Assembly: GCF_024398035.1 (NCBI RefSeq)
Contig: NZ_CP073748.1
Coordinates: forward strand, 177,501 to 241,500
DNA length: 64,000 nt
Reading direction: 5' to 3'
Source of the DNA: Kordiimonas sp. SCSIO 12603
GTDB taxonomy: Bacteria > Pseudomonadota > Alphaproteobacteria > Sphingomonadales > Kordiimonadaceae
The notes beneath the pieces were generated by a model, which was not told the DNA's origin, did not search any database, and saw only the letters and a list, made by a program, of their open reading frames with translations. The position numbers were made by a program, and so were the translations under genes. Of the stretch, positions 1-64,000 are shown in pieces (within the stretch, counting starts at the first letter, position 1; each line of letters opens with the position of its first letter).

Positions 1-152
1 CAGACCTTCCTCTGAGATGACTAGCAAAGACGCTAACACCTGAACCCTAGAGATACCGCGGCTTACAGAATATTACCTGTAAAATGAATCACCTAAAACC
101 ATGAAAACCGACTTTGAAGAATCAAATACCGCCAAAGTGAATCGCTATAATG

Positions 153-186
153 AAAAAACGCCGAAACGTATGTTCCGGCGCTGCTA
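153..186 (-). terminator. Terminator after pentapeptide-repeat gene
   Basis: Read on the minus strand, GCCG and CGGC arms enclose a short loop and are followed by a run of six T residues. It lies about 20 bases beyond the stop of the pentapeptide-repeat gene, the position expected for an intrinsic terminator. The stem is short, so confidence is moderate. The first 150 bases of the window show no gene that can be supported. Confidence 0.5.
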
Positions 187-201
187 TTGTCTTCAGTATG
201 A

Positions 202-813
202 TTAAGACGGCTCCTTTACTGCCATGTGCTCACCATGCCCTATACAGGCCTCTGCATAAGAGAGTGCTTTTAAGATATCGGCACCTAATTCAGGCGATGC
301 CTCCAATGGAATATTGGTAACGCCGTTATGGCTATGCACATGCCAGCTTGCAGCTGTCTTATATATAAAGAGTGGATGACCCATTGTTGTGACCCTTACA
401 TAAGGCATAGGCCCATCGATTTTCGCCGCTCGCGAATAACGCGGATGAATAAAGCTGCAACAATGGAAATCATCAGGCCCCATAAAGCCACCGATGATGC
501 AATCTGTAAAACTGGTATCAGACACAGCTGACGCTTTCATATCCGTTCCTGCAAGCGTGCAGGATATGAATTCGCAAGCATCAAGATCACAGGCCCTGAA
601 ACTGGCCCCAGAGAAATCGCAATTAAAGAAGATAGCACCAGAGACCATCAAGAGATGGAACCGAGCTTCAGAAAAATCGCAGTTTACGAAAATAGTATCA
701 GACCAATCCAGAATGGCCCGCACTTTAAGTGCGCTGATATTTTCCTGCGCGAATTGTTCCCCCATAACTAATTTATGCGAAGGAAACATATGTGTAAGTG
801 TTTTTAAATCCAT
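202..813 (-). CDS. Pentapeptide-repeat protein
   Basis: The product is 203 residues. Residues from about 30 to 110 show degenerate pentapeptide repeats, for example NCDFSEARF and NCDFSGASF, with a Phe or Leu at the centre of each five-residue step. Such repeats fold into a right-handed square beta-helix. The last 80 or so residues do not repeat and look like a separate small domain. No signal peptide or membrane segment is visible, so it is probably cytoplasmic. An in-frame TTG lies 15 bases upstream; the ATG at 813 is preferred because GGGTG lies at a plausible distance. The family includes DNA-gyrase-protecting proteins, but nothing here points to that role. Confidence 0.75.
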   Translation of the reverse strand: MDLKTLTHMFPSHKLVMGEQFAQENISALKVRAILDWSDTIFVNCDFSEARFHLLMVSGAIFFNCDFSGASFRACDLDACEFISCTLAGTDMKASAVSDTSFTDCIIGGFMGPDDFHCCSFIHPRYSRAAKIDGPMPYVRVTTMGHPLFIYKTAASWHVHSHNGVTNIPLEASPELGADILKALSYAEACIGHGEHMAVKEPS

Positions 814-989
814 GACAGTGTCACCCAAATTAATGTCATGAACGTCCCCAACCGTCCGAAATGCCGGGATAATGCCGATGCTTGGATCACTCGTAAAGAT
901 TTAGATAAAACTTTAAGTAATTTCTGGGCGTGAACACCTAATGGTTTTGAATAATAGAAAAGTTAAGCGCTAAAAGGGCGTTAAAAGCA

Positions 990-1024
990 AAAAAAAGGCC
1001 ACCTCTGATGAGGTAGCCTTTTTG
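990..1024 (-). terminator. Terminator after TerB-like gene
   Basis: On the minus strand a stem AAGGCTACCTC / GAGGTGGCCTT with a four-base loop (ATCA) is followed by a run of eight T. The stem has one mismatched or wobble position. It lies 23 bases past the stop of the TerB-like gene and is a convincing intrinsic terminator. Confidence 0.8.
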
Positions 1025-1046
1025 AAAATCAGTATCCTTATACCGA

Positions 1047-1499
1047 TTAAACTTTGATTGGGTCTTCCACAAGGCCCATAAGCTGAGCAGGTGTTACGCG
1101 CAGCGCATCAACAACGCTGTTATAGAAAGCCACTTCAAACGGGCTTACATTATCATCTGCTTTAATCAGTTTTGCGAGAGACTTAGCAATCTGTAGGCGC
1201 TGACCATCATTAATCTTACGGCTTACGTTGGAAAGATAACCTTCAAGGGTTGCTTCATCATAAAGGTCAGAGATTGCAGCAATGCGCACTTCACTTTCTT
1301 CCACATCCTTGCCAGCAAATTCAGCGAAAATCTTCTGCACTGTATCCACTTCAACAGGATTGATATTAGAATCAGCGCTTGTCGCGCGGGATAGAGTAAG
1401 AAGAAGTGCTTCTTCGAATAGCTTTTGGCTTTCTTCCGCAGACGGCATCTGATCACCAGTGAAAAATTTAACAATGTGGCTAAAGCTTACAATGCTCAT
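1047..1499 (-). CDS. TerB-like (tellurite resistance TerB family) protein
   Basis: This 150-residue, all-alpha protein has the pattern of the TerB domain. It has two similar halves, each with an acidic loop that could bind metal: SADSNINPVEVD near residues 40-52 and KADDNVSPFE near 113-122. The spacing of D/N residues followed by P and E in both halves is typical of this fold. There is no signal peptide. The start is well supported by AGGAGGGG just upstream. No other ter gene is nearby, so a role in tellurite resistance cannot be inferred; stand-alone TerB-domain proteins are often linked to membrane stress. It is a single-gene unit with its own terminator, divergent from the VOC protein gene. 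Confidence 0.7.
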   Translation of the reverse strand: MSIVSFSHIVKFFTGDQMPSAEESQKLFEEALLLTLSRATSADSNINPVEVDTVQKIFAEFAGKDVEESEVRIAAISDLYDEATLEGYLSNVSRKINDGQRLQIAKSLAKLIKADDNVSPFEVAFYNSVVDALRVTPAQLMGLVEDPIKV

Positions 1500-1717
1500 T
1501 ATGCCCCTCCTAAACGTTCAAACGTTACCCGTATCGATAGTTTGCAGGATTTCAACGTAAATTGCCAACCCGGAATAAGGATTAACGTAAAATTTCGAAA
1601 TTACCCCACAAGAATATTCTTTAATTGCTGAACTACTTCAAGAAATGGTTTGTTGCAAGCATATGTTCGAGCTTTCATAAAAAGACAGAGTAAACAGCTT
1701 CAAGAGAAAGAAAAGAG

Positions 1718-2131
1718 ATGCCTGCATTTTTCCATTACGCCTGCCATGTGAGATCCCTTGAAGATGCGGTTAAATTCTACTGTGATCTTCTTGGGTGCAC
1801 AAAAGGCCGATCTACAGAAACATGGGTTGATATAGACTTCTTTGGCCACCAATTATCGCTGCACATAGGAGAACCATTAGCTACACAGCCAACAGGTATC
1901 GTAGAAGGTATCAACGTTCCTATGCCTCATTTCGGTGCCATCCTTCCTTCTTCAGAGTGGCACACATTAGCTCGTAAACTTGATGAAGCTTGTGTTGATT
2001 TTATCCTTAAGCCAACAACTCGTTTCGAAGGGGAAGCAGGCGAACAAAACACTATGTTTTTCACTGATCCATCCGGAAACGCAATTGAGATAAAGGGCTT
2101 TACTGACATGAGTGGTATTTTTACTGCCTGA
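1718..2131 (+). CDS. VOC (glyoxalase/bleomycin-resistance) superfamily protein
   Basis: The 137-residue product has the beta-alpha-beta-beta-beta layout of the vicinal-oxygen-chelate fold. Its first module contains HYACHVRSLEDAVKFYCDLLG and its second ends in the typical FFTDPSGNAIEIKGF. Candidate metal ligands are His in the HYACHV strand, the His around residue 71 and the Glu of IEIKGF. The substrate is not identifiable; relatives include dioxygenases and lyases. An AG-rich Shine-Dalgarno region precedes the ATG. It is transcribed alone and converges with glpK, the two stops being 9 bases apart. Confidence 0.8.
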   Translation: MPAFFHYACHVRSLEDAVKFYCDLLGCTKGRSTETWVDIDFFGHQLSLHIGEPLATQPTGIVEGINVPMPHFGAILPSSEWHTLARKLDEACVDFILKPTTRFEGEAGEQNTMFFTDPSGNAIEIKGFTDMSGIFTA

Positions 2132-2140
2132 TTCGTCCAG

Positions 2141-3631
2141 CTAAACTGAAAATGCCTCCGTTGCAACTACCGCCTTGCGCCAGCGCATGCGCTTTTCCTG
2201 AACTGCATTTTCAGTTTCTTCAGGCACGAAACCACGTTCGCACTGCCAATTCGCGCTGATATCCTCAACCGAGTGGTAGAGCCCGGCCTGTAAGCCTGCA
2301 AGATAGGCAGCACCCAAAGCGGTTGTTTCCATCACCACAGGACGATCCACTGACACATTTAGAAGCGTAGACAAATTCTGCACCATCCAATCGTTGGCCA
2401 CCATGCCGCCATCAACCTTAAGCACTTCTGGTTTCACACCATCATCAGCCATCGCTTCCAATAAATCTGCTGTCTGGAAGCATACAGCTTCAAGAGTAGC
2501 CTTAACGATTTCCGCTTTACCGCTTGCACGCGTAAGACCAAACATGGCGCCACGCGCTTCTGGATTCCAGTAAGGTGCCCCTAATCCCGTGAAAGCGGGC
2601 ACAAGAATTACACCACTATCAGGATCAGCTTCTTTCACAAGTACCTCAGTTTCTTTTGCGGAACTGATAAGCTTCACTTCATCCCTGAGCCACTGAACAG
2701 CAGCGCCTGCGATAAAGATGGAACCTTCAAGCGCATAAGTGGTTTCACCGTTCAACCGGTAGGCCACGGTGGACAGGAGTTTATTTTCTGAATGAATGCG
2801 TGTCGTGCCAGTATTGAGCATTACAAAACAGCCAGTGCCGTATGTACTTTTAATATCGCCAGCCTTGAAACAACACTGCCCGATAGTTGCAGCTTGCTGA
2901 TCACCGGCCACACCTAATATTGGTACCGGACGGCCGAAAATATTTGGGGCTGTCTCACCATAATTATCAGCAGAATCTTTCACCACCGGCAATACAGAAG
3001 AAGGCACACCGAAAAGCGAAAGCAATTCTTCATCCCAGGCTTGAGTTTCAATATTAAAGAGACTGGTACGACTGGCGTTTGTAGCATCTGTCGCGTGCAC
3101 ACGACCATCCGTCAATCGTGAAATCAGGAAGCTATCAATAGTGCCAAATGCAAGGTCACCTTTTTCAGCTTGCGCTCGTGCGCCTTCCACATGATCCAAG
3201 ATCCAGGCAACTTTGGTGGCGGAGAAATAAGGATCAAGCAACAGCCCTGTTTTCTGCTGAACCGTTTCACTATGGCCAGCCACCATCAAAGATCGGCAAG
3301 TTGCCGAGGTTCTGCGGTCCTGCCAGACAATCGCGTTATAAAGTGCTTTACCTGTATCTCTGTTCCATACGGTGGTGGTTTCCCGCTGGTTGGTAATGCC
3401 AATGGCGATTACCTCATAGCCTTTGCCTTCTGCTTCGCGGAAAGCCGTTTGCGCAGTTTTGAGGCTTGTTTCCCAAATAGCTTCCGGATCATGTTCAACC
3501 CAACCGTCGGCTGGATAAATCTGCGGAAACTCTTCCTGTGCAACAGCAACGATTTCTGCTTCTTTAGTAAAGACCATGGCTCGGCTGCTTGTGGTGCCTT
3601 GGTCCATCGCTAAAATGCACTGCTGTTTCAT
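2141..3631 (-). CDS. glpK: Glycerol kinase
   Basis: GlpK phosphorylates glycerol to sn-glycerol 3-phosphate with ATP in the cytoplasm. The 496-residue length matches the family. The N-terminal ATPase loop [11 protein letters not shown] (residues 8-18) and the glycerol-site motifs NQRETTTVW and IVWQDRR are intact, as are the later [10 protein letters not shown] and FTGLGAPYW motifs. The open frame extends 25 residues further upstream, but GGGAGGAG lies correctly before the ATG at 3631 and the protein family begins here. No glpF or glpD is next to it. It lies just downstream of the acyl-CoA operon but behind that operon's terminator, so it is probably expressed separately. Confidence 0.96.
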
Positions 3632-3681
3632 AAAATCTCCTCCCACCATTCGGTGGTAAGCATAGCCAGAACAAATAGCAT

Positions 3682-3716
3682 AGGAAAAGAAAAAACAGCG
3701 CCACAAGGGGCGCTGT
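3682..3716 (-). terminator. Terminator of the acyl-CoA/carboxylase operon
   Basis: Perfect eight-base arms ACAGCGCC and GGCGCTGT enclose a six-base loop. On the minus strand the stem is followed by a T-rich tail. It lies about 30 bases beyond the stop of the last acyl-CoA dehydrogenase gene and separates the long operon from glpK. Confidence 0.8.
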
Positions 3717-3748
3717 CTTCAACTCAGAACTTTACTCAAAACAAGAAA

Positions 3749-4873
3749 TTAAAACATTAATGCCGCAAGTTTTTCACGGTGATACGCGCCATCCCCTGCC
3801 ATATGCTCACACCAGAGCGAACGACGACGGTAAAGCTGAGCATCACATTCATACGTAAAACCAAAACCGCCATGGAATTGAATGGACCGATCAGCCGCAT
3901 AAGAGAAAGCTTCCCCCGCTTTTGATTTAGCCATACGCACTGCGATTTCCTGCTCGCCCTGTTTATCAAAATTATGTGCCGCACTATAGAGATGAGACCG
4001 CGCATGTTCATAAGAAATATGCGCATCTACAATCGGGTGCTTCAGCGCCTGATAAGACCCGATGATTTTATCAAACTGCTTACGGGTGCGGAGATAATCA
4101 AGTGTATATTCTATGGTACTGAAGGCACCACCGCACATTTCCGCAGAAAGAAGCAAAGCCTGCACCATATGAATATGAGCAAGAGCTGCATCAACTTGAT
4201 TCACATCCATCATCTGAATTTCATGCACACCAACACCGTCCAAACATAGTTTGAATGAGCGTCGGGTTTCATCAATCACAGTCTCTCGGCGAATAGAACC
4301 TTCTGGCAGCATATCTTTTTCAACAATAAACAGTTTTGCTGAGCCGCCATCTAAAGCAGCTGAGACAATGAAAATTTCAGCAGAATGAGCATCACACACA
4401 AATGTCTTTGTGCCTGATAGCATATAGCCACTCCCTTCCAGATTAGCCGTGGCAGTGATATTTGAAAGGTCCCAATCGCCATTATCTTCTGAAAGCGCGA
4501 CAGTTGCCGCCATGCCTTCAGCAATTTTTGGCAGATAGTTTTTTTTCTGAGCCTCAGTACCGCCCGCGATGATCGCCTGCGCGGCAATACTGGTGGAAAC
4601 AAACGGCGTTGCCATCAAATTACGGCCCATCTGCTCAACAACAGGTACCACTTCAGCAAGGCTGAGGCCCACACCGCCATATTCTTCCGGCAGAGCGATG
4701 GCAAGCCAGCCAAGTTCCGCTACTTCTTTCCACACATCCGGGTCATAGCCCAGATCGTCTTCAAGCAGTTCACGCACTTTCTCGATAGGGGATTTATCCC
4801 GGCAAAAGTTTGTTGCGACCTCCAAAAGGTCAGCCTGTTCCTCTGTAAGGCCAATGGTTCCAACCATATCCAT
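3749..4873 (-). CDS. Acyl-CoA dehydrogenase family protein, probable non-catalytic partner subunit
   Basis: The 374-residue product has the three-part acyl-CoA dehydrogenase fold: an alpha-helical N-terminus with EEYGGVGLSLAE, a middle beta domain with SGTKTFVCDAHSA, and a C-terminal helical domain ending in IQFHGGFGFTYECDAQLYRRR. In the position where many members carry the catalytic Glu (motif YERL or similar) this protein reads QALLLSAEMCGG, so the base may be missing. Families with alpha2beta2 heteromers, such as the steroid side-chain dehydrogenases of actinobacteria, pair one such subunit with a catalytic one. The gene just upstream encodes a plausible partner, 18 bases away. AGGGGG precedes the ATG by 8 bases. 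It is the last gene of the operon. Confidence 0.85.
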   Translation of the reverse strand: MDMVGTIGLTEEQADLLEVATNFCRDKSPIEKVRELLEDDLGYDPDVWKEVAELGWLAIALPEEYGGVGLSLAEVVPVVEQMGRNLMATPFVSTSIAAQAIIAGGTEAQKKNYLPKIAEGMAATVALSEDNGDWDLSNITATANLEGSGYMLSGTKTFVCDAHSAEIFIVSAALDGGSAKLFIVEKDMLPEGSIRRETVIDETRRSFKLCLDGVGVHEIQMMDVNQVDAALAHIHMVQALLLSAEMCGGAFSTIEYTLDYLRTRKQFDKIIGSYQALKHPIVDAHISYEHARSHLYSAAHNFDKQGEQEIAVRMAKSKAGEAFSYAADRSIQFHGGFGFTYECDAQLYRRRSLWCEHMAGDGAYHREKLAALMF

Positions 4874-4891
4874 AATACTGTCCCCCTCGCC

Positions 4892-6103
4892 TTAACTTTT
4901 TGGAAGGCCGAGCACATGCTCGCCAATAATGTTGCGCTGAATTTGGCTCGTGCCACCGCCAATAGTTGCCGAGAAAGCATTCAGGTAGCCACGCTGCCAG
5001 ATACCACCTTCAACAGCATCTTCTTCACCCACATAATAAGCAGCCTTAGTACCCTGTAGCGAGATAGCAAATTCATTCAAACGGCGGATAAATTCTGTCC
5101 AAGCCACTTTAGAAGAAAGCGGCAAACTATGCGGCTTTTCCTGAATAAGCGGCGTGAGGCTCTGGCGTTTGGCAGATAATGCAATGCTGCGTGCTTCAAT
5201 CATAAACTGGGTAAGTTGATCACGAATAACCGGGTCTTCAATAGCAGGTTTGCCGTTACGCATCGCTGTTTTCGCAAGATCAAAAATCTTAGATACATCC
5301 GGCATACTGATCGTATACCCGCCTCCCTGTCCGCCACGAGCACCACGTTCATATTCTAGCGTGCGCATAGCCACAGCCCAGCCCTGACCTTCTTCACCCA
5401 TCATGCAATCTGCTGGAATACGAGCATCCGTGAAGAATGTTTGGGTAAAGCCGTATTCGCCAGTAAGCTTACGGATAGGGGTAGTTTCAATACCGTCTAC
5501 ATGCATTGGGGCAAGGAAGAAACTAAGCCCTTTATATTTGCTTGGCGCATCTGGATTGGTACGGGCAAGCAGGATCATATATTTGGCAAAGTTGCCTTGC
5601 GTGGTCCAAATCTTCGAACCATTGATGATATAATCATCTCCGTCACGTACCGCTTTGGTTTGCGCATTTCCAAGATCAGAACCATGGTCCGGTTCAGAGA
5701 AACCCTGACACCAGATATCTTCTGCGGTCAAAATACCTTTCAAATATTTAGCCCGGTCCTCATGGGTTCCCATATCAAGGAGAAGCGGGCCAGTCCAATT
5801 AAGACCAATAGCGTTGAGCATAATCGGCACCCGCTGGCGCTCCATTTCTTTGGTCGCAACTTCCTGGAATTTCTGGTGCATACCGCCGCCGCCATATTCC
5901 TTTGGCCAACCGGCACCAATGAAGCCTGCTTCATAGCATTTTCGCTGCCAATTACGGAGGAAATCAAACTGCTCTTCGGTACCCACTTCCATAAAGGTAA
6001 GCGGCAACATGAAATCAGGCTCAGCAGGGCGGTTTTCCTTTAGCCATGCAGAAGCTTCTTTTCTAAACTCTTCCAATTCCTGTGTTGTCGGACTGCTCAT
6101 CAT
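4892..6103 (-). CDS. Acyl-CoA dehydrogenase, catalytic large-subunit type
   Basis: The 403-residue product carries the typical motifs GWPKEYGGGG, QGFSEPDHGSDLGNAQTKA (FAD and substrate pocket) and INGSKIWTTQ, and ends in AFSATIGGGTSQIQRNIIGEHVLG. The stretch RTLEYERGARGG holds the Glu expected to be the catalytic base in the long-chain and isovaleryl-type dehydrogenases. It probably oxidises an acyl-CoA at the alpha-beta bond and passes electrons to ETF, perhaps together with the next gene's product. Two ATG codons stand in tandem; the second, at 6100, is better spaced from the GGGGG Shine-Dalgarno. The upstream dehydrogenase gene ends 6 bases before. Confidence 0.9.
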   Translation of the reverse strand: MMSSPTTQELEEFRKEASAWLKENRPAEPDFMLPLTFMEVGTEEQFDFLRNWQRKCYEAGFIGAGWPKEYGGGGMHQKFQEVATKEMERQRVPIMLNAIGLNWTGPLLLDMGTHEDRAKYLKGILTAEDIWCQGFSEPDHGSDLGNAQTKAVRDGDDYIINGSKIWTTQGNFAKYMILLARTNPDAPSKYKGLSFFLAPMHVDGIETTPIRKLTGEYGFTQTFFTDARIPADCMMGEEGQGWAVAMRTLEYERGARGGQGGGYTISMPDVSKIFDLAKTAMRNGKPAIEDPVIRDQLTQFMIEARSIALSAKRQSLTPLIQEKPHSLPLSSKVAWTEFIRRLNEFAISLQGTKAAYYVGEEDAVEGGIWQRGYLNAFSATIGGGTSQIQRNIIGEHVLGLPKS

Positions 6104-6109
6104 ATCCCC

Positions 6110-7261
6110 CTATAGGCCCATCTGGCGTACAGCCAGATCACGCATAATTTCTTCCGAGCCACCACCAATGGCCATTACCTTCACATCACGGTAAATGCGT
6201 TCAACCGGATTACCGCGCAGATACCCGGCACCGCCGAAAATCTGCATGGCTTCGCTTGCGCAATATTCCAGCATTTTGGAGGCCGAGAATTTAGCCTTGG
6301 TAATCTGTTCAACAGGCATATCGCCTTCGTTAATCATCCAGCAAATCTGGTTAAGCCATGCGGCCATGCTATCAATCTTCGCAGACATATCCGCGATCTT
6401 GTGGCGGATAACCTGATGTTTAATCATTGGCTTACCGAATGTCTCACGGTCCTGCGCATATTTGATACTTTCATCAAGACAGCGTTCAGCCATACCAATC
6501 ATCTGGCCTACCATCATCAGGCGCTCATAATTGAAATTATTCATGATGGAGAGGAAACCCATGTTTTCCTGCCCCAACATATTCTCCGCAGGTACACGAA
6601 CATTATCTAAGAATAGAGTGGCAGTATCCGATGCCCACCACCCCATCTTACCGCCTACTGACTGGCGGGAGAAACCTTCTGCATCTGCTTCAACGAAGAA
6701 AAGCGAGATACCAGCAAGTCCCGCATCACCTGTACGTGCACCAATCACAAAATAATCAGCTTTCATGCCGCCTGTGATAAAGGTCTTTGAACCATTGATT
6801 ACATAGTGATTGCCGTCTTTCACAGCTTTGGTTTGAAGGTTAGCTACATCAGAACCTCCGCCCGGTTCCGTGATACCAAGCGCACCGCCCTTACGGCCAG
6901 AGACAATATCCGCCAGGCATTTATCTTTGATATCGTCTGATGCTAACTTCTGGATTGGGCCTGTCATAATATTGCGGGAACCAAGGCTGGCCATCACACC
7001 GCCCGCTGAAGATTTCCCCATTTCAATCGCAGACCACGCGCGCATAAATGCATCATCATAATCAAGGCCAAGTCCGCCGTATTTCTCATCAATGCCAGCC
7101 GCGAACATACCAAGTTCACCAGCTTTCTGGTGCAGTTCCCATGGGAAGTCACCATCTTCATCCCACTGATCAACGAAAGGCTCAATTTCCTTCTGCACAA
7201 ACTTGGCCATGCTGTCGCGGTAGGCGCAGCGCTCTTCTGTATCAAACGGTGTTTTCTTCAT
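6110..7261 (-). CDS. Acyl-CoA dehydrogenase, AtuD/isovaleryl-type
   Basis: The 383-residue product is a complete acyl-CoA dehydrogenase. It has LGITEPGGGSDVANLQTKAV in the middle domain and a C-terminus with QIFGGAGYLRGNPVERIYRD and GGGSEEIMRDL. Glu246 in NYERLMM occupies the place of the catalytic base used by long-chain and isovaleryl-CoA dehydrogenases, and the usual YEGTSEI Glu is absent, which supports that subgroup. In a terpene-type pathway it would introduce the alpha-beta double bond that the carboxylase needs (citronellyl-CoA to geranyl-CoA). The open frame runs 30 residues further upstream, but the ATG at 7261 has AAGGGGG in place. Substrate remains an inference from context. Confidence 0.88.
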   Translation of the reverse strand: MKKTPFDTEERCAYRDSMAKFVQKEIEPFVDQWDEDGDFPWELHQKAGELGMFAAGIDEKYGGLGLDYDDAFMRAWSAIEMGKSSAGGVMASLGSRNIMTGPIQKLASDDIKDKCLADIVSGRKGGALGITEPGGGSDVANLQTKAVKDGNHYVINGSKTFITGGMKADYFVIGARTGDAGLAGISLFFVEADAEGFSRQSVGGKMGWWASDTATLFLDNVRVPAENMLGQENMGFLSIMNNFNYERLMMVGQMIGMAERCLDESIKYAQDRETFGKPMIKHQVIRHKIADMSAKIDSMAAWLNQICWMINEGDMPVEQITKAKFSASKMLEYCASEAMQIFGGAGYLRGNPVERIYRDVKVMAIGGGSEEIMRDLAVRQMGL

Positions 7262-7271
7262 GGTTGCCCCC

Positions 7272-8084
7272 TTACACAACTGGTGTGGCATGCTTGAAGC
7301 GCGTGCCCGGTTTTGGCGGTTGTTCAGCACCACCCGCGAAACACTGGGCAATCGCCATCCAGGCGTTTGCTACATCGCCTTCTACTTTCAAACCTGTATC
7401 TGCAATATTTCTGGTTTGGGTAACCACCTGCGCAAATTCAGCAGCACTCCCCATTATAGAGCCCGCGCTATTTGGCTCACCAAAAGCCCATTCCGCGCCA
7501 GACGGCGCAGTAAGGCTCACAAACGGCACTTCTTCAGGCACGGGCTTCCCGTGGGTTTTGAAGCAGAACCCGAAGGTTTTCACGCCAATCACAACGATAT
7601 TTTTGATACGGTCCGTATCGGTCCGGTCAAGCGCCAGCATATCGTAAATTTCCTGACCGTGAGCCCAGGTTTCCATCTGCCTCGCTGTCGCGAACATGCG
7701 TACACCCATATCTGGGCCAAACCACTTAAGACGTGCGTCAGGTTCTGTGCCGTCAAACAAATCACACATTTCAAGAAAGTCGACGCGCCATTTCTCCAAA
7801 AGGTCAGGACCAGAGATGTCTCCAAGCCAATCACGGGCATATCCCTGCAAGCCTTTACCATTCTGGAAATAGACCATCACTTTCCCTGCAAGCTCGGCGA
7901 ACGCTGCTTCGCTTTTCGCAGTCGTCATCGCCATATAGTCAGAAAAATGCAGGTGGGCAATCACATCCCAAACGGTCCAGTCCTTAAACTGGGTTTTCAC
8001 CTGCCAGAAACTTTCTGGCTGCTTTTTCATCAGGTTATAAAGTTCTGCACCTTCAGTGCGAAGATCAGCGGTGAGTGATGTCAT
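7272..8084 (-). CDS. TIGR03084 family protein (DinB/maleylpyruvate-isomerase-like fold)
   Basis: The 270-residue product matches the pattern of the uncharacterised TIGR03084 family. The N-terminal helical bundle has AHLHFSDYMAM near residues 43-53 and a further His in RQMETWAHGQEIYD; together these resemble the metal-binding His triad of DinB and mycothiol-dependent maleylpyruvate isomerase proteins. The C-terminal third looks like a small alpha-beta domain. The gene sits between the carboxylase alpha subunit (5 bases downstream of it) and the dehydrogenases (10 bases), so it is very likely translated with them and acts in the same pathway. What it catalyses, a thiol-dependent isomerisation or a hydrolysis for example, is not known. 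Confidence 0.75.
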   Translation of the reverse strand: MTSLTADLRTEGAELYNLMKKQPESFWQVKTQFKDWTVWDVIAHLHFSDYMAMTTAKSEAAFAELAGKVMVYFQNGKGLQGYARDWLGDISGPDLLEKWRVDFLEMCDLFDGTEPDARLKWFGPDMGVRMFATARQMETWAHGQEIYDMLALDRTDTDRIKNIVVIGVKTFGFCFKTHGKPVPEEVPFVSLTAPSGAEWAFGEPNSAGSIMGSAAEFAQVVTQTRNIADTGLKVEGDVANAWMAIAQCFAGGAEQPPKPGTRFKHATPVV

Positions 8085-8089
8085 TGGCC

Positions 8090-10090
8090 CTATTCTCCCT
8101 CTGCTTCAATTTCTACAAGCAGATCACCCGCCGCTACTTGCGCACCAGCTTCTGCAGCTACTTCTTTCACGGTGCCGTCCACTTCCGCGAGGATTTGATG
8201 CTGCATTTTCATAGCTTCAAGAACCGCGAGTGTATCGCCCGTTTTCACCGGGTCTCCAGCCGTCACAAGCACTTCAAGAAGTGCACCGTGCATAGGCGCA
8301 GTGACCGTGCCACTACCACCCGCTTCATCATCACTTGCAGAAATACGTATACGGTCTTTGAAGATGGCAGACATTGCACCACAAGAAGCATGGAGCACAC
8401 CTTCCTGCTCTTCATGGAATCGAACAGTTCGCGTGCTACCATCAACAACGAGAATAGCTTCATTTTCTTCTAGCGATCCAAGTGTAACTTCACAGCTCTC
8501 TTCGCCTGCTGTCACTACATAGCTATCATCCGAAATAGGCTTTACAGAAAGCGCGTACGCAGTTTCACCAAATTCATAGGTAACAGGAACAGGCAGTACC
8601 GAAGCACTGAACCAATTCCGCAGGTGTGACGATACGCCCGCAGAAGCATTCAAAGATTTTTCAGTCGCCAGCTCAAAACTGATAACCGCAACACTTGCCG
8701 CATCCACAAAACTTGGCGTGGTTTCTTCCACACCCACATCACCATATTCTTCTGCAATGAAAGCTGTGGTGGCTTTACCAGAAGCAAAGCTTTCACGCTC
8801 AAGGCAATCAATCAGGAAGGCTTTATTGGTTTTACTGCCAAAGAGAGCCGTATCTCCAAGTGCTTTTACAAGCCGCTTACGTGCAACATCCCGGGTTTCA
8901 CCATAAGCAATAACCTTCGCAACCATTGGATCATAATGTGGGGAAATTTCCTGACCAGAAAGGATACCGCTATCAACCCTTACACCTTCACCTTCTGCTT
9001 CATACCAGTGATGTACTGGTCCGCAGGCGGGCAGAAAATCATTCGCCGGATCTTCAGCATAAAGCCGTGCTTCAATCGCGTGCCCTTCAAGAATGATATC
9101 TTCCTGGGAAACCTGAAGGTCTTCACCTTGCGCAACAGCGATCTGCATAGCTACAAGATCAAGCCCTGTCACCAATTCAGTTACAGGGTGTTCTACTTGC
9201 AGCCTTGTATTCATTTCCAGAAAGTAGAACTCGCCAGAGCTATCCAGAAGGAATTCAACGGTGCCCGCACCTTCATAGCCAATTGATTTTGCAGCTGCTA
9301 CAGCGGCTGCACCCATACGTTCACGCAGTTCCGGTGTCGTCACCGGGCAAGGCGCTTCTTCAAGCACTTTCTGGTGACGGCGCTGAACAGAACAGTCTCG
9401 CTCACCGAGGTGAATGGTATTCCCAGCTTTATCGGCAAACACCTGAATTTCTACGTGACGCGGTTCAACGATTGCTTTCTCTAGGATCAACTCACCTGAA
9501 CCAAAAGCATTCTCTGCTTCTGAGCGCGCAAGCTTGATTGCATCTGCAAGGCCTGCTTCCTCAGTAACCAGACGCATACCACGACCACCACCGCCCGCGG
9601 CAGCTTTTACCATTAGCGGATAGCCGATTTCTTTCGCTGCGCTAACCAGCGCATCATCGCTTTGATCTGCGTCCTGATAGCCGGGTATGCAAGGTACATC
9701 TGCTTCAAGCATCAGACGCTTGGCGGCAGCCTTGTTGCCCATCACATCAATAGCTTCAGCAGAAGGGCCTATAAAGATAATGCCATTTTCCGCGCAAGCT
9801 TTCGCAAAAGCTGCGTTCTCACTAAGGAACCCATACCCCGGGTGGATCGCATCGGCACCTGTCTTTTTCGCCGCTTTGATAATCTTATCAGCACAGAGAT
9901 AGCTTTCACCAACGGGGGCCGCTCCAATATGCACTTTATGGTCAGCCATCAGTGTATGTTTCGCGCCAGCATCGGCATCGGAATAAACAGCTACAGTTTC
10001 AATGCCCTGCGCATAAGCAGTTTCCATAACGCGGCAGGCGATTTCACCTCGGTTTGCAATAAGGATGCGTGTAATATTTTTCGCGCTCAT
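8090..10090 (-). CDS. atuF: Acyl-CoA carboxylase alpha subunit (biotin carboxylase plus biotin carrier), AtuF/LiuD type
   Basis: The 666-residue protein carries a full biotin carboxylase domain: RILIANRGEIACRV at residues 8-21, the ATP-grasp glycine loop KAAAGGGGRGMRLV, and the signature HLGERDCSVQRRHQKVLEEAP. It ends in a biotinyl domain with EAMKM; Lys628 is the biotinylation site. It carboxylates biotin with bicarbonate and ATP and hands it to the beta subunit encoded two genes upstream. The layout is shared by 3-methylcrotonyl-, geranyl- and propionyl-CoA carboxylases; the AtuA neighbour favours geranyl-CoA or a similar branched enoyl-CoA. The start overlaps the hydratase stop as TAATG. 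The symbol is assigned by context. Confidence 0.85.
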   Translation of the reverse strand: MSAKNITRILIANRGEIACRVMETAYAQGIETVAVYSDADAGAKHTLMADHKVHIGAAPVGESYLCADKIIKAAKKTGADAIHPGYGFLSENAAFAKACAENGIIFIGPSAEAIDVMGNKAAAKRLMLEADVPCIPGYQDADQSDDALVSAAKEIGYPLMVKAAAGGGGRGMRLVTEEAGLADAIKLARSEAENAFGSGELILEKAIVEPRHVEIQVFADKAGNTIHLGERDCSVQRRHQKVLEEAPCPVTTPELRERMGAAAVAAAKSIGYEGAGTVEFLLDSSGEFYFLEMNTRLQVEHPVTELVTGLDLVAMQIAVAQGEDLQVSQEDIILEGHAIEARLYAEDPANDFLPACGPVHHWYEAEGEGVRVDSGILSGQEISPHYDPMVAKVIAYGETRDVARKRLVKALGDTALFGSKTNKAFLIDCLERESFASGKATTAFIAEEYGDVGVEETTPSFVDAASVAVISFELATEKSLNASAGVSSHLRNWFSASVLPVPVTYEFGETAYALSVKPISDDSYVVTAGEESCEVTLGSLEENEAILVVDGSTRTVRFHEEQEGVLHASCGAMSAIFKDRIRISASDDEAGGSGTVTAPMHGALLEVLVTAGDPVKTGDTLAVLEAMKMQHQILAEVDGTVKEVAAEAGAQVAAGDLLVEIEAEGE

Positions 10091-10908
10091 TATTTTCTAT
10101 CCAAATCTACGAACCACTCGGGCTTGCGTTTTTCAATGAAAGAACTGATGCCCTCGCGGCCTTCATCACCAAGAAGACAATCGGCAAAATCACTTGCTGC
10201 AAATTCCACCATCTCTTCCCGAGGGAGCTTATGCGCTGAAAGGGCGAGACGTTTTGTAGCCGCCACAGCACCCGGCGCGCATTTCAGCACCTGTCGCTTG
10301 ATCTGCCATTCAGTACGGCTAAGGTTTTCCTCACCGCTTGCAAGGAAATCCACAAGGCCAAGTTTTTCACCTTCAGCACCATCAAACTGCGCTGCCGTCA
10401 GCATGAGGCGGCGAGCCACCGCATACCCAAACTTCTGCATCACATACGGTGAGATTTGCGCTGGCGTTATGCCGAGCATCGCTTCTGTAAGCGAAAAACG
10501 TGCATCTGGTGCAGCAATCACAACATCAGCTGTACAAGCCATACCGAGGCCACCTGCCATTGCAGCTCCCTCGATCACCATGATCACCACTTGCGGCACG
10601 GTGTTTATAAGGTGGAAGAAATCAGCAGCAGTGCGGCTTGTTGCCATAATATCTTCTTTTGAAGCACCGCCTGTCATACTGGCTTTGAAAGATTTCAAAT
10701 CCCCGCCAGCACAGAAAATACCGCCTTTGCCGCGCATAGTAATGCCCCTCACATCGCGGTCTTCTTTAACGGTATTCAATACATCTGAGATATCTTTGAT
10801 CATCTCAGTTGAAAGAGCGTTTCTGTTATCAGGCTTGTTGAACCAAATGGTTAACCAACCATCAGCCTGCTCACAGAGAATGTTTTTATACTCACCAAGA
10901 TCAGCCAT
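10090..10908 (-). CDS. Enoyl-CoA hydratase/isomerase family protein, AtuE-like
   Basis: The 272-residue product is a crotonase-fold protein. It has the oxyanion-hole motifs GKGGIFCAGGDLKSF and IEGAAMAGGLGMACTADVVIA, followed by FSLTEAMLGITPAQISPYV. The Glu of TEAMLGI is in the usual catalytic position, while the first catalytic Glu of hydratases is replaced within AAMAGGLG. In citronellol and leucine breakdown a hydratase acts on the glutaconyl-CoA product of the carboxylase (isohexenylglutaconyl-CoA or methylglutaconyl-CoA), and this gene lies between the two carboxylase subunit genes as expected. A longer frame starts 117 bases upstream but overlaps the carboxyltransferase gene; AGGGGGG precedes the chosen ATG. 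Confidence 0.85.
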   Translation of the reverse strand: MADLGEYKNILCEQADGWLTIWFNKPDNRNALSTEMIKDISDVLNTVKEDRDVRGITMRGKGGIFCAGGDLKSFKASMTGGASKEDIMATSRTAADFFHLINTVPQVVIMVIEGAAMAGGLGMACTADVVIAAPDARFSLTEAMLGITPAQISPYVMQKFGYAVARRLMLTAAQFDGAEGEKLGLVDFLASGEENLSRTEWQIKRQVLKCAPGAVAATKRLALSAHKLPREEMVEFAASDFADCLLGDEGREGISSFIEKRKPEWFVDLDRK

Positions 10909-10918
10909 GATTTCCCCC

Positions 10919-12541
10919 CTACATTCTCGCAATGCCGAAGTTATTGGTACGTACTTCACGGCGGCGAGCTTCCACCACTGTTTCCAGAAGGAACCCAAGC
11001 ACTTTGCGGGTATCGCGCGGATCAATCATACCGTCATCAAGCATGCGGCCAGATGTGTAGAAGGCACCTGATTGACCATCGAACATCTGGGTGAGATGTG
11101 CTTCCTGCGCGGCTACAACAGCTTCATCAACGTCCTGTCCCATGGCTTTGGCTTTTCCGCGCATCACCATGGACATGGTTTTCGCGGCTTGCTCACCACC
11201 CATCACACCAGTTGCAGCATTTGGCCAGCTATAGATGAAATCTGGGTGATAGCCCTGTCCACACATACCGTAGTTACCAGCACCAAAACTTGCGCCTACC
11301 ATCATAGTGATACGCGGCACTTCGATATTGCGTACGGCCTGGATCATCTTGGAGCCGTGTTTGATCATACCCGCCTGCTCGGACTGAGTACCAACGATAT
11401 AACCTGTGATATTCTGAAGGAAAATTACCGGGGTATCTGACTGGTCGCAAAGCTGAAGGAACTGCGCGCACTTCACCGCGCCTTCAGGGTCAATCGGACC
11501 GTTATTCCCTACAATCCCGCATTTCTGACCAAAAATGTTTGCATGCACACAAACCATGGATGAACCGTATCTTGGTTTGAAATCGAGGAAGTCTGAACCG
11601 TCTACCACACGCGCTAAAAGCTCCCGCACATCATAGGGCTGGCGGTAATCAACCGGCACAAGGCCTGCGATTTCATCCGGATCATAAACCGGCTCTTCAT
11701 AGTTACGTTCAGGCGCAACGGAGCAAGCATTATTCCAACCAAGACGATCTGTAATTTCTCGGGCAATCTGCACACAGTGGTTATCGTCATCTGCCAGATA
11801 TTCTGCGAGCCCCGAAACAGATGCATGCATTTCAGCGCCGCCTAGTTCTTCTTCAGTTGCAATCTCGCCTGTTGCGGCCCTCAAAAGTGGCGGTCCAGCC
11901 AAAAACGCTCGCCCACGACCTTTTACCGCAATCACGTAATCGCTGAGGCCAGGCATATAAGCGCCACCCGCTGTGGACGAACCGTGCAGAAGAGCGATCG
12001 AAGGAATACCCGCCGCGCTAAGTACAGCCAAATTACCAAACAGTTCACCACCGGATACGAAGCCTTCAACAGTATAATTTAAAAGGTCACCACCCGCGCT
12101 TTCCACGAGATGAATAAATGGTAGTTTCTGTTCAAGCGACACCTTCTGCGCGCGCTTAATGCGGCCACCACCAGCTGTTGTTAAGGCACCTGCCTGAATG
12201 CCGCTGTCATCCACCACAATCACACAGCGCACACCAGAGACAAACCCCACACCTGTAATCACTGTTGAGCCCGGGATAGATTTCTCTTCTTTCTTGGTAT
12301 CAAGCAAATATCCAGCAAGGTTACCAATTTCCAGAAATGGCATCCCCGGATCCAGCAAACGGGAAAGGCGCTCACGCGGGGTTAACTGCCCCCGTTTTTC
12401 AAAACGCGGTTTGCGTTTCTCGGATATAAGAGCACCACGGCTGTTCAGTTCAGAAAGCTTTCCAATAAGGCCGAGCATATCTTCCCGGTTCTTTTTATAG
12501 CTTTCAGAGGCTGTATTCAGTTTCGAGGCGAAGACAGGCAT
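10919..12541 (-). CDS. atuC: Acyl-CoA carboxylase beta subunit (carboxyltransferase), AtuC type
   Basis: The 540-residue product has both crotonase-like carboxyltransferase halves. The N-terminal half has KRGQLTPRERLSRLLDPG, VESAGGDLL and GSSTAGGAYMPGLSDYVI. The C-terminal half has GIVGNNGPIDPEGAVKCAQFL, FLQNITGYIVGTQSEQAGMI and GASFGAGNYGMCGQGYHP. It transfers carboxyl from biotin to the gamma carbon of an enoyl-CoA. The opening (MPV, then a short linker with NRE and ML) reads like geranyl-CoA carboxylase beta subunits rather than the propionyl-CoA type, but methylcrotonyl-CoA cannot be excluded by eye. Its start overlaps the AtuA stop as TAATG. The symbol is assigned by context. Confidence 0.86.
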   Translation of the reverse strand: MPVFASKLNTASESYKKNREDMLGLIGKLSELNSRGALISEKRKPRFEKRGQLTPRERLSRLLDPGMPFLEIGNLAGYLLDTKKEEKSIPGSTVITGVGFVSGVRCVIVVDDSGIQAGALTTAGGGRIKRAQKVSLEQKLPFIHLVESAGGDLLNYTVEGFVSGGELFGNLAVLSAAGIPSIALLHGSSTAGGAYMPGLSDYVIAVKGRGRAFLAGPPLLRAATGEIATEEELGGAEMHASVSGLAEYLADDDNHCVQIAREITDRLGWNNACSVAPERNYEEPVYDPDEIAGLVPVDYRQPYDVRELLARVVDGSDFLDFKPRYGSSMVCVHANIFGQKCGIVGNNGPIDPEGAVKCAQFLQLCDQSDTPVIFLQNITGYIVGTQSEQAGMIKHGSKMIQAVRNIEVPRITMMVGASFGAGNYGMCGQGYHPDFIYSWPNAATGVMGGEQAAKTMSMVMRGKAKAMGQDVDEAVVAAQEAHLTQMFDGQSGAFYTSGRMLDDGMIDPRDTRKVLGFLLETVVEARRREVRTNNFGIARM

Positions 12542-14328
12542 TAAAGAGACTCCGCTAGAGTTTTTGGAATTGTTACGTTTGCAGAAAGCAGAAGCTGTGC
12601 ATAGCCTTTACCCTGCGGATCATTTCTGAGGCTAGCGACACCACCACCACCAAGCACATCATGAAGCAAGAAATTAATTGAATGACTGCCAGGCAGATAA
12701 AAGCGCTCAACATCACCTTCAAGGAAATGACAGAACCGACTTTTCACTTCTGCTTCTGTGAGTGCGGCCCAGATATACGGCATATATTCAGCGCGGCGGG
12801 CAATGATGCCAATATTAGCCTTATTGCCTTTATCACCGCTTCGCCCCCATGCAAGTTTGATAAGTGGAACATCCACAGTTTCACCACTCAGATCAGGCAC
12901 TTCTGGCGCTTCAACAATGGGTGCATCTGTTTGTTCAAACGCTGATGCTGGAACATAAGGAATTTTCTCCCCTTCCAGATCAATCTCAATAGCTATTTTA
13001 TCTTTAGGCAACAAGAATGAGAACAAGCGCACTACAGGCGATGGTTTAGGCCGTCCTGAACTGAAGATCGATAGACCGGGCGGTGTAGCAAGGCCAAGAC
13101 CAGTTGCTTCTTTAAGAAGTAATCCAACCGCTCTCATATCTGGGTGTTTCACCCCGATTTTTAGCACGACCTCTCGGGCATCCTGACCGAACCCATAATC
13201 ACCATACTGGCTTTCGCTTCCAAGAATTTCGACACTCTTCTCTGTATAGTCACCAGCATTGGAAAGCCGAAGAAACTTATCAGCCCGCGCAAAAGCAGCG
13301 TCCACAAACGATTGAGCTTTTCTAGCAGCGTCAATACCGTAAAAACTCATGAGAAGCCCTCCCCGGAAACCATCCGCATAAGTGGCACACACTTTATATG
13401 TATCCGTGGCCGCACGGCCTCTAGCACCAGAAACCGCAACCCGGTCCACACCAATTTCTTCAAGTTCTACGTCAGAAAAATCACACACTACATCTGGCAA
13501 AACATAAGCCTGTGGGTCACCAATTTCATAAAGCATCTGCTCAGCAACAGTACCAATACTTACCTTGCCGCCCGTATCTTCAGGTTTCGTAATCACCATA
13601 GAGCCGTCACTGGATACTTCTGCAACAGGATACCCAATATTAACTAGGTCATTTGCTACATCTTCCCAATCAGTGAAGTTTCCACCCGTTGCCTGAGGTC
13701 CACATTCAATGATATGCCCGGCGAGACTTCCAGCCGCCAACAGATCAACATCTCTTTCATTCCATCCGAATTCATGGATGCATGCACCAAGAGTTACAGC
13801 GCTATCCACACAGCGCCCGGTAATAACAATATCCGCACCTTCGCTTAGCGCTTTTGCGATAGGGAACGCACCAATATACGCATTAATACTGGCGATTTTT
13901 TCAGGATCAGGGAATGGATCATCAGAGAACATTTCACCATAACCATCTTCAGATAATTCACGAGCACTCGCCAGCAAATCGTCACCAGTTATGACGGCAA
14001 CTTTGAGCGAGAGATCCATCTCGGCAACCAGCGACCTGATTGCTTCGCCACATGCTTCGGGATTTACGCCGCCGGCGTTTGAAAGAACCTTCACACCTTT
14101 ACCGGCAATAGTTTTCAAGTTTTGCTTCATCACCACAGAAACAAAATCAACCGCATAGCCAAGTGAAGCATCTTTGGCCCGCGCCCGAGCCATAATCGAC
14201 ATAGTGATTTCAGCCAGATAATCATAAACAATATAATCCAGCTTTTCCGAACCGAGTAACTGCGGTGTGGACATTGCGGTATCTCCCCAGAACCCGCTAG
14301 CCCCGCCAATATAAATAGGTCTGGTCAC
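12541..14328 (-). CDS. atuA: AtuA family (DUF1446) protein
   Basis: The 595-residue product matches AtuA, the first gene of acyclic-terpene utilisation operons. The large N-terminal DUF1446 domain spans roughly residues 5-445, starting with IYIGGASGFWGDT and including LSNAGGVNPEACGEAIRSLV and VITGRCVDSAVTLGACIHEFGW. A smaller C-terminal domain near 485-590 begins LIKLAWGRSGDKGNKANIG. AtuA is required for growth on citronellol in pseudomonads as far as is known, but its reaction is not settled. The start is GTG, with GAGGA placed 9 bases before it. It is the first gene of the eight-gene operon and faces a divergent TetR gene. Confidence 0.9.
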   Translation of the reverse strand: MTRPIYIGGASGFWGDTAMSTPQLLGSEKLDYIVYDYLAEITMSIMARARAKDASLGYAVDFVSVVMKQNLKTIAGKGVKVLSNAGGVNPEACGEAIRSLVAEMDLSLKVAVITGDDLLASARELSEDGYGEMFSDDPFPDPEKIASINAYIGAFPIAKALSEGADIVITGRCVDSAVTLGACIHEFGWNERDVDLLAAGSLAGHIIECGPQATGGNFTDWEDVANDLVNIGYPVAEVSSDGSMVITKPEDTGGKVSIGTVAEQMLYEIGDPQAYVLPDVVCDFSDVELEEIGVDRVAVSGARGRAATDTYKVCATYADGFRGGLLMSFYGIDAARKAQSFVDAAFARADKFLRLSNAGDYTEKSVEILGSESQYGDYGFGQDAREVVLKIGVKHPDMRAVGLLLKEATGLGLATPPGLSIFSSGRPKPSPVVRLFSFLLPKDKIAIEIDLEGEKIPYVPASAFEQTDAPIVEAPEVPDLSGETVDVPLIKLAWGRSGDKGNKANIGIIARRAEYMPYIWAALTEAEVKSRFCHFLEGDVERFYLPGSHSINFLLHDVLGGGGVASLRNDPQGKGYAQLLLSANVTIPKTLAESL

Positions 14329-14508
14329 TATTTAATCCTCCATCAGGCTTACACCGCAGCTTGCCACTTACTCGTGACAATCTCAGTTCGGGAGTGAGTA
14401 TGGCGCAAAAATTTAAAAAAACAAGCCGTCTGTACTGCTTTTTTTATTCGCTTTTTCCATGACTGCTAGATTAAGATGAAAAAACACCAAGATCAGGGAA
14501 TAAAAACA
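14329..14508. promoter_or_regulatory. Divergent control region between the atu-like operon and its TetR gene
   Basis: This 180-base gap must hold the promoters of both the operon and the TetR gene. It contains an imperfect inverted pair, ACTTACTC near 14366 and GAGTGAGTA near 14392-14400, separated by about 18 bases, which could be part of a regulator site. An A/T-rich run lies at 14407-14450. No promoter boxes strong enough to name were seen, so only the position is solid. Confidence 0.3.
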
Positions 14509-15129
14509 ATGGCGGAAACCGCAGAAAAACCAATGGGAAAACAGGAAGCAAAGCGCGCATTGGCACATGAGAAAATTTGCCAAGCTACGATCCTTTGCCT
14601 TGCTGAAATTGGGTATGCGGAAACCTCAATCCATAAAGTGATCGAGCGCGCTGGCGTTTCAAAAGGAGCGCTTCAGCATCACTTCCCTACAAAAGAAGAC
14701 CTGATGGCTGCTACCGCAGAACGTATTCTACAAAACGCGCAGTTTGCTCCTGTTTTCGAAACATCAAAGCCTGCTGCAAAACGAGATGTAGCGAAAGAAC
14801 TGAAGCAAATCTGGCTCCGCTATGTGAACACGGATGAATACCGCGCTCTTTTAGAGGTTTTGATCGCTATCAGAACAGATGCTGAACTGCAGAAACGCCT
14901 ATCCCCTAACCTGAAGGCCTGGGAAGAAAACCGTCTTGCTGGTGCAGTGAAACAATATGAAGCCAAATCAGGTGATGATAGTGACGTTGAGCTCATCATG
15001 ACCATGACAACAAGCATGATGCGCGGGCTTATCATTCAGACACAGTATAATAATGACCCTGATTTTCACCTGCGCATCATTGATGCCTGGACAGAAATGG
15101 CAGCAAACCTTCTTACCCCAAGGGATTAA
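14509..15129 (+). CDS. TetR family regulator, AtuR-like position
   Basis: The 206-residue product has the TetR DNA-binding helix-turn-helix in its first 60 residues: CLAEIGYAETSIHKVIERAGVSKGALQHHFPTKEDL is the standard pattern. A divergent helical ligand-binding part follows. It is transcribed away from the AtuA-led operon, the same arrangement as AtuR in pseudomonads, so it probably represses that operon until an acyl-CoA intermediate binds; this is inferred from position. The open frame allows an ATG 33 bases upstream, but AGGGA lies 9 bases before the ATG at 14509. Its end overlaps the stop of the convergent peroxidase gene by 4 bases. Confidence 0.87.
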   Translation: MAETAEKPMGKQEAKRALAHEKICQATILCLAEIGYAETSIHKVIERAGVSKGALQHHFPTKEDLMAATAERILQNAQFAPVFETSKPAAKRDVAKELKQIWLRYVNTDEYRALLEVLIAIRTDAELQKRLSPNLKAWEENRLAGAVKQYEAKSGDDSDVELIMTMTTSMMRGLIIQTQYNNDPDFHLRIIDAWTEMAANLLTPRD

Positions 15130-16622
15130 TCCTCAGAGAAAGGGTCGCTGAACTTCTCATCTGTTAGAAACACATTATCCGTCAGAGTGTTCATGAAGGC
15201 GACAAGCGCTGCTTTTTCAGCATCTGTCATATTAAATCTGCGAGGTTGCCCATTATTCTCCAAACGCCCGCTCAGGTTCGGATGTGCCTGAATACCGCTA
15301 TTATAAAACTCAACCACTTCTTCCAGTGTACTGAAGCGACCATCGTGCATGTAAGGCGCGCGTACCGCTATATTCCGAAGCGAGGGAACTTTAAAACGGC
15401 CAGCTCCGGCTCCTTGATCCCCTGATGTATCTGCATCAAGGCCATTATTTTCAGGGCGTTCAGCAGTTTGCACCGCAGTAGTATGACACCCATTACAGCG
15501 CAGCGTACGGCCCGGAAGGTTCACTTCATCAGTGAAGAGCCTTAACCCTTGCAGCTCTTGTGCGGTGAAAACGCTCTGGAAATCAGGGTTTTCAGCATCG
15601 CCACCTGCAAAGGCTGTGTCAAATTTTGACTGAAAGGAAACCATGCTGCGAATAAACTGAGCAAGCGCATCCGCAATACGGCCACTGGTAATCGCGCTAG
15701 AGCCAAAAGCATCTTCAAAAAGATCTGGGTAGTAACTGGTTGCGGCGAGCTTGGTCTCAAGCGCACTTAGCGTCATCCCCATTTCTACTGCATCCTGAAT
15801 GGGCTGTAGTACTTGATCTTCTAGAGTATTCGCACGCTCATCCCAGAAGAAACGACCACGCTCGTAATAACGAGCATTCGCAAGCCCCATAGAGTGACGA
15901 CCCGTCTCACCCCCTTCAAAGCCAATACTCAACACATTCGGGTCACTAAACCCAAATTCTTGTTGGTGGCAAGAGGCACAGCTAACCGTATCATTCGCTG
16001 AAAGTTTCTTATCGTAAAACAGCACTCGCCCCAGTGTGGCCCCTGCATTGGTAATAGTATTATTCACAGGCTGATTATCCTGCCCGGCAACATCCCCAAA
16101 CTCAGAGTTCGGGTTAGTAAAGTGATCCGGCAGATCAATATTCACATATTCAAAACTCACCGCTGGCAGAGAAGGTGCGTCTTCATCAACGGCTAAAGTA
16201 ACTGAAATTTCAAATTCGTCTGAGGCTGAACCACCATTACCGTCATTCACCGTAACGGTTACAAAAACAGTACCTACGGTAGCCGGTGTTCCAGAAACTA
16301 TAGTACCTGTAGAAGACAGTTCATTTTCAATGGCGATACTATCACTGTTAAAAGTTTGAATAGAAATCGTATAACTGAGGCTATCACCATCTGCATCAGT
16401 AAAAGTGGTGTCATTCTGGCTAACGTCATAATCAACCGCCTCACCTGCACTCACACTAAAATCTTGATTAGGGGCCGCAAGCACAGGAGCTGAATTGGTC
16501 GGTGTAGTGGTGGTACCTGTTGATGGCGAAGTGGTGGATGTACTGTTATCTTCTCCGCCGCAGCCCATAAGGCAAAAAACTGAAAACAGAACAAATATAT
16601 TGGGGAGCTTCATTGCCTGCAT
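15126..16622 (-). CDS. Dihaem cytochrome c peroxidase/MauG-like lipoprotein with an N-terminal cadherin-like domain
   Basis: The 498-residue product starts with a lipoprotein signal peptide (lipobox L18-M-G-C21), then a Ser/Thr-rich linker. Next is a beta-sandwich repeat (about 45-155) with FTDADGDSLSY and VTVTVNDGNGG, typical of dystroglycan-type cadherin-like domains. The C-terminal part is a bacterial dihaem peroxidase module with haem motifs CASCH (215-219) and CNGCH (376-380), then VPSLRNIAVRAPYMHDGRFSTL. It is probably an outer-membrane or periplasmic lipoprotein that reduces peroxide or oxidises a partner. The frame stays open for 105 more residues upstream, but AGAAAGGA and the signal peptide fix the start. 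Confidence 0.87.
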   Translation of the reverse strand: MQAMKLPNIFVLFSVFCLMGCGGEDNSTSTTSPSTGTTTTPTNSAPVLAAPNQDFSVSAGEAVDYDVSQNDTTFTDADGDSLSYTISIQTFNSDSIAIENELSSTGTIVSGTPATVGTVFVTVTVNDGNGGSASDEFEISVTLAVDEDAPSLPAVSFEYVNIDLPDHFTNPNSEFGDVAGQDNQPVNNTITNAGATLGRVLFYDKKLSANDTVSCASCHQQEFGFSDPNVLSIGFEGGETGRHSMGLANARYYERGRFFWDERANTLEDQVLQPIQDAVEMGMTLSALETKLAATSYYPDLFEDAFGSSAITSGRIADALAQFIRSMVSFQSKFDTAFAGGDAENPDFQSVFTAQELQGLRLFTDEVNLPGRTLRCNGCHTTAVQTAERPENNGLDADTSGDQGAGAGRFKVPSLRNIAVRAPYMHDGRFSTLEEVVEFYNSGIQAHPNLSGRLENNGQPRRFNMTDAEKAALVAFMNTLTDNVFLTDEKFSDPFSED

Positions 16623-16770
16623 GTTGTTTCCTTTCTTCCCGACCTCAACAAGTTGGTACGAAACAAACACTGCAAACCCTTCGCTTACCCAGCAGCTTAG
16701 TAAAAGTTGATCTGCTTTGCTGGATTTTACAGAAGAAAAGAATAAAGTAGCGCAAGGGAGGGACACCATA

Positions 16771-21258
<4,488 letters not shown>

Positions 21259-21319
21259 AATGCCCTCCCAGATGACTGCTTACATTTGGTCGTCCTAAGT
21301 TTAAAGATGCAAGATATAA

Positions 21320-22381
21320 TTACCCCGCCAGTTTTCGCATCAGCATTTCAATAGGACCGCGCTTAAAAAAGCGTGACCAGAAATAAGCGAACACCAGCGC
21401 ATCAAAAGAAAAAAGCCCTGCCGCTATAACTGAATGCGTTGCAGTAAGATCAGAGCGTTCCAAAAGGCCAAGCCCTTCGAGGGCTCCCATCCCCACAAGA
21501 ATATGGGCTATATAAAGCGTGAGCGTCATACGGCCAGCGGGTGTGAACAGCCCCAAAAACTTCATTCTCTCAAGAAAAGGTGCAACCAGCAAACAAGCCC
21601 CTATCGCACAAGAAGCTGCAGCCATTCCGGCAAAACTATAAAGCGGCACAGGTGGAATTGGGCTGGTAGAAAAGAGAATGGCAATTTCTTTTGTATCAGG
21701 CCCTTCAATCATCCCCATCAAAATGGCCGATAATGTTTCAATCCCCAACAAGCCAACCAAACCGCCCAAGGCTAAAGCTATCTGTACTTTCATCTCTCCA
21801 AGCTTCACTTTGCTTAAAAGCAAGCCAAACAGGAAAAACGCGAGCCACGGAAATACAGGATGCCAGCCATTAAAAAATAGGTTCCTGACAAAACCACCCG
21901 CAGTCCAGAAACCCGAATATTCATAGGTTTCCCAATTCCAGCCAGCTTCATAATCAAAGGTAAAAAGCATGATCATGAAAAGCGCCATCACCGAGCCGAT
22001 AGCCAAAAGCAGTGTGGGTGTTTTTGTTTTTACAAACAACATTCCAAACAGGAAATAAAAGGCATAATAATGGAGGATATCTGCTTCAAAAATCAGCATA
22101 TTGGCAAGACCAGTTACAAGCAGAAATAAAGCACGTTTCACTGTAACGGAAAAAATCGGCACTGTTTCTGAACGGTTTGCTGCCAAACCTAATCCAAGGC
22201 CTGCAAGAACAACAAAGGTAGCAGCAGCTCGCCCCTGCATTCCTTCGGAAAGAGATGTGGACCAACTATCAGGTTCAAAGGTAACGCCCATAGCGATGGA
22301 AAAATTCACTATCACCATGCCAAAAAAAGCAAGAAAGCGAGCTAAATCAAGCCCCACAAGCCTTGAAGAATCCGTCGCCAC
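21320..22381 (-). CDS. DUF418-type multi-pass membrane protein
   Basis: The 353-residue product is an integral membrane protein with about ten hydrophobic segments. It opens with RLVGLDLARFLAFFGMVIVNF, the first helix pattern of the DUF418/heparan-N-acetyltransferase-like superfamily, and ends with FFKRGPIEMLMRKLAG, close to the GPLE.LxR ending of DUF418. The middle has GMAAASCAIGACLLV and FTPAGRMTLTLYIAH, also typical. These proteins are thought to be related to acyltransferases, but their reactions are not known. It is upstream of the PYROXD2-like gene on the same strand with a 61-base gap, so co-transcription is possible. Confidence 0.75.
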   Translation of the reverse strand: MATDSSRLVGLDLARFLAFFGMVIVNFSIAMGVTFEPDSWSTSLSEGMQGRAAATFVVLAGLGLGLAANRSETVPIFSVTVKRALFLLVTGLANMLIFEADILHYYAFYFLFGMLFVKTKTPTLLLAIGSVMALFMIMLFTFDYEAGWNWETYEYSGFWTAGGFVRNLFFNGWHPVFPWLAFFLFGLLLSKVKLGEMKVQIALALGGLVGLLGIETLSAILMGMIEGPDTKEIAILFSTSPIPPVPLYSFAGMAAASCAIGACLLVAPFLERMKFLGLFTPAGRMTLTLYIAHILVGMGALEGLGLLERSDLTATHSVIAAGLFSFDALVFAYFWSRFFKRGPIEMLMRKLAG

Positions 22382-22450
22382 ATTATCCCCCTACAGAATA
22401 AAGCCATTCACTGAATATCTACCTTTTAGGTTGGTATCAGCCTTTCGGTT

Positions 22451-23257
22451 TCAAGACCATAGATAGCACCGGGTTTCATAGCCAAAAATATCGAATGGCA
22501 TTATTTCACTAACAGGCTGCTGAGCAGCACCGTAACAAACATGCACAGGCAGAAGATGTTCTTCTCTGGGGTGACAATATCTGGCGTGAGGTGCGTCAGC
22601 CCACCCTGAAAGGGCGCTAGCTCTTTCCTCTTCGGAAATATTTGGCGCTTTCAATGCTTGATCCAGCCACCTGTGGAAAGCTCTGTTTTTATTTATGTTT
22701 TCTGTACGCCCTCTTTGACGTAAGGCACGCATATTATGGAATGTCATACCGGAGCCAATAATCATTACCCCTTTGCGCCTCAATTCAGCCATACGCTTCC
22801 CAAGATTAATATGGAACTCAGGGTCCAAGTTCCTATGCATGGAAATTTGAACAACAGGGATACCCGCTTCAGGAAACAATAACTTAAGGGGTACAAACAT
22901 GCCGTGGTCGAACCCTCTTTCAGAATTAACTATTGTATCAATCCCAGCATCACACAGTATTTGATGGGTACTTGCAGCTAAAAAGGGCGCTCCTGTTGTA
23001 GGATACAGGATTTCGTACGCCTCTTTTGGAAACCCGTAGTAATCATAGATTAATTCAGGTTTTTCAGCGCCAGTAACCTGCACTTGTTTTTCTTCCCAGT
23101 GCGCACTGAACATCAAAATAGCCTTGGGTTTAGGTAGCTTTTTCTTCAAAGCCTGCATGGTTTCAACCATATCTGCGTGACGTATATCGCCCATCAACGG
23201 CAACGGTCCACCGCCATGGGAAACAAATAAGATTGGCATTTTTTCCAGTTCGGTCAT
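22451..23257 (-). CDS. LigB-type extradiol ring-cleavage dioxygenase, YgiD-like
   Basis: The 268-residue product belongs to the class III extradiol dioxygenase family, close to 4,5-DOPA dioxygenases such as YgiD. Metal-site candidates are the His of VSHGGGPLPLMG at the N-terminus, the His of SAHWEE (about residue 50) and the His in RGFDHGMFVPLKLLFP; VMIIGSGMTFHNMRAL is also characteristic. It would open a catechol ring with oxygen in the cytoplasm. The frame is open 32 residues upstream, but the family begins near the chosen ATG; the Shine-Dalgarno is weak, so the start is not certain. Confidence 0.82.
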   Translation of the reverse strand: MTELEKMPILFVSHGGGPLPLMGDIRHADMVETMQALKKKLPKPKAILMFSAHWEEKQVQVTGAEKPELIYDYYGFPKEAYEILYPTTGAPFLAASTHQILCDAGIDTIVNSERGFDHGMFVPLKLLFPEAGIPVVQISMHRNLDPEFHINLGKRMAELRRKGVMIIGSGMTFHNMRALRQRGRTENINKNRAFHRWLDQALKAPNISEEERASALSGWADAPHARYCHPREEHLLPVHVCYGAAQQPVSEIMPFDIFGYETRCYLWS

Positions 23258-23382
23258 TTCCAAACACCACCATTTTCTATTCATCTGGTTTGCTGAATAT
23301 AGATATGGCTTAAGAACCTCGGTAGAGAGCGATATCGGGAAGCATTGTTCCAAATTTTGAAACGCTTGATTGGCTCAATAAA

Positions 23383-23411
23383 AAAAGCACCAGACATGCC
23401 GGTGCTTTTCA
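23383..23411 (-). terminator. Terminator after hslO
   Basis: Nine-base arms AAAAGCACC (23383-23391) and GGTGCTTTT (23401-23409) enclose a nine-base loop. On the minus strand the stem ends in a run of T. It lies 26 bases past the hslO stop and closes the argD-argF-hslO group. Confidence 0.85.
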
Positions 23412-23436
23412 AACATTCACAATCTTGCCAATAGCC

Positions 23437-24387
23437 TTAGCTAGCGCGCGTTTCTTCGGGCAAGAAATAATATGTGGTATTGCAGAACTGGCAATTTACA
23501 TCAATCTTGCCGTTCTCTTTGGTCATATCTGCGATATCTTCATCCGAGAAACCTTGAAGAACAGTCTGCAGGCGTTCGCGGGAACAACGACATTGGTGCG
23601 CCATGGTAGACGATTCAAACACACGCACACCATCTTCGTTATAAAGACGGTATAGGAGCTGGTCGAGATCGAGTTGCGGATCAAGAAGTTCTTCTGATTT
23701 CACACTAGACATCAGGATGGATGCCCGGTCCCAATGCTCCTGAGTTTCACGGTCCAGGATACGTTCCTGCCCCACTTCACCGCGCGCCAAATGCTGCACC
23801 ATAAGGCCGCCTGCACGCCAGTTACCGGAAACAGGGTCTTTATCGCAATTCAAACGAATTTCTGTAGGTGTCTGCTCACTATTCTGGAAATAGTTACGCG
23901 CTACTTCAGCCAGTGTTTCGCCTTTCAGCTCAACAATGCCTTGATAACGATCCATCTTATCACCTTGATCGATGGTCAGCGCCAGATAGCCACCTTTGCT
24001 CCCAATCATGCCCTGGAAGCTAGGGTTTTTACCAAATGTAGAAAGCTTTTGCTGATCAATATCTGCATAGCCACGCACCCGACCAATACCATCTTCACGG
24101 CGCTCATAATCCGCAACCATCATGGGGATCGGGCCCGCTGATTTGGTTTGCAAGGTTACAATACCATCAAATTTCATGATGGAACCCAGCATACCAGTAA
24201 GCACCAGCATTTCGCCAAGAATACGAGCAACAGGCTCAGGGTAGTCATGAGCTTTCAAAATCTGGTCCACCACAGTACCAAAACGCACTGCGCGGCCACG
24301 CACATCCATTCCCTCAATCTGGAACGGACGAACTTCATTATCCCGGCTACCTTCCGGGTCTTTCACAACAATCGGTGTTTCAGTCAT
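23437..24387 (-). CDS. hslO: Redox-regulated chaperone Hsp33
   Basis: Hsp33 is a cytoplasmic holdase activated by oxidation. The 316-residue product shows the family features: the conserved core EMLVLTGMLGSIMKFDGIVTLQTKS, and the C-terminal zinc switch with QCRCSRERL and CQFC, giving four Cys ligands. Oxidation of these releases zinc and exposes the client-binding surface. A TTG lies just before the ATG, but ATG at 24387 is the natural start. It follows argF with a 38-base gap and is probably the last gene of argD-argF-hslO, a grouping common in alphaproteobacteria. Confidence 0.95.
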   Translation of the reverse strand: MTETPIVVKDPEGSRDNEVRPFQIEGMDVRGRAVRFGTVVDQILKAHDYPEPVARILGEMLVLTGMLGSIMKFDGIVTLQTKSAGPIPMMVADYERREDGIGRVRGYADIDQQKLSTFGKNPSFQGMIGSKGGYLALTIDQGDKMDRYQGIVELKGETLAEVARNYFQNSEQTPTEIRLNCDKDPVSGNWRAGGLMVQHLARGEVGQERILDRETQEHWDRASILMSSVKSEELLDPQLDLDQLLYRLYNEDGVRVFESSTMAHQCRCSRERLQTVLQGFSDEDIADMTKENGKIDVNCQFCNTTYYFLPEETRAS

Positions 24388-24425
24388 CAAACTTACTACG
24401 TTTACTAATTCAAATTGGTGCCGGT

Positions 24426-25364
24426 TTATATTTTACCAAGACACCATGCAAGAACTGCTTTCTGTGCATGGAGACGGTTTTCCGCTTCATCCCATACAAC
24501 TGATTGCGGGCCGTCGATTACGCGGTTGGTTACTTCCTCACCGCGGTGTGCTGGCAAACAGTGCAGGAACAAAGCATCCGGCAAAGCTTGCGCCATTAGG
24601 TGGCTATTCACCTGGAAAGGTTCAAGGGCCCGCATACGGGAGCCTGTTTTATCATCCCCCATGGAAACCCAAGTATCAGTGAATACAGCCTCAGCGCCTT
24701 TTACAGCAAGCATCGGATCATCGGTGATTTTAATATCACCGCCCATTTCCTCTGCCCAATCAAGAACCTCATCAAATGGCCCGTATTCAAGCGGACAACC
24801 GATGGTAAGGGAGAAATTAAACTTCACAGCTGCTTCAATAAGAGAAGCTGCAACATTATTACCGTCGCCCACCCATGCGATCTTGCGACCAGCGATCGGC
24901 CCAAGGTGTTCTTCAATCGTCATCACATCCGCCATAAGCTGGCAAGGGTGCGAGAGATCGGTGAGCGCATTAATAACTGGCACATCACCTTCATCAGCCA
25001 GCTCAAGCACGGCTTCATGTGTGTTAGCGCGGATCATAATCGCATCAACATACCGGCTCATAACCTTAGCGGTATCACCAATAGTTTCACCGCGGCCCAG
25101 TTGCATATTATTGCCTTGCAATACAACGGTTTTACCGCCCAGCTGCTGCATCGCCATCTCAAAGCTTACACGGGTACGCGTAGATGATTTTTCAAAAATC
25201 ATCGCCAACGTATGACCATCAAGCGGTGCACCTTGGTCCACCGCTCCTTTAGGCATACCTCGTCGCGCCTCTTTCCATTTCATGGCCGTATCAAGGATAT
25301 GGCGCAGGGTTTCTGCAGGAATATCCCGAAGGTCAATAAAATGGTTAAAAGACGCATTACTCAT
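24426..25364 (-). CDS. argF: Ornithine carbamoyltransferase
   Basis: ArgF condenses ornithine and carbamoyl phosphate to citrulline in arginine synthesis. The 312-residue product has the carbamoyl-phosphate loop FEKSSTRTRVSFE, the ornithine loop family motif HPCQLMAD, and near the C-terminus HCLPAHRGEEV with the active-site Cys. All catalytic motifs are intact. It follows argD by 24 bases, so the two arginine genes are likely one transcript. Confidence 0.96.
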   Translation of the reverse strand: MSNASFNHFIDLRDIPAETLRHILDTAMKWKEARRGMPKGAVDQGAPLDGHTLAMIFEKSSTRTRVSFEMAMQQLGGKTVVLQGNNMQLGRGETIGDTAKVMSRYVDAIMIRANTHEAVLELADEGDVPVINALTDLSHPCQLMADVMTIEEHLGPIAGRKIAWVGDGNNVAASLIEAAVKFNFSLTIGCPLEYGPFDEVLDWAEEMGGDIKITDDPMLAVKGAEAVFTDTWVSMGDDKTGSRMRALEPFQVNSHLMAQALPDALFLHCLPAHRGEEVTNRVIDGPQSVVWDEAENRLHAQKAVLAWCLGKI

Positions 25365-25388
25365 GGCATTTACTTTCTTTAGTTAAGT

Positions 25389-26573
25389 TTATTCAGCCTT
25401 AGACGCAAAATCTGTGAGACATGCATCAAGAATTTCAATTGCTTCATCAAGGTGGCTGTCATCAATAATCAGCGGTGGCAGCATACGTACGACCATATCA
25501 CCAGCAACAGCAGGCAATAGACCACGACCAATCAAATCAGTTACGATATCGCGTGTTGGGATAGACGGCACTCGAATACCAGCCATTAGGCCAGAACCAC
25601 GCACTTCCTCAATCAGTGTTGGGTGCTTCTGTTGAAGCGCAGCAAGGCGGCCCTGAAGTTTGTCACCCATTTCTTTTGAATGCTCAAGGAAACCAGGCTT
25701 CAGCATTTCATCAAGAACAGCATTACCAACAGCCATTGCAAGCGGGTTACCGCCGTATGTTGTGCCGTGGGAACCAACAACCATGCCTGACGCAGCATCT
25801 TCTGTTGCAAGTACAGCACCAAGCGGGAAGCCGCCGCCAATACCCTTCGCACATGCAATGATATCCGCTTTCACGTCAGACCATTCGTGCGCAAACAGCT
25901 TACCCGTACGGCCCATGCCACACTGGATTTCATCACATACAAATAGAAGGCCGTTGTCATCACAGATTTTACGAAGTTCCTGCATCACTTCAGCCGGAAT
26001 TGGGCGGATACCGCCTTCACCTTGCACTGGCTCAATCATAATACCACCAGTGTTCGGACCAATTGCCGCTTTCACAGCATCCAGATCACAGAATGGTACA
26101 ACATCAAAACCGTCTGGCAGTGGCTCAAAACCTTTTGTCAGTTTTTCCTGACCAGCCGCCGCGATACCCGCAAGAGTACGGCCGTGGAAAGCAGATGCGA
26201 ATGTGATCAAACGGTATTTACCAGCATTGCCTTTATCGTGGTGGTATTTACGCACCATCTTGATACAAAGCTCCGTTGATTCAGCGCCTGAGTTTGTGAA
26301 GAAAACAGTATCAGCGCAGCTTGCATCCACCAGACGCTGTGCAAGACGTTCACCACCAGGGATCTGGTAAGTATTGGCTGTATGCCATAGTTTCTTACCT
26401 TGTTCAGCAAGCGCATTCACAAGTGTTGGATGTGAATGGCCAAGACACATAACGCCAATACCTGAATAGAAGTCCAGGTATTTTTTGCCATCAGTGTCAT
26501 ACAGATACATGCCTTCGCCACGCTCAAAAGCGACAGGTTGGCGAGCGTAGGTTGGCATTACTGGTGTAATCAC
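25389..26573 (-). CDS. argD: Acetylornithine aminotransferase
   Basis: ArgD is a PLP enzyme that transaminates N-acetylglutamate semialdehyde with glutamate in arginine synthesis; many also act on succinyldiaminopimelate. The 394-residue length is usual. It has FTNSGAESTELCIKMVRKYH for phosphate binding, the motif VCDEIQCGMGRTGK with the cofactor Asp, and ACAKGIGGGFPLGAVLA with the PLP Lys. The 164-base gap upstream contains a direct repeat of GAACCGG (near 26628 and 26653) but no clear promoter could be named. Confidence 0.95.
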   Translation of the reverse strand: MITPVMPTYARQPVAFERGEGMYLYDTDGKKYLDFYSGIGVMCLGHSHPTLVNALAEQGKKLWHTANTYQIPGGERLAQRLVDASCADTVFFTNSGAESTELCIKMVRKYHHDKGNAGKYRLITFASAFHGRTLAGIAAAGQEKLTKGFEPLPDGFDVVPFCDLDAVKAAIGPNTGGIMIEPVQGEGGIRPIPAEVMQELRKICDDNGLLFVCDEIQCGMGRTGKLFAHEWSDVKADIIACAKGIGGGFPLGAVLATEDAASGMVVGSHGTTYGGNPLAMAVGNAVLDEMLKPGFLEHSKEMGDKLQGRLAALQQKHPTLIEEVRGSGLMAGIRVPSIPTRDIVTDLIGRGLLPAVAGDMVVRMLPPLIIDDSHLDEAIEILDACLTDFASKAE

Positions 26574-26737
26574 GATTTGTCTCCTCAGGCGGCCTCATTC
26601 GGCGGGCCAAATGCTCTTAGAAAATAGTGAACCGGCACGCTACTGCGAACCGGTTAATTTGGGCGGGCTCAGAATGCCTCTAGGATTTTGTGAAGTCAAT
26701 CCACCGTAGATGAAATTCCTAGGTTTTCGTTACGTTT

Positions 26738-27562
26738 TTACGCTTTTAGGCGGTATCCCTTTTTAAACACTCGGTATACGGCGATTGTAAGAACAATATT
26801 AATGACGAGTGTGTAAAGAATACCTGTTGTGAGATCGCTATCCGCACGGTCAATGAAACCATACCGGAAACCATCAATCATATAGAAGAACGGGTTAATA
26901 CTGGAAAACACCTGCCAACCATCGCTCAAACGTTCAACAGAATAGAAAGTTCCAGACAGAAGGCTGAGCGGTGCGATAACAAAATTGGTTATCGCCGCAG
27001 AGTGGTCAAACTTTTCTGCCCAAACACCTGTCAGCACACCGATAAGCGCCAGCATTGCACTTGCCGATACAGCGAAATAGATCACTGCCCACACGTGCTG
27101 CACTTCCATCGTGATGCCCGGCATAAGAACAAACGCAGCACCTACAAAGGCACCAACAAGAAGGCCGCGTGTCACGCCGCCAGCCAGATAACCAACCGTA
27201 AGTTCAATCGAAGAAAGCGGCGGCATAAGGGTATCAACAATATTGCCTTGAACTTTGGCAATCAAAATTGAAGAAGAAGTATTGGCAAAAGCATTTTGAA
27301 GCATCGCCATAACCATCAAACCCGGCGCAAGGAACTGGTTATAAGGCATACCAGCAATCATGCGGCCATCACCACCAAGCGCCAGAGAAAAAATCACCAT
27401 AAAGAGAATTGTGGTTACAGCAGGAGCTGCCAGCGTCTGTGACCACACCTTCATGAATCGGCGCGACTCGCGAACATATAGAGTCCATAAACCAAGCCAA
27501 TTTACGGTTCCAATCGACCTAGCGCCCAGTTCGCTATAGTTTTTTTGTACGTCTGACTGCAC
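26738..27562 (-). CDS. ABC-2 type transporter permease
   Basis: The 274-residue product has six hydrophobic segments in the ABC-2 membrane domain pattern: an N-terminal amphipathic region, then LAAPAVTTILFMVIFSLAL, FLAPGLMVMAMLQNAF, and the conserved NIVDTLMPPLSSIELTVGYL and FVIAPLSLLSGTFYSVERL stretches. It resembles YadH-type permeases, whose substrates are unknown. No ATP-binding partner gene is next to it in this window, which is unusual because most are paired. It diverges from gcrA across 159 bases. Confidence 0.85.
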   Translation of the reverse strand: MQSDVQKNYSELGARSIGTVNWLGLWTLYVRESRRFMKVWSQTLAAPAVTTILFMVIFSLALGGDGRMIAGMPYNQFLAPGLMVMAMLQNAFANTSSSILIAKVQGNIVDTLMPPLSSIELTVGYLAGGVTRGLLVGAFVGAAFVLMPGITMEVQHVWAVIYFAVSASAMLALIGVLTGVWAEKFDHSAAITNFVIAPLSLLSGTFYSVERLSDGWQVFSSINPFFYMIDGFRYGFIDRADSDLTTGILYTLVINIVLTIAVYRVFKKGYRLKA

Positions 27563-27721
27563 AAACAGCTCCTTTTTTCACCTCAAAACCCCATTTTCTG
27601 GAGCGCCGTAAGCATATGGGGTCAAAAGCCCCCTTGGCAAGAGGGGGGTGAGGGCGATATAAGCAACATTAATTGGCGTCATGCGCAAAAATTATTAGCC
27701 ATATGTATAAAAGGAATAAAA

Positions 27722-28138
27722 ATGGCCTGGACGGAAGACCGTATCGAAAAACTGAGACAGCTTTGGGATGAAGGCTTAAGCGCAAGCCAAATTGCAGCCA
27801 AGCTGGGTGAAGGCGTAACAAGAAACGCCGTTATCGGTAAGGCTCACAGGCTTGGTCTGAAATCGCGCCCGTCTCCTGTGAAAAAAGACACAGACAAGAA
27901 GAAGGCAGCGCCGAAGCGTGTAGCAAAGAAGGTTGATAAAAAGCTTGTCTCCCTTCTCGACCTCACAGACCGCATGTGTAAATGGCCGATCGGGCACCCA
28001 GGTGATGATGATTTCCACTTCTGCGGCAAACCATCGGAGCCAGGCATGCCATATTGTGCTGGCCACTGTGCCGAAGCATATCAGGCACAACCTCCACGCC
28101 GTGACCGCGCGAAACCACCGCGCCCGCCAATTATGTAA
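27722..28138 (+). CDS. gcrA: GcrA cell-cycle regulator
   Basis: GcrA is the alphaproteobacterial sigma-70 cofactor that activates genes at GANTC sites methylated by CcrM. The 138-residue product has the N-terminal HTH MAWTEDRIEKLRQLWDEG, continuing to AAKLGEGVTRNAVIGKAHRLGL. A basic Lys-rich linker follows, and then the C-terminal RNA-polymerase-binding part with Cys residues MCKWPIGHPGDDDFHFCGK and YCAGHC. All parts are complete. AAAGGAATAAAA precedes the ATG. Confidence 0.95.
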   Translation: MAWTEDRIEKLRQLWDEGLSASQIAAKLGEGVTRNAVIGKAHRLGLKSRPSPVKKDTDKKKAAPKRVAKKVDKKLVSLLDLTDRMCKWPIGHPGDDDFHFCGKPSEPGMPYCAGHCAEAYQAQPPRRDRAKPPRPPIM

Positions 28139-28174
28139 TTGGTTTAACCAGTTCACATTTTGCCAGATTTTCTC

Positions 28175-28206
28175 TTAACGCTTGCCCCGGAAGGTGCAGG
28201 CGTTAA
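28175..28206. other. Long inverted repeat between gcrA and the cytochrome c' gene
   Basis: Eleven-base arms TTAACGCTTGC and GCAGGCGTTAA, which pair with one wobble, enclose a ten-base loop. No T-run follows, so it is not a standard intrinsic terminator. It lies 36 bases past the gcrA stop and 54 bases before the next start. It may be a weak terminator or a protein-binding site. Confidence 0.4.
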
Positions 28207-28260
28207 ACTTATCAAGTCAGGAACAAGTGATACACTTCTTAGGAAGCATAGGGGAAGCAA

Positions 28261-28722
28261 GTGAAATCAGTAGTAATTAAGGCCATGATCGCCGCGTCAT
28301 GTATATCCGCAGCGTCTTTCGCATCCAGTTTTGAACAGGAAGAAAAGAGATTCCCAGAATCTCAGTACCGTCATGATGTGATGGAGATGTCCAAACTTTC
28401 GCTTTCCGGTATCCTCCAGCATTTCCGAGGACAGGCAAACCATGAAGGCCATATTGCTGAACTCGCTGATATGATGGCAAAATCTGCTGCACTTTCAAAA
28501 GCTACTTTTGCAAAAGACACGCGCGGCATGGAAGGTCACACTGAAGCAAAAGATAAAATTTGGGATAACTGGGAAGATTTCGCGTCACGCATGGATGCTT
28601 ATGCGGCAGACACAAAAGCCTTTGCAGAAGCTGCAAAAACTGGCGATCCCGCTGTTATGCGTCCAGCTTTTGGTAAAGCCGTTAAAAACTGCAAAAGCTG
28701 CCACGACGAATACCGCAAGTAG
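28261..28722 (+). CDS. Cytochrome c' (class II c-type cytochrome)
   Basis: The 153-residue product has an N-terminal signal peptide (about residues 1-22, ending SAASFASS). Four helices follow, and the haem motif CKSCH lies almost at the C-terminus (NCKSCHDEYRK), the hallmark of the cytochrome c' / class II family. It is exported and acts in the periplasm, probably in electron transfer or nitric-oxide binding. It starts at GTG with AGGGGAAGCAA in front. A strong terminator follows. The convergent gene on the other strand encodes a cytochrome b561, a natural membrane partner. Confidence 0.88.
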   Translation: MKSVVIKAMIAASCISAASFASSFEQEEKRFPESQYRHDVMEMSKLSLSGILQHFRGQANHEGHIAELADMMAKSAALSKATFAKDTRGMEGHTEAKDKIWDNWEDFASRMDAYAADTKAFAEAAKTGDPAVMRPAFGKAVKNCKSCHDEYRK

Positions 28723-28746
28723 AAAAACACTTATTTTATAGATACT

Positions 28747-28762
28747 TGTTTCACGTGGAACG
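28747..28762. promoter_or_regulatory. Candidate parS (ParB-binding) site
   Basis: The 16-base sequence TGTTTCACGTGGAACG differs from the widespread parS palindrome TGTTTCACGTGAAACA at two positions, and both changes keep or mirror forms seen in parS half-sites. It lies in the gap between two convergent genes, just before a terminator. ParB nucleates on such sites to organise the origin region. parA and parB are not in the window, so this rests on motif similarity. Confidence 0.6.
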
Positions 28763-28766
28763 ATCA

Positions 28767-28798
28767 GCCAGCTTCATCAAGGAGCTGGCATTTTTTTT
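28767..28798 (+). terminator. Terminator after the cytochrome c' gene
   Basis: Arms GCCAGCT (28767-28773) and AGCTGGC (28783-28789) with a nine-base loop are followed by eight T on the plus strand. It ends at the stop of the convergent cytochrome b561 gene. Confidence 0.88.
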
Positions 28799-29441
28799 AT
28801 TGATAAGCAGGGATATACCAATAGAGCAGCAAAGCAACGGCCACAGCCATCGTTATTGCAAGCATTATAGACCCGCCTTTCAAACTAAGGTCACGATTAA
28901 CTACCTTCGCCCAGCCAGTAAGCATTGGCATGATCAGTTTCTGTTTCTTTATTAATTCATAAAAAAGTACAGCCAAGATATGCAGGCCAATAAGCCCCAT
29001 GAGACCATATCCCAGATATTCATGGATATTCGTAATGGCATTACTGTCGTTCGCATAAACACTAAACGGCCCGCCGAACAACATGCCATCTGATGAAAAC
29101 AAGCCAAGAACCGCTTGAACAAATAGTGCAAGCAACATCAGAATAACTGACCACCCTCCAAGAGGGTTATGCCCAATATGGCTGTTATCACCCTTTAGAT
29201 ATGACCTAACGCCTGATGGTCCTTTTAGGAAGAACGCAAAGCGCGCTGTATCACTTCCAACAAAGCCCCAAAGAATACGCCACAACACAAGACCAATGAT
29301 GGCAACACCGGAATAATAATGCATATCGGCATAGATACCGAACTTGTCCTGAAACGCAGAATAAAGTGACAGACCAAACAACAGCGCAAGGGACCAGTGA
29401 AAAACCCTAACCGCACCGTCCCATAGTTTGATCTTATTCAT
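28797..29441 (-). CDS. Cytochrome b561 family protein
   Basis: The 214-residue product is a four- to five-helix membrane protein with the cytochrome b561 pattern. RVFHWSLALLFGLSLY (His in helix I), DMHYYSGVAIIGLVLWRILWGFVG (His in helix II) and LHILAVLFYELIKKQKLI (His in the fourth helix) are the probable b-haem ligands. RILWGFVGS is a strong family mark. It would move electrons in the inner membrane, possibly to the cytochrome c' encoded opposite. The frame stays open 27 residues upstream, but GGGAG precedes the ATG at 29441, which lies one base after the E1-beta stop, so it is co-translated with the E1 genes. Confidence 0.87.
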   Translation of the reverse strand: MNKIKLWDGAVRVFHWSLALLFGLSLYSAFQDKFGIYADMHYYSGVAIIGLVLWRILWGFVGSDTARFAFFLKGPSGVRSYLKGDNSHIGHNPLGGWSVILMLLALFVQAVLGLFSSDGMLFGGPFSVYANDSNAITNIHEYLGYGLMGLIGLHILAVLFYELIKKQKLIMPMLTGWAKVVNRDLSLKGGSIMLAITMAVAVALLLYWYIPAYQ

Positions 29442-29442
29442 A

Positions 29443-30435
29443 TTATTCTCCCACAAGCTCCTTAACAGCCGTAACAACTTGTGCCTTTGACGGCAACCAT
29501 TCTTGTTCCAGATCAGGTGCATAAGGAATTGGAGTGTGAAGAGGGATTACTTTTTTCGGCGCCGCTTTCAAGGCTCCGAATCCTTCTTCGCTTACTCTAG
29601 AGATGACCATTTCAGCAAAGCCAAAACTTTCATCAACCACCAGAAGCTTTCCGGTTTTCTGAACACTTTTTAGAATTAAATTCATATCGAGAGGCATGAT
29701 AGTACGCGGATCAATGATCTCTACTTCAACCCCATCTTGGGCCAAAACGTCAGCTACTTGATTAGCCACATGAACCATACGAGAAACTGCGACAATGGTT
29801 ATATCGCAACCTTCTCTGATCACTTGTCCTTCACCAAGTGGAATGAGCGGTAAATCATCTGCTACTTCACCTTCAAGGCTGTATAACCCTTTATGTTCCA
29901 TAAGAATAACAGGATCATTGTCCTCAAGTGCCGTTTTCAACAATCCAGCAGCGTCAGCCGGGTTGCTTGGACAAGCCACCTTTAATCCCGGAACAGTCGC
30001 CAGTAAACCATGTAAAGCCTGGCTGTGCATCGCACCTGAACTGTCACCAGCCCCCAGCGTAGTTCTGATCACCATTGGCATAGATATACGGCCACCAGAC
30101 AGAAGCCTTACTTTGGCGGCCTGATTAAATATCTGATCAAAACAAACCCCCATGAAATCACAGAACATCACCTCTACAATCGGCTTCAGGCCTGTCATGG
30201 CGCTACCGATTCCCATACCCACAAAAGCAGTTTCCGAGATAGGAGTATCAATCACCCGGTTTGCACCAAATTTATCTACAAGGCCGGAAGTTACACCGAA
30301 CACTCCGCCAAGACCTTCGCCTTTACCGAGGCCAGCGCCACCTACGATATCTTCCCCCATCACTATCACACGTTCATCAGCTTCCATAAGCTGGTGATGC
30401 GCCTTATTCAGAGCTTCAGAGATTGAAAGCATCAT
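29443..30435 (-). CDS. 2-oxoacid (acetoin/pyruvate-type) dehydrogenase E1 component, beta subunit
   Basis: The 330-residue product is the thiamin-diphosphate E1 beta chain. It has VMGEDIVGGAGLGKGEGLGGVF, RVIDTPISETAFVGMGIGSA with the Glu that contacts the cofactor pyrimidine, and the C-terminal transketolase-like domain (DPRTIMPLDMNLILKSVQKTGKLLVVDESF). It pairs with the alpha chain encoded just upstream, whose stop overlaps its start as TAATG. The sequence is closest in feel to acetoin-dehydrogenase AcoB. No E2 or E3 gene is near, so the acceptor is unknown. Confidence 0.85.
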   Translation of the reverse strand: MMLSISEALNKAHHQLMEADERVIVMGEDIVGGAGLGKGEGLGGVFGVTSGLVDKFGANRVIDTPISETAFVGMGIGSAMTGLKPIVEVMFCDFMGVCFDQIFNQAAKVRLLSGGRISMPMVIRTTLGAGDSSGAMHSQALHGLLATVPGLKVACPSNPADAAGLLKTALEDNDPVILMEHKGLYSLEGEVADDLPLIPLGEGQVIREGCDITIVAVSRMVHVANQVADVLAQDGVEVEIIDPRTIMPLDMNLILKSVQKTGKLLVVDESFGFAEMVISRVSEEGFGALKAAPKKVIPLHTPIPYAPDLEQEWLPSKAQVVTAVKELVGE

Positions 30436-31370
30436 TACGCTTGCCCTCCCATCTCAGTATGGAACTTGCGAAGTAAATCCGGGGAAGGTATTGGCGCCGC
30501 AGAAGCACGCTTCATCACATCTGTCATAAGGGCTTCAGTTTCTCGCCAGACACCCTCTGATATATCGCCGATATGATCATTCAAAATTTTAAGCGGGTCT
30601 GTTTGTCCTTCACAATCAGAGAGATAAGCAGCCCTTTCACCATGGTAATGCCCTGCTAGCCTTGGTACTGAGGCTTCAATAAAGACAGGGCCTTCACCAG
30701 CTTTTATAGATGTCACTACAGTTTCAACCTTCTCTATGCAGCCTTCAGCATCAACGCCATCTAATGCATAAGTTTGAAGACCAAACCCTTCAGCTCGCTT
30801 AAGAAGTGAAACGCCGCCCGAAGCAAACTCGGCAGATGTGCTTTGCCCAAAACCATTATTTTCAAGTACGAAAAGCATCGGCAATTGAAGTGCTACAGCC
30901 AAATTCATAGTTTCAAGAACTGCGCCCTGGTTCGCGGCTCCATCCCCGAAGAAAGTAACACCAATGCCGCCTGTCTTGAGCACTTTCGCAGAAAGAGCAG
31001 CTCCGGACGCCATTGGCACCTGCCCGCCAACAATACCGTTACTGGAAAGAAAGCCTACTTCCGGGGCCAATAGATGCTGCGTACCGCCCATACCGGCAGA
31101 CAAGCCATCTGCTTTACCGAGGATTTCAGATGCTACCTTGTAAGGATCAGCCCCCATAGCAAGTGCAAGACCATGACTACGGTGAGAACCCGTTACAGAA
31201 TCAGTTATACCGTTAAGTGCCAAACATACAGCACTTTGCAGGATTTCCGCCCCATTACAAAGATGTACAAGACCAGGTACCTTCCCTTCATCTGCAAGGG
31301 AAGCAATCATGGATTCAAAAACCCTTATTTCCACTGACTTTTTAAAGACTTGTGCCAGCTTATTCTGCAT
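30435..31370 (-). CDS. 2-oxoacid (acetoin/pyruvate-type) dehydrogenase E1 component, alpha subunit
   Basis: The 311-residue product carries the thiamin-diphosphate binding motif FFGDGAANQGAVLETMNLA, with the GDG start and the N needed for magnesium binding. SGMGG-like AGMGGTQHLLAPEVGFLSSNGIVGGQVP and ENNGFGQSTSAEF are standard in E1 alpha chains. It forms an alpha2beta2 E1 with the next gene product and decarboxylates a 2-oxoacid or cleaves acetoin. The start is uncertain: ATG codons at 31370, 31391 and 31424 are all in frame and none has a strong Shine-Dalgarno; 31370 fits the family length. Confidence 0.83.
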   Translation of the reverse strand: MQNKLAQVFKKSVEIRVFESMIASLADEGKVPGLVHLCNGAEILQSAVCLALNGITDSVTGSHRSHGLALAMGADPYKVASEILGKADGLSAGMGGTQHLLAPEVGFLSSNGIVGGQVPMASGAALSAKVLKTGGIGVTFFGDGAANQGAVLETMNLAVALQLPMLFVLENNGFGQSTSAEFASGGVSLLKRAEGFGLQTYALDGVDAEGCIEKVETVVTSIKAGEGPVFIEASVPRLAGHYHGERAAYLSDCEGQTDPLKILNDHIGDISEGVWRETEALMTDVMKRASAAPIPSPDLLRKFHTEMGGQA

Positions 31371-31482
31371 AAATAGGTGCGCCTTTTTCATCACATATTG
31401 AAAATTCACCCCTGTTTTTCGCATCAATCAATAAAAAATGCTATATTTCCTTACCTAAATGCGCCATAAGGCTGCAAATAAG

Positions 31483-31540
31483 TTGACTCCTCCCCCACAG
31501 TTCCCATATGTAAACCTGACTAAATTGGTAAGATTTTAGT
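31483..31540 (+). promoter_or_regulatory. Candidate promoter and operator of the suf operon
   Basis: TTGACT at 31483 and TATGTA at 31507 are spaced by 18 bases and could be a -35 and -10 pair. An inverted pair ACTAAA (31519-31524) and TTTAGT (31535-31540) lies over the expected transcript start, about 30 bases before the Rrf2 gene. Rrf2 proteins often repress their own operon from such a site. The link is positional. Confidence 0.35.
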
Positions 31541-31569
31541 TTTGGTACAATTACGCTTAGGTTCAGCAC

Positions 31570-32031
31570 ATGATCAGGCTCACAAAACTGGCAGACTATG
31601 CCGTTATATTAATGTGTGAAATGTCACATTCTGATGCTCGGCTCAGCGCGCAGGATTTATCTGCGAGCACAGGCATTCCTGTACCAACTGTTTCTAAAAT
31701 CCTGAATCTTTTGGGGCGAGCTGACCTGCTTGTCTCTCATCGCGGCTTAAAGGGTGGTTTTGCGCTATCACGTTCCGCAGATGAAATTACGGTTGGCGGT
31801 ATTATCGAAGCCATCGATGGCCCGATTGCCCTGACTATGTGCAGCGAAAGCAAAGAAGGCGGCTGTGAATGCAGTTTTGATGACGTTTGTTCTTTGCGCC
31901 CTCGCTGGCAGCTTATCAATAGCGCCGTAAAAGGGGCACTTGACGGTGTATCGCTTTCCTCAATCGCAGAACCTGCGTTTGGTGGTGTGATGCAGCCCGG
32001 GCCTCCAGCCTCTCTTAAGCTGGCAAAATAA
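31570..32031 (+). CDS. Rrf2 family iron-sulfur regulator of the suf operon
   Basis: The 153-residue product is an Rrf2/IscR-type protein. The winged helix-turn-helix begins MIRLTKLADYAVILMCEMS, and its recognition part is STGIPVPTVSKILNLLGRADLLVSHRGLKGGF. Cys residues in MCSESKEGGCECSFDDVC (about residues 96-113) are placed to bind an Fe-S cluster. It heads the suf genes 41 bases before sufB and is most similar in layout to the SUF-system Rrf2 regulators known from xanthomonads and alphaproteobacteria. It probably senses Fe-S status and controls its own operon. Confidence 0.88.
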   Translation: MIRLTKLADYAVILMCEMSHSDARLSAQDLSASTGIPVPTVSKILNLLGRADLLVSHRGLKGGFALSRSADEITVGGIIEAIDGPIALTMCSESKEGGCECSFDDVCSLRPRWQLINSAVKGALDGVSLSSIAEPAFGGVMQPGPPASLKLAK

Positions 32032-32072
32032 CCCCTTCACGCGTTTTTAGTTTTAGGTAAGGAACCACACAA

Positions 32073-33542
32073 GTGGCTGCAACAGTAGAAACCAAACAAC
32101 AAGTCGAGGAAATGGCCGAACAGTATAAGTACGGCTTTGTTACCGACGTTGAAATGGACATGGCACCAAAAGGGCTTTCTGAAGAGGTAGTAAGATTTAT
32201 CTCTGCCAAGAAAAACGAGCCTGAATGGATGCTGGAATGGCGCCTGAAGGCTTACCGTGCATGGCTTAAGATGGAAGAACCTGATTGGGCGCGCGTTGAT
32301 TACCCAAAGATCGACTATAACGATATTTATTATTATGCGGCTCCAAAAAGCCAGGATAAACCAAAAAGCCTTGATGAGGTTGATCCTGAACTGCTGCGTA
32401 CATATGAAAAGTTAGGTATCCCACTTCGTGAACAGGAAGTGCTTGCTGGCGTTGAAGGCGCAGCCAAAGTCGCTGTTGACGCAGTGTTTGATAGCGTGTC
32501 TGTAGCGACCACCTTCCGTGAAGAACTGAAGAAAGCTGGCGTGATTTTCATGTCTATTTCCGAAGCTGTTCACGAATATCCTGAACTTGTGAAGAAATAT
32601 CTGGGCACTGTGGTACCGCAGCGCGATAACTATTTCGCTGCACTCAACTGCGCTGTATTTTCAGACGGTACGTTTGTTTACATTCCAAAAGGCGTTCGCT
32701 GCCCGATGGAGCTGAGCACATATTTCCGTATTAATGCAGAAAACACAGGCCAGTTCGAACGCACACTGATTGTCGCAGACGACGATTCTTACGTATCATA
32801 TCTTGAAGGCTGTACGGCCCCAATGCGCGACGAAAACCAACTGCATGCCGCAGTCGTAGAGCTTATCGCCCACGATAACGCGGAAATTAAGTACTCAACC
32901 GTTCAGAACTGGTACCCAGGAGACAAGGACGGTAAAGGCGGTATTTATAACTTCGTGACCAAGCGGGCGCTTTGTAAAGGTAAGAATTCAAAGGTTAGCT
33001 GGACACAGGTTGAAACAGGTTCTGCTGTAACTTGGAAATACCCAAGCTGTGTACTTGCAGGCGACGGTTCTGTAGGTGAATTCTACTCGGTTGCGGTAAC
33101 AAACAATTACCAGCAGGCCGATACAGGCACCAAGATGATCCACCAAGGCAAAAACACCAGCTCTACAATCATCTCCAAAGGTATCTCTGCGGGTAAATCT
33201 CACAACACATACCGCGGTTTGGTGAAAGTAATGTCTGGCGCTGATAATGTGCGCAACTACACACAATGTGATTCGCTTTTGGTTTCTTCAGAGTGCGGTG
33301 CCCACACTGTACCTTACATTGAAGTTAAAAACCCAACGGCGCAAATTGAACACGAAGCAACCACTTCAAAGATCTCTGACGACCAGCTTTTCTACTGTCG
33401 AGCCCGTGGTTTCGACGAAGAAGAGGCTGTTGCAATGATCGTTAACGGTTTCTGTAAAGAAGTTATGCAACACTTGCCTATGGAATTTGCTGTAGAGGCA
33501 CAAAAGCTTCTCGGTATTTCTCTGGAAGGCAGCGTGGGCTAA
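32073..33542 (+). CDS. sufB: Fe-S cluster assembly protein SufB
   Basis: SufB is the scaffold on which the SufBCD complex builds Fe-S clusters. The 489-residue product has the expected core: [40 protein letters not shown] and [26 protein letters not shown]. The C-terminal half contains [21 protein letters not shown] and [21 protein letters not shown]. The start is GTG, with TAAGGA upstream. sufC follows after 14 bases. Confidence 0.96.
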
Positions 33543-33556
33543 TTGGATAAAGTAAT

Positions 33557-34294
33557 ATGCTTAAAATTAATGATCTCCATGTCCATGTGGACGGTACTGA
33601 AATCCTAAAAGGTCTAGACCTTGAAGTGAAAGCTGGCGAAGTTCATGCAATTATGGGCCTGAACGGTGCTGGTAAATCAACGCTGGCGAATACAATTGCC
33701 GGCCGCGATGATTATGAAGTATGTGCCGGTAGCATTGAATTTGAAGGCCAGGACCTTCTTGAGCTTGAACCACACGAACGTGTTGGTGAAGGCATTTTCC
33801 TTGGCTTCCAATATCCAGTAGAAATTCCGGGTGTTTCCAACCTGAATTTTATGCGCACTGCCCTAAACAGCGTGCGTAAATATAACGGCGAAGACGATAT
33901 GTCTGCTGCTGAATTCATGAAGCTTATTCGCGCAAAGGCCAGCGAACTGGGCATGGATGCAGAAATGCTGAAACGCTTTGTTAATGTTGGCTTCTCAGGT
34001 GGTGAAAAGAAACGCAACGAAATGGTTCAGATGGCTGTTCTGAACCCAAAACTTGCTGTTCTTGATGAAACCGATTCTGGCCTTGATATCGATGCTCTCC
34101 GTATTGTTTCCGAGGGTATCAATGCACAGCGCCGTGACGATACAGCGATTCTCTTGATTACTCACTATCAACGCCTTCTCAACTATGTGCAGCCAGATGT
34201 GGTGCACGTGATGATTGACGGTAAAATTGTGAAATCTGGCGGTAAAGAGCTTGCAGCCGAGCTTGAAGAAAAAGGCTACGCAGACGTAGCCTAA
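33557..34294 (+). CDS. sufC: Fe-S cluster assembly ATPase SufC
   Basis: SufC is the ABC-type ATPase that drives SufBD. The 245-residue product has Walker A GLNGAGKSTL, the Q-loop region LGFQYPVEIPGVSN, the ABC signature FSGGEKKRNEM and Walker B LAVLDETDSGLDIDALR, followed by the switch His in LITHYQRLL. No membrane part is present, as expected. It lies between sufB and sufD. Confidence 0.96.
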   Translation: MLKINDLHVHVDGTEILKGLDLEVKAGEVHAIMGLNGAGKSTLANTIAGRDDYEVCAGSIEFEGQDLLELEPHERVGEGIFLGFQYPVEIPGVSNLNFMRTALNSVRKYNGEDDMSAAEFMKLIRAKASELGMDAEMLKRFVNVGFSGGEKKRNEMVQMAVLNPKLAVLDETDSGLDIDALRIVSEGINAQRRDDTAILLITHYQRLLNYVQPDVVHVMIDGKIVKSGGKELAAELEEKGYADVA

Positions 34295-34318
34295 TCCCCG
34301 GGTTTGAAGGAGAAGCAA

Positions 34319-35605
34319 GTGCAAGAGCAACTTACTGAAGGATATAAGGCCCAGGCGGAGACCTTGATGGGAACAGTACCTGGTGCAGATTCACTGCGCC
34401 AAAGTGCCCTGAAGGAATTCGAAGGTATTGGTTTTCCAACCAACCGTACCGAAGAATGGCGTTATAGCGACACCAAAGCACTGCGGGCCGAAGAGTTTGT
34501 ACTCGCAGGTACATCAACCTCAGCAGAAATTGCAGCACCTCTTGGTGAAACTGCTGCCCGTTTTGTGTTTGTAAACGGCCGTTACGCTGAGGACCTGAGC
34601 GATCTTGGTGACCTATGGCAGGCAATGCCTATTCGCCCGCTCGCTAATCATTTTATGGCAAACCCCGACCGCGCAACAGAGCTTATCCGCGGCAATGACG
34701 GTGTAAGCCTGCTGAATACGGCCCTTATGCGTGATGGCCTTGTCCTTTCTGTACCTGCGGGTATTGAAATTGATGAGCCGATCGAAATTGTACATGTGAT
34801 GGATGGTGCCGATCAGGCCGCCGCACACACTCGCCATGTTATCGAACTTGGCGAAGGTGCAGAAATCACTGTGATCGAACATTTTGTTGGCGATGCATCT
34901 GCATACTGGACCAACAGTGTGCTTCAGGCCCGTATCGCTGAAGGCGCTAAACTGCGCCATGTTCGTTTACAGGAAGAAGGCGAGGCAGCAACACATACAG
35001 CAAAAGCTTATGTGAACCTTGATGCCGAAAGCGAGTATTACTGCGTAAATATGTCTGTGGGCGGAAAAGCTGCACGCTTTGAAGCGCATGTTCGTGTACT
35101 GGGCGAAGAAGCCGATGCACATGTTGATGGTGTATCACTCGCAGGTACAGGGCAAAACCACGATATGCTTACACACGTAAGCCATATGGTACCAAACGCA
35201 ACAAGTGATCAGATTTTCCGCACTGTGGCTGACACACGCGGGAAAACAGCTTTCCAAGGCAAGGTTACTGTTGTGAAAGATGCCCAACTCACTGAAGCAG
35301 ACCAGTCTTTCAAGGCCCTTGTGTTTGATAAAACGGCAGAAGCCAATTCAAAGCCTGAGCTTGAGATTTTAGCTGATGATGTAAAATGTAGCCACGGCGC
35401 TACCATTGGCCAGCTAGACGATAAAGCGATCTTTTATCTGACATCCCGTGGGATTGACCCGGTAACAGCGCGTAAAATCCTTGTGGAAGCCTTCACCGCA
35501 GATGCATTAGTGAATGTTGAAAATGAACCTCTTAGAGAAACACTGGTTGAGCGTATCCGCGTTTGGATGGCAAGCCGCGCTGAAAATGTAGGCGCTGGAG
35601 AGTAG
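34319..35605 (+). CDS. sufD: Fe-S cluster assembly protein SufD
   Basis: SufD is the SufB paralogue that completes the SufBC2D scaffold. The 428-residue product contains NRTEEWRYSDTKALRAEEF near the N-terminus, a parallel beta-helix core, and the C-terminal LADDVKCSHGATIGQLDDKAIFYLTSRGID with the Cys-His pair typical of SufD. A TTG start 15 bases upstream is possible, but the GTG at 34319 has GAAGGAG at the right distance and is preferred. Confidence 0.93.
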   Translation: MQEQLTEGYKAQAETLMGTVPGADSLRQSALKEFEGIGFPTNRTEEWRYSDTKALRAEEFVLAGTSTSAEIAAPLGETAARFVFVNGRYAEDLSDLGDLWQAMPIRPLANHFMANPDRATELIRGNDGVSLLNTALMRDGLVLSVPAGIEIDEPIEIVHVMDGADQAAAHTRHVIELGEGAEITVIEHFVGDASAYWTNSVLQARIAEGAKLRHVRLQEEGEAATHTAKAYVNLDAESEYYCVNMSVGGKAARFEAHVRVLGEEADAHVDGVSLAGTGQNHDMLTHVSHMVPNATSDQIFRTVADTRGKTAFQGKVTVVKDAQLTEADQSFKALVFDKTAEANSKPELEILADDVKCSHGATIGQLDDKAIFYLTSRGIDPVTARKILVEAFTADALVNVENEPLRETLVERIRVWMASRAENVGAGE

Positions 35606-35608
35606 AGT

Positions 35609-36850
35609 ATGAATGAGTTCGCCCCAATTGGTGGATTAGATGTAGCAGCTATTCGTGCACAGTTCCCTATTTTGAAGGAAACAGTACACGGCAAGCCGCT
35701 GGTATTTCTTGATACAGCCGCGAGCGCACAGCGCCCGTCTTCAGTAATTAATGCCGAAGTTGAACTGTATGAGAAATACTATGCCAACATCCACCGGGGC
35801 GTTTACAAGTTCAGCCAGGATGCCACCACCGCCTATGAGAAAACCCGTGAAAGCGTGCGTGCTTTCATTGGCGCGAAACATAAGCGTGAATGTATTTTTG
35901 TACGCGGTGCCACTGAAGGTATCAACTTAGTTGCCCAAACATGGGGGCGTGCAAATCTGAAGGAAGGAGATGAAATCCTCCTTACCTATCTTGAGCACCA
36001 TTCAAACATCGTGCCTTGGCAGTTGGTTGCGGAAGAAAAAGGCGCAACGGTAAAAGCTGTGCCTGTACTTGAAGATGGCAGCCTTGATATGGATGCCTAC
36101 CGGAGCATGCTGAACGAGCGCACCAAAATGGTAGCTTTCACACATGTATCCAACTCAATAGGCACCCAGACAGACGCCAAAGAAATCATCCGTCTCGCCC
36201 ATGATGCAGGCGCCCTTACACTCATTGATGGGTGTCAGGCCGCGCCGCACTTGAAAATTGATGTGCAAGATTTAGACGCTGATTTCTATGCCTTCTCAGC
36301 CCATAAAATGTATGGCCCGACAGGCATTGGTGTAATTTACGGTAAAGAAGCGCTTCTTGATGCAATGCCGCCATGGCAAGGTGGCGGGGATATGATCTCC
36401 ACTGTTACGTTCGAGAAAACCACCTTCAATGATCTACCGCACAAGTTTGAAGCGGGTACACCGAACATTGCAGGCGGTATTGGCTTTGACCATGCGATTG
36501 AATTTATGAATGAGATCGGCGTTGAGCGCATAGCAGCTCATGAGGCTGATCTCTTGAAGTATGCCACAGAACAACTATCTGCCATGAATAGCGTACGTTT
36601 GATTGGTACAGCACCAAAGAAAGGTGCGCTGATCAGCTTTGTTATGGAACATGCACACCCGCACGATATTGGCACTATCCTTGACCAACAAGGTATCGCC
36701 GTTCGTGCAGGCCATCACTGTGCTCAGCCGATTATGGATAATTTTTCCATCCCCGGCACAGTAAGGGCAAGTTTTGGTGTTTATAATGACAGGAGCGATG
36801 TAGATGCTCTTGTGGTTGGCTTAAAGAAAGTAATGGATATTTTTGGATGA
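35609..36850 (+). CDS. sufS: Cysteine desulfurase SufS
   Basis: SufS is the PLP enzyme that removes sulfur from cysteine for cluster assembly. The 413-residue product has ATEGINLVAQTWG, LTYLEHHSNIVPWQL, the PLP-Lys motif FSAHKMYGPTGIG and the active-site Cys371 in RAGHHCAQPIMD. It follows sufD by 3 bases and its end overlaps the SufT gene as an ATGA junction. No SufE or SufU gene lies in the operon, so the sulfur acceptor must be encoded elsewhere or bypassed. Confidence 0.95.
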   Translation: MNEFAPIGGLDVAAIRAQFPILKETVHGKPLVFLDTAASAQRPSSVINAEVELYEKYYANIHRGVYKFSQDATTAYEKTRESVRAFIGAKHKRECIFVRGATEGINLVAQTWGRANLKEGDEILLTYLEHHSNIVPWQLVAEEKGATVKAVPVLEDGSLDMDAYRSMLNERTKMVAFTHVSNSIGTQTDAKEIIRLAHDAGALTLIDGCQAAPHLKIDVQDLDADFYAFSAHKMYGPTGIGVIYGKEALLDAMPPWQGGGDMISTVTFEKTTFNDLPHKFEAGTPNIAGGIGFDHAIEFMNEIGVERIAAHEADLLKYATEQLSAMNSVRLIGTAPKKGALISFVMEHAHPHDIGTILDQQGIAVRAGHHCAQPIMDNFSIPGTVRASFGVYNDRSDVDALVVGLKKVMDIFG

Positions 36851-37419
36851 CCGAGAACCGAGCAACCCGCGATATTTTGGACCTGAGCGTACCAGCTGGT
36901 GACGCTGATTATCCTGCGGACAATATGCCGAAAAAATCTGTTGAACGCCCGCGTGTTGATATGGCTGGCGTCGAAGCTGCCACACAGCCTGAGGTAAGCC
37001 CACAAGAAGGAGGCTATTTCCTCAACAAGTTTCTTGAGCAAACCGAGAAAAATGAAGCTGAAGCAGCAGCAAAAGAAGAGGCAGCCAACACTCCCGTTGA
37101 AGCACCCGCTGATGCTGAAACACTGCAGGCAAACATTGTTGAAGCGCTCCGCGAAATTTATGATCCAGAAATTCCAGTAAACATCTATGAAATGGGCCTT
37201 ATCTATAGCGTTGATGTGGCATCTGATTTCTCGGTATCCGTTACTATGACCCTGACAACACCTCATTGTCCAGTAGCTGAAACCATGCCTGGTGAAGTAG
37301 AACTGAAAGTAAGTGGTGTGGCTGGCGTGAACGGTGTAACCGTAAACCTTGTTTGGGAACCAGCATGGGATATGAGCCGCATGTCTGATGAAGCACGCCT
37401 TGAGCTGGGCTTACTCTAA
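36847..37419 (+). CDS. sufT: SufT-type DUF59 (MIP18 family) Fe-S maturation protein
   Basis: The 190-residue product has a C-terminal DUF59 domain of about 95 residues: EALREIYDPEIPVNIYEMGLIYSVDV, MTLTTPHCPVAETMPGEVE (conserved Cys in TPHCPVAE) and VWEPAWDMSRMSDEARLELGLL. SufT assists Fe-S cluster handling. The first 95 or so residues are acidic, Ala/Glu-rich and likely disordered, with DNMPKKSVERPRVD and a short QEGGYFLNKFLEQ motif; this extension is long for the family. It overlaps sufS by 4 bases. Confidence 0.9.
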   Translation: MTENRATRDILDLSVPAGDADYPADNMPKKSVERPRVDMAGVEAATQPEVSPQEGGYFLNKFLEQTEKNEAEAAAKEEAANTPVEAPADAETLQANIVEALREIYDPEIPVNIYEMGLIYSVDVASDFSVSVTMTLTTPHCPVAETMPGEVELKVSGVAGVNGVTVNLVWEPAWDMSRMSDEARLELGLL

Positions 37420-37430
37420 GGAAATTGAGC

Positions 37431-37760
37431 ATGAAATCAGCAGTAACCATTACAGATAAAGCCGCCGAGCATATCAAAGCACTTCTTGCGAAAAAGCCAG
37501 AGGCCAAAGGCTTGCTTCTTGGTACCGAAACACACGGTTGTTCAGGGCTTGGTTACACCGTTGATTATGTGCTGGATGATGCAGGTGATTTCGAGGTGGT
37601 GGAAGACAAAGGCGTGAAAGTGTTTGTTGACCGTAAAGCCCTTCTTTTCATTCTCGGTACAGAAATGGACTGGGAAGACAGCATGTTTTCAACTGGCTTT
37701 AAGTTTTCCAATCCTAATGAAAAAGGCCGATGTGGTTGCGGGGAAAGTTTCCACGTTTAA
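37431..37760 (+). CDS. A-type Fe-S carrier (HesB/IscA/SufA family)
   Basis: The 109-residue product has the A-type carrier fold. Its three conserved Cys are in THGCSGLGYTVDYV and the C-terminal GRCGCGESF. It transfers clusters from the SUF scaffold to target proteins. It is the last gene of the suf operon and a terminator follows. A TTG at 37425 is in frame, but AAGGA lies better before the ATG at 37431. Confidence 0.93.
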   Translation: MKSAVTITDKAAEHIKALLAKKPEAKGLLLGTETHGCSGLGYTVDYVLDDAGDFEVVEDKGVKVFVDRKALLFILGTEMDWEDSMFSTGFKFSNPNEKGRCGCGESFHV

Positions 37761-37762
37761 CG

Positions 37763-37795
37763 AAAAAAGCCTTCCAATCGGAAGGCTTTTTCATT
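37763..37795. terminator. Bidirectional terminator between suf and trhP
   Basis: Seven-base GC arms GCCTTCC and GGAAGGC enclose a four-base loop AATC. They are flanked by a run of six A on the left and five T on the right, so it can terminate both the suf operon (plus) and the convergent trhP gene (minus). Confidence 0.9.
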
Positions 37796-37796
37796 T

Positions 37797-39458
37797 CTAA
37801 CTGGCAATAGCTTCATCCAGTTCTTCATCTGTCATTTTCTTCTCAAGCAGTTGTCCTTGCTTTTTCTTTGCAAGCAGTGTGCGAGCTTTCTCATACAGCG
37901 GATCGTGCCAGAACATCAAACAACCATTACAGCCCTTGCCGCAGCACCCTTCAGTACCCCTGCGCGGTGTTTTAAAAGTTCGGTCACTGTCTCGCTCATC
38001 AAGAGACTGCTGCAGTTTCTCCCGCTTTTCCTCATAACCTTGCTGGGTGCCTCGCCCAAGCTCCAGCTTCTGGCTTTCTGCATCCAGCTTAATCCGGTCC
38101 CACTGCTCTTGTGTAAGGGCTTTTTCCTTGCGGATAATAGTCATCGCGGGGAAATCATTCGTCAGCGATGAAACCTCTTCCTGATCGAACAGACTGAATG
38201 GCACCCTGATAAACGGTGTCGTGCTGGCATTTACCTCTTCTGTCACACGGCCATTTTCCGCATTTTCATATTCATATAGGCGGATAAGCATAATATCCCG
38301 GCGTTTCGGTGAAACAAACTCAAGCACATCCCCTGCGATCAATTTGTTTTTCACCTTAAGGATATAGGCATCTTCCTGCACTTCATGAACTACAGCAGCA
38401 TACTCATAATCCGCGAGTGTATATGTTTCCTCAAAACCGTGCGCATAGTTGGTAAGGCGTCCATCATGGAACGCAAGCGTATAGCCGCGGTTTGGAACCG
38501 TTGAAAGCTCCTTCATATAGTCATCGGCACGCCAATTTGTGGGATCATTATACCAATCATCAATCGCCATACGGTAGGCACGCGCCACAAGGCCAACATA
38601 GTATGGGCTTTTCCCCCGGCCTTCCACCTTCAGGCTATCAACCCCAATTGAAAGCAGATCGTTGAGCTTCGGCATAATACAGAGATCTTTGGAATTGAGG
38701 ATATAAGTGCCCCGCTGGTCTTCCTCAATCGGTAGCAGCTCACCTGGGCGGTAATCTTCCTCAAGGAAAAACTCGAACAGTTCCAAGTTCTCTTCCGTAA
38801 GGTTCAGCTCCTTAACCGTGCCGTCCTTAAGGCCCATATGCACCTTGTATTTCCAGCGGCAACTGTTCGCGCAAGCCCCTTGGTTTGCACCGCGTTCCGC
38901 CATAAAGTTGGAAAGCATACAGCGGCCAGAATAGGTCATGCACATAGAACCGTGGACAAAAGCCTCTAGCTTGATATCCGGGCATTTTTCGCGGATTTCT
39001 TTCAGTTCTTCGTAGGAAACCTCACGGCCAAGTACTACAAGCTTCGCGCCCAGATCCTGCCAGAACTTTACTGAATGCCACGAACATACATTAGCCTGCG
39101 TTGAGATATGCAGTTCAAGCTCAGGCGCATGTTGTTTCACATACATAAACACACCTGGATCAGCCACAATAAGGCCATCCGGTTTTACTTTACGTACCGT
39201 TTCCACAAACTGCGGCAGTTTGGTAATGTCTTTATTATGGGAAAATAAGTTTAGCGTGAGATACACGCGTTTGCCAAAGCTGTGGGCAAACTCCACACCT
39301 TCAACCACTTCCTCAAGCGAGAAAGCAGATTTGGTGCGGAGCGACATATCAGGGGTACCAAGGTAGACGGCATCAGCACCATACAGCACCGCTGCCTTTA
39401 GCTTTTCAAGATTGCCGGCTGGCATTAAAAGCTCTGAGCGGTGCGTATGTTCTGTCAT
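37797..39458 (-). CDS. trhP: U32-family tRNA hydroxylation protein, TrhP-like
   Basis: The 553-residue product is a peptidase-U32-fold protein of the TrhP (YegQ) type, which with prephenate supplies the 5-hydroxyuridine at position 34 of tRNAs. It has ELLMPAGNLEKLKAAVLYGADAVYLG at the N-terminus, CMTYSGRCMLSNFM and NQGACANSCRWKY with the conserved Cys residues, and a C-terminal extension ending GCCGKGCNGCLMFWHD that looks like a second Cys cluster. The length exceeds E. coli YegQ by about 100 residues because of that tail. RlhA, an rRNA-directed paralogue, is longer and less similar by eye. trhO follows on the same strand, 15 bases upstream. Confidence 0.85.
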   Translation of the reverse strand: MTEHTHRSELLMPAGNLEKLKAAVLYGADAVYLGTPDMSLRTKSAFSLEEVVEGVEFAHSFGKRVYLTLNLFSHNKDITKLPQFVETVRKVKPDGLIVADPGVFMYVKQHAPELELHISTQANVCSWHSVKFWQDLGAKLVVLGREVSYEELKEIREKCPDIKLEAFVHGSMCMTYSGRCMLSNFMAERGANQGACANSCRWKYKVHMGLKDGTVKELNLTEENLELFEFFLEEDYRPGELLPIEEDQRGTYILNSKDLCIMPKLNDLLSIGVDSLKVEGRGKSPYYVGLVARAYRMAIDDWYNDPTNWRADDYMKELSTVPNRGYTLAFHDGRLTNYAHGFEETYTLADYEYAAVVHEVQEDAYILKVKNKLIAGDVLEFVSPKRRDIMLIRLYEYENAENGRVTEEVNASTTPFIRVPFSLFDQEEVSSLTNDFPAMTIIRKEKALTQEQWDRIKLDAESQKLELGRGTQQGYEEKREKLQQSLDERDSDRTFKTPRRGTEGCCGKGCNGCLMFWHDPLYEKARTLLAKKKQGQLLEKKMTDEELDEAIAS

Positions 39459-39473
39459 CTTGTCCTCTATATA

Positions 39474-40472
39474 TTAGCCCTCGCCAGCCTCCGCTCTCTC
39501 GCGGTCAGCTTCCTTTTGGGCAGCCTTTTTCGCCTGCGCTTCTGTGCGCACATGTTCCATATCAACGGCCAAATGCTCTTCATTGCGCTTTTTTGCAAGC
39601 TCAATCTGCTTTTGGCGCTCTTTTGACGCAGCCTTCTTTTCATCAGACAAGCTATCGAAACAGCGTGGGCAGCTTACGCCCTTCTCATATTTTGGAGATT
39701 TTTTCTCTTCTTCCGTGATAGGCCAGCGGCAACCATAACACTGGTCATACTCGCCTTCTTCAAGGCCGTGGCCTACAGAAATACGGCTATCAAAAACAAA
39801 GCACTGGCCTTCCCACATGCTTTCTTCCGCAGGTACCTCTTCAAGATATTTCAAGATACCACCTTCAAGGTGATACACTTCCTCATATCCTTGTGCTTTC
39901 ATATAGGCTGTGGATTTTTCGCAGCGGATACCACCCGTACAGAACATTGCCACTTTCTTTTTTGAACGCAGCATTTCTTCATTGTCTTTTTCCCACTGCG
40001 GGAATTCACGGAAAGTTTCTGTCTCCGGGTCAACCGCACCTTTAAAAGTACCGATTTCATATTCGTAATCGTTGCGGGTATCCACAAGCACTACATCAGG
40101 ATCACTGATAAGCGCGTTCCAGTCTTTCGGTTTTACGTAAGTACCAACGATATCGTTCGGGTCAGTACCCGGCACACCCATGGTTACGATTTCTTTCTTT
40201 AGGCGAACCTTCATACGGAGGAACGGTGCATCCTCTGCCCAGCTCTCTTTGTGCACAAGATCTGTGAACTCAGGGATACTGTGAAGGTAAGCGAGAAGCG
40301 CGCGAACGCCAGCTTCAGGGCCAGCTACTGTGCCGTTAATACCTTCTTCCGCAAGGAGGAGTGTACCCTTCACATCGTTATCGTCGCAAACCTGCTTCAA
40401 AGGTTCCTGAATGTCTTTATAGTGTGGGAGACGCACAAATTTATAGAGCGCTGCAACCAAATAGTTAGACAT
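39474..40472 (-). CDS. trhO: tRNA uridine(34) hydroxylase TrhO (rhodanese family)
   Basis: TrhO (YceA family) makes 5-hydroxyuridine at tRNA position 34 using oxygen. The 332-residue product has the N-terminal domain with [14 protein letters not shown], a rhodanese domain with [17 protein letters not shown] and the active Cys in [15 protein letters not shown], and a zinc-like C-terminal segment with two CxxC pairs, in [10 protein letters not shown] and [10 protein letters not shown]. The Ala/Lys/Glu-rich tail is probably a helix. It lies directly upstream of trhP on the same strand. Confidence 0.92.
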
Positions 40473-40513
40473 GGTCTTTTCCTAATCCATACAATAATTG
40501 GCGGCTCTCATAC

Positions 40514-40546
40514 GCTGTTTTCCCGAAAAGTTCAAGAAAACTGCGA
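40514..40546. other. Inverted repeat downstream of the first XRE/membrane module
   Basis: Ten-base arms CGCTGTTTTC (40514-40523) and GAAAACTGCG (40537-40546) pair with one mismatch around a 13-base loop. It lies 18 bases past the stop of the XRE regulator and 42 bases before trhO. There is no T-run, so it may be a weak terminator or a protein site. Confidence 0.3.
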
Positions 40547-40564
40547 TATACGGCAAAGCTATGC

Positions 40565-40855
40565 TTAAAGTACAATCCCAATTGCCAGCCCCATACCAAA
40601 AGCAAAGGCGACAACTACGAGCAACAACGGATCAATATTTAAGCCTGCCTTTGACGCTGTATCTTCCACAATGATTTGTTTTTGCGGGATTTCCAGTACA
40701 GCACAGAGACTGAGGACAGTCTCTGGTGACGCAACTCCCAAACGTTCAACCCGCTGAACAGTACGCAAACTTAAATCACATGCTTCCGCCAAATGCTGCT
40801 GGGTCCAGCTCTTGGCGTTGCGATTCTCTTTTATTAAAGCAGCATTAATTTGCAC
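40565..40855 (-). CDS. Membrane-anchored XRE-type regulator (module 1)
   Basis: The 96-residue product starts with an XRE helix-turn-helix (NRNAKSWTQQHLAEACDLSLRTVQRVERLG, about residues 11-40). It continues through ASPETVLSLCAVLEI and ends in one hydrophobic helix (LLLVVVAFAFGMGLAIGIVL). It should be a membrane-tethered DNA-binding protein, N-terminus inside, with no outer domain. It starts at GTG with GAGGGGTGGCAAA in front, 12 bases after the module partner gene. Its first 55 residues are about 60% identical by eye to the regulator at 41562-41891. Function is unknown; see findings. Confidence 0.8.
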   Translation of the reverse strand: MQINAALIKENRNAKSWTQQHLAEACDLSLRTVQRVERLGVASPETVLSLCAVLEIPQKQIIVEDTASKAGLNIDPLLLVVVAFAFGMGLAIGIVL

Positions 40856-40867
40856 TTTGCCACCCCT

Positions 40868-41341
40868 CTAAAATGTCTTCGCAAGATATTCGCCGAGTGC
40901 GGCACCCAGAACTCCTGCAACCACACCTGCGACAAAGCACTGGAAAATGGTCTTCTTGAAATTCCTGCTTTTCATCGGCTTGCGGATATCATGACCAATT
41001 TGCTTGTCATTTTTATACAGAGTACATTCAAGTTCCGCTTTCATTAAGCTCTTCATATAGAACGTAAGCCTGTAGCGGTCCTTACCAATGGTGAATTCGT
41101 GTTCAGTTGTACGGGAAGTAGCATTACGCTTTTCAGATACAAGCTGATCGTTGAAATACACCCACTCCTTACCGTTCCAAACAGAACCGTTAGCGGCAAT
41201 TTCTTCTTCACCATCTTCAAAAACAAACCAGTAACCATCACGTAAGGTTACTTCTTCAATGTTCATGTTTCTGTCTCGCTTCACCGAATTTGTCATTGCT
41301 GTCATGATTAGTCCTATCAGTAATATGTATTTAATCGCCAT
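40868..41341 (-). CDS. Membrane-associated protein with module-specific beta-rich domain (module 1)
   Basis: I do not recognise this 157-residue protein. It begins MAIKYILLIGLIMTAM, a short hydrophobic segment. A domain of about 85 residues follows (EEVTLRDGYWFVF, then VWNGKEWVYFNDQLVSEKR, then a stretch ending ELECTLYKNDKQIG) that alternates hydrophobic and polar residues like a beta sandwich. A basic stretch and a last hydrophobic segment (IFQCFVAGVVAGVLGAALG) close it. The same order occurs in the protein at 41896-42462. A start 12 bases upstream is possible, but GGAAAAACTT precedes this ATG and it matches the partner's start. The XRE regulator follows. Confidence 0.72.
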   Translation of the reverse strand: MAIKYILLIGLIMTAMTNSVKRDRNMNIEEVTLRDGYWFVFEDGEEEIAANGSVWNGKEWVYFNDQLVSEKRNATSRTTEHEFTIGKDRYRLTFYMKSLMKAELECTLYKNDKQIGHDIRKPMKSRNFKKTIFQCFVAGVVAGVLGAALGEYLAKTF

Positions 41342-41413
41342 AAGTTTTTCCATTCGGCGTTATTGCCGTTTGTCCTTTGCGGTGATTTGCATATTGGTGA
41401 AAACACGAAAAAA

Positions 41414-41473
41414 TACGCCGACAGCAGTGCGCCAGTACCCCTTACTGGCGTATGACACAGGGTGTGTCGCATA
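41414..41473 (-). promoter_or_regulatory. Upstream region of module 1 with elements shared with module 2
   Basis: TACGCCGACAGC (41414-41425) and ATGACACAG (41452-41460) recur, as TACGCTGACAGC and ATGACACAG, upstream of module 2. Between them here are the inverted arms CGCCAGTA and TACTGGCG (41430-41450). ATGACACA and TGTGTCGCAT flank a GGG at about 41461. They lie 70-130 bases before the module 1 start, where a promoter and operator are expected. Confidence 0.4.
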
Positions 41474-41503
41474 AAAAAAGCCGCAAAAAACTGCGGCTTT
41501 TAT
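41473..41503. terminator. Terminator between the two XRE/membrane modules
   Basis: Eight-base arms AAAGCCGC (41477-41484) and GCGGCTTT (41493-41500) enclose an eight-base loop. On the minus strand the stem ends in a T-run, placing it after module 2 and before module 1, so each module is likely its own transcription unit. Confidence 0.75.
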
Positions 41504-41530
41504 TGCATATCTAAAATTAGTATATTTGGA

Positions 41531-41553
41531 GTGTGACATAATAAGTGTCACAC
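41531..41553. promoter_or_regulatory. Perfect inverted repeat just past the module 2 regulator
   Basis: Eight-base arms GTGTGACA and TGTCACAC flank a seven-base A/T-rich spacer, only 8 bases beyond the regulator stop. It is symmetrical in the way operators are. It is distinct from the terminator that follows and has no T-run. Confidence 0.35.
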
Positions 41554-41561
41554 CAATAGCC

Positions 41562-41891
41562 TCATGGCTGCAGCAGAAAATAGGTAAAAATACTTCCCAT
41601 AGTCATCCCAAACAATATGGCGACAACGATAAGCAGCGTGATGCCGCTTGAAGAAATTGCGCTTGAGAAATAGCTTTGTTCTGCCTCTGCATCATGCTTC
41701 AAAATAACCAGATCATCAGGCTTTAATTCCAAAACCGAACAAAGTTCCATGATTGTTTCAGGTGATGCTGCACCAAATTTTTCTACCCTGTGAACAGTTC
41801 GCACACTTATATTGCAGGCATCCGCAAGATGTTGTTGTGTCCAGCTTCTACTGAGGCGAGCATTTTTTACAGTTGATGCATTGATATCCAT
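41562..41891 (-). CDS. Membrane-anchored XRE-type regulator (module 2)
   Basis: The 109-residue product parallels the regulator at 40565-40855. It has an XRE helix-turn-helix (SWTQQHLADACNISVRTVHRVEKFG, about residues 16-40), then ASPETIMELCSVLEL, a short charged link with KHDAEAEQSYF, and one terminal transmembrane helix (ITLLIVVAILFGMTMGSIFTYFLL). It starts with ATG 4 bases after the partner gene, so the two are translationally close. An operator-like palindrome and a terminator follow. The function is unknown, but the layout implies signalling at the membrane. Confidence 0.8.
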   Translation of the reverse strand: MDINASTVKNARLSRSWTQQHLADACNISVRTVHRVEKFGAASPETIMELCSVLELKPDDLVILKHDAEAEQSYFSSAISSSGITLLIVVAILFGMTMGSIFTYFLLQP

Positions 41892-41895
41892 TACA

Positions 41896-42462
41896 TCACC
41901 TACGCTTCAGAAGCTTTACAAGTATGAGAACTGTAAGCGCTGTTAACAGAGAAACCGTTGTGCCCAGTATAAACCCCCGAGCAAATTCTGCTGATAGCTC
42001 CAGAGTGATTACCAACGCCGATACAAACAAAATACCAACACCAGAACCCATCAAAAACAAAGGTAGGAATTTTTTAAATATCTGCCACGGTGTACCTGTA
42101 TAATAAGCCTTGGATGCTATCCCGACTATTTTACCGTTCTTCAGTGCCGTACATTCCCACTCAGATGTCAGGAAATCACTGGTTTTGATCCGCACTTCAT
42201 ATTGGTGGCCGCCCTTAGTGAATCGAAATGGTTCATTCTTCTTAATCAAACTACGGTTGGAAGCCACCTTTTCACCACGGACATAGAAATCTTCACGCCC
42301 TGACCAAGCAGAAGCATTGATAATCAGTTCTTCACCATCAGCATCAAAAACAAACCAGTAACCATCCTTCAAAGTTACCTCTTCATTCAAAATACTCTCT
42401 TTCATATCCTTCGCCAGAAACGCCATTATCACTCCTATCAAGCAGATATATTTTATAGCCAT
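41896..42462 (-). CDS. Membrane protein with module-specific beta-rich domain (module 2)
   Basis: The 188-residue product begins MAIKYICLIGVIMAF, like its module 1 counterpart. It has the same central domain (EEVTLKDGYWFVF, then SGREDFYVRGEKVASNRS, ending WECTALKNGKIVG) and then two or three transmembrane segments (FLPLFLMGSGVGILFVSALVI and FILGTTVSLLTALTVLILV). The extra helices are absent from module 1. The frame runs 30 residues upstream, but GGGAT lies before this ATG. The domain recalls the FAIM-type beta sandwich in the YVxGE and ECxLxK spacing, a weak impression only. Confidence 0.72.
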   Translation of the reverse strand: MAIKYICLIGVIMAFLAKDMKESILNEEVTLKDGYWFVFDADGEELIINASAWSGREDFYVRGEKVASNRSLIKKNEPFRFTKGGHQYEVRIKTSDFLTSEWECTALKNGKIVGIASKAYYTGTPWQIFKKFLPLFLMGSGVGILFVSALVITLELSAEFARGFILGTTVSLLTALTVLILVKLLKRR

Positions 42463-42530
42463 AGTTATCCCAATAGACACCTGTGTTTTGTGCCTCAACG
42501 CATTGAGATATATGATAAAAGGATAAGGAT

Positions 42531-42568
42531 TACGCTGACAGCCACATGACACAGCATATGCCTGTCAG
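42531..42568 (-). promoter_or_regulatory. Upstream region of module 2 with elements shared with module 1
   Basis: TACGCTGACAGC (42531-42542) and ATGACACAG (42546-42554) match elements before module 1 with one mismatch over 21 bases. Here CTGACAG (42535-42541) and CTGTCAG (42562-42568) also form an inverted pair. It lies 70-106 bases before the module 2 start and 37 bases from the hemY stop. Confidence 0.4.
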
Positions 42569-42604
42569 ATAACTGTCTGTTTTATTCTACCTGAATTATA
42601 GGAA

Positions 42605-43954
42605 CTATACCTGAGTATCAGCGAGTAGTGCGATGGTAGGATCACCACCCTCAGCTTTATTATGGCCAGAGACAATATCAGCCTTATTTTGCCAAAGGGT
42701 CGTATCAAACCCATCACAGCTTTCACAAAGCGGTGCCCACATACGCGGCTGATGCCCGCAATCTGTACATTGCCAAATAGCACCTTCAAGGGCATGTTCA
42801 AGAGCTGTTTCCACTGGATCAGGATCTTCGCCAAGCGCATGAACAAGAGCGAGTTTATATTGCCATGCCGTTCGTGTAGGGTGTTCTGCAAGCAAACGGT
42901 CAAGTACCGGTTTTGCTCCGGAATATTCCTGTGCATCCATCAAGGCATCCGTAAGAAGTAATAAGGATTCTGGATGATCCGGATTCTTTGCCACAAGCGC
43001 TCGCACACGCGAGAGCCACCCTGCCGGAGCTTCGGCAGCATCAAGTTCCTTGTAAAGCTTCGCATATGCCGGATGTGGTTCTTGCCCCCAAGCATCCATA
43101 ATAATTTTTTCAGCTTTTTTACCGTTACCACCTGAAAGCTCAAGTCTCGCAAGCGCTGAAACCGCAGCATAAAAAGCTGGCTGTAACGACATCGCTTTCT
43201 TAAAGCCTTTACGCGCTATATCGCGATCACCTTTCAAGTTATGTTCCGCAGCCTCCGCGTATGCAAGGGTTGCTTGATGGCGCTTGCCAAGATCATCAGC
43301 AACCAAGCCTTCTTTCATCACCTTGGAAAGGGCCGCTGAAGCCTGCTCCCAATTCCCTGCTGCAACCTCAAGGGTAAAGAGCGTTTTCAAAACCCACGGA
43401 CTTTTTCTGTTTTCTTCAAAAGCAACCCGAGCAAGGCGCAAAGCTTCACTTTCCCGGCCGGTACGGCGCGCCTCTGAAAGCAGACCACGCAGCCCAAGGA
43501 AGCGCCCTTCATCGGTTTCTTCAAGCGCTGCAAACCTTTTCGCGGCTTCTTTATGATTGCCGCCACGTTGGGCTGCTTCTGCGGCGATCAAATGCACCAT
43601 CGGCTGCGGCGGTAATAATACCTCGGCCTGTCCAGCCAATCGCCCGGCTAATTTATGATCGCCCGCAGACAGTGCGACAAGCGACTGATTAAGAAGCTTG
43701 AGGCCGCGCTGTTGGCGCTTTACCACCTGATTACTACCGAAAAGTGGCATATCACGCTTTATCCAGCCCACAAGCCACACCACGCCACCAGTAAGCGCAG
43801 CCAAACCAACGGCAACAAATGCAAGAGAAGCGAAACTTGCGTAAATTCGGCGGCCTTGAAAATCAATTGCCACTTCACCAGGGTTATCAGCGAGCCAAAC
43901 CGCCGCTACTGACACAACCAGAATTGCCAGAAACCAGAATATGATCCGTGTCAT
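42605..43954 (-). CDS. hemY: HemY-type tetratricopeptide membrane protein
   Basis: The 449-residue product has two N-terminal membrane helices (IIFWFLAILVVSVAAVWLA, then VAVGLAALTGGVVWLVGWI). The cytoplasmic or membrane-edge part is full of tetratricopeptide helices. It fits HemY, found beside hemC/hemD in proteobacteria, whose exact role in haem synthesis is unclear. The C-terminus has a two-CxxC knuckle, CTDCGHQPRMWAPLCESC, a rubredoxin-like zinc or iron site resembling the end of LapB. It is the last gene of hemC-hemD-mic60-hemY. Confidence 0.87.
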   Translation of the reverse strand: MTRIIFWFLAILVVSVAAVWLADNPGEVAIDFQGRRIYASFASLAFVAVGLAALTGGVVWLVGWIKRDMPLFGSNQVVKRQQRGLKLLNQSLVALSAGDHKLAGRLAGQAEVLLPPQPMVHLIAAEAAQRGGNHKEAAKRFAALEETDEGRFLGLRGLLSEARRTGRESEALRLARVAFEENRKSPWVLKTLFTLEVAAGNWEQASAALSKVMKEGLVADDLGKRHQATLAYAEAAEHNLKGDRDIARKGFKKAMSLQPAFYAAVSALARLELSGGNGKKAEKIIMDAWGQEPHPAYAKLYKELDAAEAPAGWLSRVRALVAKNPDHPESLLLLTDALMDAQEYSGAKPVLDRLLAEHPTRTAWQYKLALVHALGEDPDPVETALEHALEGAIWQCTDCGHQPRMWAPLCESCDGFDTTLWQNKADIVSGHNKAEGGDPTIALLADTQV

Positions 43955-43957
43955 ATC

Positions 43958-45187
43958 TTATTCTCCGGCTCTAACTGGTGAACCAGCGTTGGTCGCAGCC
44001 TTGATCATACGGCTTACAGCAGCATCTGCCTCAACATAGGCCTTGGCTTTTGCTGTCCATGGGGCCATAGCTTCTTTGACAGGAGCAGAGAGAGCTTCTA
44101 ATGCTTTCAAAGCACCTGCCGTATCTCGAGCAGCCAGCCTTCTTTCCGCCTGCAAAAACACTGCGTCATCTCCTGATGCACCAGCATCTGTTCTTCGGCT
44201 GGTAAAAAGACTGCTGAGGAAACCACCATCAGCTTTTTCTCCGGCCGTTAATGCGCCTGATACAGCCGCATCAAAATCACGTACTAGCGAAATATAAGGG
44301 CTGATCCCTGCCGAATGAGTTTCCAAACGTGCGAATTCAGCTCCCATCAGCTGCTGATCAATCGCTGGCAAATCTGCAATATCTGTGCGTAGGGCATCCA
44401 GTTCAGAAGAGAAATCAAGACCAGCAAGTACCCGATCTTTTAAACGAACAAGTGCTAACACCAAACGACCACGCGGACTTGCTTCAAGGGCACCAGCCTG
44501 TACAGCCATTACACTGTTTTCAATAGCCTCAAGACGTGCTTTGAATTGAGCATTCTCTGCTTTTGCAAGCGCTAAAGCACCACGAAGCTGGGAAACTTCA
44601 GGATCTCCTTCGCTATTCAGCGCACTTAAGCGTGCGATATCGCCTGTTAAGCGTTCTATATCTGCCTTCAATGCCACAAGCTGAGCAGAATCACCGGCAT
44701 TACCGACAGCGGGGTTATTAGCAGCAGCAAGCTCTAACTGACGCTGCAAATCCGCACGTGCTGTATTGGCTGCTGTAATATCAGCAGATTGCTGAGCAAG
44801 AATTTCTTTATAAGTAGCAAGGCTGGCTTTCAAAGCCTCAATTTCTGCCTCTAATGCGCTGCTATCAAAAGGAACCGAAGCCGGAACAGTTCCCACGCTT
44901 ACATCTTCACTTAAAAGGCCAAGCGCAATTAACTGTTTTTCCGCATAAGGTGCTGCAAACAAACCACCAACAAAGGCTGCTAAAACACCTGCCGTGATCC
45001 AGCCCGCTTTTCCTGATGAGGTTTTAACCACCGCAGGCTGTTTATCCTCGAACTTTGGAGTTTCAGAAGATACTGTTTCTTCAATGATTTCGGCTTCTAT
45101 GAACTCAGTAGCTCCTGATGCAGAAGCTGACTGACTATTCTGATCTTGCGGAAGCTCGGTTTCATCCGTATTTGATGCTTCTGCCAT
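43958..45187 (-). CDS. Mic60 (mitofilin)-like inner-membrane protein
   Basis: The 409-residue product has an acidic N-terminal tail (1-50), one transmembrane helix near residues 61-79 (AGWITAGVLAAFVGGLFAA), a coiled-coil region around 105-230 rich in ALEAEIEALKASLA-type heptads, and a C-terminal helical domain with ERRLAARDTAGALKALEALS. This order and its place between hemD and hemY match alphaproteobacterial homologues of mitofilin/Mic60, which shape the inner membrane. A TTG frame runs 15 bases longer; GGCGGGGA precedes the ATG. The identity rests on architecture and location. Confidence 0.8.
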   Translation of the reverse strand: MAEASNTDETELPQDQNSQSASASGATEFIEAEIIEETVSSETPKFEDKQPAVVKTSSGKAGWITAGVLAAFVGGLFAAPYAEKQLIALGLLSEDVSVGTVPASVPFDSSALEAEIEALKASLATYKEILAQQSADITAANTARADLQRQLELAAANNPAVGNAGDSAQLVALKADIERLTGDIARLSALNSEGDPEVSQLRGALALAKAENAQFKARLEAIENSVMAVQAGALEASPRGRLVLALVRLKDRVLAGLDFSSELDALRTDIADLPAIDQQLMGAEFARLETHSAGISPYISLVRDFDAAVSGALTAGEKADGGFLSSLFTSRRTDAGASGDDAVFLQAERRLAARDTAGALKALEALSAPVKEAMAPWTAKAKAYVEADAAVSRMIKAATNAGSPVRAGE

Positions 45188-45203
45188 TTTATTCCCCGCC
45201 AAT

Positions 45204-45902
45204 TTATCTACTTAGTAGGCTTAAGAGTGCTTTTTCCTCAGGCATGATAGACCGCTTGATCTCTCTCCATGGCCCTAACAAACTATCCGCTACCCGCTCA
45301 GAAAGGCAGTAAGCATCCAGCTTGGGGAGCCAGTCATGGAAACCGCATTCAGATATCGCTTCTTCAAAGATGGTGGCTGTACGCGGAGAATAAAAGAGGA
45401 CTGCATCAATTCCACCATTTTCCATCATTTCCTGTACCGCAGGCGGGAAAGCCCGATTAGGGAGAGATTGATAGGTAACAGTATTTTCTGCATCCAACCC
45501 AGCATCACGCAGAACCGAAGCAATATTATAGGCGATTTCACTGCCACATAGGTGGCTATAGTCCCGTTTTTGTTTATCACCGCACTCTAAAAGAAGCGGC
45601 ACAAGCTGACGAGCAGTTCCCGGGCCAACCGTTATATTGGTAAAACCTTGCGAACGGGCAACTTCTGCTGTTTGTTCGCCCACAGCAAAGATTGGACGAT
45701 CTTTTTTTCCTATATTTGCAAGACCATACCGTGCACCATTTTTACTGGTTACCACGAGCGTACGAGATTCATCCGGAATCTCAAAAGAGACCGGAGCAAT
45801 CTTGATCATAGGCGCATAAAGAACATGATATCCAAGCGCTTCCAGTTTCTGCCCTGTTTCCCCGGCTTCTGTCTCCGGGCGCGTTACAAGAATAGTTTTC
45901 AT
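45204..45902 (-). CDS. hemD: Uroporphyrinogen-III synthase
   Basis: HemD closes and flips the D ring of hydroxymethylbilane to make uroporphyrinogen III. The 232-residue product has the weakly conserved family pattern: TRPETEAGETGQKLEALGYHVLYAPMIKI at the start, VTSKNGARYGLANI, and AVLFYSPRTATIFEEAI in the second half. It starts within the hemC stop (ATGA overlap) and sits between hemC and the Mic60-like gene. The family is poorly conserved, so context carries part of the call. Confidence 0.92.
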   Translation of the reverse strand: MKTILVTRPETEAGETGQKLEALGYHVLYAPMIKIAPVSFEIPDESRTLVVTSKNGARYGLANIGKKDRPIFAVGEQTAEVARSQGFTNITVGPGTARQLVPLLLECGDKQKRDYSHLCGSEIAYNIASVLRDAGLDAENTVTYQSLPNRAFPPAVQEMMENGGIDAVLFYSPRTATIFEEAISECGFHDWLPKLDAYCLSERVADSLLGPWREIKRSIMPEEKALLSLLSR

Positions 45903-46858
45903 GCGATCGCTTCTTGTACTTCCTTGTTAAGTTTTTCGAAGAAAGCTTGGCCTGCTTCTGCTTTTATGTCCAGCCCAACTTTATTTCCGAGAGCATTTGC
46001 AGCCTCTAAAGTCGCATCCGTTTCCGCGTTTCGCTCAAAAATCTTCGAACCATCAAGCGATAACAGCTGCGCTTTCATAAGGATATGATCACCATCAACT
46101 GTAGCATGCGCAGCAATTGGTGTGCGGCATGAACCGTCAAGCGCCGCCAAATACGCGCGCTCGGCTACCACTTCAAGTTCTGTATTTGAACAGTGAAGTG
46201 GGGCAAGCATATCCCGCATACGGTCATCATTCTCCCGGATTTCTACAGTTACAGCCCCTTGTGCCGGCGCCGGCAGAAATTCTTCCAGTGAGAGCTTTTC
46301 AGTAGCCGCACTTTGCATATCCATGCGGTTCAAACCAGCTAGCGCGAGGAAAGTTGCATCTGCTTCCCCTTCACCCAGCTTTCTCAGCCGTGTTTGAACA
46401 TTACCGCGGAAAGTAACCACCTTAAGGTCAGGACGAAGATGAAGAGCCTGAGCACGGCGGCGTAGAGAAGCTGTACCCAGAATCGCGCCCTTAGGAAGAT
46501 CGAGGAAATGAGAAAACTTCTCGCTGATAAACACATCACGCGGATCTTCTCTAGGCAGGAATACGGTCAAACATAAACCTTCTGGCAATTTGGTAGGCAT
46601 ATCCTTGCTTGAATGTACGGCGCAATCGATACTTCCATCAAGGAGCGCTTCTTCGATCTCCTTGGTGAACAGACCTTTGCCACCAGCTGTCATCAAGTGC
46701 TTATCAAGAATGCGGTCGCCCGAAGTTTTTATAACAACAATCTCGATCTGCTCTTCACTCAGGCCGTCATGTGCCTTAAGAAGACGTGCCTTTACATCAT
46801 TTGCTTGTGCGAGTGCCAGAGGGCTGCCTCGTGTGCCGATTTTGATCGATTGTTGCAA
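45899..46858 (-). CDS. hemC: Hydroxymethylbilane synthase
   Basis: HemC joins four porphobilinogen units into hydroxymethylbilane. The 319-residue product has IKIGTRGSPLALAQA, FTKEIEEALLDGSIDCAVHSSKDMPT, GTASLRRRAQ and the cofactor Cys in DGSCRTPIAAHA. The only ATG for the frame lies 63 bases upstream (46921) without a ribosome site. The TTG at 46858 has GGGAG eight bases before it, and the protein family begins close to it, so TTG is preferred; the ATG is an alternative. It leads the haem operon. Confidence 0.93.
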   Translation of the reverse strand: MQQSIKIGTRGSPLALAQANDVKARLLKAHDGLSEEQIEIVVIKTSGDRILDKHLMTAGGKGLFTKEIEEALLDGSIDCAVHSSKDMPTKLPEGLCLTVFLPREDPRDVFISEKFSHFLDLPKGAILGTASLRRRAQALHLRPDLKVVTFRGNVQTRLRKLGEGEADATFLALAGLNRMDMQSAATEKLSLEEFLPAPAQGAVTVEIRENDDRMRDMLAPLHCSNTELEVVAERAYLAALDGSCRTPIAAHATVDGDHILMKAQLLSLDGSKIFERNAETDATLEAANALGNKVGLDIKAEAGQAFFEKLNKEVQEAIA

Positions 46859-47002
46859 GATACTTGCTCCCGGTGCTATGGGCTTACAAAACGCTAGTGT
46901 GCTAGCATATATAAGCAGCATCCACAGTTTTTGAAACTCTATTTGCTTAGGGTTATAGAAGTATTACGGTTCGGCCCCAAGCCCAAAGATGGATTTATTA
47001 TC

Positions 47003-48124
47003 ATGACACAAGCCACTGAGACGCCTGACAAAAAGCCGCAGCGCCCCTTTGTGCTTGGAATTGAAACCAGCTGCGACGAAACCGCTGCCGCTATCGTAAG
47101 TGCTGACAAACAAATTCTGGCTCATCAGGTTCTTTCTCAAATTGATGACCACAGTGAATATGGTGGTGTGGTGCCCGAAATTGCAGCACGTCAACATATC
47201 TCTAATCTGGACCATCTGGTGGCTGGCGTCTTGAAAGACGCTAACATCTCAATAGCAGATTTAGATGCCGTAGCTGCGACAACAGGCCCTGGGCTTGTAG
47301 GTGGCCTGATGGTTGGCGTTATGACGGCAAAAGCAGCCGCAAGAGCCGCTGGTAAGCCCTATGTGGCTGTAAATCACCTTGAAGGCCATGCCCTTACAGC
47401 GCGGCTTGTTGAAGATATTAAATTTCCTTACCTACTCCTTCTAGTATCCGGCGGACACTGCCAACTCCTAAGTGTAAGCGGTGTTGGAAAATACAAACGC
47501 CTAGGCACTACAATAGATGATGCCGTTGGAGAAGCTTTTGATAAAACTGCCAAACTACTGGGGCTCGGGTACCCTGGAGGCCCAGCGGTAGAAAAAGAAG
47601 CATTAAAAGGGGACCCAACCCGCTTTAAACTACCGCGCCCGCTTATCGGCAAACCTGGATGTGATTTTTCCTTCTCAGGCTTAAAGACGGCAGTACGGCG
47701 AACAGCTGAAGCATGCGTGGAAGAACGCGGCGCTTTATATGCAGATGACCGTGCAGATATCTGCGCGGCTTTCCAAACCACAATTGCCGCATGCCTTACC
47801 AACAGGCTAAAGAATGCTATCAAACTGTTCCGCGAGGAAGCAGGCACTGATACACTGCCGCTTGTTGTAGCAGGAGGTGTAGCAGCTAATAAGTATCTGC
47901 GTGCGGAGCTACAAAAAACTGCTTCAGATAACAATATGACATTCCATGCTCCACCACTGGCTTTGTGTACAGACAATGGCGCCATGATAGCCTGGGCAGG
48001 GATGGAGCGCTTTCTTGATGACCCAACCATTGATGATTTTGAAATGGCACCAAGAGCGCGCTGGCCGCTGGATGGCACAGCCATACCGCTGGTAGGAAAA
48101 GGCAAAAAAGGCGCGAAGGCATAA
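47003..48124 (+). CDS. tsaD: tRNA N6-adenosine threonylcarbamoyltransferase TsaD
   Basis: TsaD makes the t6A37 modification of ANN-decoding tRNAs. The 373-residue product shows [16 protein letters not shown], the metal-binding His pair in [14 protein letters not shown], and [11 protein letters not shown] with the later [12 protein letters not shown] loop. A longer open frame begins 72 bases upstream, but the family starts near residue 25 of that frame. The divergent neighbour is hemC; gpsA, YciI, EVE and Rieske genes follow. Confidence 0.95.
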
Positions 48125-48181
48125 GCACTTGCCAGTGTCTACGAGAGCAGGCAAACTATAGAAAATTTCAGGAGACTTTGA

Positions 48182-49174
48182 GTGCATAAGATTGGTGTTT
48201 TAGGGGCAGGAGCATGGGGAACCGCACTAGCGGCTGCTGCAGTTGCAGCAGGTCGGGAGACCACTATATGGGCAAGAGAGCCTGAAGTTGTTTCTGCAAT
48301 CAATAATACCCATGAAAACACCGTATTCCTGAAAGGCGTGGCATTAAGCGAAAAGCTCATCGCAACCGGTGATATGGCTGACCTTTCCGATAGCGATGCA
48401 ATCCTTATTGTTAGCCCAGCCCAGCATCTTCGCACTATGTCTGCCGAACTTGTGACGCATCTAAAGCCAGGTGTACCTTTGGTTATTTGCTCCAAGGGTA
48501 TTGAAGTTTCAAGCGGTAAGCTGCTGAGTGAAGTACTTGAAGAAACAGCACCAAACAACCCAGCTTGTATCCTGTCTGGCCCTACGTTTGCTGCGGAGGT
48601 GGCCAATGGTTTGCCTTGTGCACTTACACTGGCTGCAAAAGATAAAGCTTTAGGCGAAGTCTTAATTGATGCGTTAGGCCAACCCACTTTCCGTCCGTAT
48701 TATAATGATGATGTGGTTGGAGCCCAAATTGGCGGCGCAATTAAAAATGTACTGGCTATTGCCACGGGCATTGTTTCCGGTCTGAGTATTGGTGAAAATG
48801 CTCGTGCTGCTGTTATCACCCGTGGTTTGGCAGAAATTGTTCGTTTCGGTGAACTATATGGCGCTAATCCCGAGACCTTGATGGGCTTATCAGGTCTTGG
48901 CGACTTAATCCTCACATGTTCCAGTACACAGTCCCGGAATATGTCGCTGGGCAAAGCTATTGGTGAAGGCAGAACCTTTGCTGAAATTATGGCTGAACGA
49001 AACTCAGTGGCAGAGGGCGCACATACAGTAGAAATTGTTCATAAACTCGCAGTGGAAAAAGGGATTGATATGCCTATTACTGCAGCGGTTTATCATATTT
49101 TAAAAGAAGGTCAGAATGTAAATAAGGTTATGGAAAAGCTTATGACCAGACCATTTACAGAAGAAGGCGTATAG
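48182..49174 (+). CDS. gpsA: Glycerol-3-phosphate dehydrogenase [NAD(P)+]
   Basis: GpsA reduces dihydroxyacetone phosphate to glycerol 3-phosphate for phospholipid synthesis. The 330-residue product opens with the Rossmann motif IGVLGAGAWGTALAAAAVAAGR. It has the conserved CSKGIE and SGPTFAAEVANGLP stretches and the catalytic Lys in QIGGAIKNVLAIATGI, ending with the ITAAVYHIL motif. The start is GTG with AGGAGACTTTGA in front. The next gene starts 9 bases later. Confidence 0.95.
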   Translation: MHKIGVLGAGAWGTALAAAAVAAGRETTIWAREPEVVSAINNTHENTVFLKGVALSEKLIATGDMADLSDSDAILIVSPAQHLRTMSAELVTHLKPGVPLVICSKGIEVSSGKLLSEVLEETAPNNPACILSGPTFAAEVANGLPCALTLAAKDKALGEVLIDALGQPTFRPYYNDDVVGAQIGGAIKNVLAIATGIVSGLSIGENARAAVITRGLAEIVRFGELYGANPETLMGLSGLGDLILTCSSTQSRNMSLGKAIGEGRTFAEIMAERNSVAEGAHTVEIVHKLAVEKGIDMPITAAVYHILKEGQNVNKVMEKLMTRPFTEEGV

Positions 49175-49183
49175 GAGGAATAG

Positions 49184-49483
49184 ATGCTCTATGTAATTAC
49201 CTGCACGGATAAAGCAAACAGCGTTGATCTGCGCATGTCTGTTCGTCCCGATCACTTGGCTTACTTAGAAACTGCCGGCGATCGCCTGAAAGTTGCTGGA
49301 CCACTTTTATCTATTGGGGAAGATCCGAAGCCAATTGGCAGCGTGATTATCATTGATGCAGCAAGCGATGCAGCGGTGCAGCTTTTTGCAGATAATGACC
49401 CCTATGCCACCGCAGGGCTTTTTGAGAAAGTAGAGATAAAGCCCTGGAAGGCAGCAGTGGGCGTTTGGGCACAATCTGAATAA
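49184..49483 (+). CDS. YciI family protein
   Basis: The 99-residue product is a YciI-like alpha/beta ferredoxin-fold dimer. MLYVITCTDKANSVDLRMSVRPDHLAYLETAG, then GPLLSIG, carries the His of DHLAYL that is conserved in this family, and FADNDPYATAGLF is also typical. The activity is unknown; relatives are dehydrochlorinase-like. AGGAGGAATAG precedes the start. It is in the tsaD-gpsA series. Confidence 0.88.
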   Translation: MLYVITCTDKANSVDLRMSVRPDHLAYLETAGDRLKVAGPLLSIGEDPKPIGSVIIIDAASDAAVQLFADNDPYATAGLFEKVEIKPWKAAVGVWAQSE

Positions 49484-49494
49484 AGGAACATCTT

Positions 49495-49905
49495 ATGGCA
49501 TATTGGTTGGTAAAATCTGAACCGGGTGACTGGTCATGGGAAGATCAGCTCTCTGTGCCGCAAGAACCATGGGATGGTGTTCGTAACTTCCAGGCCCAGA
49601 AAAACATGAAAGCTATGGAAGAAGGCGATTTGGTCTTTTTCTACCATTCGGGCAAATCCCGTGAAATTGTTGGCCTGTGTTCCGTTGCCCGTGCGCCGTA
49701 CCCTGACCCAGACGATGAAAAAGGCCGATTTTGCCTTGTTGACCTGAAGGCAGAAAAAAGCGCAAAGACCCCGCTGAATCTCACCGAAATAAAAGCACGA
49801 GAAAGCCTTGCACACATCGCACTGGTTCGCCAATCTCGCTTATCGGTTATGCCTATAGATGATAATGCATGGGCAGAGATGTATAGCGCTTGCTCTTTTG
49901 ACTAA
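49495..49905 (+). CDS. EVE domain protein
   Basis: The 136-residue product is a stand-alone EVE domain. MAYWLVKSEPGDWSWEDQ, then WDGVRNFQAQKNMKAMEEGDLVFFYHSG and VDLKAEKSAKTPLNLTEIKA, is the standard pattern. EVE is related to PUA and YTH domains and is thought to bind modified bases. It follows YciI by 11 bases and overlaps the Rieske gene by one base (TAATG). Confidence 0.92.
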   Translation: MAYWLVKSEPGDWSWEDQLSVPQEPWDGVRNFQAQKNMKAMEEGDLVFFYHSGKSREIVGLCSVARAPYPDPDDEKGRFCLVDLKAEKSAKTPLNLTEIKARESLAHIALVRQSRLSVMPIDDNAWAEMYSACSFD

Positions 49906-50285
49906 TGAAAAAGCCATCTCCCCTTCATTTAGAAGATCTACCCGCTGGACCACCTAAAGGCACAAAACTGTGTAATCTCGCTGATTTGCCAGAACACGGC
50001 GGTAAGGAAATAATCTTTCGGGAAGATAGGTTTCGGGTAAGTGTTTTAGTCCAGCAAAAAGATAGCTTCATCAAGGTCTATGACAATCGCTGCCCTCATG
50101 CAGGCACCCCTCTAAATATGTTCGATGAAAACTTTCTAAATATTGAAGGTACTCTCCTTATTTGCCGCACGCACGGCGCACTTTTTGACCATAAAAGTGG
50201 TAAATGCATTTTAGGGCCATGCAAGGGGGAATATCTTAGAGAAGTTGCCGTTGATATTACCGAGACCGCAATTTTCACGCGCTGA
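49905..50285 (+). CDS. Rieske-type [2Fe-2S] protein
   Basis: The 126-residue product has the Rieske cluster motifs CPHAGTPLN (Cys and His) and CRTHGALFD (Cys and His) in the right order and spacing, with a C-terminal GPCKGEYLREVAVD. It is small and soluble, like the ferredoxin subunits of dioxygenases or NirD-like proteins, and its redox partner is not known. It shares the TAATG junction with the EVE gene. Confidence 0.88.
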   Translation: MKKPSPLHLEDLPAGPPKGTKLCNLADLPEHGGKEIIFREDRFRVSVLVQQKDSFIKVYDNRCPHAGTPLNMFDENFLNIEGTLLICRTHGALFDHKSGKCILGPCKGEYLREVAVDITETAIFTR

Positions 50286-50942
50286 TTAAATCAGTACCGT
50301 GCCAGAACGGCGTCTTTGCGGCGCATTCTGATCAGCATCACCTGGCAAAATAATTGAAATAGCGCGCCAATGACTCTGCCGATATTTGTGGTAGAAGTTC
50401 TTTTTCAGAATCATATTATATTCAGGGTCATAATACAGCTTCTCTTGATGACGCTGTTTTTTCCCTTCGATATCAAACTCGGTCGTTACATGAATTACAA
50501 ATACTTTGCGATCACCTGATGGTAGGGAAATTTCTTTTTCACCTTCTACACTCATATGCACCCAAAATTGATACGTTGAGTTTTCTTCAAAATGAGTAAA
50601 GGTGCCTTCAAAACTAGTCTCATTTCCCTTTTCCAGAGGAAATAACCCTTCCAGTTTTGATTCATTGAAATCATATTCATACTGACCATTATGGCGTACG
50701 CCACCAACTGGATATAGGCCGCGGTACATCTTAACGGTGCGCAGATGATTACCATTCCAATCAGACCAATCAACGGACACATATTTACCGTCAACATCAG
50801 TGATTTCTGATGTAACCTCACGGCCTTCAGCCTTGATAATAGTCTTCATGCCAATCATTGCTGTGGAGCTGGATGTTTTGCGTGCAATAGGGTCACATGC
50901 CGCAAGCAGCAGCATGAGCAACACACCCAAAATCAGCTTCAT
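50286..50942 (-). CDS. Lipoprotein of unknown function
   Basis: The 218-residue product begins with MKLILGVLLMLLLAAC, a clean lipoprotein signal (Cys at residue 16). The mature part is beta-rich and hydrophilic, with VDWSDWNGNHLRTVKMYRGLYP and DFDIEGKK-like strands, but no family was recognised. Its stop is immediately beside the Rieske stop on the other strand. Starts 12 or 21 bases upstream are possible (GTG and TTG) and would lengthen the signal peptide slightly. Confidence 0.7.
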   Translation of the reverse strand: MKLILGVLLMLLLAACDPIARKTSSSTAMIGMKTIIKAEGREVTSEITDVDGKYVSVDWSDWNGNHLRTVKMYRGLYPVGGVRHNGQYEYDFNESKLEGLFPLEKGNETSFEGTFTHFEENSTYQFWVHMSVEGEKEISLPSGDRKVFVIHVTTEFDIEGKKQRHQEKLYYDPEYNMILKKNFYHKYRQSHWRAISIILPGDADQNAPQRRRSGTVLI

Positions 50943-51106
50943 ACCAGATTGCACTCGTCTCAACTCCCGAGAAAAACATATATGGTAATAACACTTAGAT
51001 GCGTTTTAGGGAAGTCTGTCGAGCAGAAATGCAAGGTAACTTTGGTTCAGTTATACAACACATAGATTAGGTTATGCGTGTAATTCCAGTATTTCCAATA
51101 CCCTGA

Positions 51107-51625
51107 TTAAGCGAATTCTATCTTCGGACGCATAAAGTCAATCAGCTTACCACTGCGGGCAGAAACATCTGAAAAACACGGCACATCAAACTCTATAGAA
51201 ATGAAGCTCCCGGTAGGGACTTTGTGGTAAAGGCGATCAAATAATGACTTTTTGCCTTTGGTAGAAAGTGCCATCGCGGCATCCTCAAGGCCTGGATTAT
51301 GACCAATGATCATCAAATTATTTACGGCAGGGCCATATTCTTTGATAATCGCAAGAATAGTGTTAGCACTGGCCCCATATAATCTTGGTTCAGGCTTCAT
51401 ATTCCATTCAAATCCACCCGCCTCAACAATACCAGAGAAAGTTTCTTGTGCACGAGTGGCCGTGGAGCAAAGAACTAAATCAGGCTGTATTTGCATCTCG
51501 GCAAACCTTTTCCCAATCTTTGCAGCTGCCCTATACCCACGTTTGTTTAAATGACGGTCGTGATCACAGCTGAAATCACCTTTCCAGCAGGATTTAGCGT
51601 GCCTGAGCAAATATAACTGTTTCAT
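51107..51625 (-). CDS. sixA: SixA-type phosphohistidine phosphatase
   Basis: The 172-residue product is a histidine phosphatase-superfamily protein with the SixA pattern. LLRHAKSCW holds the active-site Arg8-His9, STATRAQETF contains the second Arg, and LMIIGHNPGLEDAA carries the second His. SixA removes phosphate from protein histidines, in E. coli of the PTS-Ntr system. The frame extends 12 residues, but AGGGGGTG precedes the ATG at 51625. It is transcribed alone. Confidence 0.88.
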   Translation of the reverse strand: MKQLYLLRHAKSCWKGDFSCDHDRHLNKRGYRAAAKIGKRFAEMQIQPDLVLCSTATRAQETFSGIVEAGGFEWNMKPEPRLYGASANTILAIIKEYGPAVNNLMIIGHNPGLEDAAMALSTKGKKSLFDRLYHKVPTGSFISIEFDVPCFSDVSARSGKLIDFMRPKIEFA

Positions 51626-51755
51626 ATCTTTGCACCCCCTATAAGCGCTCATCAAACACATTGCCCTTTGCTTTTTTCTGTTTTACCCAAATCAGGATAT
51701 ACAGAACCCCTCCAGCAAGAGCGGGTATTTAACATCTAATAAAAGTCTTACAGAT

Positions 51756-52379
51756 ATGACGTTACAGTTTAAATCATTTGGCACAAAAAATAACACAGCA
51801 CTCATTCTAGCCCACGGTGCAGGCGCTGGCATGGGCCATCCATTTATGGAATATTTTGCCACTGAATTAGCCAAGACAGGATTGGAAGTTATTCTCTTTA
51901 ACTTCCCTTACATGACAAAACGCATGGAAGACGGAAAGAAACGACCACCTGACAGAGCACCTGTGCTTCTCGAACATTATCGAGAGTTTATCAATCATAT
52001 AGGCCCCAGAGAAAAAGTATTTATAGGCGGTAAATCCATGGGTGGCAGGATGGCGAGTATGTTGCTTGCTGAAGACAACTCTATTGCTGACGGCCTCGTA
52101 CTGCTCGGATATCCGTTTCACCCACCAGGAAAACCTGAAAAGCTCCGTACCCAGCATTTTAATGATATCAACAAACCTGTATTTATCGCTCAAGGTGAAA
52201 GGGATACATTCGGCGGCAAAGAATTCACTAAAAGCTTATCTTTGCCCCAAAACTTTGAAATGCATTGGCTACCAGATGGTGACCATAGTTTTAAACCACG
52301 TAAAGCTTCTGGCCATACAGAGCCGGAAAATTGGGATAACGCCGTAAACGCAATCTCAAACTTCTGCATACAGGGCTAA
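51756..52379 (+). CDS. TEX30/KANL3-like alpha/beta hydrolase
   Basis: The 207-residue product has the alpha/beta hydrolase pattern of the TEX30/KANL3 group: [16 protein letters not shown] near the N-terminus, nucleophile-elbow motif [14 protein letters not shown] (Ser within GGKSMGG), and the C-terminal [12 protein letters not shown] with the catalytic His. The Asp in QGERDTFG completes the triad. Substrates are unknown. No signal peptide is visible. Confidence 0.87.
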
Positions 52380-53038
52380 GATTTAATCATAGTTTGCCCA
52401 GTATTTTTCTTGTCTTCCGGATCTACCTTTGGCGGAACAAGCAACCCACGCTGAACAGCCTCTCTTTCATTGATACTGTTCAGCCACCGTTCCAGATGAT
52501 CAAGTCCATCAATACTTACACCCGCCCATTCATAAGATCTTACCCAGCAAAAATTGGCGATATCAGCAATCGAATAATTCTTGCCCGCAAGATATTCGCT
52601 TCGGCCAAGCTGCGTATTCAACACTTCGTAAAGACGGCGAGTTTCTGTTTGGTACCTATCAATAACTGCTGGAATTTTCTCAGGGAAATACCGGTGGAAC
52701 ACATGTGCCTGCCCTTGCATGGGGCCTACACCGCCCATCTGAAACATTAACCACTGGATTGCACGCGAGCGTGCCTGAGTTTCAGTAGGTAAGAGCCCCC
52801 CGAACTTTTCCGCCAGATACATCATCACCGCACCAGATTCGAATACAATAAAATCATCATTGTCATGATCAATAATAGCTGGAATACGGCCATTTGGGTT
52901 AATAGCTAAATACCAATCCTCTTTTTGCTCTTTCTTATCAAAGCTCAAAGGTTTGGCTTCATATTCAGCGCCCAGTTCTTCAAGGGTAATTGCCGCTTTG
53001 TAACCATTCGGCGTGGAGGCCGTATATAGCGTGATCAT
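52376..53038 (-). CDS. Glutathione S-transferase, YfcG-like
   Basis: The 220-residue product has the N-terminal thioredoxin-like domain with [20 protein letters not shown] and the glutathione motif [15 protein letters not shown], then an all-helical C-terminal domain. The TPNG motif and length suggest the YfcG/YghU (nu-class-like) disulfide reductase group. It overlaps the convergent hydrolase stop by 4 bases. GGGCGG precedes the chosen ATG; a GTG 9 bases upstream is also open. Confidence 0.88.
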
Positions 53039-53157
53039 AACATTCACCGCCCATTATCTTCAAAGTTAACTAAATAGTCAGAAAAATACTCTTTCCTATA
53101 AAGGCTACTTCTGCAACCCTTGATAAAGAATAAGAATGGTTTCTGATCGGACAGAAA

Positions 53158-53550
53158 ATGGATAATGGCGAGAAGCATATTCTCTATGTGGAAGACATTG
53201 AGGTAAATCAGCTTATTATAAAAAGCATGATCAGCCGTATGTCGGGATACCAAATTGTATGTGCTGAAACAGGGGCGGAAGCACTCAAGATGCTGGCAGA
53301 CAAAGATTATGATCTCGTACTGACCGATCTTTTTTTGCCAGATATGAATGGCTTTGAACTGTATGAAAAATTCCTAAATAAGGAACCGGAAAGCACCCTA
53401 CCTTTCATTGCGCTCACTTCAGATATAAGTGACGAATCTAAAGAAAAGGCCGATAGCCTGTCTTTTAAAGGTTATCTGGAAAAACCTGTTCGGCCTGATG
53501 ATCTAGAAAATATGCTAAAAGCAACTTTTGCTGAAGACTTACCAGTCTGA
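53158..53550 (+). CDS. Single-domain response regulator
   Basis: The 130-residue product is a lone receiver domain. It begins HILYVEDIEVNQLI, the acidic pocket includes the ED pair, the phosphorylated Asp is Asp57 (VLTDLFLPDMNG), and the switch residues Thr (ALTSD) and Lys (EKPV) follow. No output domain is attached, so it acts by binding another protein, like CheY or DivK. The partner kinase is not in the window. Its end overlaps the convergent methyltransferase gene by 12 bases. Confidence 0.88.
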   Translation: MDNGEKHILYVEDIEVNQLIIKSMISRMSGYQIVCAETGAEALKMLADKDYDLVLTDLFLPDMNGFELYEKFLNKEPESTLPFIALTSDISDESKEKADSLSFKGYLEKPVRPDDLENMLKATFAEDLPV

Positions 53551-54531
53551 CATCATACTAGGGCCAGTGGATTTCTTATTTGCCACAATACGCCACAGTT
53601 TCAAATCACCTGATTCCAGCATCTTCTTACGGCGTGTCCAAAACTCTGCTTCACGCATAAGGGTTTGAATCATCATCGCACCGTCTTCTTGCTTAGCTAA
53701 TTTAGCGGCAACAGCATCAGCGCCTGCCCACGCCTGATTGATCATATCAATATACTGCATGGAAATATCTTCAGATACACGTACCTGCAAACGGTTATCC
53801 TTAAGGATACCTACCATATCATCTGCAGTAATTGGGCAAGGGTGATTACGTTCACCAACAGCCCACTCTTTATAGCGATCTTTACCCGGTACAGAATCGT
53901 TATCGATCATATATTCTGTCATCAGGAACAAACCACCAGGCTTCAGTTTGTCTTCAATTTTTTCGATAACACCGCGTTTATCGTTAATTGTGAAAAGTGC
54001 TTCCTTTGACAGCGCCCGATCAAATTTCCGATCAAAACCTTCAATATCATCCGGATTATACTGCTCAAGTACGGCTTTTTTCTCTAACCCCGCCATTTTT
54101 GAGAGCTGTCGACCCTTTCCAACAAGGTTTTCGCTTTCTTCGTAGCCTGTCATCCAAACGCCAAAACGGTCCACCAGCACACGTGCGGGACCACCAAGGC
54201 CAGCACCAATTTGCATCATGGACATTTCAGGGCTCAGCGCCAAAAGTTTGGAAAGAGAGATAATATACTCAGGCCCCCCCGGACCACAGAAACCTTTACC
54301 CCAAATATACTGGGCAATATCAACAACCTCATCGCTCCAAGGGTCGATATCCTCGTTACTTTTGGTTTCTTCCGCAGCTTCTTTCTTGGGTTTTTCTTCA
54401 ACAGGTTCATCAGGCAGCCGTGCATCAATCCGTTTCTGGATCTCATCCGCATCATAGCCTTCCCACCATGCTTTCAGGCGAAGGCCTAAGCCCATTTTAC
54501 CTTTCGCGCTTTTATTCTTTTTTGCAGCCAC
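53539..54531 (-). CDS. SAM-dependent methyltransferase family protein
   Basis: The 330-residue product starts with a Lys-rich region and an acidic, Glu/Lys-rich linker. It then has a methyltransferase-like Rossmann part: SMMQIGAGLGGPARVLVDRFGVWMTGYEESE matches motif I and the following acidic loop, and LKPGGLFLMTEYM the later strand. Cyclopropane-fatty-acid-type and sterol-type methyltransferases share this layout; the substrate is unknown. The start is not certain: this GTG has CGGG in front; an ATG at 54495 (with AAAGG) is the alternative. Confidence 0.7.
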   Translation of the reverse strand: MAAKKNKSAKGKMGLGLRLKAWWEGYDADEIQKRIDARLPDEPVEEKPKKEAAEETKSNEDIDPWSDEVVDIAQYIWGKGFCGPGGPEYIISLSKLLALSPEMSMMQIGAGLGGPARVLVDRFGVWMTGYEESENLVGKGRQLSKMAGLEKKAVLEQYNPDDIEGFDRKFDRALSKEALFTINDKRGVIEKIEDKLKPGGLFLMTEYMIDNDSVPGKDRYKEWAVGERNHPCPITADDMVGILKDNRLQVRVSEDISMQYIDMINQAWAGADAVAAKLAKQEDGAMMIQTLMREAEFWTRRKKMLESGDLKLWRIVANKKSTGPSMMSDW

Positions 54532-54591
54532 AATTAAAACCCGTGCACATACCCTGCTGCTTTGCAGCAATCACTACCCAAGCTGTATATG

Positions 54592-54638
54592 AAAACCGAT
54601 CGGAGCCATTTTGCAAGCCCCGATCGGGATTTTTTATT
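54592..54638. terminator. Hairpin after pheT
   Basis: CCGATCGG occurs at 54596-54603 and again at 54620-54627. Each copy is self-complementary and the pair forms a strong hairpin with a 16-base loop. A run of six T follows on the plus strand and a short T-run on the minus strand. It lies just past the pheT stop and may end pheT transcription. Confidence 0.6.
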
Positions 54639-54651
54639 ATATCAGTCGTTT

Positions 54652-57051
54652 TTAACCACGCAAAGTTGCGCTTACAGCTTTTTCCGCCGCAGCTACCACT
54701 TTCGCAGAGATCGCCTCGATATCTTTATCAGAGAAAGTCTCATTCTTCGGCTCTAGCAGTGTAGAGATCGCGATAGACTTCTGCCCTTCCGGAACGCCCT
54801 TGCCTTCATATACATCAAAAACATTCACTTTCTTGATGAATGCTTTATCTGCACCTTGGATAGCACGAACCAAGTTCGCCACCTGAACATCCGCATCCAC
54901 AAGGAATGCAAAATCACGCTCTACAGACTGAAGATTTGAAACTTCTAGCGCACCTTTAGCTACAGATTTACCGCGTTTTGCTGGAATCTTATCAAGGAAC
55001 ACCTCAAAACCAACAACCGGGCCATCCACATCCAGTGACTTAAGCACTTTCGGATGCAATTCACCAAAGCTTGCCAGAATATTCTTTGGGCCAAGGCGAA
55101 GAGTACCTGAGCGACCAGGGTGATAATAGCTCGGTGCTTCAGTAAACACCTGAAGGTTCGCCGTTGGTGCACCAGCTGCATCAAGAGCTGCAATCGCATC
55201 ACGCTTTGCATCAAACACAGAAACCGCTTCTGAAGCCTGAGCCCAATGACGTTCAGTTGAAACGCCAGTGCGAATACCTGTTGCAACAAACAACTGGCCT
55301 TTCTCGGTATCATCAGCGAATACCTGACCAACTTCAAAGAGAGCAACGCTTGATGCACCGCGTGCCTTGTTGCGCTGTGCTGCCTGCATCAGGTTAGCCA
55401 ACATGCTTGGACGCATGCAGTTCAACTCTGATGAAATCGGATTATCTACCATCAGACAGTCCTGTCCGCCACCAAACAGTTCAGCATGATCACGGTACAT
55501 GAAAGACCATGTTACCGCTTCGTGCATACCAGCAGACGCAAGCTTGCGCTTCACGGCGCGTGCACGTTTCTGACGCGGGCTTAGCGTTGAACCAGCTTTA
55601 TGGTCTGTTGCTGGTAGCTGAACACTCGGAATAAAGTCATATCCGTGGATACGGAGTACTTCCTCAACGATATCAGGCTCGCCCACCACATCACAGCGCC
55701 AGCTTGGTACTGTGATTGTGTATGGATCATTGCCTTCAATACCAAAACCAAGTGTTTCCAGAATCTGCACACTGTCTTCTTTTGGAAGATCAAGACCGCC
55801 CAAAGTTTTCACACGCTCTGAACGGAACGGTACCTTGCGATCCCATACTGGTGTGTCGCCAGCTGAGAACACATGACTTGGTTCGCCGCCACAAAGATCC
55901 ATGATCATCTTGGATGCGATCTCAACCGCATCTGCCACAAACAGTGGGTCTACACCACGTTCAAAACGGTAACGGGCATCTGTATTAATACCGTGGTCAC
56001 GGCCAGTGAAAGCGGTACGCACTGTATCAAACAGGGCTACCTCAAGAACAACATCTGTCGTCTCTTCTGTACACCCGCTTTCTTCCCCACCAATAATACC
56101 GCCGAAACCAAGAACAGCCGCATCATCTGCAATCACTGTTTCAGAACCGTTTGCTGTATATTCCTTATCATCAAGCGCTAGGAAGCTTTCGCCTTCATTT
56201 GCTAGACGCGCTTTCAAATTACCCTGAAGTTTCGCAGCATCATAAACATGCAGTGGGCGACCAAACTCGTATGAGATATAGTTAGTGATATCCACAAGCG
56301 CGGAGATTGGGCGCAAACCAATTGCCTTAAGGCGGTCCTGCATCCACTGTGGGCTTGGACCATTTTTCACGCCAGTGAATTTACGGCCAGCAAAATAAGT
56401 ACACGCATCTTTTGCTTCTTCTGGCAGATCAATAGAAACGGTTACATCACTATCGTATGCGCCAGCAATCTTCTCAACAGCCAGTGGCTTCAGTGTGCCT
56501 AAGCCAGCGGCTGCGAGATCACGGGCAATACCGTAAACACCCAAACAATCCTGACGGTTAGGAGTGATTTCGATATCAATCACCGGATCATCAAGACCAG
56601 CCCATTCAACATAGCTTGCACCAACAGGTGCATCAGCTGGCAAATCAAGGATACCATCATGATCTTCACCAAGCTCAAGCTCAGCGGCAGAACACATCAT
56701 ACCGTTTGATTCAACGCCCCGTACCTTACGGAGCGCCAGTGTTACATCAAGGCCCGGCACATAATCACCTGGGCGGCCAAGAACCACTTTCATATCTTTG
56801 CGAGCATTCGGCGCACCACAAACAACAGTGATGGTTTCAGAACCTGTGTTTACAGTACACACTTTCAGCTTGTCTGCATCAGGGTGTTTAACAGCATCCA
56901 CAACTTCAGCAACTGTGAAGCTGCCAAGTTTTTCAGCTGGGTTTGTTACCGTATCAACCTCAAGGCCAATCGCATTTAACTTTGCAAGAATCTCATCAAG
57001 GCTCGCATCTGTATCAAGATGGTCTTTGAGCCAGTTCAGTGTAAATTTCAT
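54652..57051 (-). CDS. pheT: Phenylalanine-tRNA ligase beta subunit
   Basis: PheT and PheS form the alpha2beta2 enzyme that charges tRNA-Phe. The 799-residue product has the N-terminal tRNA-binding (EMAP-like) domain, [16 protein letters not shown] to GDYVPG, then the B3/B4 editing domain ([22 protein letters not shown]), the B5 domain, and a C-terminal anticodon-binding domain ([16 protein letters not shown]). All parts are present. Its start overlaps the pheS stop by 4 bases. Confidence 0.96.
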
Positions 57052-58127
57052 CGGCTCATCCCTCCGGCAATAGTAGGTAGATCAAGCGCTTGGAAACCGT
57101 AATGCTTCAACCAGCGCAGGTCAGCATCAAAGAAGGCACGTAGATCGTTCATGCCGTATTTGAGCATTGCAAGGCGGTCAATACCGCAGCCGAAAGCGAA
57201 ACCTTGGTAAACATTTGGATCGAGGCCACATGCCTCAAGAACCTTCGTGTTCACCATGCCTGACCCCAGAATTTCAAGCCAGTCGTTACCGTCACCAATT
57301 TTCACAGTGCCGCCATCAAAGCTGCACTGTACATCCACTTCCATAGAAGGCTCGGTGAACGGGAAATAACTTGGACGCAAACGCAGTGTTACTGCATCAA
57401 CTTCAAAGAAGGCTTTAAGGAAGGCTTCTAATGTGCCTTTCAAGTGCCCAAGATGCGTATCTTTATCAATCACAAGACCTTCCACCTGGTGGAACATCGG
57501 TGTGTGTGTTGCATCAGAATCGCTGCGGTAAGTGCGGCCCGGTGCAATAATTCGGATCGGAGGCTCTTTTGACATCATCGTACGAACCTGCACAGGGCTT
57601 GTATGCGTACGTAGTACTTTACGGTTACCTTCAGCATCCGGCTTTAGGTAAAATGTATCGTGGTCCTGACGTGCAGGGTGCTCTTCAGGAATATTCAGTG
57701 CCGTAAAGTTATTGAAATCAGTTTCAATATCCGGGCCTTCAGCCACATCGAAACCAAGGCCTGCAAAAATCTCTGCAATCTCATCCATAACCTGGCTGAT
57801 TGGGTGAACGGAACCAGCTGCATGTTCCTGCACCGGCAGCGTTACATCAACGCGCTCAGATGCAAGGCGGGCTTCCAGTTCAACTTCCTCAAGCACTTCC
57901 TTGCGAGCTGCCAGAATATCAGCAACCTCTGTCTTCAGGCCGTTTAACGCAGGGCCCATCACCTTACGTTCATCAGGAGACATGCCACCAAGGCCTTTCA
58001 TCAAGCCTGATACACTGCCTTTTTTACCAAGTGTCGCAACACGAATTTCTTCAAGGACTGCCATGCTTTCAGCGCCCGAAACCTGTGCTGTAATTTCTTC
58101 CCTAAGGGATGAGATCTGTTCCTGCAT
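57048..58127 (-). CDS. pheS: Phenylalanine-tRNA ligase alpha subunit
   Basis: The 359-residue product has an N-terminal coiled coil (1-90). The class II catalytic core shows motif 2 with [13 protein letters not shown], motif 3 in [22 protein letters not shown], and [10 protein letters not shown]. It makes phenylalanyl-adenylate and charges tRNA-Phe with PheT. It follows rplT by about 137 bases that hold a terminator-like hairpin. Confidence 0.96.
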
Positions 58128-58195
58128 TTTTCTTCCAGTTACAAAACCACAAGTGTTTCAAATGAATAATACGAAGTTTCTATGAAACAAAAAAT

Positions 58196-58228
58196 AAAGG
58201 GGATCCGGCCACAGGCCAGACCCCCTTT
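58196..58228 (-). terminator. Hairpin between rplT and pheS
   Basis: Outer arms AAAGGGG and CCCCTTT enclose an inner GGCC-ACA-GGCC hairpin. On the minus strand the stem is followed by TTTATTTTTT. It lies 37 bases past the rplT stop and could end the ribosomal-protein transcript or act as an attenuator before pheST. Confidence 0.7.
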
Positions 58229-58264
58229 TCATAAATTTGGTCGCGATAAATCTACGAGCCAGCT

Positions 58265-58624
58265 TTATTTCGCAAGGGCGGCCTTAGCCTGTTCCACAAG
58301 CGCTTCAAAAGCAGTAGCTTCGTTGATTGCAAGGTCGCTCAGTACTTTACGGTCAAGCTCGATACCAGCGAGCTTAAGACCGTGCATGAACTGGCCGTAT
58401 GGCAGACCGAACTGACGCGAACCAGCGTTGATACGCTGAATCCAAAGAGCGCGGAAATTGCGCTTCTTAGCTCTGCGGTCGCGGTATGCGTACTGACCGG
58501 CTTTCTCAACAGCCTGGCGAGCAACTTTGATAGTATTCTTGCGACGGCCCCGGTAGCCTTTAGCTTCCTCAAGAACCTTCTTGTGACGAGCGTGCGATGT
58601 TACACCGCGTTTAACACGTGCCAT
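58265..58624 (-). CDS. rplT: Ribosomal protein bL20
   Basis: The 119-residue product is L20: [29 protein letters not shown], then a long helical domain with [23 protein letters not shown]. It binds 23S rRNA in 50S assembly and in many bacteria represses its own operon. It follows rpmI by 35 bases. Confidence 0.97.
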
Positions 58625-58659
58625 GGTATTTCTCCTTAACCTTCAGATTCGTGAGTGGC

Positions 58660-58857
58660 TTAGCCGTAAGGCATGAACTTCTTAACGATTTGCGCATCGC
58701 AATCTTTAAGAATAGTTGTGCCACGTTGGTTACGGATTTGCTTATTGGTGCGCTTGATCATACCGTGCTGTTTGCCGGCCTGAGCAGAGCGTACTTTACC
58801 AGAAGCAGTGAGCTTGAAGCGCTTTTTAACGCTCGCTTTTGTCTTCATCTTGGGCAT
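58660..58857 (-). CDS. rpmI: Ribosomal protein bL35
   Basis: The 65-residue basic product, [20 protein letters not shown], is L35 of the large subunit. It is the first gene of rpmI-rplT; infC, which often precedes these genes, is absent here. TGAGGACAG precedes the ATG. Confidence 0.95.
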
Positions 58858-58904
58858 TTTCTGTCCTCACATACGTAAAGATAGTAAACAAGAACCCCCG
58901 CGGC

Positions 58905-58942
58905 AGCCCATTAAACAGCCGGACGGTTCGGTGAAGTGGGCT
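58905..58942 (-). ncRNA. Candidate leader structure before rpmI
   Basis: In the minus-strand RNA AGCCCA and UGGGCU can pair (58905-58910 with 58937-58942), with an inner CCG/CGG stem. It lies 47-85 bases before the rpmI start, in a G+C-rich patch of the otherwise A+T-rich 5' region. L20 or L35 autoregulation is the obvious idea; no known leader family was recognised. Confidence 0.3.
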
Positions 58943-59062
58943 TCATACAGCAAGTGATTACGCATTGCAAGATGATTCAGACACCGCAGTTTTCAGCGGT
59001 TTTGAAGCCTTGAAATACATCAGAAAACTGCCAACATAAACAACAAGTGAGGGGAGGATATT

Positions 59063-59461
59063 ATGGTGGGTTATTCAGGTACACCACTTATAAAAAAGCT
59101 GGGAATCAAAGAAGGTTTTCGCCTCAGGTTCGTGGGCGCCCCAGAAAACTATTCGGAACTTCTCGGGCCACTTCCTCTAGGAGTAGAGGAAAATACCCCG
59201 GAAAACTGCCATTTCATCCACGGTTTCTATAAAGAACGAACTGATCTTGAGACCGATCTTCCCCATCTCATGAATCAGATAAACCGCAATGGTATGATCT
59301 GGGTTTCCTGGCCAAAGAAGGCCTCAAAAGTACCAACAACCATCACCGAAGATACAATTCGTGAAATTGCGCTGCCGCTTGGTCTTGTTGATGTAAAAGT
59401 ATGCGCGGTCAATGAAATATGGTCGGGCCTCAAACTGATGATTCGTAAGGAACTAAGATAA
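59063..59461 (+). CDS. DUF3052 family protein
   Basis: The 132-residue product matches the DUF3052 pattern: SGTPLIKKLGIKEGFRLRFVGAP, a middle with IHGFYKERTDLETDLPHL, and MIWVSWPKKASKVPTTITEDTIRE with the conserved WVSWPKK. The function of the family is not known. It is preceded by GAGGGGAGGA and shares a TAATG junction with the GNAT gene. Confidence 0.85.
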   Translation: MVGYSGTPLIKKLGIKEGFRLRFVGAPENYSELLGPLPLGVEENTPENCHFIHGFYKERTDLETDLPHLMNQINRNGMIWVSWPKKASKVPTTITEDTIREIALPLGLVDVKVCAVNEIWSGLKLMIRKELR

Positions 59462-59922
59462 TGAGCATTACACTTAGACCTGCTATCAGTAGTGAACTTG
59501 ATGCACTGCATGATCTCTGCATGCGTTCAAAAGCTTATTGGGGATATGATGAAGCCTTTATGAAGGCCTGCACCGAAGAACTTCACATCAACAAAAGCGA
59601 TCTGGAAAATCATCATGTGGTGGTAGCTGAAGAAGGCTCGCAAATCCTCGGTGTTACCCAACTGGAAATCACTGATGAAAATGCAGAACTGGATAAACTG
59701 TTCATTTGTCCAGATGCAATTGGCAGAGGGGTTGGCAAACAGCTATTCAACTGGGTGAAAGAAACATCTCATGCTGCAGGCGTCAGGAAAATCACTATCC
59801 ATGCAGATCCGTATGCTGAAGATTTCTATAATTATATGGGGGCAAAAACTACCCGAACAGTGCCATCAGGCAGCATTGAAGGGCGTGTTTTGCCCTTCAT
59901 GGAATATGTGATTGAGGGCTAA
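59461..59922 (+). CDS. GNAT family N-acetyltransferase
   Basis: The 153-residue product has the GNAT fold: ITLRPAISSELDALHDLC, the strand AELDKLFICPDAIGRGVGKQLFNW with the acetyl-CoA motif (R/Q)xxGxG/A in the form GRGVGK, and ITIHADPYAEDFYNYMGAKT. It transfers an acetyl group; the acceptor is unknown. It shares a TAATG with DUF3052. Its stop overlaps that of the cupin gene by 4 bases. Confidence 0.88.
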   Translation: MSITLRPAISSELDALHDLCMRSKAYWGYDEAFMKACTEELHINKSDLENHHVVVAEEGSQILGVTQLEITDENAELDKLFICPDAIGRGVGKQLFNWVKETSHAAGVRKITIHADPYAEDFYNYMGAKTTRTVPSGSIEGRVLPFMEYVIEG

Positions 59923-60590
59923 GGGCGCACTACATAGTTAAGGTGGCCAGTTTTCACCCAAATCTTCGCACCGTCTTCGCCCGCTTTTAATTTGGCAACA
60001 TAACCAACAGGCACCCGGAACCAGCTGCGCTCTGTAAAAGTTTCGCCTTCTTCATGAAAACTGCCAGCAAGTACAAGGAATTCAGCACCGCCTTCTGCCA
60101 CGATTTCAGTTTCCACGCCCGGAGAAAGTGTTTCAAGGCGGACGAACTCACGCTCATCTTCAAAGAGTGGCGTTACTTTCACGCCTGGGCGATTTGCTTC
60201 TGAAACAGCGCCCATTTTATGCATGTCCGTGCGTACAAAAGTACGGTCATCCATATCATACTGCCATAGCTTCACGAAGATGGTGCAACCTTCATCAGAG
60301 CGGGGGGTATGGCTTGAGGTTGGCGGGTTACGCACATATGAACCAGCAGGATAATCACCGTGCTCATCCTGAAATACTCCATCAAGCACAATGAATTCTT
60401 CACCGCCCGTATGTGTATGAGCGGAAAAATGGCTTTCCGGTGCATACCGAACAATCGTTGTAGCTCGCGCCATTTCATCACCTAGACGATCAAGGAGTTT
60501 CCGTTCAACTCCTGCCATCGGAGATGCTTGCCACTCATTCTCTACATCATGCACGGAAACACGCTTTGAGAAATCTGTATGTTTATCCAT
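59919..60590 (-). CDS. ChrR-like double-cupin protein
   Basis: The 223-residue product has two cupin domains. The first has the metal motif SHFSAHTHTGGEEFIVLDGVFQDEHGDYPAGSYVRNPP with His, His and Glu; the second is less complete, with ETEIVAEGGAEFLVLAGSF. It resembles ChrR-type anti-sigma or acetylacetone-cleaving cupins, but no sigma factor gene is next to it. GGAG precedes the ATG at 60590. It follows the GST by 50 bases on the same strand, so both may be controlled by the divergent TetR. Confidence 0.8.
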   Translation of the reverse strand: MDKHTDFSKRVSVHDVENEWQASPMAGVERKLLDRLGDEMARATTIVRYAPESHFSAHTHTGGEEFIVLDGVFQDEHGDYPAGSYVRNPPTSSHTPRSDEGCTIFVKLWQYDMDDRTFVRTDMHKMGAVSEANRPGVKVTPLFEDEREFVRLETLSPGVETEIVAEGGAEFLVLAGSFHEEGETFTERSWFRVPVGYVAKLKAGEDGAKIWVKTGHLNYVVRP

Positions 60591-60640
60591 CACTCTTCTC
60601 CTGTAGCGGCGCCCGCATGCCAGCAGACGCCAGAAAATTT

Positions 60641-61267
60641 TTAAACCGCATGCGTCATAGATGGACGCGCGGAAACGCGTTCACGCCAAGCCTTTACATT
60701 CGCACAATCTTCGGGGATTTCAATTTTCGCAAAATCAGCAAACGCAAAGCCAGCTACCGCGGTGATATCGGCAACCGTGAAATGATCTGCCGCCAAATAA
60801 TCACGCTCTTCAAGGATTTCATTCATCCAGCGCATGGTCTTCAGCGCTACACCGTGGCGGAAATTACCCCAATCAGCATTCTGGTAGGTTTCGATATCCG
60901 GGCCAAGACCATCCGTCGCGTGGTGGAAATACGCGCCAACTGCCTCAAGAAGGCCATCTTCGATCTTACGCTGGATCATATGGATTCTGCCACGTTCAGC
61001 GGCCGTTTTCCCTGTAAGATCCTGATCACCAGTTACATGATCAACATAATCTGTAATCGCTGCCGATTCAGAAAGAATGGTACCATCGTCAAGTTCCAGT
61101 ACCGGCACCACACCTGATGGGTTTTTTGCCAGAAATTCAGGTGTACGGTGTTCACCCGCCATCACATCTACATGGATAAATTCCACATTATCAATCAGAC
61201 CTTTTTCCGCGAGAGCCAAACGGACACGTGCTGGGTTTGGGAAACCCTTATATTCATAAACCTTCAT
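60641..61267 (-). CDS. Glutathione S-transferase
   Basis: The 208-residue product has the thioredoxin-like N-terminal domain (KGFPNPARVRLALAEKGL, ending NPSGVVPVLELDDGTILSESAAITDYV with the glutathione-binding Ser) and a helical C-terminal domain with VADITAVAGFAFADFAKIEIP. It is cytosolic and likely detoxifies electrophiles. It faces a TetR gene across a region with two matching palindromes, so it is probably the main target of that regulator. Confidence 0.9.
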   Translation of the reverse strand: MKVYEYKGFPNPARVRLALAEKGLIDNVEFIHVDVMAGEHRTPEFLAKNPSGVVPVLELDDGTILSESAAITDYVDHVTGDQDLTGKTAAERGRIHMIQRKIEDGLLEAVGAYFHHATDGLGPDIETYQNADWGNFRHGVALKTMRWMNEILEERDYLAADHFTVADITAVAGFAFADFAKIEIPEDCANVKAWRERVSARPSMTHAV

Positions 61268-61291
61268 TGAAATCTCCTCTTTTTTACCTAC

Positions 61292-61313
61292 TTACCTATC
61301 AGTAGATAGATAA
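61292..61313. promoter_or_regulatory. Candidate TetR operator 1
   Basis: CTATC (61296-61300) and GATAG (61305-61309) are arms around AGTA, extended by TTA and TAA at the edges. A second copy lies at 61351-61370, so it is probably the operator of the TetR gene, placed about 30 bases from the GST start. Confidence 0.6.
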
Positions 61314-61350
61314 TGAAAATAACATGGGTATGTTGTTGGCACTTGTCAAC

Positions 61351-61370
61351 AGCCTATCTTCTGATAGATA
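61351..61370. promoter_or_regulatory. Candidate TetR operator 2
   Basis: CTATC (61354-61358) and GATAG (61363-61367) flank TTCT, with CCTATC and GATAGATA matching operator 1. It lies 10 bases before the TetR start, 58 bases (centre to centre) from operator 1, and would block the regulator's own promoter or translation start region. Confidence 0.55.
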
Positions 61371-61378
61371 GTAAAAAG

Positions 61379-61951
61379 ATGACCAAAACATATTCGCCAA
61401 AAGCACAAGAAATATTGGATGCCGCGGAAAGACACATGCGTTCCGGCGGTTTTGACGCCGTCAGTTTCCGAGATTTAGCCACTGAAGTTGGTGTGAAAAG
61501 CGCCAGCGTGCATTATCATTTTCCGCAAAAAGCAGACTTAGGAGAGGCTGTTGTCAGCCGGTATACCGAGAAAATTCTCGAATCACTCGGCGAGCCTGAA
61601 GCAACATCCATTTATGAAGTAAGACAGCGCCTTGACCGCCTTATTGGTATATACAGAACCGCCCTATACGGCGATGATAAGGTATGCCTTTGTTGTATGC
61701 TGGGTTCAGAAGCAAGTTACCTGCCCGAACCTGTTGCTGCTAAAGTTCTTTCATTCTTCATGCAGGTGAAGGGCTGGACAGAAACAGCCATTTCCTCTGG
61801 CGCACCATCAGTGGATGCAAGTGCTATTGCTTCTTTTATGATCAGCAGCCTTCAAGGCGCTATGACCCAAGCTGTTGCCACATCAGATAAAAGTCATTTT
61901 GAAATAGCTGAACAAACCCTGAAGTTATGGGTTTCAAATACCCTGAAATAG
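61379..61951 (+). CDS. TetR family regulator of the divergent GST
   Basis: The 190-residue product has the TetR DNA-binding domain: AAERHMRSGGFDAVSFRDLATEVGVKSASVHYHFPQKADL. It then has a short ligand domain with CLCCMLGSEASYLP. It probably represses itself and the GST/cupin pair from the two palindromes in the 111-base gap. The frame is open 22 residues upstream, but the palindromes and family length favour the ATG at 61379; the Shine-Dalgarno is weak (AAAAAG). Confidence 0.87.
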   Translation: MTKTYSPKAQEILDAAERHMRSGGFDAVSFRDLATEVGVKSASVHYHFPQKADLGEAVVSRYTEKILESLGEPEATSIYEVRQRLDRLIGIYRTALYGDDKVCLCCMLGSEASYLPEPVAAKVLSFFMQVKGWTETAISSGAPSVDASAIASFMISSLQGAMTQAVATSDKSHFEIAEQTLKLWVSNTLK

Positions 61952-61971
61952 GATCGCCCCGTGGGGCGATC
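61952..61971. terminator. Perfect hairpin between convergent genes
   Basis: Nine-base arms GATCGCCCC and GGGGCGATC enclose a two-base GT, between the TetR stop and the hydrolase stop. It is very stable but has no T-run on either side, so it is a likely but not standard terminator. Confidence 0.5.
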
Positions 61972-61976
61972 AGCAC

Positions 61977-63695
61977 CTATAGAGCTTTAAGTTTCTCCAA
62001 CACCTCTGAATTTTTAGGGTAAAAATGCAGAGCAATCCTGTAGAAATCTTTCGCTATAGTCTGTTGATTATTCTCAGCCGCATACGCCGCTTCCTGTAAA
62101 AGATTACGCACAGTTAGAAGGCTACTTTCAGGCACTTCCTGTTTCCAGGCTTTATAAGCCGCTAGAGCGACATCAAATTGCCCTTCATAAATAAGGTCAT
62201 ATGGCAACTTATAACCGGGTGTTAATTTTCTGAGAGCATAGGCCTTCGAATTCATGCCTTTACGGCCCATAGTTAAGTACCATGATTGATCAGAAGGATT
62301 CTTTTCGATGGTAATTTCACTTCCATTGAATTCATCCATCTTGAACCTGCCTTCTCCGATATGAATAAGCTTTCGAGGGGCTCTGCGTTTGATTGAATTA
62401 TCAAGCCACAAAGCACCATCCCGCTCTTCAATTGTCACTACTTCATGAAACGGAGACCAATACCCCGTGTTCAAATTCCGGTAATGCCCAACAATACGGG
62501 ACCGCACTTCTTCAGGTATATCCGTCTCACTTACCTGAATCTCTCGCTTCCACCCCAGTGTTTTAATAGTTGTTGCGATCACTTCATTAATGGCAGGCAC
62601 CCGCACACGGTGAACCCCATTTCCAAAAGCAATAATAGCTTTTCCGCCTTCCATACTGCCCATTACAGCACCGCCAATACCGGTGTTATAGCCAAGGTGC
62701 GAAAACCAATCGAGATTACCTTGCGCTTCATACCTCGCCCAACCCAGGCCCCAGCCCCCAGCTTTCTTAAATGTCTGAATCGATGTAACAGTCTTCGCCA
62801 CCCAAGGAGAAATCACCTTTGAAGGCTTGTTGGCAAGTGCTTTCTGCATATCCAAAACCAGCTTCGCCATATCTGCAGCGCTACTCCAAACACCACCTGC
62901 TGCCTGTTGTGGGTTAATAAGAACTCCACCGTCACCAAAATGGCTTCTGTCAAACGCATGAGCTTTAGCCACATTCTTCGGGAATTCCTTATGCCCGACC
63001 TGATGCATGGTCGTATTTCGCATACCAAGTGGATCAAACAACATTTCTCTTGCCAATTCTGGGAGTGTTTTTCCTGTCACATCCTCTATTGCTACCTGTG
63101 CTACAACAAACCCGCCGCCACTATATTTAAACCGCTGCCTGGGCTCCCACATAATAGTAATAGGCTCCTTGTAGCGGGCCAGCTTCTCACCATTCAGGCT
63201 TTCAATCAGAGTGGGAATATCGTCACCCGGATAATAATCAGCAAACCCGCTTTGAGATGTTCCTGCCGTGTGCGTTAGTAGGTGGCGCAGTGTAATAGGC
63301 TGGTATTTATTGAAGTCGCTTTCAGGCAAAGACCAACGCTTCAGATATTCTGAAACAGGTTTATCCAAATCCAGCACACCTTGTTCCACCAGCAACACAG
63401 CAATAAGGCCTGTAATAGCCTTGGAAACGGAAGCCGTTGAAAAAGCAGTATCAGGATCAACCAACTGGCCTGTTCCGTAGTCTTTTTCTCCAGCACCGAT
63501 GAGATGAACAAGTTCATAGTTATCAATGACAGCGACCGACAGGCCAGTAAGTTGGTGCTTTTCAAGGAGCTGGTCGTATTGGATTGTCTCCTTCAGGCGG
63601 ATATCAACCCTGTCTTCAGCGCATGTGATAGCACTCACCGCAAAAATGGTAGCCACACCGATAATGCTGTTTTTGATAATTGTTGGTATTTCCAT
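61977..63695 (-). CDS. Serine hydrolase, class C beta-lactamase/penicillin-binding-protein-like
   Basis: The 572-residue product has a signal peptide (residues 1-26). The beta-lactamase class C domain has Ser89-x-x-Lys92 in STASVSK, the Tyr of the FKYSGGGF motif as YSG, and HLGYNTG as the third motif. A C-terminal extension of about 170 residues has a beta-rich part and a helical repeat-like tail (YDLIYEGQFDVALAAYKAW, then AKDFYRIALHFYPKNSEVLE) resembling a tetratricopeptide. The substrate is unknown; similar proteins are esterases or peptidases. Confidence 0.87.
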   Translation of the reverse strand: MEIPTIIKNSIIGVATIFAVSAITCAEDRVDIRLKETIQYDQLLEKHQLTGLSVAVIDNYELVHLIGAGEKDYGTGQLVDPDTAFSTASVSKAITGLIAVLLVEQGVLDLDKPVSEYLKRWSLPESDFNKYQPITLRHLLTHTAGTSQSGFADYYPGDDIPTLIESLNGEKLARYKEPITIMWEPRQRFKYSGGGFVVAQVAIEDVTGKTLPELAREMLFDPLGMRNTTMHQVGHKEFPKNVAKAHAFDRSHFGDGGVLINPQQAAGGVWSSAADMAKLVLDMQKALANKPSKVISPWVAKTVTSIQTFKKAGGWGLGWARYEAQGNLDWFSHLGYNTGIGGAVMGSMEGGKAIIAFGNGVHRVRVPAINEVIATTIKTLGWKREIQVSETDIPEEVRSRIVGHYRNLNTGYWSPFHEVVTIEERDGALWLDNSIKRRAPRKLIHIGEGRFKMDEFNGSEITIEKNPSDQSWYLTMGRKGMNSKAYALRKLTPGYKLPYDLIYEGQFDVALAAYKAWKQEVPESSLLTVRNLLQEAAYAAENNQQTIAKDFYRIALHFYPKNSEVLEKLKAL

Positions 63696-63804
63696 AGTTA
63701 TTTACTCGCTGCATAGTCAAAACTATAAATAGGGTAATAACTTTTCGGCAGGTTTCTGCCTGAGTTCGGTAAACGGTATAGTCTTTCCCATAAACGGTAC
63801 ATGG

Positions 63805-64000
63805 ATGTCATACACAAAAACATCTCTGATAAAACTCCTTAGCCAGGTAGTTCTTTGCTGGATTATTGCCACGCAAGCTTCACTGGCCGAAGATAAATTC
63901 ACCCATATTAAAGATGTAACCATCTGTTACAGCGATGCTGCTTCAATGCCAAATTTCGAAGATGCAGGCTGCACTAAAACCAGTTTCTACGACGTTAAAC
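63805..64000 (+). CDS. Exported protein, partial (right edge)
   Basis: A reading frame opens at 63805 and runs off the window end without a stop (65 codons seen). The product begins with a signal peptide (MSYTKTSLIKLLSQVVLCW, cleaved near SLA-ED), followed by DKFTHIKDVTICYSDAASMP and later GCTKTSFYDV. Paired Cys in an exported N-terminal domain occur in the sensor domains of some membrane-bound diguanylate cyclases and kinases, but too little is visible to name it. The ribosome site is weak, and the overlapping minus-strand frame is judged to be a shadow. Confidence 0.5.
   Translation, partial: MSYTKTSLIKLLSQVVLCWIIATQASLAEDKFTHIKDVTICYSDAASMPNFEDAGCTKTSFYDVK

Follow-up and report, generated by a model that had tools for sequence, protein, structure and literature searches.

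Two adjacent gene pairs in Kordiimonas sp. SCSIO 12603 each encode a membrane protein with a domain predicted to adopt the fold of FAIM, followed by an XRE regulator that ends in a transmembrane helix. Both pairs lie in the window analyzed here, a stretch of 64,000 nucleotides (contig NZ_CP073748.1, positions 177,501 to 241,500). We propose, with a probability of roughly one in two, that each pair forms an autonomous co-component regulator that is tethered to the membrane, controls its own expression, and is gated by the FAIM-like partner. The computed basis for this proposal consists of the conserved bicistron of FAIM-fold and XRE genes, a C-terminal helix with a GxxxG motif in both proteins, and an array of half-sites upstream of the genes in many relatives.

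Coordinates, alignments, and Pfam matches confirmed the original prediction of two adjacent minus-strand pairs with the same order and domain content. Partner gene A (42462..41896, 188 aa) encodes a FAIM-like domain and two C-terminal hydrophobic helices, the structure having been predicted for its homolog partner B and not for A itself; the ATG at 42462 is the end coordinate of the original prediction, and the mechanical open reading frame list starts the gene at a GTG at 42552. Regulator gene A (41891..41562, 109 aa) encodes an XRE (HTH_3) domain and a C-terminal transmembrane helix with G95 and G99, as assigned from Pfam, AlphaFold2, and alignment. Partner gene B (41353..40868, 161 aa) encodes a predicted FAIM-like beta-sandwich at residues 41–124 and a C-terminal transmembrane helix with G143 and G147 (AlphaFold2, fold and profile searches), and regulator gene B (40855..40565, 96 aa, GTG start) encodes an XRE domain with a C-terminal transmembrane helix. 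The partner gene comes first in both pairs, with a spacing of 4 nt in pair A and 12 nt in pair B, and the two pairs are 208 nt apart. Between them, on the minus strand, is a hairpin followed by a T run (41473..41501), found by eye and missing from the automatic list; it is a probable terminator, and each pair would thus form its own transcription unit.

The two pairs are homologous. Partners A and B are identical at 46 of 114 positions (40.4%), with a local alignment score of 222 compared with a best of 47 in 200 shuffles. The regulators are identical at 34 of 56 positions over the HTH (60.7%), in agreement with the earlier by-eye estimate of about 60% over 55 residues, and at 47 of 88 over the aligned length (score 216; best of 200 shuffles, 39). 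In the partner tree, A clusters with the Kordiimonadales genomes NORP107 and NORP254 (support 98/88), with B outside; B is identical to the Kordiimonas laminariae copy and is otherwise unplaced. In K. laminariae, only pair B was seen at the corresponding place, between the same kinds of neighbors. The tree, together with this genome carrying pair B only, indicates that pairs A and B are old paralogs lying side by side. The description of the module as tandemly duplicated therefore stands as regards adjacency and homology, but the copies are old, and a recent tandem duplication finds no support in the partner tree, where A groups with NORP107 and NORP254 without B. An old duplication within the Kordiimonas SCSIO 12603 lineage is possible, since B is unplaced in the tree and both window partners have a common N-terminal MAIKYI-type stretch. 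In NORP107 and NORP254 (loci L050 and L051), a separate small open frame (MMIKSICLVG..., at about 1660–1855 in L050) precedes the first partner gene. The beginning of this frame is similar to the hydrophobic N-terminus of the window partners (MAIKYI.LIG), as though fusion or splitting of a leader protein had taken place. Two partner genes ahead of one regulator were seen at both of these loci and at L120.

A search with partner A as the query matched 9 of 59 genomes, its own included. In profile searches, the order yielded 13 matching genomes out of 396 (counting the window's own), the class 1 out of 385 (the window's own), and the phylum 13 out of 398 (counting the window's own and G016). The partner was found in 5 of the 19 listed Kordiimonas genomes, counting the window's, making the module patchy even within its own genus. 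Among the hosts of this unit, which is carried by marine bacteria, are alphaproteobacteria (Kordiimonadales and Emcibacter-type) and gammaproteobacteria, including Shewanella, Pseudoalteromonas, Colwellia, Alteromonas, Paraglaciecola, Idiomarina, Kangiella, Pleionea, and Wenzhouxiangella.

In 12 of the 13 genomes of the order, the partner adjoins an XRE gene whose product has a hydrophobic tail; in the other (G089), the contig ends at this place. In the reverse direction, starting from the regulator, 78 of 80 loci had a partner gene upstream in the same orientation, these loci being the best 80 of 130 relatives from named genomes. Of the other two, L081 has a contig that breaks off 65 nt ahead of the regulator, and in L125 no partner was found. 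The view that each pair is one unit is thus borne out in the set examined, in which regulators without a partner are rare. After removal of these two loci and of L088, where the regulator is interrupted, 77 complete pairs were left, with a gap of 0–49 nt in 76 and of -82 in one, the latter probably reflecting a wrong start. No third conserved gene was found: flanking families occurring in at least five loci did not extend, stray members apart, beyond groups at the genus or family level, so that the pair appears to stand alone at stable positions in the chromosome. Among 11 more distant genomes of the phylum, examined over loci of about 3.2 kb for open frames of 75 aa or more, an XRE gene lay beside the domain in two and was absent in nine, indicating that the domain also lives alone. 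Loci L042–L049 (and L038) encode small proteins that match the partner profile, several with a hydrophobic end, with no XRE gene alongside. A wider bacterial FAIM-like family may exist.

The partner domain was not one that the original prediction could name, and profile and fold searches now point to FAIM (Fas apoptotic inhibitory molecule), an animal stress protein. The AlphaFold2 model of partner B contains one eight-stranded beta-sandwich (41–124) and a helix (132–160), and its best structural matches were FAIM structures (PDB 3mx7 and 2kd2, and also 2kw1). The profile search with the partner family likewise gave FAIM (FAIM1, PF06905) as the top match, with a common stretch around an SGK-x-VYV-D/N segment; CEA-family and TIG-type matches ranked below it, at E 0.086 and worse. 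In single-protein scans, FAIM1 matched 9 of 56 partners at E up to 0.1 (best 3.9e-4), next to other Pfam families with weak matches, and the best bit score, 20.6 for the L053 partner, stayed below the Pfam gathering cut-off of 22 bits; bit scores were taken from 10 rescanned partners, of which only L053 matched, and from the two window partners, which gave no match. Partner A gave only a weak Pfam match to DUF7541 (E 0.064), and neither window partner matched NCBIfam. With the FAIM1 family as the query, no genome matched at E 0.01 among 299 of the phylum and 31 relatives, and the control genomes were equally without a match. FAIM consists of two domains in tandem, and its PDB titles name an NTD and a CTD. 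By contrast, the partner has one domain, a C-terminal membrane helix, and a place in a bacterial bicistron. Given the single sandwich in the partner B model and the score below the cut-off, the partner was classed as having a FAIM-like fold and not as FAIM1; by predicted fold, and weakly by profile, its domain is a candidate relative of FAIM. A match to a well-known family of unrelated function was not encountered, the role of the best match, FAIM, being itself unsettled.

Both window regulators match HTH_3 above the Pfam cut-off, and the domain also matches XRE/Cro-C1 structures such as 3mlf and HipB (2wiu), from which the proteins here differ in their additional C-terminal membrane helix and FAIM-like partner. 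Each window regulator has one C-terminal hydrophobic stretch, modeled by AlphaFold2 as a helix at residues 81–107 in regulator A, and a hydropathy of at least 1.6 was reached in 76 of 77 regulators. The window partners have one (B) or two (A) hydrophobic stretches near the C-terminus and a short N-terminal one, which could change their topology. Beyond the last helix, the median tail is 2 residues in the regulator and 5 in the partner (longest 26 and 37; n=77), leaving no space for an outer domain in most copies of either protein. The regulator accordingly fits the earlier description of a single transmembrane helix and no outer domain. The analogy with ToxR is not supported as far as sensing on the outside is concerned, since neither protein has space for a domain there.

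From the C-terminal helix and the need for the DNA-binding domain to lie inside, we infer that both folded domains are cytoplasmic, a topology to which the charges add weak evidence. In the 77 partners, the 12 residues before the helix contain 169 K+R (56 D+E), compared with 48 (40) in the tail; in the 77 regulators the counts are 121 (58) and 34 (8), so that the regulator tail is net positive.

Helix conservation was examined in alignments thinned of near-copies (56 partner rows, among them L096, identical to partner B, and 50 regulator rows). In each protein, the sole helix columns with more than two thirds identity are two glycines four residues apart, present in 54 and 53 of 56 partners (next best column, 36) and in 45 and 47 of 50 regulators (next best column, 25). 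Among 58 non-redundant pairs, a GxxxG motif was found in 56 partners and 49 regulators, compared with means of 16 and 9 in shuffles. Over all 77 pairs the strict motif was present in 74 partners and 53 regulators; in rows of the Pseudoalteromonas type (L061 and L094, for example), serine replaces the first glycine of the regulator. These patterns suggest helix pairing through GxxxG and are compatible with hetero- and homo-pairing alike.

With a predicted DNA-binding domain (HTH_3 in both window copies) and a predicted transmembrane region, the regulator has the makeup of transmembrane transcription regulators (TTRs). According to excerpts of a survey of TTRs, about 57% have no recognized second domain, their mode of control is open, and the membrane has been proposed as the signal (PMC10269533). 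The regulator shares this lack of a further recognized domain, but the module differs in its conserved partner, the GxxxG motif in both helices, and its candidate operator. The XRE protein might nevertheless sense the membrane alone, the partner being a regulated effector such as a membrane-surface chaperone. The survey excerpts would fit this idea, as would the report, in an extract on FAIM, that it counters protein aggregates (PMC7056718) and the occurrence of the partner domain without a regulator, several times ending in a hydrophobic stretch. We consider it possible, if on balance unlikely, as it leaves unexplained why partnerless regulators are rare among the 80 loci kept (best of 130) and why GxxxG is retained in both helices.

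The upstream regions are rich in a candidate operator. The 79 regions were thinned to 59, and counts refer to 58–59 non-redundant regions. TATGACA/TGTCATA was present in 48 of 59 regions (3.2 expected), and CTGTCATATGACAG with up to three mismatches in 39 of 59 (0.6 expected), the other 20 exceeding three. Upstream, the shorter TGACA/TGTCA had 166 occurrences, spread over 51 of 58 regions (its exact form is missing from seven), compared with 22 downstream and 46 in coding sequence over equal stretches. The prevailing offsets between boxes upstream were 12 (20/58 regions) and 7 (19/58), with no box pairs within 30 nt downstream and single pairs in coding stretches. The central-site threshold selected 35, 35, and 38 regions in the three analyses that used it. 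A TGACGnCG-like box lay 20–21 nt beyond the central site in 23 of 35 regions (motif likelihood 114; shuffles 28–34), the region searched having begun at +20, and a G.TTTACTTGCA-like element lay at 46–47 in 21 of 38 (likelihood 94; shuffles 40–44). A weaker AT-rich element ending in TCA was also seen in many regions, about 50 nt ahead of the end of the central operator box (likelihood 76.7; shuffles 47–53; 38 regions). The box array in front of the genes makes it likely that the regulator binds DNA. If the G.TTTACTTGCA-like element is a -10 element, the last box falls near -35 and the others upstream, an arrangement that would suit an activator better than a repressor; by this weak step, the regulator is somewhat more likely to activate its own genes than to repress them.

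The operator near the regulator's own gene appears conserved at the level of the family and diverged in the window. The array is clearest in Gammaproteobacteria; among the eight alphaproteobacterial regions listed, the full array was present only in L056, with one box in L096 and none in L050. Ahead of pair A, probable operator boxes of the family type are arranged as TGACA-N11-TGTCA-N6-TGTCA (42533..42568, minus strand), and the canonical 14-mer is missing. Ahead of pair B, the probable boxes are CGACA, TGTCA, and TGTCGGCG (41416..41471, minus strand), which also precede the K. laminariae copy. An inverted repeat, GTGTGACA-N7-TGTCACAC, lies directly 3' of regulator A (41531..41553, minus strand), with the offset of 12 that is commonest among the family's box pairs. 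A -10-like element was not obvious in the window copies. A sigma-70 scan of the window region gave 2 sites compared with 4.7 in shuffles, one of which (42541..42512, minus strand) overlaps the last box of pair A.

Genome-wide, searches for the strict array gave a single site in each of 5 genomes out of 18, in every case carrying the letters found before that genome's own module; the backward control gave a single site in each of 2 genomes. The 14-mer at one mismatch was found at 19 places in 11 of 15 genomes (backward control, 5 places) and, in the window's own genome, nowhere, module included. The 12 of these 19 places that were inspected comprised 10 inside open frames, 1 terminator-like hairpin, and 1 module, with no promoter site confirmed outside the module.

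In the gated co-component regulator that we favor, partner and regulator would lie next to each other in the inner membrane, have their folded domains in the cytoplasm, and pair through their GxxxG faces. The XRE protein would bind the boxes at its own promoter and, where the array is clear and lies upstream of the -10-like element with one box near -35, would be somewhat more likely to activate than to repress its own synthesis. The FAIM-like domain would be the sensing or gating part, holding or releasing the regulator in response to a cue from the cytoplasm or the membrane surface, which might be misfolded protein or the state of the membrane, by analogy with the reported anti-aggregation role of FAIM. 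The pair would control its own abundance, together with any further sites beyond those found. As to the suggestion of a membrane-signaling pair, the paired unit, the membrane helix of the regulator, and likely DNA binding through the box array all speak for it, and sensing from outside is the part not supported.

VtrA/VtrC and ToxR/ToxS, as described in excerpts of PMC9214523, likewise combine a tethered transcription factor with a membrane partner encoded by a neighboring or overlapping gene; their HTH belongs to the CadC superfamily, they pair through periplasmic domains (lipocalin-like in VtrC), and the regulator gene comes first. The module here matches them in its co-encoded membrane partner (78 of 80 loci, best of 130; gap 0–49 nt in 76 of 77 pairs) and differs in its XRE domain, its partner gene placed first, and its partner domain, predicted to be cytoplasmic. 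With the short tails given above, it has no periplasmic sensor domains to form a heterodimer.

Two small, nearly touching genes with boxes ahead of them could also form a toxin-antitoxin-like pair, with the partner as a growth-slowing membrane protein and the XRE gene as an autoregulating antitoxin. The patchy presence (13/396 genomes of the order) and the lack of a further promoter site in the 12 near-match loci inspected fit such a pair, as does the resemblance, below the cut-off, of the regulator HTH to Y4mF/HipB-type antitoxins and RstR-type repressors. An antitoxin tied to the membrane would, however, be unusual. Moreover, the flanks are stable within genera, with one neighbor family common to 17 Pseudoalteromonas loci, one partner query found nothing among 72,556 plasmid records and 50,697 phage records, and PADLOC gave no match for the three partners scanned, so that we judge this explanation decidedly unlikely. 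A mobile or defense element was rejected on the same null plasmid, phage, and PADLOC searches. PADLOC gave weak HTH matches only, such as RmrA, capH, and HTH_VI, for the three regulators scanned, and PHROG matches to partners were scattered, the best (8.9e-5) involving a single one of the 56 members. That the HTH protein is instead a scaffold binding protein rather than DNA, like the membrane-anchored HTH proteins of the RodZ type, is highly improbable: regulator A matches HTH_25, presumably the RodZ-type family, weakly (E 0.027), but spaced boxes precede the genes, and in the third helix R31, T32, and R35 are invariant in 50 sequences and Q34 is present in 49.

For the proposed co-component regulator, the conserved partner, candidate contact surface, and candidate operator make the control of tethered regulators without a recognized second domain testable with two small genes. 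More speculatively, and we hold this to be doubtful, FAIM, described as an animal-lineage protein without relatives, may belong to a wider bacterial family on the inner membrane face; in the pair, a FAIM-like domain sensing either misfolded or stressed protein or the membrane itself would control, through GxxxG pairing, a tail-anchored XRE activator of its own operon. On this reading, both domains would be inside the cell and their contact within the membrane, which would amount to a signaling principle. The origin and biochemical role of FAIM are unsettled, and a bacterial relative, as suggested by predicted fold and weakly by profile, would be open to genetics. Among the top matches in open-licence PubMed Central, neither bacterial relatives of FAIM nor this gene pair were found to have been reported.

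Two minor observations concern individual loci. A rhodanese-like gene lies on one side of the window pairs and a HemY-type gene on the other, and genes of the suf and hem types are close by (window positions 35609–46921; names assigned by eye), and the module of locus L012 likewise adjoins suf-type genes. In Shewanella waksmanii (L088, about 2735–3005), an insert of about 270 nt with inverted ends, MITE-like by eye, interrupts the gene of the regulator.
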